Assembly (NCBI GenBank): GCA_027622905.1
Contig: JAQBVV010000018.1
Location: forward strand, 1 to 36,679
Direction: 5' to 3'
DNA from: Acidobacteriota bacterium
Lineage (GTDB): Bacteria; Acidobacteriota; Vicinamibacteria; Vicinamibacterales; UBA2999
Length of the DNA stretch: 36,679 bases
Positions 1-36,679 of this stretch are shown here, in pieces. A program made the position numbers and the translations under genes. Position 1 is the stretch's first letter; every line of letters begins with the position of its first letter. Under the pieces are notes generated by a model. It was not told where the DNA came from, did not search any database, and worked only from the letters and a program-made list of their open reading frames with translations.

Positions 1-69
1 ATCCGTCGCCCGCCTGTCGTACCCAGGTCGCGGCGTGAACCCATCAAAACCACTGCGTCGGGGTACTAG
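1..69 (+). other. possible 3' end of an upstream gene
   Basis: Reading frame 1 is open from the window edge to a TAG at 67-69, giving a 22-residue Arg/Pro-rich tail. This could be the C-terminus of a gene that starts outside the window, 9 bases before pyrE. The stretch is too short to name a family, and an open frame of this length is common by chance at this GC content. Confidence 0.25.
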
Positions 70-78
70 GCGGTCCTT

Positions 79-657
79 ATGACCTCCAAGGATTCTGCGG
101 CCGTGCTCGATCGTTTTCGTCGCGTCGGAGCCCTGCTCGAGGGGCACTTCCGGCTCACGTCCGGACTCCATAGCGCCGGTTTCCTGCAGTGCGCGCTGGT
201 GCTCCAGCATCCCCGCGAGGCGGAGGCCTGCGGTGTCGGCATTGCCAGTCAGGTTCGTGACCTCGGCGCGCAGGTGGTGTTGTCGCCCGCGCTGGGTGGC
301 ATCGTCATCGGTCACGAGGTGGCCCGGGCGCTCGGCGTCCGCGCGATGTTCGCCGAGCGTCAGGACGGCCGTCTCACGCTGCGCCGCGGCTTCGCGTTTG
401 CGCCTGGCGAGAAGGTGCTTGTGGTCGAGGATGTCGTGACGACCGGTGGCTCCACGCGGGAGACGGTCGAGGTGGCGCGGGTTGCCGGTGCGGAGGTGGT
501 TGGCGCGGCCGCCATCGTCGACCGGAGCGGCGGTCAGCAGAGCCTGGACGTGCCGTTCTCCTCGCTGGCCGACATCTCGCTTCCCACGCATGAGCCCGAG
601 GTATGCCCGATGTGCCTGAAGGGGCTGCCCGTGGTGAAGCCCGGGTCACGCGCCTGA
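79..657 (+). CDS. pyrE: orotate phosphoribosyltransferase
   Basis: This cytoplasmic enzyme transfers the phosphoribosyl group of PRPP to orotate to make OMP, the fifth step of UMP synthesis. The 192-residue protein has the type I PRTase fold. The PRPP-binding loop is clear at about residues 113-126 (VLVVEDVVTTGGST), and an N-terminal hood carries GHFRLTSGLHSAGF at about 22-35. The C-terminus has a CPMC pair, as seen in the longer bacterial/archaeal PyrE group. It opens a same-strand run and overlaps the start of truA, so the two are probably translated together. The start is ATG with only a weak Shine-Dalgarno sequence before it. Other purine or pyrimidine PRTases are possible from the fold alone, but the motif order fits PyrE best. 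Confidence 0.9.
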   Translation: MTSKDSAAVLDRFRRVGALLEGHFRLTSGLHSAGFLQCALVLQHPREAEACGVGIASQVRDLGAQVVLSPALGGIVIGHEVARALGVRAMFAERQDGRLTLRRGFAFAPGEKVLVVEDVVTTGGSTRETVEVARVAGAEVVGAAAIVDRSGGQQSLDVPFSSLADISLPTHEPEVCPMCLKGLPVVKPGSRA

Positions 658-1433
658 GCGGCACACCACGGCGCACGCTCAAACTCACCATCAGCTATGA
701 CGGTACCCGGTTCGTCGGGTGGCAGCGGCAGGCCGCGGGCGTTTCGATTCAGGGACTCCTGGAGGACGCGCTGGCACACTTCGAAGGGGCACCGGTGTCG
801 GTGCACGGCGCAGGTCGGACCGATGCGGGCGTTCACGCGCTCGCCCAGGTCGCCACCGTGCAGATGACATGTGCGCATCCGCATGAAGCCATCGCCCGGG
901 GGCTGAACGCGCGTCTGCCTGCGGACGTCCGGGTGATCGACATCCAGGACGTTGCGGCCGATTTTCACGCGCGGTTCAGTGCACGCTCCAAGACGTACCG
1001 CTACCAGTTGCGGACCTCCCCGATTGTCAGTCCATTCGAGCGGGCCTACGTCTGGCATGTACCGGTGGCGCTCGACATCGATGCCATGCAGGTCGCGTCG
1101 CAGGCGTTGGTCGGGACCCACGACTTCGCCGCGTTCCAGAGCGCCGGGAGCGACGTGACAGGTACGGTTCGCACGATCACCCGGTCGGTGATCGCCGAGC
1201 GCGCGGTCTCAGGCTGGCAGGACTCGGTGATGCCGCTCCTCGCCTACGAGGTCTGCGGCACCGGCTTTCTGCGGCACATGGTGCGCGCCATTGTCGGCAC
1301 GCTGGTCGAGGTTGGTCGAGGGCAGCGCCAGGCGGCATCGATCGCGGCCTTGCTGGCGGGTGGCAGCCGCTCGCAGGCGGGTGCCACGGCGCCACCGCAG
1401 GGGCTCTTCCTGGTCCGGGTGGTCTATGATTGA
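603..1433 (+). CDS. truA: tRNA pseudouridine(38-40) synthase
   Basis: TruA converts uridines 38-40 in the anticodon stem-loop of tRNAs to pseudouridine. The catalytic aspartate lies in GRTDAGVHA, at residue 74 counted from the ATG at 603. The fold's start, KLTISYDGTRFVGWQRQ, lies at about 27-43, and the RNA-binding/C-terminal TGFLRHMVRAIVGTL block is intact. Length (276 aa or slightly less) matches the family. The reading frame overlaps the end of pyrE by about 50 bases. GTG at 612 is an equally good start, because the purine-rich GAGG at 598-601 sits at a better distance from it. The stop TGA at 1431-1433 lies just before the real start of uppS. Confidence 0.93.
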   Translation: MPDVPEGAARGEARVTRLSGTPRRTLKLTISYDGTRFVGWQRQAAGVSIQGLLEDALAHFEGAPVSVHGAGRTDAGVHALAQVATVQMTCAHPHEAIARGLNARLPADVRVIDIQDVAADFHARFSARSKTYRYQLRTSPIVSPFERAYVWHVPVALDIDAMQVASQALVGTHDFAAFQSAGSDVTGTVRTITRSVIAERAVSGWQDSVMPLLAYEVCGTGFLRHMVRAIVGTLVEVGRGQRQAASIAALLAGGSRSQAGATAPPQGLFLVRVVYD

Positions 1434-1459
1434 GTCCTTGCAAGAGCGGGAGATGGAAC

Positions 1460-2251
1460 GTGTCTCGTGAGCAGCTCCTGGAATGGATTCCGGCCGGGCA
1501 CCCCGATGAGGCGCTCGCGCGGCAGGTAGATTTCGAGAGGCTGCCGGCGCATATCGCCGTCATCATGGACGGCAACGGCCGCTGGGCCGCCAAGCGCCAT
1601 CTGCCCCGGGTGGAGGGTCACCGCGCCGGCATCGACGCCGTGCGCGACACCGTGGAGACCGCGGCTCGTCTTGGCCTCGGCGTGCTGACCTTGTATGCCT
1701 TTTCCGTCGAAAACTGGAAACGCCCGGCGTCGGAAGTCGGCGTCCTGATGCGGCTGCTGAAACGGTATCTGCGCTCCGAACTGAATACGCTGCTGGCCAA
1801 CGACATCCGTTTCCAGGTGATTGGACGCATCGAGGAGCTCTCGCCCGACATCCAGGACGAGCTGGGTGCCGCCAGAGAGCGGACGGCCGACAACAAGGGC
1901 ATGCTCTTCAACATTGCGCTGAACTACGGCGGCAGAGCAGAGATTGTCGATGCCGCGAAGCGGGCGATCGCGTCGGGTATCCGTCCCGAGCAACTGGACG
2001 AGGAGCGGTTCGCCGGATTTCTTTACACGGCCGGCCAACCCGACCCGGACTTGCTCATCAGAACCAGCGGCGAGTTACGCGTCAGCAACTATCTGCTCTG
2101 GCAGATCGCCTACGCCGAGATCTATGTGACCGAGACGCTCTGGCCTGATTTTCGCCGTCAGCACCTGCTCGAGGGCGTGCTTGCCTATCAGAAGCGGGAG
2201 CGGCGCTACGGCGGCATCACTCCCGCGCCGGCGGTCATCGGCGCGCAATGA
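1460..2251 (+). CDS. uppS: isoprenyl transferase (undecaprenyl diphosphate synthase)
   Basis: UppS is a cis-prenyltransferase that extends farnesyl diphosphate with isopentenyl diphosphate to undecaprenyl diphosphate, the lipid carrier for peptidoglycan and O-antigen units. The active-site Asp is in IMDGNGRWA at about residues 35-43. SVENW and the RTSGELRVSNYLLWQ motif, which binds diphosphate, are present. I chose the GTG at 1460 because GGGAG at 1448-1452 sits 7 bases before it; an open TTG at 1430 has no such site. The product is then 263 residues, near the usual 240-260. The 3' end overlaps cdsA by 4 bases. Placement before dxr, which supplies isoprenoid precursors, and cdsA is a common bacterial cluster. 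Confidence 0.94.
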   Translation: MSREQLLEWIPAGHPDEALARQVDFERLPAHIAVIMDGNGRWAAKRHLPRVEGHRAGIDAVRDTVETAARLGLGVLTLYAFSVENWKRPASEVGVLMRLLKRYLRSELNTLLANDIRFQVIGRIEELSPDIQDELGAARERTADNKGMLFNIALNYGGRAEIVDAAKRAIASGIRPEQLDEERFAGFLYTAGQPDPDLLIRTSGELRVSNYLLWQIAYAEIYVTETLWPDFRRQHLLEGVLAYQKRERRYGGITPAPAVIGAQ

Positions 2252-3036
2252 CGCGGCTCTTGAGCGGGGTCGCCCTGGCAGCGGCCGCGCTCGGTGCCAT
2301 CCTGTTCCTGCCGTTTCCCGTCCTGCGGGTGATCGCCTGCCTCGTCGCCGCGCTGGGCGCGCACGAATACCTCGGTATCGTCGATCCCGATCGGCGCCGT
2401 CTGGAGGCTGTGCCGATCCTGATCCTGGTCGTGCTGGTGTGCTGGTCGTTTTCGGATCCCGGCGGCCAGGGACAGCCTGTTGCCCTTGGTGCGTTGTCGC
2501 TGCTCGTCCTTGGCGTTGCGTGGGCCGGGTTCGAGGTGGCGTGGCGCCGGTTCGCCGTCGCGCGCGTTCGCGCCCGCCTGCTGGCGCCGTTGTATCTCGG
2601 CATGCCGCTCGGGATGCTGGCAGCGATCCAGCAGGAGGGCGGCCGCATCGCCACCCTGCTGGTGATTGCGGGCATCGTGGTCAGCGACTCGGCGCAGTAC
2701 TACAGCGGGAGAAGATTCGGTCGCCGTCCCCTCGCGCCGACGATCAGTCCGAAGAAGACGATCGAGGGCGCAGTCGGAGGGCTCGTGGTCGGGACGATCT
2801 TTATGGTGATGGCCGGCGGGTGGGTATTTCAGGGGGCGCAGCCGGGTGCGCTGGCATTGCTCGGCGCGATGATCGTCGTGCTCGGTATCTGCGGCGACCT
2901 CTTCGAGTCGCGGTTGAAGCGAGCGGCGGGCGTCAAGGACAGCTCCGGCCTGATTCCAGGCCATGGCGGGATCCTGGATCGTATCGACGCCCTGCTGTTT
3001 GCTGTGCCCGCCTACTACCTGTATCTGGTGAGCTGA
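2248..3036 (+). CDS. cdsA: phosphatidate cytidylyltransferase
   Basis: CdsA is an integral membrane enzyme that makes CDP-diacylglycerol from phosphatidate and CTP, the branch point for all membrane phospholipids. The 262-residue protein has about seven or eight hydrophobic segments. Near the C-terminus (about residues 221-245) it carries the family signature: SRLKR, then KDSSGLIPGHGG, then DR, which holds the Mg-binding Asp residues. ATGA overlap with uppS and a one-base gap to dxr indicate translational coupling inside one operon. The length is near the family norm and nothing is missing. Confidence 0.93.
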   Translation: MTRLLSGVALAAAALGAILFLPFPVLRVIACLVAALGAHEYLGIVDPDRRRLEAVPILILVVLVCWSFSDPGGQGQPVALGALSLLVLGVAWAGFEVAWRRFAVARVRARLLAPLYLGMPLGMLAAIQQEGGRIATLLVIAGIVVSDSAQYYSGRRFGRRPLAPTISPKKTIEGAVGGLVVGTIFMVMAGGWVFQGAQPGALALLGAMIVVLGICGDLFESRLKRAAGVKDSSGLIPGHGGILDRIDALLFAVPAYYLYLVS

Positions 3037-3037
3037 T

Positions 3038-4207
3038 ATGAAGCATCTCGCGATTCTTGGCTCGACCGGGTCGATCGGCTGCAGTGCCCTCGCGGTGGTC
3101 GACGCGCATCCTGCGCGCTTGAAGGTGGTGTCCATGGCGGCGGGCGAGAACGCCGCGCTGCTGGCCGAGCAGGTGGCGCGGTACTCGCCCGACGTGGTCG
3201 CCATGGCCTCCAGCGACGGTATCGACCGGCTACGAGCGGCGTGCGGGGCTGACGCGCCGGCCGTGGCCGGCGTCGGGACCGATGGTCTGGTGGCCGTCGC
3301 CACGCATCCGTCAGTCGACATCGTCATCTGTGCGTCGGCCGGAACCGCCGGCCTCGAAGCCGTACTGGCGGCGATCGAGGCCGGCAAGACGATCGCGCTT
3401 GCCAACAAGGAGGTGCTCGTCATGGCCGGCGAACTGGTGACAGAGGCCGCGCGCCGGCGTGGCGTCGCGATCCTGCCGGTTGATAGCGAGCACAATGCCA
3501 TCCACCAGTGCTTGCACCAGCGGCCGCTTTCGGAGGTGCGCCGTCTCGTGCTGACGGCGTCGGGCGGCCCGTTTCGCGACCACGCGCCTGGTTCGCTCGA
3601 TGACGTGGATCCGGAGGCGGCGCTGCAGCATCCGACCTGGCAGATGGGCCGGAAGATCACGATCGACTCGGCGACGATGATGAACAAGGGTCTGGAGGTC
3701 ATCGAGGCGCGCTGGTTGTTTGGCGTCCTGGCCGACCAGATTGACGTGGTCGTGCATCCGCAGTCGATCGTCCACTCGCTGGTGGAGTTGATCGACGGCT
3801 CGGTGATCGCGCAGCTTGGCGTCACCGATATGCGCCTGCCGATTCAGTACGCCTGCTCGTATCCAGACCGGTGGGACGGCTCGCTGCCGTCCCTGGATCT
3901 GACGGCGGCGGGGCACCTTGAGTTCTTCGCGCCTGCCTTCGATCGCTTCCCCTGCCTCGGCCAGGCGTATCGCGCCCTCCGCGACGGTCAGACCTTCCCG
4001 GTGGTGCTCAATGCGGCTAACGAGGTGGCTGTCGGCGCCTTCCTGGACCGTAAACTCGGCTTTATGATGATTTCGCGCGTCATACAGGAAACCATGGACG
4101 CGCATACCGCGGAGCCGGCCTCGACATTGGAAGCGGTCCGGAACGCCGACCGGTGGGCGCGCGGACGCGCATCGCGCGTGGCCCACGAGTTAGAATTGAC
4201 GATCTGA
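3038..4207 (+). CDS. dxr: 1-deoxy-D-xylulose 5-phosphate reductoisomerase
   Basis: Dxr (IspC) catalyses the NADPH-dependent rearrangement and reduction of DXP to 2-C-methyl-D-erythritol 4-phosphate, the committed step of the MEP isoprenoid pathway. The NADPH loop GSTGSIG is at residues 8-14. The metal- and substrate-binding block PVDSEHNAIHQ lies near residue 150. The flexible-loop region with HPTWQMGRKITIDSATMMNK and the HPQSIVHS segment follow in the usual order. At 389 residues it is full length. It starts one base after the cdsA stop and is followed by rseP, a very common neighbour. The products of dxr feed the uppS reaction just upstream. Confidence 0.95.
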   Translation: MKHLAILGSTGSIGCSALAVVDAHPARLKVVSMAAGENAALLAEQVARYSPDVVAMASSDGIDRLRAACGADAPAVAGVGTDGLVAVATHPSVDIVICASAGTAGLEAVLAAIEAGKTIALANKEVLVMAGELVTEAARRRGVAILPVDSEHNAIHQCLHQRPLSEVRRLVLTASGGPFRDHAPGSLDDVDPEAALQHPTWQMGRKITIDSATMMNKGLEVIEARWLFGVLADQIDVVVHPQSIVHSLVELIDGSVIAQLGVTDMRLPIQYACSYPDRWDGSLPSLDLTAAGHLEFFAPAFDRFPCLGQAYRALRDGQTFPVVLNAANEVAVGAFLDRKLGFMMISRVIQETMDAHTAEPASTLEAVRNADRWARGRASRVAHELELTI

Positions 4208-4240
4208 GTCTTGGGGCCTGGTGAAGGGGTAATCGCGCAC

Positions 4241-5560
4241 GTGACTACGCTGCTTTCATTTCTGTTCGTGCTGGGCGTGCTCGTCTTTGTGCACGAGCTC
4301 GGCCATTTCCTCGCCGCGCGTCGGCTCGGCGTGCGTGTCCTGACGTTCTCGCTCGGGTTCGGCCCGAAGATCCTGAAGTTCCGCCGCGGTGACACGGAGT
4401 ACTGCGTCAGCGCCATCCCGCTTGGCGGCTACGTGAAGATGGCGGGAGAGTCGCCGGACGACCCGCGGACCGGCAGCTCCGACGAGTTCATGTCCAAGAC
4501 CAAGTGGGAGCGATTCCAGGTCCTGATCATGGGACCGGTCATGAATATCGTGCTCGCTGTTGTGGTGATGGCGGTCGTGCTCGCGCAGGGCGCCGAAGTA
4601 CCCGTGTACCAGGACCAACCGCCGATGGTCGGGGCTGTTGAGTCCGGTTCGCCCGCGGAGCAGGCCGGGATTCAGCGAGGCGACCTGATCCTCGACGTGG
4701 CGGGCAACGCGGTCGATACCTGGGAGGATCTGTACATCGCCGTGGGGACCCGCCCTGATCGTGATGTGGCGCTGACGCTGCGGCGCGCGGGGCAGACGCA
4801 GTCGGTGACCGTGCGGCCCGTGCCAGAGACGCGCTACGAGATTGGCAGCATCGGCGTGATGCCGGACATCAATCCCATCGTGGCGTCGGTCATTGCCGGC
4901 GAGCCGGCGGAGCGCGCGGGGTTGATGGCCGGTGACGTGGTGCTGGCGGTGAATGGCGAGCGCATGGTCACGCGCACGCAGCTTGTCGAGACGATCTCGG
5001 CAAATGGCGATCGGGAGATCGCGCTCACGATTCAGCGAGAGGGTCGGGAGCAGATTCTCAGGGCAACACCGGAACAGCGCGGTGACCGTGGCATGCTCGG
5101 GATCTATGTCACCGAACCCACGCGGTCGTTCACGCCCGGCCCGTTCGAAGCGCTGGTGCTGAGTGTCGAGCGCAACATCGAGTTCAGCGGGTTGATCTTC
5201 CAGACGCTGGGCGGCTTGTTCATCGGAGAAGTATCGCCGCGCCAGTTGATGGGGCCGGTCGCGATCGCCCAGTTATCGGGTGAGTCAGCCGAGGCAGGCT
5301 GGATCGCGCTCTTTTCGCTGATGGCATCGATCAGCCTCAACCTCGGGCTGCTGAATCTGCTGCCGATTCCGGTGCTCGATGGCGGACACATCCTGATCAT
5401 CGCGCTTGAAGGGGTCGCCCGCCGCGACTTCAGCATGGCCGTCAAGGAAAAGATGCTGCTGGTCGGGTTCGTCCTGCTCATGACGCTGATGGTCACGGTG
5501 ATCTACAACGACTTGACGCGCGTCAGCTGGATCGAGAACCTGATGCCGTGGCGGAACTAG
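4241..5560 (+). CDS. rseP: RIP metalloprotease, site-2 protease RseP
   Basis: RseP is an inner-membrane zinc protease that cuts membrane-embedded anti-sigma factors and leftover signal peptides. From the GTG at 4241, the first membrane helix carries the zinc-binding HELGH at residues 18-22. The distal metal ligand motif is in PVLDGGHIL near the C-terminus, where the last helices also lie. Two PDZ domains occupy about residues 110-280, each with a GSPAEQAG- or GEPAERAG-like carboxylate-binding loop. A TTG at 4211 opens the same frame, but AAGGGG at 4223-4228 better serves the GTG at 4241. Two PDZ domains and about 439 residues match the proteobacterial RseP layout. The target anti-sigma factor is not visible here. 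Confidence 0.93.
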   Translation: MTTLLSFLFVLGVLVFVHELGHFLAARRLGVRVLTFSLGFGPKILKFRRGDTEYCVSAIPLGGYVKMAGESPDDPRTGSSDEFMSKTKWERFQVLIMGPVMNIVLAVVVMAVVLAQGAEVPVYQDQPPMVGAVESGSPAEQAGIQRGDLILDVAGNAVDTWEDLYIAVGTRPDRDVALTLRRAGQTQSVTVRPVPETRYEIGSIGVMPDINPIVASVIAGEPAERAGLMAGDVVLAVNGERMVTRTQLVETISANGDREIALTIQREGREQILRATPEQRGDRGMLGIYVTEPTRSFTPGPFEALVLSVERNIEFSGLIFQTLGGLFIGEVSPRQLMGPVAIAQLSGESAEAGWIALFSLMASISLNLGLLNLLPIPVLDGGHILIIALEGVARRDFSMAVKEKMLLVGFVLLMTLMVTVIYNDLTRVSWIENLMPWRN

Positions 5561-5583
5561 TGGCCCGTGGTGGAGGACGATTG

Positions 5584-6477
5584 ATGCTTCGTATCCGTCA
5601 GGCCATGCTGGCGCTCGTGCTTGCGATCGGACTCGCGGCCTCGGCTGCGGCGCAGTACGCGGCTGTGACGCCGGCCGACATCCAGCGGCTTCAGGACAAC
5701 GCGTTTCAGGCGCTCGCGGACGTGCTGGAGCTTCGCGGTCGGGATGCCGTACGCGCAGACGATCTGCAGTCGGAGCTCGATCGGTTGCGCGAGGATGTCA
5801 TTTACCTGAAGGTCAAGCTCCGCCGCGAGGAGACCGTGGCTCGCGCGGAGTACGCGGACGTGCGAGACCGGATCGAGGATCTGCGGACGCGCGCCCGGAG
5901 CCAGATCGTGGCCGCAGCCCAGCCGGCTGCGGTGCCGGCTGTTGCCGTCGACGGTGCCGGCGTCGTTGCCCTGGAGATTCAGGCGGGGACGGAGATCGAT
6001 GTCAGGCTTGTCGGCGGCCTGAACTCCGGCGACGCGCGCGTGGAGGATCGCTTCGAGGCCACGACGTTGATCGACGTGAATGTGGGTGGACGTACGGCCA
6101 TGCCGGCCGGGTCGGTGATGCGCGGCGTGGTCACGGATGTCGAGCCAGCCACGCGCACCAATCGCACGGCCAGAATGACGGTCAGCTTCGATCAGGTGAC
6201 GGTGGCCAGCCAGGTGTATGCCGCGCGCGGGACGGTGATCCAGGCGATCGAGGGTGACGGTCTCCGGGGGGAAGCCGGCCGTATCGGGACCGGTGCCGCC
6301 GTCGGCGCGATCATCGGGGGCATCCTCGGCGGTGGCTTGAAGGGGACGCTGGCGGGTGTGCTGATCGGCGCCGGCGGCACGATCGCGGCCACCGAAGGGA
6401 GACAGGTCGAGCTCCCACGGGGTTCCGTTCTGCGCGTGCGACTCGATTCGCCACTGCTGATCAACACTCCTCGCTGA
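5584..6477 (+). CDS. exported protein with coiled coil and glycine zipper
   Basis: I do not recognise a characterised family with certainty. The start is ATG at 5584, with GGAGG at about 5572-5576. Residues 1-24 form a signal peptide ending in AAAQ. A charged, probably coiled-coil stretch lies at about 40-105, followed by an Ala/Pro/Val linker. A beta-rich domain at about 125-220 contains ALEIQAGTEIDVRL and the pattern of small domains that resemble the VirB10/TrbI C-terminal fold. A glycine zipper (AVGAIIGGILGGGLKG) at about 235-255 could insert in a membrane. It starts 23 bases after rseP, so it may be co-transcribed. The VirB10-like link rests on pattern only; no other type IV secretion genes are here. 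Confidence 0.8.
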   Translation: MLRIRQAMLALVLAIGLAASAAAQYAAVTPADIQRLQDNAFQALADVLELRGRDAVRADDLQSELDRLREDVIYLKVKLRREETVARAEYADVRDRIEDLRTRARSQIVAAAQPAAVPAVAVDGAGVVALEIQAGTEIDVRLVGGLNSGDARVEDRFEATTLIDVNVGGRTAMPAGSVMRGVVTDVEPATRTNRTARMTVSFDQVTVASQVYAARGTVIQAIEGDGLRGEAGRIGTGAAVGAIIGGILGGGLKGTLAGVLIGAGGTIAATEGRQVELPRGSVLRVRLDSPLLINTPR

Positions 6478-6669
6478 CGAGGCTCGAGGATCGGCTCGCT
6501 TTGCGGTGATGCGATGGGGCTCCCTTGCGCCTACCGTCAGGTGGCCCCGCGGGAGGACTCCGGTTCCTCCATCTCGGACGTTTGCCAGGGGGCCAGCCCC
6601 GTTTACACCCGAAAATCGATACATCACGGAACTGGGCGCGTTGGCTGCGAATTTGCAGATGCAGGATAC
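6478..6669 (+). other. intergenic, nothing recognised
   Basis: This gap holds open frames with no codon structure that convinces me and no clear terminator. The frame of the next gene stays open back to 6514, but the residues coded there are Arg/Ser-rich and lack the hydrophobic export signal, which begins only at 6670. Confidence 0.5.
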
Positions 6670-7428
6670 ATGTCCCGTTTCCCAGCCTCCGGCGGCCTCC
6701 TCGCGCTGCTGCTGATCGCCAGCCTGTCTGGAGTCGGTGTCGCCGGAGCGCAGCCTCAGGGTGATCCTGATTTTCTCTTCGAACGCCCGCAGGGGTCAGT
6801 CAGTGTTCGGGGGGGTTGGCTGTTCGAGCGGGAAGGCAGCGACCTGTTCACCTTCGTTCAGGAGCAGCTCACCGTCGAACCGAACGATTTCGATGCCCCG
6901 ACACTCGCGCTGGACGTCGGTATCGCCGTCGCGTCGCGGACCGAGGCGGTCTTCGGTGTGGAGTTCGGCGGCGGGACCGTGCGCTCCGAGTACCGGGATC
7001 TGGTCGACAATGATCGGCTACCGATCACGCAGGCGACCCGCCTTCGCCAGGCAAACCTGAGCGCCAGCCTGAAGCTCGCGCTGACGCCGCGCGGCCGTGA
7101 CATCGGCACTATCGCCTGGGTTCCCAGTGCCGCCACCCCATACGTCGGAGCCGGGGCAGGAGCCCTGTGGTACGAATTCCAGCAGACCGGCGATTTCGTC
7201 GATTTCCTCGACCTGTCGGTGTTCAGCGACACATTTCGGTCGACCGGCTGGGCCCCGAGCGCGCACGTCTTCGCGGGAGTCGACGTAAAGCTCTCGCGGC
7301 GGTTGTTTCTCACCGGAGAAGGCCGATACTTGTGGGCACGGGCTGAACTGGGCCCCGACTTCGCCAGCTTCAAGCCGATCGATCTGACTGGGTTCAAGCT
7401 GACAGCCGGAATCAGTTACCTTTTTTGA
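6670..7428 (+). CDS. outer-membrane beta-barrel protein
   Basis: The likely start is ATG at 6670, a few bases after GCAGGA, giving 252 residues. Residues 1-28 are a signal peptide ending at AGAQ. The rest alternates polar and hydrophobic residues in short strands with Gly/Asp/Asn turns, and aromatic residues flank the strands (SVRGGWLFERE, TPYVGAGAGALWYEF, RLFLTGEGRYLWA). The protein ends LTAGISYLF, a C-terminal Phe typical of barrels folded by BAM. The size suggests eight strands, as in OmpA/OmpW-like small barrels. Function and ligand are unknown. It may be co-transcribed with the exported protein that follows 18 bases later. Confidence 0.8.
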   Translation: MSRFPASGGLLALLLIASLSGVGVAGAQPQGDPDFLFERPQGSVSVRGGWLFEREGSDLFTFVQEQLTVEPNDFDAPTLALDVGIAVASRTEAVFGVEFGGGTVRSEYRDLVDNDRLPITQATRLRQANLSASLKLALTPRGRDIGTIAWVPSAATPYVGAGAGALWYEFQQTGDFVDFLDLSVFSDTFRSTGWAPSAHVFAGVDVKLSRRLFLTGEGRYLWARAELGPDFASFKPIDLTGFKLTAGISYLF

Positions 7429-7446
7429 CGGGTGCAGGAGAAAACC

Positions 7447-8805
7447 ATGATGCCGACCTCCTTGTTGACGATCGCGATCGTGCTTCTGGCGGCAGCCGCG
7501 CCGGCGCGTGCACAAGACACGGCGCTCGGCGACGCGCGGTGGGCGCCTTGGCTGGGATGCTGGCATCTTGTCCAGGACGATCGTGGGTCGCGTGATCGAG
7601 CCGCCACGAACTCGGAAGACGTGGTCGTCTGCGTGCTTCCGGCGCCCGGGAATCGTGGCGTCGGCATGGCGACGTACGTTGGAGGCCAATCTGTCCTGCA
7701 GCAGACGATCGTGGCCGATGGAGCCAGCCGGCCGGTGAGCGAACCGGAATGCAGCGGCAGTCAGATGAACGAATGGTCGCTCACGGGGCGCCAGCTCTTC
7801 ACACGGGCCGACATCACGTGCACCGGCCAGCCCGCACGGGCGGTGTCAGCGGTCACGCTCATGGCCGCTGGGCCGACGTGGGTCGATATCCAGGCCGTTG
7901 GCACCGATCAGGACGCCCAGGTGCGCGTCCGCCGCTACCAACGAACCGAACGCCTCCCGCAGGGAGTGATCTTGCCGGCGGGCCTCCAGAGACGCGCGGC
8001 GGCCGCCTTGGCGCGACCGGCAGGTCCAACGGTGATGACACTCGAAGAAGTCGTCGATGCGTCCGGGAAAGTCTCGGCGCCCGCGGTAGAAGCCGCACTC
8101 TATGAAACCGGTTCGCGCTTCGATCTGAACAGCCGCACGCTCAAGGCCCTCGACGCGTCCGGCGTGCCAGGCGGCGTGGTTGACGTGATGGTCGCGATGT
8201 CGTTCCCTGGTCACGTGGCGATCGATCGTCCATTCCGTGGACGGGCGCAGACGAGGCGAGCAACGGCGGCCTCGGTTCGACGCTCGACGAGACCGCCCTC
8301 GTACTCTTACGACCCGCCTTCTGCGTACGACCCGTACTACGCCTACGATCCGTTCTACGCCTATCGCCCGTACTCGCCGTACTACTTCTACTACTCGCCC
8401 TACTACTCGCCGTTCGGCTACTCGAACTGGTGGAACGATCCCTATCGGCCCTACTACTCGCCCGGTCGGCGTCCCGTCGTCGTTCGGCCTGGAGGGGCTG
8501 CTCGACCAGGTGGCGGCGACGGGGACAGGGGCCGGGCGGTGCGCGGCCGTGGCTATACCCGTGGTGGATCCGGGAGTGCTCCGGATGGTCAGCCGACCCG
8601 TCGCGACGCTGTCACCGACGACGAGGCGAGCTCGACCAGCGACGCGACGTCCGACACGTCGTCACGCCGCGCGGTCCCGCGACGGGGCTACACGAACGGT
8701 CGGTCGAGTGGCGGAGAATCGCGCGGCGGCGCGGGAGCCAGGCCGAGCGGATCGGGTTCCGGTTCGGGCGGCTCCCGTTCGGGACGGACCGCGCAGCCGC
8801 GCTGA
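7447..8805 (+). CDS. secreted protein with Tyr/Pro-rich and Gly/Ser/Arg-rich tail
   Basis: I recognise no family of known function. GGAG at 7437-7440 supports the ATG at 7447; the product is 452 residues. A signal peptide ending in ARAQ is at about 1-23. Residues 30-265 form an ordinary folded region beginning WAPWLGCWHLVQDD. Then comes a striking Tyr/Pro/Ser-rich tract at about nt 8298-8462, made of imperfect YDP-YYAYDP-type units, followed by a Gly/Arg/Ser-rich tail to the end. Such tails are usually disordered and can bind surfaces or wall polymers; that is inference. Export is well supported by the sequence. The gene follows the barrel protein closely, so the two may act together in the envelope. 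Confidence 0.78.
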   Translation: MMPTSLLTIAIVLLAAAAPARAQDTALGDARWAPWLGCWHLVQDDRGSRDRAATNSEDVVVCVLPAPGNRGVGMATYVGGQSVLQQTIVADGASRPVSEPECSGSQMNEWSLTGRQLFTRADITCTGQPARAVSAVTLMAAGPTWVDIQAVGTDQDAQVRVRRYQRTERLPQGVILPAGLQRRAAAALARPAGPTVMTLEEVVDASGKVSAPAVEAALYETGSRFDLNSRTLKALDASGVPGGVVDVMVAMSFPGHVAIDRPFRGRAQTRRATAASVRRSTRPPSYSYDPPSAYDPYYAYDPFYAYRPYSPYYFYYSPYYSPFGYSNWWNDPYRPYYSPGRRPVVVRPGGAARPGGGDGDRGRAVRGRGYTRGGSGSAPDGQPTRRDAVTDDEASSTSDATSDTSSRRAVPRRGYTNGRSSGGESRGGAGARPSGSGSGSGGSRSGRTAQPR

Positions 8806-8874
8806 AGCGCCGGCCTCTGAACGTCGGCGAGCACTGCTGTTCGAGGTCGATCCCCCTCAGGGGTCATTGACCGG

Positions 8875-9105
8875 ATGAAGGCGACGGGAACTGCGTTACT
8901 GGCGGTCGGGATGGCTCTACTGGGCCCGGTCGCCCATGCTCAGGCTCAAGCTGCTGCGCTTGGACCGGCGGCGGAACAGTCAGGCTCATCCGACGAGCCG
9001 CGGGCTGAATCGAGCGGGGCGCTCCGCGTGCTTCTCGACTGCGCGAGGTGCGACCATGATTGTCTCTGCTCCGAGATCACCTTCGGGGGGGGGGTAAACG
9101 GCTGA
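8875..9105 (+). pseudogene. truncated exported-protein gene ending at a 10-G tract
   Basis: ATG at 8875 begins a 76-residue frame with a clean signal peptide (cleavage near AHAQA) and a short Ala/Ser/Glu linker. Then comes RVLLDCARCDHDCLCSEITF. From memory, many acidobacterial secreted proteins of several hundred residues begin their mature domain with a block like R-V-x-L-D-C-x2-C-D-x-D-x-L-x2-E-I-T-F followed by VDYVRDR. Here the match stops after ITF at a run of ten Gs (9085-9094), and the frame ends at TGA. In another frame just downstream, DNWRFTLGW reads like the end of a barrel strand. This looks like a gene that lost most of its body by deletion. A real short secreted peptide cannot be ruled out. 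Confidence 0.55.
9085..9094 (+). repeat. 10-base G homopolymer
   Basis: Ten consecutive Gs lie inside the truncated exported-protein frame. Changing the run by one base shifts the reading: nine Gs stop at once at TAA, and eleven open a frame of about 200 more bases into gluQ territory that shows no sensible protein. It is a slippage-prone site and is also a place where assemblies err. Confidence 0.9.
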
Positions 9106-9116
9106 CAACTGGCGCT

Positions 9117-9998
9117 TTACGCTCGGCTGGTCGACCCGGCCGCGGCGAGCACCTGTTCGCTCGTCCAGCCCAGCGCGCGGAGGTCGCGCACGCCCGTGTC
9201 TCGGTCCGACTTGCTGAGTTTTCGGGTCGGCGATTTCATGATGAGCGCGTGGTGGGCGAAGGTTGCCGGCGCGAGTCGTCCCAGTAGACCGCCAAGCAGG
9301 ATCTGTCGGCCCGTCGAGGGGAGCAGGTCCGCGCCGCGTATGACGTCCGTGACGCCCTGGATGTAATCGTCGACCGTGGCGACAAACTGGTACGTCCAGT
9401 TACCGCGGCGGTCGCGAATCAGCAGATCGCCGCACTGCTCGGCTGGCACCTGCCGCTGTCGACCACACCAGCGGTCGTCGAACGTGACGGGAATCGTCGG
9501 TAGTCTCACCCGCCACCCGACGTCGCCCCCGAAGGGCAGTCCCAGATCGCGGCACGTCCCCGGATAGGAAACCTCCGTTCCGCCGCCGCCTTTCACCAAG
9601 CCGGATGCCGGGCTGTCGCCCCGAACGCCCCCGTGCTGAAGGGTTCTTCTCGAGCATCGACACGCGTAGAGCAGCCCCTGGGCGCGAAGCCGCTCTGTCA
9701 TCGTGGCGTAGATCGCGCCGCGGTCGCTTTGCCGCGATTCACACGGCACCCTTCCGGAAGCATTGCGAAAGGCGCTGGTCGGATAGAGGTCGGGCACCAG
9801 TCCCAGCCAGTCGAGATCGTCGAGAAGGGCGGTCTCGTAGTCGGGCCGACACCGCTCACGGTCGTGGTCCTCGATGCGCAGGAGGACGCGGCCGCCGTGC
9901 GCGCGAGCCTCGTTCCACACGTTCAGGGCGTTGGCGACATGGCCCAGATGCAGGTAGCCGGTCGGCGCCGGGGCGAACCTCGTCAGCCACATCGTCAC
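9117..9998 (-). CDS. gluQ: glutamyl-Q tRNA(Asp) synthetase
   Basis: GluQRS attaches glutamate to the queuosine base at position 34 of tRNA(Asp). It is a shortened glutamyl-tRNA synthetase lacking the anticodon-binding domain, and 293 residues is the usual size. The class I signature HLGH is at residues 17-20 and the KMSKS equivalent KLSKS is at about 260-264. The zinc-binding set typical of the family is visible as CRC (near residue 110) and a later YPGTC. The start RFAPAPTGYLHLGH is diagnostic of GluRS-like enzymes. The gene stands alone, convergent with the truncated gene and divergent from the metallo-hydrolase gene. The tRNA modification gene truA in the window is not adjacent. Confidence 0.92.
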   Translation of the reverse strand: MTMWLTRFAPAPTGYLHLGHVANALNVWNEARAHGGRVLLRIEDHDRERCRPDYETALLDDLDWLGLVPDLYPTSAFRNASGRVPCESRQSDRGAIYATMTERLRAQGLLYACRCSRRTLQHGGVRGDSPASGLVKGGGGTEVSYPGTCRDLGLPFGGDVGWRVRLPTIPVTFDDRWCGRQRQVPAEQCGDLLIRDRRGNWTYQFVATVDDYIQGVTDVIRGADLLPSTGRQILLGGLLGRLAPATFAHHALIMKSPTRKLSKSDRDTGVRDLRALGWTSEQVLAAAGSTSRA

Positions 9999-10127
9999 CC
10001 CATTATCCGCATGTTGCGTGTGAGGCGTGGGTATGAGACAGTCCGCCAGGATGGGCGTCGGTCAGACTCACCCGGGTCTCGCAGTGGCGCCGCGTCGACT
10101 TGGCGCTGATACGAGGGGAGGACATAC

Positions 10128-11069
10128 ATGACGCTTCGTCCCGCGCTCATTGTTGTCGGTGGCGTGTTGGCGGCTGCATCGCTGCAGGTCAACGTTGGTG
10201 GGCAGATGGCTGGTCCGGCACCGGGCGAAGGACTCAGCGAGAGTTACCGTGGCAGTCAGTCAGGTAATGTGGAATACCAGAAGGTCCCGCCGATCAAGGT
10301 GTTCGACAATCTGTACTATGTCGGGCCCGGCGCGGTCTCGGTGTGGCTTGTGCCGACCAGCGATGGATTGATTCTGATCGACACGGCGCAGGAGCCCTAT
10401 GTCGATCACGTGATCGACAGCATTCGGAAGGCGGGTTTCGACCCCGCGGACATCAAATACATTCTGATCACGCAGGGGCACCTCGACCATTTCGGCGGCG
10501 CCGGAAAGATTCAGGCACTGTCCGGTGCCCGCGTGGCGACGCTCGAAGAGGACTGGACGCTCATCGAGGAGGCCTACCAGGCTCCAGCCCGGCCCGGTCG
10601 TCCCCTTGGCGTCCCGGTGAAGCGCGATCTGGTCCTGCACGAGGGCGACACGGTCACGCTGGGCACGACCGCTCTCACGGTGTACAAGCTTCCGGGGCAC
10701 ACCCCGGGCTCCCCGTCGTTCGAGTTCACGGTCTACGACGATGGCACGCCGTACTCGGCGTTCGTGTTCGGCGGACCTGGACAGCGGAACGGGGTGGAGG
10801 GCGGCACGCAGTTCCTCGAGAGCCTGCGCCGCCTCAAGACGGAGTTCGGAGATATCGATGTGCCGGTTCACGTGCACAGCTACCTTCGTACCTATCCGTA
10901 CGACAGCGGCGGTACCGTCTTCGAGCCGGCGGCGAAGCTGGCGGAGCGTAAGGCTGGCGATCCGCATCCGTTCGTCGACAACGCGCAGTGGCGAAGGTGG
11001 CTGGACACGGCCGAGGCTGGCACGATCAAGTACATCGAGGACGCGAAAGCGGGCGTGCCGGTCAGGTAG
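10128..11069 (+). CDS. metallo-beta-lactamase-fold hydrolase, subclass B3-like
   Basis: The gene has a strong ribosome site (GGGGAGG near 10116-10122) before ATG 10128. The first 26 residues look like an export signal, so the enzyme is probably periplasmic. The metal-site motif reads ITQGHLDHFGG, with Q116, H118, D120 and H121 in its own count. Subclass B3 enzymes normally have His at the first place, while GOB-type B3 enzymes have Gln. The later ligand is in KLPGHTPGS (H191), and another His is in VPVHVHSYL. B3-like proteins often hydrolyse substrates other than beta-lactams, so a lactamase role is not shown. The gene ends 20 bases before a strong intrinsic terminator and appears monocistronic. 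Confidence 0.85.
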   Translation: MTLRPALIVVGGVLAAASLQVNVGGQMAGPAPGEGLSESYRGSQSGNVEYQKVPPIKVFDNLYYVGPGAVSVWLVPTSDGLILIDTAQEPYVDHVIDSIRKAGFDPADIKYILITQGHLDHFGGAGKIQALSGARVATLEEDWTLIEEAYQAPARPGRPLGVPVKRDLVLHEGDTVTLGTTALTVYKLPGHTPGSPSFEFTVYDDGTPYSAFVFGGPGQRNGVEGGTQFLESLRRLKTEFGDIDVPVHVHSYLRTYPYDSGGTVFEPAAKLAERKAGDPHPFVDNAQWRRWLDTAEAGTIKYIEDAKAGVPVR

Positions 11070-11088
11070 GATCTCTGCTGTCGGGACA

Positions 11089-11124
11089 GGACACGGGCCG
11101 CGCGTGCCGCCCGTGTCCCTTTTT
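11089..11124 (+). terminator. intrinsic terminator after the metallo-hydrolase gene
   Basis: A perfect 10-bp stem, GGACACGGGC (11089-11098) with GCCCGTGTCC (11109-11118), encloses a 10-base loop. It is followed by CTTTTT. Position and polarity fit termination of the gene ending at 11069. On the other strand there is no matching T run, so it is one-directional. Confidence 0.88.
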
Positions 11125-11182
11125 CTCGCCGGCTGTGTCCGACGCGGCTCGCACGGCGGCGGCGTCAAGCCTCAGGTCGGGG

Positions 11183-11935
11183 TCAGGGCTGCGCGGCGCC
11201 GGCGCCGGCCCCGCGGCCGCCACCAGCGCGAGCCGGCAACGGGTACTGCTTCAGACCGTAGTACTGGTTCGAGTAAATCGTCTGATACCGAACCCTGTTG
11301 CCGTCTGCGTCGAGCCACCCCATCGCATTCTGGAACAGCGCCGGCTCCGGATATCCCCGTGGCACCGTCCCCTCCAGGATGTAGAGCTTCATCTCATGCA
11401 TGGCAACGAAGGCCATGGTGCGGGACTGGTCGGCGTTATTGGTGAGCTGGAGCTCCTGTCCTTCGATGAGGTCCTGATGGTTCCACAGGTAATGCGTGAC
11501 CGTGACGTCCCGTTGCAGGAAGCCGAACGTGGCGTAGTTGAGTGCGCCCCGCACGTCATGCTTCCAGTACCCAGGGCCGGAGAGGACGCTGCCAAAGCAG
11601 GGTTCGGCGCCAGGCGCGCAGCTCTTGACGCGTTCGATGCCCTGCTGCTCGATCCCACTGTAATCAACGACGGTCAGCGAGTACCGTCCCAAGCCCCGCT
11701 CGGCGCTGTAGACGCGCGCCGGCAACATGTAATCAAATTCCGACTTCCACGTGATCTCGGTCACCGTGGGCTCACCCGGAAACACGATCTGGAAACCGTC
11801 TCGAATACTCCGATAGTCGGTCCATTCCTGGGCCGTGGCTGGCATCACCGTTGTCGGTACCAACACGAGGACCAGCACGGCTGTGCGCACGAGGAACACG
11901 ACACCAGTCCGAAGAACAGAATTGCGCTGCATCAT
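11183..11935 (-). CDS. secreted protein of unknown function
   Basis: The 250-residue product begins with tandem Met codons and a long hydrophobic signal peptide ending in PATAQ at about residue 36. The mature part opens WTDYRSIRDGFQIVFPGEPTVTE. The FPGEP pattern followed by alternating strands is seen in several exported proteins of unknown role, some with PsbP/DUF1795-like folds; that link is weak. One Cys pair (SCAPGAEPC) could form a disulfide in the periplasm. The C-terminus is a Gly/Ala/Arg-rich tail. It reads towards the terminator and is divergent from the carboxymuconolactone-decarboxylase gene, with which it shares an intergenic palindrome. No function can be given. Confidence 0.75.
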   Translation of the reverse strand: MMQRNSVLRTGVVFLVRTAVLVLVLVPTTVMPATAQEWTDYRSIRDGFQIVFPGEPTVTEITWKSEFDYMLPARVYSAERGLGRYSLTVVDYSGIEQQGIERVKSCAPGAEPCFGSVLSGPGYWKHDVRGALNYATFGFLQRDVTVTHYLWNHQDLIEGQELQLTNNADQSRTMAFVAMHEMKLYILEGTVPRGYPEPALFQNAMGWLDADGNRVRYQTIYSNQYYGLKQYPLPARAGGGRGAGAGAAQP

Positions 11936-11955
11936 TGTTTGTCCCCAGCCCCGAC

Positions 11956-11972
11956 TGCACTCATGGAGTGCA
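11956..11972. promoter_or_regulatory. 17-bp palindrome, possible operator
   Basis: TGCACTC and GAGTGCA form a perfect 7-bp inverted repeat with a 3-base centre (ATG). It lies in the 129-bp gap between two divergent genes (starts at 11935 on the - strand and 12065 on the + strand). The size and symmetry suit a dimeric repressor. A hairpin in RNA is possible but the stem is short. No binding protein can be named. Confidence 0.4.
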
Positions 11973-12064
11973 TACTTATCGACGGCACGGCCATTTTACA
12001 CCGACAGCAGTCGCGGATCGCACGGCGCCGGTGAGTTCTGGAGCGGTCTGGAGAGGTACGGTAC

Positions 12065-12895
12065 ATGACGAAGAAGATGATGACGCGCTGGCGGACTGCG
12101 TTGCTGTTGATCGTGATGGGCCCCGGTCTGGCGTTGGCGGCCGGGTGTGCCGCCGAGAGTCCGACGGACGGTCCGCCGGTCCTTGCGACGCAGGAGGTCG
12201 ACGTGCCCGCGCTGCCGGCTCCCGACCTCTATGTCGGGTCTCCGTATCTCGGAGAGCTTCGGAATTCGTTGGTCTACGGCGAGATCTGGGAGCGCCCGCA
12301 ACTGTCAAAACGCGACCGCAGCCTGATCACGATCGCGGTGCTCCAGGCGCTGGTGCGCGACGAGCTTGCGATCCATATTCCGCGCGGTCTCGACAACGGG
12401 CTCAGCCCGGAAGAGATCTCCGAGATCATTCTCCACGTGACGTTCTACGCTGGCTGGCCGACGGGCGTTCAAGCATCGTTGACCGCGGCTGAGGTGTTCG
12501 AGCATCGCGGGCTGTCGCTCGGAGAGCTGCCACGCGCACCTTCGGGGGCCGACGCGTCGACGCCTGATGCGTTGAATGATGCGTACCGCTCGGTGCCGCG
12601 ACTCGGCGCGTTGCGCAACAGCCTTCTCTACGGCGACATCTGGGAGCGGCCGCTGCTCTCCAAGCGTGACCGGAGCCTCATCACGGTCGCGGTCAACCAG
12701 GCGCTCTATGCGACCAGCGAGCTACGGACGCACATCGATCGGGCGCTTGACGACAACGGCGTGACGCCGCAGGAGATCTCCGAGGTGATTCTCCATGTCA
12801 CGTTCTACGCTGGCTGGCCGGCGGCGGTCAACGCCGGGAGGCTCGCGACGGCGGCGTTCGAGGCGCGGGGCGTCGACATGAGCCAGTTGCAGTAG
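12065..12895 (+). CDS. lipoprotein with two carboxymuconolactone-decarboxylase-like domains
   Basis: GGAGAGG lies about 8 bases before ATG 12065. A lipoprotein signal ends in LALAAGC (Cys28), so the protein is probably anchored to a membrane outside the cytoplasm. Two homologous domains of about 95 residues follow (about 58-155 and 168-268). Each contains RNSL-YG-IWERP, LSKRDRSLIT and EISE-ILHVTFYAGWP. These are the marks of the CMD/AhpD superfamily, whose members decarboxylate or isomerise ring-cleavage products or, with a CxxC motif, reduce peroxides. No CxxC is present, so a peroxidase role is unlikely. Fused double CMD domains are known, but an exported lipoprotein form is less usual. The substrate is unknown. 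Confidence 0.87.
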   Translation: MTKKMMTRWRTALLLIVMGPGLALAAGCAAESPTDGPPVLATQEVDVPALPAPDLYVGSPYLGELRNSLVYGEIWERPQLSKRDRSLITIAVLQALVRDELAIHIPRGLDNGLSPEEISEIILHVTFYAGWPTGVQASLTAAEVFEHRGLSLGELPRAPSGADASTPDALNDAYRSVPRLGALRNSLLYGDIWERPLLSKRDRSLITVAVNQALYATSELRTHIDRALDDNGVTPQEISEVILHVTFYAGWPAAVNAGRLATAAFEARGVDMSQLQ

Positions 12896-12941
12896 GACGT
12901 TGGCGATGCAGCCGGGCGCATCCTCCGCGGTACGCGTGCGT

Positions 12942-13107
12942 ATCAGGAGGCTTTCCGCTTGACCGCCTTCATCGCGGCACGCGCGGCGACGATCGTCTAC
13001 TCGACGTGCCGGTCCCGTGTGCGCCGCCGACAGGAACCACGCTTCAAATTGTGACGGCGGCGGATTGATACCCCGCTTCAGCATCGCTTCGCGCCGAGCC
13101 AGGTTCC
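12942..13107 (-). pseudogene. relic of the hemL 3' end
   Basis: Positions 12942-13085 match 18936-19078, the last 143 bases of intact hemL. I count six substitutions and one extra C near 13015, about 95% identity. The extra base breaks the frame, so this is not coding. The matching peptide pieces include KRGINPPPSQFEAWFLSAAH. The match starts one base outside the hemL stop codon. A second, weaker match (13081-13107 with 19239-19265, 22 of 27) suggests the relic once reached further into hemL and lost about 160 bases between two GCATC sequences. The orientation equals that of hemL, so the two form direct repeats around the lpd-sucB-sucA block. Confidence 0.9.
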
Positions 13108-13287
13108 CGCCGATGGTCTCTTGCGGGATTGAGCTGGCTTCTTGTGAATCCTTGTGAATCCTAAGAAGGTGCCTCGGGCTTGGCAGTAGGACAAGCCGGT
13201 CGCGTTCGTGCGGTGTAGATGTCTTGCTGTTCGGTGGGAGCTTCGGTGAGCGATCGTACGAGAGGTCCCATCACTGCTCGTTGACCC
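13108..13287. other. intergenic with a 10-bp tandem repeat
   Basis: This gap between the hemL relic and the lpd stop contains CTTGTGAATC twice in tandem (13141-13160). TTGTGAATCCT occurs again at 20264-20274, just upstream of intact hemL, which hints that this region may also be hemL-derived. No convincing terminator for the sucA-sucB-lpd transcript was found. Confidence 0.5.
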
Positions 13288-14673
<1,386 letters not shown>

Positions 14674-14680
14674 TGGAACG

Positions 14681-15964
14681 CTAGATCTCGATCAGGATGC
14701 GCACGGGTTCTTCGATCACGTCCTTGATGTGGTTGAGGAAGGTGACCGCTTCACGTCCGTCGACGATGCGGTGATCGTAGGTCAGAGCCAGGTACATCAC
14801 GGGCCGCACGACGACCTGGCCGTCGACCGCCATGGGACGGTCTTTGATGGCGTGCAGGCCGAGGATGCCGCTTTGCGGGGGGTTCACAATGGGCGTGGAC
14901 AGCATTGAGCCGTAGATGCCGCCGTTGCTGATCGTGAACGTGCCGCCCCTGAGCTCGGATAGATCGACCTTGTTCGCCTGGGCGCGGCGGGCGAAGTCGG
15001 CGATGGCCAGCTCGATCTCGGCAAAGCCCATGCCCTCGGCGTGGCGCAGTACGGGCACGACAAGGCCCCTGCCGCCGCCGACCGCGATGCCGATGTCGAA
15101 GTGATTGCGATAAACGATGTTGGTTCCTCGGACTTCCGCGTTGACGGCGGGAACGCGTTTGAGCGCTTCGACCGCGGCCTTCACGAAGAACGACATGAAG
15201 CCGAGCTTGATGTCGTACTTCGTGAGGAACTCTTCCTGGTGCTTCCTGCGCAGGGCGATGACGGCCGACATGTCGACTTCGTTGAAGGTCGTGAGCAAGG
15301 CGGCGTTTTGCTGGGCCGCGACAAGATTCCGTGCGATGACTTTGCGCATGGGACTCATCGCGACGATCTCTTCGTCGGGGCGTACCTCGGACTCGCCGGA
15401 CCGATCGGGTACCGGTGGGGGTTCCGGCTTTTCAGACGCGGGGGCCTCGGGCGTCGGCTGCCTCTCGGCGTGACGAACGACGTCTTCCTTCAGCAGGCGG
15501 CCTCCGGGGCCGGTTGCCTTGACGTCCTTCGCTTCCAGGCCGCGCTCGGCGAGCTCGCGGCGGGCGGCGGGCATGACGCGCGGCTCTTCGGAAGCAGCCC
15601 CGGCCTTTTTCCCAGACGACTTCTTGGCTTGTTCCTTCGTTGCGGGCTTGGACGGCTTCTCTTGTTCGGCCTGCTCTTGTTCGGCCTTCGCCGTCTTCTT
15701 GGCGGGGGCGGCCTCGGTGCCGTCGGCGGCTTCTTCGATGATGGCGATGATCTCGCCGACTTCGGCTTCTTCCCCTTCGCCTTTGAGGATCTTTGTCAGC
15801 ACCCCGGCTACAGGGGCAGGAAGATCCATCGCGGCCTTGTCGGTTTCGATCTCGACAAGAATTTCGTCGAGTTCGACGCGGTCGCCGACGGCTTTTCGCC
15901 AGTCGCCGATCTGCACTTCGGTGATCGATTCGCCGGATTGGGGGATCTTCAGTTCAACGGCCAT
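14681..15964 (-). CDS. sucB: 2-oxoglutarate dehydrogenase E2, dihydrolipoyl succinyltransferase
   Basis: E2o forms the core of the complex and transfers succinyl groups from lipoamide to CoA. Domain order is standard: a lipoyl domain with the modified Lys43 in [12 protein letters not shown]; a Lys/Glu/Ala-rich mobile linker (about 80-125); an E3/E1-binding domain at about 128-165 ([25 protein letters not shown]); a Pro/Glu linker; and a catalytic domain from about 200 with the DHRIVDGR active site (His398, Asp402). It has 427 residues. It lies 18 bases after sucA and 7 bases before lpd. The catalytic domain reminds me of planctomycete E2o sequences, which is only an impression. Confidence 0.94.
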
Positions 15965-15982
15965 GAGTTCACTCTTGAGTTC

Positions 15983-18808
<2,826 letters not shown>

Positions 18809-18826
18809 GCTTTCCTGCTCGCCATC

Positions 18827-18855
18827 ATCACAGCATCCGGCGATACAGCGGTCAA
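18827..18855 (-). promoter_or_regulatory. possible sigma70-type promoter of sucA
   Basis: On the - strand, TTGACC (18855-18850) and TGTGAT (18832-18827) are 17 bases apart, a fair -35 and a weak -10. The transcript would start very near the sucA ribosome site, so the leader would be short. Read-through from hemL is the alternative. Confidence 0.3.
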
Positions 18856-18935
18856 GGTAGATCCGACAGCGCACGCCCGACGGTCACAAACGATATCGAC
18901 ACCGCGTTGCGCGCGAGATAGTCATCAAACTTTGA

Positions 18936-19078
18936 ATCAGGAGGCTTTTCGCTTGACCGCCTTCATCGCGGCACGAGCGGCGACGATCGTCTGCTCGACG
19001 TCCCGGTCCGTGTGCGCCGCCGAGAGGAACCACGCTTCAAATTGTGACGGCGGCGGATTGATGCCCCGCTTCAGCATC
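18936..19078 (-). repeat. intact copy of the hemL-end direct repeat
   Basis: This is the source copy of the sequence found again at 12942-13085. It spans the stop codon and last 47 codons of hemL, from about residue 386. Together the copies bracket 5.85 kb holding lpd, sucB and sucA. Confidence 0.9.
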
Positions 19079-20235
19079 CCTCCGAAAAACGTCGCGTAGG
19101 CGGTCGTATCCGCAGCGAGCGCCGACTCGTAGTCGCGCACGGGCTTTGAGGTGAAGAACGGCGTGAGCATCGATCCATGGGCGTTGACCTGCAGCGGGAC
19201 GTTCGCGGCGCGGGCCGCGTCGGCGAGCCCAGCCGCGAGCATCGCCCCTCGTCGTGCCAGGTTCCTGTATAACCCCGGCGTCAATCGTTTCACCGACCAG
19301 AGCCCGGCCGTCATCGCAAGCGGATTACCCGAGAGGGTGCCGGCCTGATAGACCGGTCCTGCTGGTGCGACCAGCTTCATGATGTCGGCGCGCCCGCCGT
19401 AGGCGCCGACGGGCAGCCCACCGCCGATGATCTTGCCAAGGCACGTGAGATCGGGTGTGACGCCAAGGATGGATTGCGCGCCGCCGGGCGACGCGCGGAA
19501 GCCCGAGATGACTTCGTCGAAGATGAGGAGAATGCCGTGGCGGGCGGTCAGCTCCCGCAGCCCCTGCAGAAAGCCGTCCGCCGGAGGCGTCACGCCCATG
19601 TTGCCGGCGATTGGCTCCACGATGACGGCGGCGATCGTCTTCTTGTGGGTCTTGCACAGGGCAGCGACGGACGGAAGGTCGTTGTAACGCGCCAGCAGGG
19701 TGTCGGCTGCGACCGCCTTCGACACGCCCGGACTCGTCGGTACTCCGAGTGTGGTGGCGCCCGAGCCGGCCTTCACGAGGAAGCCGTCGGCGTGACCGTG
19801 ATAGCAACCCGCGAACTTGACGATCTTGTCGCGCCGCGTGAAGGCGCGGGCGACACGCACCGCACTCATGGCGGCCTCGGTGCCTGAACTCACGAACCGC
19901 ACGCGCTCCATGGATGGCATGAGCGCGCGCACCCGCTCTCCCAGCTCGTGCTCAAGTGCGCACGGCGCGCCGAAGCTCGTGCCCCGCCGCGCGGCGACTG
20001 CGATGGCCGTGACCAGACCGCTCGGCGCGTGGCCGTGCAGGAGCGGGCCCCACGACATCACGTAGTCGATGAAGCGGTTCCCGTCGACATCCTCGATCCT
20101 CGCCCCGGCGGCGCGGCGGATGAACAGCGGCGAACCGCCGACGGCCTGAAAGGCACGGACGGGACTGTCGACGCCGCCAGGGAGAATGTGTTGGGCGCGC
20201 GCAAAGAGCTGATGGCTACGAATCGGTTTCTTCAT
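18937..20235 (-). CDS. hemL: glutamate-1-semialdehyde 2,1-aminomutase
   Basis: HemL is a PLP enzyme that converts glutamate-1-semialdehyde to 5-aminolevulinate, completing the C5 route begun by HemA. The 432-residue protein shows LPGGVDSPVRAF near the N-terminus, SSGTEAAMSAVRVAR at about 116-130, FDEVISGFR at about 239-247, and the PLP-binding Lys268 in CLGKIIGGGLPVG. It is the last haem gene of the run, separated from hemB by 156 bases that hold a palindromic repeat. I see no clear Shine-Dalgarno sequence before its ATG, so folding of the repeat could affect its translation. A decayed copy of its 3' end lies 6 kb downstream. Confidence 0.95.
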   Translation of the reverse strand: MKKPIRSHQLFARAQHILPGGVDSPVRAFQAVGGSPLFIRRAAGARIEDVDGNRFIDYVMSWGPLLHGHAPSGLVTAIAVAARRGTSFGAPCALEHELGERVRALMPSMERVRFVSSGTEAAMSAVRVARAFTRRDKIVKFAGCYHGHADGFLVKAGSGATTLGVPTSPGVSKAVAADTLLARYNDLPSVAALCKTHKKTIAAVIVEPIAGNMGVTPPADGFLQGLRELTARHGILLIFDEVISGFRASPGGAQSILGVTPDLTCLGKIIGGGLPVGAYGGRADIMKLVAPAGPVYQAGTLSGNPLAMTAGLWSVKRLTPGLYRNLARRGAMLAAGLADAARAANVPLQVNAHGSMLTPFFTSKPVRDYESALAADTTAYATFFGGMLKRGINPPPSQFEAWFLSAAHTDRDVEQTIVAARAAMKAVKRKAS

Positions 20236-20280
20236 GCGGTATGTCGTTGGGATGCTGCCGTGGTTGTGAATCCTGGCGTG

Positions 20281-20387
20281 TCTGGAGCGTTTTTCGATTC
20301 GGTGGAGACCGAAAAACGCGGGAAAGCGCTTTTCGAAAAGGCCTGGCCCCTGCCAGAAGCACTAGGCCGAAACGAAAAGCGCTGTGG
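20281..20387. repeat. palindrome-rich interspersed repeat, copy 1
   Basis: About 105 bases match 36007-36112 at over 80% identity with one 1-base gap; the first 65 bases differ at only about three positions. Written on the + strand, the left part can form GCGTTTTTCG/CGAAAAACGC (10 bp), or alternatively TTCGGT-GGAG-ACCGAA inside a GCGTTT/AAACGC stem. The right part is bounded by AGCGCTTTTCG/CGAAAAGCGCT (11 bp) and encloses GGCCT/AGGCC and CTGGC/GCCAG arms. It fills most of the hemB-hemL gap, antisense to copy 2 relative to transcription. It resembles REP/BIME or MITE-like elements in kind; I know no named family for it. Confidence 0.85.
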
Positions 20388-20391
20388 TGCG

Positions 20392-21396
20392 CTACGCACG
20401 TTGGTCGCGCAACGAACGCGCCGCGTCGCGGGCGTAGTAGGTAATGATCATGTCGGCGCCGGCACGGCGAATCGCCGTGAGTGCTTCCATCATCGCGCGC
20501 GGCTCGTCGATCCAGCCGTTGGCCGCCGCGGCCTTGAGCATCGAATACTCACCGCTCACGTGGTAGGCCGCTGTAGGTTGGCCGAATCGCATCTTCACCT
20601 TTGCGATGACGTCGAGGTAGGTCATCGCGGGCTTGACGATCACGATGTCGGCGCCTTCGGCCAGGTCGGCCTCGACCTCGCGAAGCGCCTCTTCGACGTT
20701 GGCTGGATCCATCTGATGGCTGCGCCGGTCGCCGAACTGGGGCGTGGAGTCGGCGGCGTCGCGGAACGGACCGTAGAAGGCCGAGCAGTACTTGGCGGCG
20801 TACGACATGATGCCGACCGCCTCGAACCCCTGCTCGTCGAGCCCCCGCCGGATCGCGGCGACCCGGCCGTCCATCATGTCTGACGGCGCGACGAAGTCGG
20901 CACCCGCAACCGCGTGCGACAGCGCCACCTGCACCAGATGGGCGACGGTCGCGTCGTTGACGATCTCCTCGCCGTCGAGGATGCCGCAGTGGCCGTGGTC
21001 GGTGTACTCGCACAGGCACACGTCGGTGATCACCACCAGGCCCGGCACGCTGCGCTTTAGTTCAATCGTGGCTGATTGGACGGCGGCGTTCGGATCCCAG
21101 GCGCTCGAACCGGTCGCATCCTTGTGATCCGGCAGTCCGAAGAGGAGCACGGCAGGGACGCCGTCTGCATGAGCGGCAGTGGCTTCCTTGACAGCCTCAT
21201 CCACCGAGAGCTGGAACACGCCAGGCATCGACGCGATAGCACGCCGCTGGCCACGACCCTCGCAGACGAACAACGGATAGATGAAGCAGTCAGGCGTCAG
21301 ATGCGTTTCGCGCACGAGCCGGCGGATCGCGTCCGTGCGCCGAAGCCGCCTGGGCCGTCGCGCCAGCGTGAGCCGGGAGTCGGTGGTTACAGGCAT
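20392..21396 (-). CDS. hemB: delta-aminolevulinic acid dehydratase (porphobilinogen synthase)
   Basis: HemB condenses two 5-aminolevulinate molecules to porphobilinogen. At 334 residues it has the family length. The N-terminal arm RPRRLRRTDAIRRLVRE is followed by the metal loop DVCLCEYTDHGHCG with Cys127, Cys129 and Cys137. That is the three-cysteine zinc site, so this is a zinc-type rather than a magnesium-type enzyme. The Schiff-base lysines are in AAKYCSAFYGPFRDA and IVKPAMTYLD. It starts 27 bases after cobA/hemD and ends 4 bases before the palindromic repeat that precedes hemL. Confidence 0.95.
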   Translation of the reverse strand: MPVTTDSRLTLARRPRRLRRTDAIRRLVRETHLTPDCFIYPLFVCEGRGQRRAIASMPGVFQLSVDEAVKEATAAHADGVPAVLLFGLPDHKDATGSSAWDPNAAVQSATIELKRSVPGLVVITDVCLCEYTDHGHCGILDGEEIVNDATVAHLVQVALSHAVAGADFVAPSDMMDGRVAAIRRGLDEQGFEAVGIMSYAAKYCSAFYGPFRDAADSTPQFGDRRSHQMDPANVEEALREVEADLAEGADIVIVKPAMTYLDVIAKVKMRFGQPTAAYHVSGEYSMLKAAAANGWIDEPRAMMEALTAIRRAGADMIITYYARDAARSLRDQRA

Positions 21397-21423
21397 GCGG
21401 ACGATCTTGCCATACTGGCGGGC

Positions 21424-22959
21424 TCAGGCCTCGGTCGCGTAGTGCGCGGCGATCGCGTCGACCAGCGCAGCGATCGTGGACGTCGACGGTTGTAGGGTCA
21501 CGGGGAGACCGAGTTGTCGCGTGACCTCCGCGGTGGTCGGCCCGATCACCGCCACGACCGTGTGCTTCAGCAGGTCTGCCGCGGGTTCGGCGCCGTAGAT
21601 GGCGACGAAGCTACGCGCGGCGGAGGGGCTGGCGAAGGTCACGACGTCGATCTGCCCTTCAAGAAGCAGTTTGTACACGTCCGGTTCTCCCGCGCGTGTC
21701 GCGTCGTTGAGCAGCGTGCGATAGGCCACCACGTCGGTCACGACCGCGCCGGCTTCACGTAGTCGATCGGCCACCACGTCCCGGCCGATGTCGGCGCGCG
21801 GCAGGAGAACACGAGCACCGTCGACCGGCCCTGTCGCCGCGATCGCCGCGACCAGAGCCTCCGACCGGAACTCGCCCGGTAACAGGTCAACCTTGATGCC
21901 GTAGCCAGCCAGGCAATCGGCGGTGCCAGTCCCCACCGCGCAGAGACGCGGCCCCTTCAGATCGCGGACGTCGCCGTCGCCTTCCAGGAGCGCCGTCATG
22001 AAGGCATCAACGGCATTCGTACTGGCGAAGACGATCCAATCGAACGTGCCGGCCTCGGCCGCGGCGTCTCGCAGCGGGCCACGGTCGTCCGGTGGCTCGA
22101 TGCGGATCAGCGGGGCCTCGATCACGTCGGCGCCGAGCAGCGCGAGTCTGCTGACCAGGTCGACAGCCTGGTCGCGCGGCCGAGTGACGAGCACGCGCCG
22201 TCCGAAGAGCGGCCGCGTATCGAACCAGCGCAAATGCGGCCGTAGCCCGACCACGCGACCGATCACCAGCGTCGCTGGCGCGTGCTGAGGATGCGCGCGG
22301 AGTCCTTCAAGCAGTTCCGCGATCGTTCCTGAGATGGTCTCCTGCTGGGGAAGCGTGCCAGCGTAGATGATCACCGCGTGATCGTCGGCGGGCCACCCAT
22401 GATCGCGGAGCGCTTCCAGGAGCAGCGGCATCTGATCGGCTCCCGCGTAGCATGCGACGGTGCCGTTCAGGCGGGCAAGACTGGCCCAGTCCACGGGGGG
22501 CAAAGTCCGGCTTTCGTCCTCGTGACCGCGAACCAGCGTGATCGTGTCTCCGCCACCGGGGTAGGTCACCGGCACGCCGGCGTAGGTGGGAGCCGCGATG
22601 GCGGCGGGAATGCCGGGTACGACCTCGAAGGGCACGCCTTGTTCGTGAAGGAAGAAGGCTTCCTCGCCGCCGCGGTCAAACACGAACGGGTCGCCCCACT
22701 TCAATCGTGCGACCACCTTGCCGTCGCGCACTTTTTCCGCCAGCAGGTAGCAGATGGCGTCCTGCGCCATCGGCTGCGGTGACGCCTTGCCGACGTCGAT
22801 CAGCTCGGCACCCGGCCGCGCGTGCCGCAACAGCCGCGGCGGTACGAGATGGTCGTACACCACCGCGTCGGCCGCGCGGAGACACTCCAGTCCGTGGACC
22901 GTCATGAGCCCAGGGTCGCCAGGCCCGGCGCCGATCAGATATACCGCCGGTCGCCTCAT
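21424..22959 (-). CDS. cobA/hemD: fused uroporphyrinogen-III C-methyltransferase / uroporphyrinogen-III synthase
   Basis: This 511-residue fusion joins two successive activities. Residues 1 to about 245 are the SAM-dependent methyltransferase (SUMT): VYLIGAGPGDPGLMTVHG at 6-23, the VVPGIPAAIAAPTYAGVPVTYP region, and CYAGADQMP. It makes precorrin-2 for sirohaem or B12. Residues from about 250 to the end form the HemD U-shaped synthase: GRRVLVTRPRDQA, FDWIVFASTNAVDAFM and VTFASPSAARSF. The fusion puts the enzyme that makes uroporphyrinogen III together with the one that diverts it. It overlaps hemC by ATGA. Such fusions are known in clostridia and some other phyla. Confidence 0.94.
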   Translation of the reverse strand: MRRPAVYLIGAGPGDPGLMTVHGLECLRAADAVVYDHLVPPRLLRHARPGAELIDVGKASPQPMAQDAICYLLAEKVRDGKVVARLKWGDPFVFDRGGEEAFFLHEQGVPFEVVPGIPAAIAAPTYAGVPVTYPGGGDTITLVRGHEDESRTLPPVDWASLARLNGTVACYAGADQMPLLLEALRDHGWPADDHAVIIYAGTLPQQETISGTIAELLEGLRAHPQHAPATLVIGRVVGLRPHLRWFDTRPLFGRRVLVTRPRDQAVDLVSRLALLGADVIEAPLIRIEPPDDRGPLRDAAAEAGTFDWIVFASTNAVDAFMTALLEGDGDVRDLKGPRLCAVGTGTADCLAGYGIKVDLLPGEFRSEALVAAIAATGPVDGARVLLPRADIGRDVVADRLREAGAVVTDVVAYRTLLNDATRAGEPDVYKLLLEGQIDVVTFASPSAARSFVAIYGAEPAADLLKHTVVAVIGPTTAEVTRQLGLPVTLQPSTSTIAALVDAIAAHYATEA

Positions 22960-23930
22960 GTCTTCGCGTCGAGTGCCGGATTCGCTCCGCCGAACTCCAC
23001 CAGGATCTCAGCGGCTCCCTGCGTCAGTAGCTCGTCGGCGACTCGTGCGCCGACCAGGGTCGGCTCGGCGGCCGGTCCCCGCGCATCGGCGCTGGCGGTT
23101 CGCGATCCGTCGAGCGAGAGGACGACCGCGGTCAGGGTAAGCTCTCCGTCGGAGACGACCGCGTGCGCGCCGATCGGCATCTGACAGCCTCCGCCGAGTC
23201 GCGTGACGACGACACGCTCGGCGGTCAGGGCTGCAGCCGCGATCGGATCGGTGATCACGTGGACGGCGGCGCCGGTGGCGGCGTCGTCCTCTCGAATCTC
23301 GATCGCGATGATGCCCTGCCCGGGCGCCGGCACGCAGGCGGAGACGGGCAGCGCTGCCGAGATTCTGGTTTCAAAGCCGAGACGGATCAGTCCGGCGGCT
23401 GCCAGCACGATGGCGTCGAATCCGCCGGCGTCGAGCTTGCCGAGGCGCGTGCCAAGGTTGCCGCGAATCGGGGCGAATCGCGCTCCCGGACACAGGCGGG
23501 TCAGCTGCGCGATGCGTCGCACGCTGCTCGTGCCGATCCGGGGCGCACGGCCCAGGTGCTGCACCACCTCGTCCAGACCCAAGTGCGTCGGAGGCGCCAC
23601 ACCGCTTGGCAGCACGATCGCATCGCGCGCGTCCTCGCGCGGCAAGACCGCTCCCAGCGTGAGGCCGGGAGGCGGGATGGCGGGCATGTCCTTGCTGCTG
23701 TGCACGGCCAGGTCGATCGTGCCGGCCAGCAGCGCGTCCTCGATCTCTTTGACGAACAGGCGCTTGCCGCCGATCTCCGATAGCGGGGCCTCCGACAGCC
23801 GGTCGCCGGATGTTTTGATGACGGTGATCTCGCAGTCGATTCCCGCGCGCGATCGGAGCAGACCGGCTACCGCGTGTGCCTGGAACAGCGCCAGTTCGCT
23901 CCCGCGTGTTCCCAGCTTGATGGCCGCCAC
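22956..23930 (-). CDS. hemC: hydroxymethylbilane synthase (porphobilinogen deaminase)
   Basis: HemC polymerises four porphobilinogen units into hydroxymethylbilane. The 324-residue protein starts with GTG, just after the hemA TAG with which it shares one base; GAGG inside hemA sits 7 bases before. KLGTRGSELAL at 5-15 is the usual N-terminus. The catalytic Asp81 is in HSSKDMP, and Cys249 in RLGGGCQMPIGAH carries the dipyrromethane cofactor. The next gene starts inside its stop codon (ATGA). Tight coupling with hemA and cobA/hemD suggests matched synthesis of the three products. Confidence 0.95.
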   Translation of the reverse strand: MAAIKLGTRGSELALFQAHAVAGLLRSRAGIDCEITVIKTSGDRLSEAPLSEIGGKRLFVKEIEDALLAGTIDLAVHSSKDMPAIPPPGLTLGAVLPREDARDAIVLPSGVAPPTHLGLDEVVQHLGRAPRIGTSSVRRIAQLTRLCPGARFAPIRGNLGTRLGKLDAGGFDAIVLAAAGLIRLGFETRISAALPVSACVPAPGQGIIAIEIREDDAATGAAVHVITDPIAAAALTAERVVVTRLGGGCQMPIGAHAVVSDGELTLTAVVLSLDGSRTASADARGPAAEPTLVGARVADELLTQGAAEILVEFGGANPALDAKT

Positions 23931-25300
23931 TAATTGCCTCGTCGCCGATCGGCGACGACGCCCTGGCGCTCGGCGGGTCGGCCCGTCGCCTTGTCGGCGG
24001 CGTCGCTCCGCGCAGGGTCCTGGGCTGCTGGATCGGTGTTGTCGAGTCGAAACAGTCGGTTGACCGCCTCGGTGTACGCCGCCTGGGTGTCCTCATCCGG
24101 CAGCGCCTTGAGCTGCTCGGTCGGCTCGATCAGCAGCTTTTCGACGATGAGTCGCGTGATCTCATCGACGCGAGCCCGGGCCTCCTCGGGCAGACCGGTC
24201 AGTCGGCCCTCGAGTCGTTTCAGCTCTGCCTGCCGAATGTCATCGAAGCGCTGTCGCAATGCGACGACGGTCGGAATGGTGCGGCGCGAGCGCTGCCAGG
24301 CGGTGAACCGCGCCAGCTCCTCGTCGACGATCGCCTCGGCTTGCGCCATTTCCGCGCTTCGGCGCGCGAGGTTCTCTTCGACGATGCCGCGGAGGTCATC
24401 GACGTTGTACAGAAAGACCTGTTCGATCTCCGTCACGGCCTGGTCGACATCGCGGGGGACGGCCACGTCGATGATGAACAACGGCTCCGAGCGTCTGCGT
24501 CCCCTGACCGCCTCCACGTCCTCGCGAAAGATGATCGGGCGCTGCGAACCGGTGGCCGTGACGACGATATCAGCACGCGCCATGGCCTCTCTCATGTCGC
24601 TCCACGGCACGGTGCGCCCGCCCACGGCGGCGGCGAGGGCCTCTGCGTTGGCGGGGGTCCGGCTCGTGATGACAATTTCGGCAACGCCGTGGCTTCGTAG
24701 GTGCTGCGCCGTGAGTTCGCCCATCTCGCCCGCGCCAACGATGAGCACGCGGCGGCCCTCGAGGCGTCCGAAGATCTTTCGCGCCAGCGAGACAGCGGCG
24801 AAGCTGATCGACACGGCGCCCTCACCGAGTGCCGTCTCGCTGCGGACCCGCTTGCCGACGCCGAACGCCCAGTGGAACGCCTTGTTCAGCAGCGGTCCCG
24901 TGCAACGACGTTCTGATGCCGTCTGGAACGCGGTCTTCACCTGGCCCAGGATCTGGGGCTCGCCGACCACCAGCGAGTCGAGTCCCGCGGCCACGCGAAA
25001 GAGATGTCGGGCTGCGGCATCGTCGTCGCGCGCGAACAGATGCGGCATGAAGGCGTCCCGGGGGAGCTGGTGATAGTCCCCAAGAAACGCGATGAGTTCG
25101 TCGCGCGATCGCAGTGGATCGCTGCTGGCGACGTATATCTCCGAGCGGTTGCACGTCGACAGCACGACCGATTCGGAGGCTGACGAGCGCGCCGCGAGCG
25201 ATTCGACGGCGGCCCCGACGTCGCGGCTCGAGAAATCGAGTTGCTCGCGGAGGTCGACGGGCGCCGTCCGGTGACTCACGCCAAGCAGAAACAGATGCAC
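23930..25300 (-). CDS. hemA: glutamyl-tRNA reductase
   Basis: HemA reduces glutamate on tRNA(Glu) to glutamate-1-semialdehyde with NADPH, the first and usually rate-setting step of C5 haem synthesis. The nucleophile is Cys50 in VVLSTCNRSEIY. DSLVVGEPQILGQVK and the Rossmann loop VLIVGAGEMGELTAQHL follow. A C-terminal dimerisation helix reaches about residue 410, and after it comes a polar tail rich in Arg, Asp and Ala of about 35 residues. Total length is 456, slightly long because of that tail. It starts 14 bases after the hemX/ccsA gene and leads the enzyme genes, as in many bacteria using the C5 route. Confidence 0.95.
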   Translation of the reverse strand: MHLFLLGVSHRTAPVDLREQLDFSSRDVGAAVESLAARSSASESVVLSTCNRSEIYVASSDPLRSRDELIAFLGDYHQLPRDAFMPHLFARDDDAAARHLFRVAAGLDSLVVGEPQILGQVKTAFQTASERRCTGPLLNKAFHWAFGVGKRVRSETALGEGAVSISFAAVSLARKIFGRLEGRRVLIVGAGEMGELTAQHLRSHGVAEIVITSRTPANAEALAAAVGGRTVPWSDMREAMARADIVVTATGSQRPIIFREDVEAVRGRRRSEPLFIIDVAVPRDVDQAVTEIEQVFLYNVDDLRGIVEENLARRSAEMAQAEAIVDEELARFTAWQRSRRTIPTVVALRQRFDDIRQAELKRLEGRLTGLPEEARARVDEITRLIVEKLLIEPTEQLKALPDEDTQAAYTEAVNRLFRLDNTDPAAQDPARSDAADKATGRPAERQGVVADRRRGN

Positions 25301-25314
25301 TGACCAGATCCTGC

Positions 25315-26139
25315 CTAGAACGTGTGACTCGTCGTGACGAAGTAGCTGATAGGGAGGAAGTTCAGCAGGACGATGGCGAACCCGAGCGCCGACAGCCAGG
25401 CCGAGCGGGGTCCGGTCCAGCCAAGCGTCTGTCGGGCAAACACCGCGAACGAGTACACGACCCAGGTGATCATGGTGACCAGGACCTTCGGGTCGTCAAG
25501 CGCCATGGCCTGGAGGTTCGGATCATCCGGCGCGACGAGCCTTGCCTGCACTGTCCAGAGCGCGCCGACGGCGACGCCAAGCGTCAGGAACGTCCAGCCG
25601 ACGGCGACCGCTCGCCAGTTCATCACGTCCAGCGTCTGCAGCGACGGAAGCCGGGCATAGAAGTAGCCCAGGTGCTTCTTCTTGATCGCGTTGAACTGCA
25701 CGACGTAGGTCAGCCCGAGGGAGCCGGCCAGCGCGAAGCTGGCGTAGGCGAACAGCAGCGACGAGACGTGCACCCAGAACCATGGGCTGTCGAGAACCGG
25801 ATCCATGCTCTCGACGCCCGGGGAGACGGCAGGTATGGCCTGCAGGCCGATCAGAATCGGCATGACGAAGACGCCCATCGCGCGCTCATCAGTGGTGATC
25901 TCGAGGTACAGATACGACAGCGCCAGCAACCAGACGAACGTCGAGATGGCGCGTGACGGGTTCGCGTACGGGACGTGCCCCACTTCCATCGTCTGCATGC
26001 CGATCGCAAACGTGTGGGTCAGTGTCGCGAAGATCAGGAGCGCGGTGGCGGCACGGCCCGCCTGCGGGTGCCGTCGCGCGAAGTGGACGGCGTAGGCGAT
26101 GCCCGCCGCCGCGTAGAGGATCAGCGGAAGGACGTTCAC
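25315..26139 (-). CDS. HemX/CcsA-like cytochrome c assembly membrane protein
   Basis: The 274-residue protein has about eight membrane helices and fits the CcmC/CcsA/HemX family, which handles haem in cytochrome c maturation. WFWVHVSSLLFAYASFALAG and GALWT are family-like, and the last helix ends with a His (TTSHTF). The tryptophan-rich WWD loop that holds haem in true CcsA is not intact: where W-x-W-D-P-K-E is expected I see ALDDPKVL. It therefore fits HemX, the membrane protein that lies beside hemA in Bacillus and moderates HemA levels, better than a full CcsA. It overlaps the upstream VWA gene by ATGA and precedes hemA by 14 bases. Confidence 0.82.
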   Translation of the reverse strand: MNVLPLILYAAAGIAYAVHFARRHPQAGRAATALLIFATLTHTFAIGMQTMEVGHVPYANPSRAISTFVWLLALSYLYLEITTDERAMGVFVMPILIGLQAIPAVSPGVESMDPVLDSPWFWVHVSSLLFAYASFALAGSLGLTYVVQFNAIKKKHLGYFYARLPSLQTLDVMNWRAVAVGWTFLTLGVAVGALWTVQARLVAPDDPNLQAMALDDPKVLVTMITWVVYSFAVFARQTLGWTGPRSAWLSALGFAIVLLNFLPISYFVTTSHTF

Positions 26140-27056
26140 CGCCCCGGGGCGTAGTAGCCCCGTTTGGTCCTGGGCGTGGCCCCCTCTCTGGCGACCTGCA
26201 CGATGACCCGCCGGAAGGCGCCATCGGTACGTGTGTTCTTTGACGTATAGCCCAGCGTGTACTGACTGGCCAGCTCGTCAGCGATCTGGGAGTAGACCCC
26301 GTCGAGATCCTCGATGCGCCCGGGAAAGAACGCCCGCCCGCCTGTTTCCTGCGCGAGCTGGCGCATGATGAATTCCGCCTCCCGGAATCCGCGGGTTCTC
26401 GTGTCGTTACCCCTCAGCGCGATCGCGTAAATCGACGTTTCAGACCGTTTTGCCAGATCGAGGACCTCCTCGAAGGATACGAGGCTTGACGTGTCCTCGC
26501 CGTCGGAAAACACGATCAACGCCTGCCGCCGGATGTCCTCCTCGTTGAGCGCCCGGATCTTGCCCAGCTCTTTCAGCGAAATGTAGAGGGCGTTATGCAA
26601 CGACGTCGATCCGCCAGATGCTCCCTGCCGGATCGCCGTCTCGAGATCGCTTTGCGTCGATGTGAACCCCTGTCGGATCGACACCCGACTGTCAAAGTCG
26701 ATGACCTGCGCCAGGTCGTTGGGTCTGAGTCTGCGGACAAAGTTGGTGGCGGCCTCCTGAAGCGTGGGCAGCTTCTGCTCCATGCTCGCGCTGCTGTCGA
26801 GCAACAGCGACATGGCGATCGGCTGTGGGCGCCGCGTGAAGAAGACGAGATCCTGCTTCACGCCGTCCTCGAAGACCGAGAAATCGGACTGCTCAAGGTC
26901 GGTGAGGTACCGGTTGTCCTGGTCGTTCACGGTCACGTTGAGCGACACGATGTCGATGGTGGTACGGAACGCGGGCTCCGACCCCTGCGGCTGCGCCAGC
27001 AACGCAGCCGCCTGACATGTCAGCGCACAGGCCGCGAGCAGGACCAGTCGAAACAC
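26136..27056 (-). CDS. exported VWA-domain protein, acidobacterial type
   Basis: The 306-residue protein has a signal peptide ending about residue 22 (ALLAQ), then a beta-sandwich segment DIVSLNVTVNDQDNRYLTDL with DFSVFEDGVKQ. The von Willebrand factor A domain starts at about 80. Its metal site is intact: DSSAS at 87-91, GGST near 150 and SDGED near 190. GGRAFFPG and the closing LGYTSKN and RGYYAPGR pieces are what I recall of the VWFA-related Acidobacterial domain. Such proteins likely bind partners outside the cytoplasm through Mg2+. It lies between a second VWA gene and hemX, overlapping the latter by ATGA. A link to haem is inferred from position alone. Confidence 0.87.
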   Translation of the reverse strand: MFRLVLLAACALTCQAAALLAQPQGSEPAFRTTIDIVSLNVTVNDQDNRYLTDLEQSDFSVFEDGVKQDLVFFTRRPQPIAMSLLLDSSASMEQKLPTLQEAATNFVRRLRPNDLAQVIDFDSRVSIRQGFTSTQSDLETAIRQGASGGSTSLHNALYISLKELGKIRALNEEDIRRQALIVFSDGEDTSSLVSFEEVLDLAKRSETSIYAIALRGNDTRTRGFREAEFIMRQLAQETGGRAFFPGRIEDLDGVYSQIADELASQYTLGYTSKNTRTDGAFRRVIVQVAREGATPRTKRGYYAPGR

Positions 27057-27058
27057 GC

Positions 27059-27961
27059 TCAGTCTCCCTGTCCTCGTGCCGGCGTGCCGCGCGCGGTCAC
27101 GTACGACTGGCGCGATGTCACGTCGGTGTTCTCCGGTGGAATCAGCGAGTCGGGTCGGCTGTATAGGACTTTGTACTGCGATGACAGCTGGCGCGCGAGT
27201 TTCTGAAGGGCCGGCTTCACCGCGCTCTCCGTCAGCAGCGTGACGTGCTGTCCGCCAGTCTCGCGCGTCCCGGCATCGAGCACGACGGCTCGCTCGCGCC
27301 CCGGCACGGTGCCGAAATCTGGCTGTCCGATTACGAACGCGTGGATGGCAGCGCCCGCCTGCTTGACGGTGTCGACCACATCGAGACCGTAGCGATTCGT
27401 GAACTCGACGCCGGTCGTGATGACGGGCACGATCACCGCCCGCCTCGTGTCACGTTGCCGGAGGCCTGCCGAGACCTCGACCAGCGAATCCAGGAGCGTC
27501 ATGCCGCTTCCACTCATGGAGAACAGGCGCCCGATGCCTTCTTCCAGTCGCATCTGGTTCGAGGTGTAGTTGACAAGGATGGTCGGGCGGTCGGCCAGAG
27601 CGATCAGCGCCATCTGGTTGTCCTCGGCCATTCTTCGAACAAAGTCTCTCAGGGCGTCGCGCATGGGCCCCACCAGCCGCTCCGCCTCGGCGCTGTTGTC
27701 AGCCAGCAGTACGATGTCCATTGGCTCGTCCGCACGGGAAACGCGCAGCACTTCGCGGCTCTGGCCGTCTTCAGTGATCGTGAAGTCGTCGAGATCGAGA
27801 CCGTTGACCGGCTCCCCCCGCGGATCAACCGCACTGACGAAGATCGTCCGCTCACGTGCTCCGGCCTGGGCCCGGACCTCCTGGGTCGGCCACGCCACGA
27901 AGGTCGTCAGGGCGGCCAGCACCGCAGCCGCGAGAAGTCGAACCAGAAACCGTCCGTGCAT
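27059..27961 (-). CDS. exported VWA-domain protein with degenerate metal site
   Basis: This 300-residue paralogue of the next gene starts the run on this strand. AGGAGG ends only three bases before ATG 27961. The signal peptide ends at about EVRAQ (residue 32). It has the same plan: IFVSAVDPRGEPVNGLDLDDF, then a VWA-like domain from about 82. The MIDAS is incomplete: the DxSxS loop reads DNSAE (88-92), and where the sister protein has SDGED this one has ITTGVEF. GSGMTLLDS keeps the Thr. Metal-dependent binding is therefore doubtful. It lies 2 bases before the sister gene, so the pair are probably made together, perhaps as a heteromer. Confidence 0.85.
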   Translation of the reverse strand: MHGRFLVRLLAAAVLAALTTFVAWPTQEVRAQAGARERTIFVSAVDPRGEPVNGLDLDDFTITEDGQSREVLRVSRADEPMDIVLLADNSAEAERLVGPMRDALRDFVRRMAEDNQMALIALADRPTILVNYTSNQMRLEEGIGRLFSMSGSGMTLLDSLVEVSAGLRQRDTRRAVIVPVITTGVEFTNRYGLDVVDTVKQAGAAIHAFVIGQPDFGTVPGRERAVVLDAGTRETGGQHVTLLTESAVKPALQKLARQLSSQYKVLYSRPDSLIPPENTDVTSRQSYVTARGTPARGQGD

Positions 27962-28005
27962 AGTCCTCCTGGGGGCAAAAGCGACAGAGCAACGCTAAAA
28001 AGTCG

Positions 28006-28036
28006 AGTATAGCCCCCGGCGCGTTGCCAGTGTCAA
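28006..28036 (-). promoter_or_regulatory. promoter for the VWA-hem operon
   Basis: On the - strand a perfect TTGACA (28036-28031) and TATACT (28011-28006) are separated by 19 bases, a little long for sigma70. They precede the start at 27961 by 45 bases and would drive the VWA genes and the haem genes behind them. Confidence 0.5.
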
Positions 28037-28053
28037 TGTGCCTCTGTTAGAAT
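28024..28053 (+). promoter_or_regulatory. promoter for the F0 ATP synthase operon
   Basis: TTGCCA (28024-28029) and TAGAAT (28048-28053) are 18 bases apart, and TG at 28045-28046 gives an extended -10. Its -35 touches the opposing -35 of the VWA-hem promoter. Because the ATG at 28052 lies in the -10 box, it cannot be the start of the first gene. Confidence 0.5.
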
Positions 28054-28123
28054 GAGCCGTTTGGCTGGGTCCAAGGGGAGCCGTCGTGGGACTGGTGGCC
28101 TCGGGTCCGTGTCCACTCGCAGT

Positions 28124-28330
28124 ATGAAGGCCCTGCAGGCGAACATCATGCGCTCTGGGCCGGCGGCTTCGGTCAGCTATACGTTGATTGGCGCGATCAT
28201 CCTGCTCGGGGGCATCGGGTACGCGCTTGACAAGTGGCTCGATACCGCGCCGTGGTGCCTGTTCGGCGGATTGATCCTCGGGCTGATCGTAGGCTTTTAC
28301 GAGTTGGCGAGGGCGTTGTGGCGGCCATGA
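28124..28330 (+). CDS. atpZ: AtpZ/AtpI-like ATP synthase assembly protein
   Basis: This small membrane protein, 68 residues from ATG 28124, has two hydrophobic helices separated by GYALDKWLDTAPW. That is the usual AtpZ/AtpI hairpin with a charged short loop. Family members help assemble the c-ring or bring Mg2+ or Ca2+ to the F0 part. The frame is open from 28052, but that ATG overlaps the promoter -10 box; GTG 28109 is another possible start. No strong ribosome site is seen before either. It overlaps the next gene by ATGA, and atpB follows, which supports the role. Confidence 0.75.
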   Translation: MKALQANIMRSGPAASVSYTLIGAIILLGGIGYALDKWLDTAPWCLFGGLILGLIVGFYELARALWRP

Positions 28331-28710
28331 AGTCTGCGTGGTGGATGGTCGGAGGAGCGGTGGCGACATGGGTGGCAGTTGCCGCCGTGCCGGGAGTGGA
28401 CAGCGACGTCGAGATCCTCTTTGGCATGCTGGCCCCGCTGATGGGGGCCGTGGCCACGTGGGTACTGGTGGTGAGGACCTACCCGGCCAGCCCTGAACGG
28501 CTCACGCCGCGCATGGTGATGGCGTTTGGTGGCAAGGTGGTGTTTTTCGGTGTGTACGTGACGGTCATGCTGGCGGTGCTCTCACTCAGGCCGATACCGT
28601 TCGTGGTCAGCTTCACGGCGTATTTCGTTGCATTACACTTTTGCGAGGCGGTCTGTCTTCAGCGGTTCTTCGCGAACCACATGCCAGCGGCGGACGGAGC
28701 GGCGGGGTAG
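28327..28710 (+). CDS. small membrane protein of the ATP synthase operon
   Basis: The 127-residue product has about four hydrophobic helices: WWMVGGAVATWVAVAAVPG, ILFGMLAPLMGAVATWVLVV, VVFFGVYVTVMLAVLSL and PFVVSFTAYFVALHFCEAV. It fits the place and build of the AtpI/UncI group, which is poorly conserved in sequence. ATGA coupling to the previous gene and a 15-base gap to atpB indicate joint production. It probably helps F0 assembly; this is inferred from position and topology, since I see no diagnostic motif. Confidence 0.72.
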   Translation: MKSAWWMVGGAVATWVAVAAVPGVDSDVEILFGMLAPLMGAVATWVLVVRTYPASPERLTPRMVMAFGGKVVFFGVYVTVMLAVLSLRPIPFVVSFTAYFVALHFCEAVCLQRFFANHMPAADGAAG

Positions 28711-28725
28711 AGAAATAAGTTACGC

Positions 28726-29655
28726 ATGCAGAACTTGACGCAGGTTCCCGAGGAGGCCGCGGAGGCCGTTGCCGAGGGCTTCAACGCCGGCGAGGTGATC
28801 ATCGAGCACGTGGCCAACACGGGGCTCGATCACCCGCTCATCCATTTACCCACCCTAGCGGGAATCGATTTCTCGGTGACCAAGCACGTCTTCATGCTGT
28901 GGGTTGTCTCGGCGCTGGTGTTCTTTGTCATCACGACGACCGTCCGCCGCTACCTGCGGCAGGATCGGTTGGTGCCGTCCGGCTTCATGAATGCCCTCGA
29001 GTCGGTGGTCGAGTATCTCCGCGACTCGGTCGTGGGGCCGAGCATCGGCGACAAGTGGTCGAAGACCTGGATGCCGCTGATTCTGACGTTGTTCGTGTTC
29101 ATCCTCAGCGCGAACGCGATCGGCATGATCCCGATTTTCGAGGTGTTGAGTCTCCTGAATCACTGGGTGCTGCACGCAAGTGAGGAATCGTTCTTCTACA
29201 ACCTGCTTCACGGTGGCTCGACCGTGACGGCGAATTTCAACGTCACCGCGGCGCTGGCGACCATCACCTTCGGCGCGATCATCGTCGCCGGTTCGAAGGC
29301 GCACGGTTTCGTGCAGCACTGGAAGAATCTGGCTCCGCCTGGATCACCGGCACTGGCGGTCATGCTGATTCCGATCGAGATCCTCGGGATGTTCGTGCGA
29401 CCGTTCGCACTGACGATGCGACTTGCGGCGAACATGACCGGAGGCCACATCGCGATCCTGACGATCCTGTCGTTCGTGTTCATTTTCAACGACATGGCCG
29501 GTCCTGCGGTGGGGGTGGGCATCGGGGCCGTCTTTTCGGTTCCGCTCGCCGTCGGGATCTCGGCACTCGAATTGATCGTGATTCTGGTCCAGGCGTACGT
29601 CTTCACACTCTTGTCGGCCGTGTTCATTGGCATGGCCATTCACGCGCACCACTAG
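28726..29655 (+). CDS. atpB: ATP synthase F0 subunit a
   Basis: Subunit a forms the two proton half-channels against the c-ring. The 309-residue protein has an extended soluble N-terminus of about 45 residues rich in Glu/Ala, then five or six helices. The essential Arg is in FVRPFALTMRLAANMTGGH at about residue 230. Helix 5 follows with ELIVILVQAYVFTLLSAVFIGMA. The DHPLIHLP segment before the first helix is usual. It stands between the assembly genes and atpE. The 125-base gap after it is unusually large for this operon and contains two hairpins. Confidence 0.95.
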   Translation: MQNLTQVPEEAAEAVAEGFNAGEVIIEHVANTGLDHPLIHLPTLAGIDFSVTKHVFMLWVVSALVFFVITTTVRRYLRQDRLVPSGFMNALESVVEYLRDSVVGPSIGDKWSKTWMPLILTLFVFILSANAIGMIPIFEVLSLLNHWVLHASEESFFYNLLHGGSTVTANFNVTAALATITFGAIIVAGSKAHGFVQHWKNLAPPGSPALAVMLIPIEILGMFVRPFALTMRLAANMTGGHIAILTILSFVFIFNDMAGPAVGVGIGAVFSVPLAVGISALELIVILVQAYVFTLLSAVFIGMAIHAHH

Positions 29656-29663
29656 CCGTGCTT

Positions 29664-29706
29664 GCATGTCCCACGTGTTGTAGACATGCGGAAGAAGCCC
29701 GGCTTC
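29664..29706 (+). other. two hairpins before atpE
   Basis: GCATGTC (29664-29670) pairs with GACATGC (29683-29689) across 12 bases. GAAGC (29694-29698) pairs with GCTTC (29702-29706) across three. They lie in the atpB-atpE gap, 75-115 bases before the atpE start. There is no T run, so they are not a typical terminator. They could stabilise or separate the atpE message, which is needed in excess because the ring has many c subunits. Confidence 0.45.
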
Positions 29707-29780
29707 GGCGCGGTCGCTCTGACGGCCGCGCAAACTAGTAGCGAGGCGTGAGCTTCGGTACTTTACGGAGGAAACGACTG

Positions 29781-30011
29781 ATGGATGGTTTTGCGTTTGC
29801 GTATTTGGGTGCCGGGATTGGCATGGGACTGGCCGTCGTTGGGGCCGGACTGGGTATCGGACGACTGGCGGCCGGGCTGGGTGAAGGCCTTGCGCGTCAG
29901 CCGAGCGCGGCGCCGCAGATCATTGGCGCAGTGAACCTGCCGCTCTTCCTGCTCGAAGGTGTTGCGATCCTGGCGCTCGTGTTCTGCCTGCTGATCGTGT
30001 TGCTGAAGTAG
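29781..30011 (+). CDS. atpE: ATP synthase F0 subunit c
   Basis: Subunit c is a hairpin of two helices that forms the rotating ring. ATG 29781 has a strong GGAGG at 29767-29772. The 76-residue protein has the Gly-rich first helix (GAGIGMGLAVVGAGLGIG), the polar loop ARQP, and the ion-carrying Glu59 in FLLEGVAIL in helix 2. The sodium-type ligands are absent: the Gln of helix 1 is replaced by Ile, and the residue after Glu59 is Gly, not Ser. The ring is therefore probably proton-driven. The frame is open from 29748, but those residues do not fit the family. A 3-base gap leads to atpF. Confidence 0.95.
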   Translation: MDGFAFAYLGAGIGMGLAVVGAGLGIGRLAAGLGEGLARQPSAAPQIIGAVNLPLFLLEGVAILALVFCLLIVLLK

Positions 30012-30014
30012 GTC

Positions 30015-30521
30015 ATGGATAACCCCCTGGTTCAGCCCGATCCGGGGCTGTTCATCTGGACCATCCTGACGTTTCTCGTCCTGGTGGCCCTGCTCGCGCG
30101 CTTCGCGTGGCGGCCACTGCTGCAGGCGCTGGAGGGCCGGCAGGCGGCGATCGCGAAGTCGCTCGAGGACGCGGCGCAAGCCCGGCAGGAACTGGAGCGA
30201 TTGAACCGCGAATCCGCGCAGATGATGCGGGAGGCACGGGTCGAGGCGGAAGCCATCGTGTCCAGGAGCCGCTCCGATGCTGAAGTGCTTCGGGAAGAGC
30301 TGAAGCAACGATCCAGGCAGGAAGCAGCGACGATCGTGGCCAACGCTGAGAAGCAGATTCAGCTCGAGACGGCTCGCGCGGTTCAGCAGATCCGCACCGA
30401 AGCGATTGAACTCTCTGTTGAGATTGCCTCGAAGATCCTGCGGCGTCAGGTGTCGCAGGCGGATCACGAAGGATTGCTCGAGGAGACCCTGCAACAGGTG
30501 GAATCTCGCCGCCAGATGTGA
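30015..30521 (+). CDS. atpF: ATP synthase F0 subunit b
   Basis: Subunit b is the peripheral stalk that links F0 to the F1 head. The 168-residue protein has one N-terminal membrane helix (FIWTILTFLVLVALLARFAW at 13-32) and then a long, charged right-handed coiled coil rich in Ala, Glu, Arg and Gln. The first residues, NPLVQPDPGLFIWT, are typical. It starts 3 bases after atpE. In most operons atpH or the F1 genes come next; here the GTG of a flippase-like gene overlaps its stop (GTGA), so the F1 genes must lie elsewhere. Confidence 0.93.
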   Translation: MDNPLVQPDPGLFIWTILTFLVLVALLARFAWRPLLQALEGRQAAIAKSLEDAAQARQELERLNRESAQMMREARVEAEAIVSRSRSDAEVLREELKQRSRQEAATIVANAEKQIQLETARAVQQIRTEAIELSVEIASKILRRQVSQADHEGLLEETLQQVESRRQM

Positions 30522-31492
30522 CCAGTCAGCCGGAAGGTGTCGACAGTCACCGTCGGCGCCTGCTGACCGCGGCCTGGGCGTTCGGTGGTGTGGTGCTGTT
30601 TGCCTACGTCGTCCGGCGCACGGGCCTCGCCGTGATCGCGGATGGCATGCAGCGGGTCGGCTGGGGGCTTGTTGCGATCCTCGCGCTGGCCGGTCTTCGT
30701 TTCATGCTTCGCGCCGCGTGCTGGCGGCTGTGCCTGCCGCCGGGATCGACCCTGACCTACCGTCAGGCGCTCGGCGCGTTTCTGGCAGGCGACGCCGTTG
30801 GAAACGTGACACCACTGGGGCTCCTCGCAAGCGAGCCCGCAAAGATCTTCCTCACCAGGCGTCATCTTGCGACGCGCGAATCGGTCGCCTCCCTCGCAGT
30901 CGAGAATCTGATCTACGCGGCGTCGGTCGTCGGCATGGTCGCGATCGGTCTGCTGATCGTCGTGGCCACGGTGCCGCTGGATGCGGTCGTTCGATGGTGG
31001 ATCGTCGCCTCTCTGCTAGGGGCCGTGGTCGTGAGTGCCGTGGGGTTGCGGCTCGCGCGAGGGACGTGGGATGCCAGTCGTGGGGAGCGCCCTCGATGGC
31101 GCGAGCGGCTCGCCAGCGCACGCGTGGCCCTTGCCGAACTGTCGGCTGGCCATCCAGCTCGGCTCTGGCAGGCGTTCGCGCTCGACTTCGGGTTTCACCT
31201 GTTCGCGGTACTGGAGGTCTTCTTGACGCTTCGATGGCTTCTCGGGGATCTGAGTCCGACACTTGGCCAGGCGGTGGCGTTCGAGACACTCAATCGTGTG
31301 ATCACGGTGGCGTTCAAGTTCGTGCCGTTCCGGGTTGGCGTGGATGAGGCGCTGTCGGCGGCAGGGGCGCCGATGCTGGCGGTGAGTCCAGCCGCCGGCG
31401 TGTCGCTCGCCGTCGTACGGAAGGTGAGGAGCCTGTTCTGGAGCGCGGTGGGGCTGGGGATCGTTGCCGCCCATCCGGGTACGACGCGCTGA
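30518..31492 (+). CDS. flippase-like membrane protein (YbhN/AglD, LPG synthase TM family)
   Basis: The 324-residue protein has about seven to eight hydrophobic helices and fits the lysylphosphatidylglycerol synthase transmembrane (UPF0104/YbhN/AglD) family. Conserved-looking parts are LRFMLRAACWRL near 60-71, the polar loop GDAVGNVTPLGLLASEPAKIFLTRR at about 91-116 (here cited only by its pieces GNVTPLG and EPAK), and a Phe/Arg-rich end RVGVDEALSAAG. Members move lipid-linked groups across membranes, but substrates are seldom known. Start is GTG at 30518 overlapping atpF by four bases, so it is translated with the F0 genes although no functional link is known. The last base is 122 bases before the acyl-CoA module. 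Confidence 0.82.
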   Translation: MTSQPEGVDSHRRRLLTAAWAFGGVVLFAYVVRRTGLAVIADGMQRVGWGLVAILALAGLRFMLRAACWRLCLPPGSTLTYRQALGAFLAGDAVGNVTPLGLLASEPAKIFLTRRHLATRESVASLAVENLIYAASVVGMVAIGLLIVVATVPLDAVVRWWIVASLLGAVVVSAVGLRLARGTWDASRGERPRWRERLASARVALAELSAGHPARLWQAFALDFGFHLFAVLEVFLTLRWLLGDLSPTLGQAVAFETLNRVITVAFKFVPFRVGVDEALSAAGAPMLAVSPAAGVSLAVVRKVRSLFWSAVGLGIVAAHPGTTR

Positions 31493-31614
31493 GCACGGCT
31501 GGCGTACATGACGCGTGACAGCGGTCCGTCGCTGGCTTGAGCCATGGGGCGGAGAGGCGGCGACGAGCGCCCGTCGAGCCGTCACCGTGTCTATCACGAG
31601 GGAAGGAGAGACTC

Positions 31615-32778
31615 GTGGGCAACGAGAGCGTTGAGCTACACAACGACCTGAGGACAGCCGTCAGGGAGATCTGCGCCGGTTTTCCAGACAGCTACTGGCG
31701 TCAGGTCGACGCCGAGCGCGGCTACCCTGAGGCATTCGTCAAGGTCCTGACCGACGCCGGATTTCTCGCGGCGCTGATTCCGGAGGAGTTCGGCGGCTCG
31801 GGGTTAGGCGTCCTGGAGGCGTCGATCATCCTGGAGGAGATCAACAGGTCCGGAGGCAACGCCGGTGCGTGTCATGCTCAGATGTACATCATGGGCACGG
31901 TGCTCCGGCACGGCTCCGACGAGCAGAAGGCCCGATACCTGCCCAAGGTCGCCAGCGGCGAGCTGCGGCTGCAGGCGTTTGCGGTCACCGAGCCCACCTC
32001 GGGCACCGATACCACGCGTCTCCAGACGTCCGCGGTTCGTGATGGCGACAAGTACGTCGTCAACGGTCAGAAGCTGTGGATCTCGCGGGCTGAGCATTCG
32101 GATCTCATGTTGCTCATCGCCCGCACGACGCGGCTGGACCGCATCGAAAAGAAGACCGACGGGCTCTCGGTGTTTCTGGTCGATCTGAGGAGCGCGGTGG
32201 GCAATGGCATCACGATTCGGCCGCTGCGAACCATGATGAACCACGCGACGACGGAGGTCTTCTTCGACAATCTCGAGGTGCCGGCCGAGAACCTGATCGG
32301 TGAGGAGGGTCGAGGCTTCAGATATCTCATCGACAGCCTGAACGCCGAGCGCATTCTGATCGCGGCCGAGTGCGTGGGTGACGGACGGTGGTTCGTGCAA
32401 CGCTCCTGCGCGTACGCCAAGGAGCGGGTGGTCTTCAACAGGCCGATCGGCCAGAACCAGGGGATCCAGTTCCCGCTGGCGCGCGCGCACGTCAACGTCG
32501 AGAGCGCCGACCTGATGCGAATGAAGGCGGCGGAGCTGTTCGACGCGGGCCGCCCGTGCGGCGCGGAGGCCAACATGGCGAAGTTGCTTGCGGCGGACGC
32601 GTCGTGGGAGGCCGCCAACATGGCGATCCAGACGCACGGCGGATTCGGTTTCGCCGAGGACTACGACATCGAGCGCAAGTTTCGTGAGACGCGCTTGTAC
32701 CAGGTGGCGCCGATCTCGACGAACTTGATCCTGTCCTACGTGGGAGAGCACGTGCTCGGGTTGCCGAGGTCGTTCTGA
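31615..32778 (+). CDS. acyl-CoA dehydrogenase
   Basis: FAD-dependent desaturase of an acyl-CoA. GTG 31615 has GGAAGGAGAG just before it, giving 387 residues; the frame is open from 31537 but that part is not family-like. The family signature AFAVTEPTSGTD is at 121-132, WISRAEHSD around 155-163, and THGGFGFAEDYDIERKFRE near the end. The common catalytic Glu near the C-terminus (as in MCAD) is replaced: the segment reads YQVAPISTN. A Glu at 245, in SLNAERILIA, sits where isovaleryl-CoA dehydrogenase has its base. Branched or substituted short acyl-CoA is therefore plausible. The stop overlaps the next ATG (TGATG), so it is coupled with the CoA-transferase. Confidence 0.9.
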   Translation: MGNESVELHNDLRTAVREICAGFPDSYWRQVDAERGYPEAFVKVLTDAGFLAALIPEEFGGSGLGVLEASIILEEINRSGGNAGACHAQMYIMGTVLRHGSDEQKARYLPKVASGELRLQAFAVTEPTSGTDTTRLQTSAVRDGDKYVVNGQKLWISRAEHSDLMLLIARTTRLDRIEKKTDGLSVFLVDLRSAVGNGITIRPLRTMMNHATTEVFFDNLEVPAENLIGEEGRGFRYLIDSLNAERILIAAECVGDGRWFVQRSCAYAKERVVFNRPIGQNQGIQFPLARAHVNVESADLMRMKAAELFDAGRPCGAEANMAKLLAADASWEAANMAIQTHGGFGFAEDYDIERKFRETRLYQVAPISTNLILSYVGEHVLGLPRSF

Positions 32779-33956
32779 TGCGTCCGCTGGACGGTGTGAC
32801 GGTCGTGACGATCGAGCAGGCTGTCGCCGTGCCGTTCGCGACGCGGCAACTCGCCGATCTCGGAGCGCGAGTCGTGAAGGTCGAGCGGCCGGGTGTGGGC
32901 GACTTCGCCCGGGGGTACGACCGTGCCACGAAGGGGCTCTCGGCCAACTTCGCATGGCTTAATCGCTCGAAGGAATCGCTGACGCTGGACCTCAAGCGAC
33001 CTGAGGCGACCGACGTCCTGATCCGGCTGCTCGGCAAGGCGGACGTCTTCGCCCAGAACCTGGCGCCGGGGGCGGCCGAGCGTCTGGGCCTCGGGGCCGA
33101 AGCGCTACGCGCCGCGCATCCACGGTTGATCGTCTGCGGCGTGTCGGGATATGGATCGACGGGTCCCTACCGGGACCGAAAGGCCTACGATCTCCTCGTG
33201 CAGGCGGAGTCGGGGCTGCTCTCGATCACCGGTACCGAGTCGGAGCGCGTCAAGGTGCCCATCTCGGTCGCGGACATCGCGGCGGGCATGTACGCGTACT
33301 CGGGTGTGCTCACGGCGTTGTTCATGCGAGAACGGACCGGTGCCGGCACCGCGATAGAGGTGTCCATGCTCGAGGCGCTCGGAGAGTGGATGGGGTATCC
33401 GATGTACTACACGAGCGACGGGGCGCGTTCGTTCCCACGCAGCGGTGCGCGGCACGCCGCGATCGCGCCATACGGTCCGTTTGCCGGTGCCGATGGCGAA
33501 GTGGTGTTCCTGGGCGTGCAGAGCGAGCGCGAATGGAAAGTCTTCTGTGACGTGGTGCTGCAGAAGCCGGCGCTGGCCGGCGACGCTCGCTTCGATGCCA
33601 ACGCGAAGCGGGTAGCAAATCTGGACGCGTTGTACGAGGAGATCACGGCCGTGTTCGGGGGATTGCCGTCAGACGCCATCGTGGCGCTGCTCGAGGAGGC
33701 CGGCATCGCGTACGCGCGCCTCAACTCCGTCCAGCAGTTCGCGGCGCACCCGCAACTGCAGGCTCGTGACCGCTGGGCCGAGGTGGGCTCTCCCGTCGGT
33801 CCGCTACCGGCGATGCTGCCGCCGGTGACGATGGCCGGCGTGTCGCCTCGCATGGACGCGATTCCAGACGTCGGGCAGCACACTGACGCGATCCTGGACG
33901 AGCTGGGATATGCGTCGGATACGATCGGCCGGTGGCGAGATGCCGGGATCGTGTGA
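32778..33956 (+). CDS. class III (CaiB/BaiF) CoA-transferase
   Basis: Family III CoA-transferases exchange CoA between acyl-CoA and a free acid through an aspartyl-CoA intermediate. The 392-residue protein has the family start RPLDGVTVVTIEQAVAVPFA, then LADLGARVVKVERPGVGD, LKRPE, and GYGSTGPYRDRKAYDLLVQAESGL with the catalytic Asp138. The second half has YGPFAGADGEVVFLGVQSEREW. Dimer-forming interlocked rings are known for this family. It overlaps the acyl-CoA dehydrogenase by one base and lies 28 bases before the MaoC gene, which suggests a single pathway. The donor and acceptor cannot be told from sequence. Confidence 0.93.
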   Translation: MRPLDGVTVVTIEQAVAVPFATRQLADLGARVVKVERPGVGDFARGYDRATKGLSANFAWLNRSKESLTLDLKRPEATDVLIRLLGKADVFAQNLAPGAAERLGLGAEALRAAHPRLIVCGVSGYGSTGPYRDRKAYDLLVQAESGLLSITGTESERVKVPISVADIAAGMYAYSGVLTALFMRERTGAGTAIEVSMLEALGEWMGYPMYYTSDGARSFPRSGARHAAIAPYGPFAGADGEVVFLGVQSEREWKVFCDVVLQKPALAGDARFDANAKRVANLDALYEEITAVFGGLPSDAIVALLEEAGIAYARLNSVQQFAAHPQLQARDRWAEVGSPVGPLPAMLPPVTMAGVSPRMDAIPDVGQHTDAILDELGYASDTIGRWRDAGIV

Positions 33957-33984
33957 TGGTTTCGATTGGACACAGGAGAGTGCC

Positions 33985-34500
33985 ATGGTGGTGAAGGAAG
34001 GATGGACCGGTCGGTTCTACGAGGACTTCGAGGTCGGAGATGTCTACCGTCACCCGAACGGCAGAACGGTCTGCACGGCTGACAATCTCTGGTTCAGCCT
34101 GCTGACGCAGAACAGCAATCCGGTGCACATTGACCACGAGTACTCGGCGAAGACCGAACTCGGCAAGCCGCTGGTGAATTCAACGTTCACGCTTGCGCTG
34201 GTCACCGGGCAATCAGTCATTGACGTTTCGCAGAACGTCATGGCGAATCTCGGATGGGACGAGGTCAAGCTGCCCCATCCGGTGTTCGAGGGTGACACGA
34301 TCTACTCGCAAAGCGAGGTGCTGTCGAAGCGGGAATCGAAGTCCCGGCCCACGGTCGGCATCGTCACCGTGCGGAGTATCGGGTTCAATCAGGATGGCGT
34401 CGTGGTGATCACCTACAAACGCACGTGCATGGTGTACAAGCGCGGTCACGCTCCCAAGCTCGCGCAGGTGCGCCCATCAGCGGCGGGGGAGTCATCGTGA
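33985..34500 (+). CDS. MaoC family dehydratase
   Basis: Single hot-dog fold (R)-type enoyl-CoA hydratase of 171 residues. CAGGAGAG lies before ATG 33985; a longer frame from 33910 overlaps the preceding gene and is not family-like. The hydratase motif reads TQNSNPVHIDHEYSAKTE: His48 is kept, but the catalytic Asp of the D-x-N-P-x-H motif is Asn43. As I recall, Asn here is usual in the subfamily that sits beside acyl-CoA dehydrogenase and CoA-transferase genes and includes mesaconyl-CoA hydratase relatives. KLPHPVFEGDTIYSQSEV and RESKSRPTVGIVTVR are typical. It probably adds water to an unsaturated C4-C5 dicarboxylic or branched acyl-CoA. Confidence 0.9.
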   Translation: MVVKEGWTGRFYEDFEVGDVYRHPNGRTVCTADNLWFSLLTQNSNPVHIDHEYSAKTELGKPLVNSTFTLALVTGQSVIDVSQNVMANLGWDEVKLPHPVFEGDTIYSQSEVLSKRESKSRPTVGIVTVRSIGFNQDGVVVITYKRTCMVYKRGHAPKLAQVRPSAAGESS

Positions 34501-34561
34501 AGACGGCTGGTCGGCAGACGGCGGGCCCGGCCGGTAGTGACCACGCGCATACAGACTGGCG

Positions 34562-35920
34562 ATGACCCTGACCGCCGTCGAGCGGCTCGCGGAGTTCGTG
34601 GCCGGTGCCGACGTTCCGGACGAAGGGCGCGCGGCGGCCTGCGGCGCGGTGCAGGACACCATCGGCGTCATGCTTGCCGGGTCGGCCGAGCCGGTGGCGT
34701 CGATCCTCCGCCGGACGGCGTTGGCGGAAGTCGCCGAGGGCCCGGCGAGTCTGTTCGGCACGCCGCATACGACGTCGGCGACGTGGGCGGCGTTGGTCAA
34801 CGGCACCGCTGCGCACGCGCTTGATTTCGACGACATGTGCTGGACGTCGATGGCGCATCCGAGCGCACCGCTGGTGGCGGCCGGGATGGCCGTTGCGGAG
34901 TCGATCGGTGCCAGCGGGCGTCGCGTGCTGGAAGGGTACGTCGTCGGATTCGAAATCGAGGCGGCGCTCGGCCGCGCGATGAATCCATCGCACTACGAGC
35001 AGGGCTGGCACTGCACCTCAACCATCGGGACGATCGGGGCGGCCGCCGCCGCGGCGCGCGTCATGGGACTCGGGCCGGAGGCCACGGGGCGCGCGCTCGC
35101 GATCGCGGCGTCGGAGGCATCGGGGCTGAAGGAGAACTTCGGCACGATGGTCAAGCCATTGCACGCGGGGCTGGCGGCCCGCAACGGCGTGCTGGCCGCG
35201 CTGCTCGCGCGCCACGGACTGACGGCGTCCCGGCGCGCGATCGATGGCCCGCAGGGGTTGCTGGTCGCGATGCTGGGCGGCGACGGAGATCTGGAGGCGC
35301 CACTGTCGGCGCTCGGGCACCGCTGGGAGATCGTTGACGAAGGCATTACCGTCAAGCTCTACCCGTCCTGCGCCGGGACGCATCCGACGATCGACACGCT
35401 CATCGATCTCCGCCGCGAGCTCGACCTCGGCCCCGACGACATCGCGGCCGTGGACGTCGGGGTGGATGCGGTGATGCCGACGGTGCTGATCCACGACCGG
35501 CCGACGTCCGGACTTGAAGCCAAGTTCAGCCTCCACTTCTGCGCAGCCGCCTCGCTGGCACATGGCCGCGTTGGCATGGACGTGTTCGAGGTGTCGGGCT
35601 TGCAGGATCCGGTGGTCCAGGGGCTCATCCCGCGAGTGACGATGCGCGTCGATGACGCTCTCATCGGGGCGTCCCCACCGTTGACCCATGCACGGATCAA
35701 GGTCACGTTGTCCGACGGCCGGACGCTGGAGCGCGCGGTGAGCGGGGCGCGAGGGTATCCCGACCGGCCGGCGTCCCGGGAGGAACGGGACGGGAAGTTT
35801 CTGGAGTGCGCCGCCCGGTGTGTGTCGCCCGCGGCAGCGGCGCGGGCGCTCGACTACCTCAAGACGCTCGATACGAGCCCCGATACCAAGTTGGGCGCAC
35901 TCCTGATACCGCCCGCGTGA
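34562..35920 (+). CDS. MmgE/PrpD family protein
   Basis: The 452-residue protein belongs to the family of 2-methylcitrate dehydratase (PrpD) and cis-aconitate decarboxylase. It has NGTAAHALDFDDMCW at 80-94 with Asp88 and Asp91, HPSAP (His99), GWHCTSTIGTIGA (His150), and GTMVKPLHAGLAARNG (Lys198). YPSCAGTHPTID lies at about 277-288. These match the active-site positions I recall from cis-aconitate decarboxylase, so an active enzyme is likely. No prpB or prpC genes are near, so a methylcitrate cycle is not supported. Position after a CoA-transferase and MaoC gene suggests a C5-C7 carboxylic acid substrate. The gap from MaoC is 61 bases. Confidence 0.88.
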   Translation: MTLTAVERLAEFVAGADVPDEGRAAACGAVQDTIGVMLAGSAEPVASILRRTALAEVAEGPASLFGTPHTTSATWAALVNGTAAHALDFDDMCWTSMAHPSAPLVAAGMAVAESIGASGRRVLEGYVVGFEIEAALGRAMNPSHYEQGWHCTSTIGTIGAAAAAARVMGLGPEATGRALAIAASEASGLKENFGTMVKPLHAGLAARNGVLAALLARHGLTASRRAIDGPQGLLVAMLGGDGDLEAPLSALGHRWEIVDEGITVKLYPSCAGTHPTIDTLIDLRRELDLGPDDIAAVDVGVDAVMPTVLIHDRPTSGLEAKFSLHFCAAASLAHGRVGMDVFEVSGLQDPVVQGLIPRVTMRVDDALIGASPPLTHARIKVTLSDGRTLERAVSGARGYPDRPASREERDGKFLECAARCVSPAAAARALDYLKTLDTSPDTKLGALLIPPA

Positions 35921-36006
35921 GGTCCGGTTCACCTCGTCACGAGGTATTGCATGACAGGACGTTGGGAGTCATGATGGCGTGCCCCGGGACGGCGGCCCGT
36001 GGGCTT
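35921..36006 (+). other. intergenic with short inverted repeats
   Basis: CCTCG-TCA-CGAGG (35931-35943) is a 5-bp hairpin just after the MmgE/PrpD stop, without a T run. CATGAC and GTCATG form a further pair across 12 bases nearby. These may mark the end of the transcript, but neither is a strong terminator. Confidence 0.35.
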
Positions 36007-36112
36007 TCTAGAGCCTTTTTCGATTCGGTGGAGACCGAAAAACGCGGGAAGGCGCTTTTCGAAAAGGCCCGGTCCCTGCGAGAGCGCCAGACCGAAACGA
36101 AAAGCGCTCTGG
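36007..36112. repeat. palindrome-rich interspersed repeat, copy 2
   Basis: This is the second copy of the element at 20281-20387, in the same + strand direction. The TTCGGT-GGAG-ACCGAA hairpin is identical. The GCGCTTTTCG/CGAAAAGCGC stem is kept at 10 bp. Inside it the arms changed together: GGCCT/AGGCC of copy 1 corresponds to GGTC/GACC here. It lies between the MmgE/PrpD gene and the amidohydrolase gene, with 60 bases before the latter's start. Confidence 0.85.
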
Positions 36113-36172
36113 CGTGTGGAACATCGAATACGCCCGCGAGCGGGAGCTTCGCCAGACAGGAGGAGTGTAGAC

Positions 36173-36679
36173 ATGCATCGCCAGTGGATCGCGCTGGTTG
36201 CGGTTGCCGCGTTCGCGTCTGCGTGTGCGAACGAACCCGCCGACAACGAACCCGGCGGTACAGCTGTGGTGTACGAGGGCGCACTGTTGATCCCCGGAGA
36301 CGGGTCGGCGCCGATCGAACAGTCCGCGTTTGTCGTCGACGGCGGCATGATCACGCAGGTCGGCACGGCAGGCCAGCTTGACGTTCCTGATGACGCCGCC
36401 CATGTTGATTTAACCGGTAAGACGGTCATGCCCGCCTTGATCGGCGCCCATGGCCACGTCGGCTACCAAGAAGGCACGACCTACTCGATCGAGAACTACT
36501 CGCGGGAAACCATCTACAACGATCTGCGCCGCGCCGCGTACTTCGGCCTCGGAACGGCGATGACCATGGGGATCGACACTCCGGCGTTTGTCTATGACAT
36601 TCGCGACGAGACCGCTGGTGGTACGGCGGGCGTCCCTCGCCTGCGGACCGCCTGCTCCGGCATCGGTGGGCCGCTTGCG
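36173..36679 (+). CDS. amidohydrolase-family lipoprotein, 5' part
   Basis: The gene runs off the window's right end after 169 codons without a stop. AGGAGG before ATG 36173 gives a good ribosome site. The signal peptide ends in the lipobox ASAC (Cys18), so it is an exported lipoprotein. Then comes the amidohydrolase entry fold: VVYEGALLIPGDGSAPIE, FVVDGGMITQVG, and the metal-binding HGH in MPALIGAHGHVGY at about 88-90. Usual family members of this layout hydrolyse dipeptides, imides or related amides outside the cytoplasm. The rest of the metal site is beyond the window, so activity cannot be judged. Confidence 0.88.
   Translation, partial: MHRQWIALVAVAAFASACANEPADNEPGGTAVVYEGALLIPGDGSAPIEQSAFVVDGGMITQVGTAGQLDVPDDAAHVDLTGKTVMPALIGAHGHVGYQEGTTYSIENYSRETIYNDLRRAAYFGLGTAMTMGIDTPAFVYDIRDETAGGTAGVPRLRTACSGIGGPLA

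Follow-up and report, generated by a model that had tools for sequence, protein, structure and literature searches.

The repeat at positions 20282 to 20387 of a contig from an Acidobacteriota genome is one copy of a bacterial mini-transposon. Elements of this kind are well known, but the family is new, and its mobile origin is well supported. Very probably, the copies form a lineage-specific MITE family, that is, a protein-less DNA transposon that depends on a DDE transposase which acts in trans and targets TA/CTAG. The copies are short (about 100 bp), non-coding, sharply bounded and numerous (125 unique copies). A first, sequence-only reading had proposed a non-autonomous mobile element, and this proposal is borne out by the high copy number, the sharp TA/CTAG ends, the unrelated flanks and one copy that splits a conserved protein.

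Two copies of the element in the window

The window, i.e. the whole stretch of 36,679 nucleotides that was analyzed, contains two copies, both on the plus strand. Copy 1, which was delimited by its sequence and by the genome-wide copies and their boundaries, spans 20282..20387 when its decayed outer ends are included (CTGG ... TGG; the consensus has CTAG on both sides), and the element proper extends from 20285 to 20384. Copy 2 was delimited by its sequence and its alignment with copy 1 and spans 36008..36112. Its left CTAG is intact (36008-36011), the right end has decayed to TGG, and the element proper comprises 36011-36109. Repeats with more than 80% identity and one 1-base gap had been reported at these two places, and they are indeed present, together with remnants of the outer target. 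The alignment of the two copies comprises 106 columns with 11 differences, one of which is the 1-base gap, and the identity thus amounts to about 90%.

Both copies are intergenic, as had also been claimed. Copy 1 is located in the gap between hemL (glutamate-1-semialdehyde 2,1-aminomutase; 18937..20235, minus strand; NCBIfam TIGR00713, E 5.7e-173) and hemB (porphobilinogen synthase; 20392..21396, minus strand; NCBIfam NF006762, E 2.3e-150). The latter is a flanking gene and not part of the element, and its stop codon is only about 5 bases away from copy 1. The nearest relatives of this hemB are 72–75% identical and occur in MAGs labelled Acidobacteria (one gp6), so that the host is probably Vicinamibacteria-like. 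Copy 2 is located between an upstream flanking gene of the MmgE/PrpD family (34562..35920, plus strand; Pfam PF03972, PF19305) and the next ORF. At the contig start, positions 1-65 of the window represent the end of an IS (TACCCCGACGCAGTGG) that is inserted at CTAG, and the same IS end recurs in element copies at two further loci (L126 and L233).

Folding of both strands placed hairpin 1 of copy 1 (GCGTTTTTCG ... CGAAAAACGC) at 20287..20319 of the plus strand, and folding together with the sequence placed hairpin 2 (AGCGCTTTTCG ... CGAAAAGCGCT) at 20325..20383 of the same strand. Hairpin 2 includes an internal CTAG (20362-20365), a site that is the point of IS insertion in other copies. Single-strand folding of copy 1 resulted in two adjacent hairpins for either strand, with z values of -3.6 and -5.6, and the fold of copy 2 is less clear-cut (z about -2.3). 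The claim of two hairpin modules per copy holds for both strands of copy 1 and, in the case of copy 2, for the minus strand only; its plus strand prefers a long-range fold. The pairing TTCGGT/ACCGAA, which had been described as hairpin 1, turned out to be only an alternative inner pairing; the preferred stem is GCGTTTTTCG/CGAAAAACGC.

A family of about 125 copies with sharp ends

The genome from which the window stems has a size of 3.43 Mb in 239 contigs and is 97% complete. A blastn-type search of this genome with copy 1 yielded at least 40 strong matches (E 1.5e-50 to 1e-36). The 28-base pattern of hairpin 1 was found at 122 genomic sites when up to 3 mismatches were allowed, versus 0 sites for the reversed control, and a profile search of the stretches around the copies retrieved 125 unique copies, of which 103 have nearly the full length. 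The possibility, raised beforehand, that only the two copies of the window exist is thus clearly false. Many copies are found at contig ends of the assembly.

The family consensus is CTAGAGCGTTTTTCGATTCGGTGGAGACCGAAAAACGCGGGAAAGCGCTTTTCGAAAAGGCCTGGCCCCTGCGAGAAGCCCTAGACCGAAACGAAAAGCGCTCTAG. The boundary has the form C-TA-[GAGCG...CGCTC]-TA-G, with sharp ends and unrelated flanks. Terminal inverted repeats of about 22 bp (CTAGAGCGTTTTTCGATTCGGT versus CTAGAGCGCTTTTCGTTTCGGT), which are identical at 20 of 22 consensus positions, enclose the two hairpins. The end motifs are highly conserved, GAGCG to 94–99% and CGCTC to 93–100% (its T to 84%). Further outwards, the TA is conserved to 82–86% and the C and G beyond it to 74–81%, and the next base is already at background level. 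An exact TA was present on the left side of 70 and on the right side of 72 of the 101 unique copies (82–86% per base). Left and right flanking dinucleotides are identical little more often than expected from composition, and target duplications longer than TA were not seen at the copies.

The element comprises about 98 bp between the two TAs, and most copies represent insertions of 102 bp. Shorter copies also exist, namely one-hairpin forms (about 43 bp) and copies with other internal deletions, and direct reading showed that the deletion points are situated in short direct repeats, e.g. CGAAAA. The median divergence from the consensus is 5.7%. In one case, two copies are only 1.17 kb apart (L046; G000:C106, positions 25731 and 26905) and have about 20 bases of upstream flank in common, which suggests that the element was taken along by a local duplication.

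Placement relative to genes and RNA structure

The copies track the distribution of CTAG. Outside of the elements, this tetranucleotide was observed 156 times, versus 1342 times expected from the base composition. Its density is about 12-fold higher in non-coding than in coding DNA, and the stop codon of a gene coincides with 48 of the 157 CTAGs outside of the elements. With respect to the copies, the stop codon of a gene lies inside the element's own terminal TAG in 32 of 102 cases, convergent gaps are enriched for copies (p 0.007), and 5 of 98 copies are located inside genes. All these numbers are approximate and carry sampling bias, because genes were predicted with a simple codon-usage caller that had been trained on the window, and because the stretches were chosen around the copies. 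The preference for gene ends can be explained by the fact that CTAG is rare and concentrated outside of genes and at TAG stop codons. Insertion at C-TAG regenerates the TAG, and therefore, the gene keeps its stop.

The enrichment between convergent genes and the stable folds of both strands of copy 1 would also be in agreement with a functional RNA or a terminator element, the hairpins of which are selected at gene ends. However, CTAG and TAG stop codons already account for the placement at gene ends, other genera of the family lack the element, and a search of the window with Rfam models did not yield any match at the gathering threshold. In addition, the sequence-only reading had taken the paired differences between the inner arms of the two window copies as a sign of selection on structure, and this view was not supported by the comparison of 98 copies: single stem changes usually break pairs, and the number of two-sided changes equals or slightly exceeds the shuffled expectation. 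The outer stem of hairpin 1 is the only helix with an excess of compensation, and this excess is small (4 versus 0.5 in shuffled sequences). The inner arms do differ, but they mark two subfamilies of 5 copies each. The folds thus result from copying of common sources rather than from maintenance at each site, and a function as RNA or terminator is very unlikely to explain the family.

Still less credence is given to REP/BIME-type elements, i.e. palindromes that owe their spread to a RAYT (Y1 tyrosine) transposase acting on single-stranded DNA, which had also been suggested: the copies are likewise palindromic, intergenic, high in copy number and built of paired hairpins, but PF01797 (Y1_Tnp) remained without a match in the 97%-complete genome, whereas the same search was positive in 5 of 14 control genomes, and a REP is defined as a palindrome of 20–40 bp with a GTAG or CGTC tag at one end (PMC3733652), in contrast to the unit of about 100 bp with terminal inverted repeats and CTAG on both sides.

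Copies inside genes

At one locus (L011), a copy splits the gene for a PHP phosphoesterase, between two blocks that align to the solved homologues 9etk, 3e0f, and 2yb1. After removal of 102 bp, the two partial matches became one continuous match and the scores increased for all four solved homologues, e.g. from 106.5 to 116.5 bits for 9etk, a comparison at the protein level only. At a second locus (L033), an acetaldehyde dehydrogenase has 13 additional residues behind its conserved domain, and these are encoded by a one-hairpin form.

One reading frame is open throughout the whole 102-bp insertion (34 codons), and therefore, the element can be carried within proteins, similar to the Rickettsia palindromic elements. 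Four of the five in-gene copies share one open frame (RAFFDSVETEKRGKALFEKAWPLREALDRNEKRS). In this common frame, the copies at L239, L124, L002, and L033 would add the peptide RAFFDSVETEKRG... to their recipients, which are a DnaJ-domain protein, an uncharacterised protein, a fused reading frame, and the aldehyde dehydrogenase.

Insertion sequences at the CTAG sites of the copies

Five types of ISs were found to be inserted at CTAG sites of the copies, i.e. members of the IS5, IS1634, and IS630 families as well as two ISs that are known only by their ends. The IS630-family element, which has its own ends (TAAACAG), occupies the left CTAG of one copy (contig C52), and the four other types are present at internal or terminal CTAGs. 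The ISs of this genome use CTAG, and TA is kept on both sides. One IS5-family element is complete (L130 2665-3950, G000:C190; transposase L130:2752-3834; ends GCAGGCYGCTGAAAAAG) and is located in the internal CTAG of a copy, again with TA on both sides.

The copies serve the resident ISs as extra CTAG sites. This observation, the rarity of CTAG elsewhere in the genome, and the similar reception of IS711 by Bru-RS1 of Brucella (PMC3163539) would all be compatible with a maintained landing pad, i.e. with copies that are kept for offering safe CTAG sites to resident ISs. However, a genome-wide IS630 search revealed that most IS630 junctions lie outside of the copies, and the numbers for the other ISs stem from sequence that was chosen around copies. 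An internal CTAG is still present in no more than 23 of 101 copies, and therefore, there is no sign of its being kept. Furthermore, being a target leaves the origin of the copies unexplained. A maintained landing pad thus has only a slight chance of being the correct explanation, and the MITE family is the preferred one.

A model for transposition and the search for the transposase

We propose that a cut-and-paste (DDE) transposase acting in trans would bind to the ends GAGCGYTTTTCG, the presumed binding sites, and would cut at TA. The element would enter CTAG with a duplication of TA, and each insertion would add 102 bp; the palindromic nature of the target is the basis for regarding TA as a target duplication. 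By analogy to the other ISs that use CTAG in this genome, the enzyme is expected to be a TA-duplicating DDE transposase of the IS630/Tc1-like or the IS5-like type. The four related arms might represent extra binding sites, and the one-hairpin forms of about 43 bp would have arisen when sequence between short direct repeats of the arms was deleted.

A transposase gene flanked by the ends of the element was not found among the DDE_3, DUF4096, and DDE_Tnp_1 loci of this genome, and the ends at the DDE_3 loci of four related genomes that contain similar elements do not match. Several candidates for the mobiliser were rejected. The IS630 beside the copy on contig C52 has the ends TAAACAG... and has simply used the left terminal CTAG of the copy as its target, a search of the genome for IS5-type DUF4096 yielded none, and none of the DDE_Tnp_1 loci carries the ends of the element. 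The transposase gene may have been lost, may be unassembled, or may belong to a family beyond those searched. Many described MITEs likewise are without a known partner (PMC2229807).

Distribution and possible relatives in other genomes

The exact 23-base core of the element was found neither in any of 84,980 further species genomes nor in any IMG/VR contig, and comparison of the element with 72,556 plasmids did not reveal a significant match. The 21-base end pattern has 220 matches in this genome and practically none in 42 others of the same family. In other families of the same order, short elements were found that share the end TA-GAGCGYTTTTC with the present family but have unrelated interiors. 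The elements of one genome (G146) contain the repeats TAGAGCGTTTTTCGTTTGCGTG, and another genome (G101) has two families beginning with TAGAGCGCTTTTCGCC and TAGAGCGCTTTTCATG. MITE-like families with this end are present at L289, L291, and L293 of the former and at L287, L292, L294, L302, and L308 of the latter. In G146, a unit of 1.1 kb that is bounded by similar ends (L297) was considered as an autonomous parent and was judged to be a degenerate IS inserted within a copy.

The occurrence of one end on different interiors could be understood because one type of transposase would impose it. It is conceivable, although we would not yet favor it over the opposite, that an order-wide superfamily of CTAG-targeting MITEs exists, with a common end, TA-GAGCGYTTTTC, and swapped interiors, which is moved by a not-yet-recognised transposase, and for which the choice of C-TAG stops makes most insertions harmless.

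Comparison with known systems and significance

By analogy, the family seems to work like RUP, the repeat unit of pneumococcus linked to IS630-Spn1, which has a length of 107 bp and about 110 copies (PMC2229807, PMC3049150). Size, copy number, terminal inverted repeats, the TA target, and the over-representation between convergent genes are alike (PMC2229807, PMC3049150). In contrast, RUP is AT-rich, has a different sequence, and has ends that resemble the resident IS630, whereas the resident IS630 ends studied here are TAAACAG and no partner was found.

The two-hairpin layout and the IS-receiving CTAG sites resemble CIR and Bru-RS1, judging from their descriptions. CIR, the Caulobacter/Brucella intergenic repeat, has about 110 bp and consists of two separate long stem-loops and a linker (PMC2229807); compared by description, its size, two-hairpin layout, TA at the termini, and intergenic location are similar. 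CIR is strictly intergenic (PMC2229807). However, it has been reported without the terminal inverted repeats that are present here. CIR has GANTC in one hairpin (PMC2229807), and hairpin 1 of most copies contains GATTC, a CcrM-type GANTC site (e.g. positions 20296-20300 of the window), which is replaced by GATTT in 17 of 98 copies. Bru-RS1 and Bru-RS2 of Brucella are palindromic repeats of 103–105 bp that receive IS711 at YTAR with a TA duplication (PMC3163539, PMC2266754); compared by description, their counterpart here is the insertion of ISs at CTAG, in a host of a different phylum. Correia/NEMIS and the Rickettsia palindromic elements are also MITE-like, have about 100–150 bp, inverted repeats and TA ends, and allow in-frame read-through in genes (PMC2229807), but their sequences and hosts are unrelated, and the fraction of in-gene copies given above is small.

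A literature search did not retrieve a paper dedicated to such elements in this phylum, and a literature text search with the end sequence of the element returned unrelated subjects only. The results add a well-delimited MITE family to the Acidobacteriota. They also offer a simple reason for the usual distribution of small repeats between genes and at 3′-ends: the target is scarce within genes and coincides in part with stop codons.
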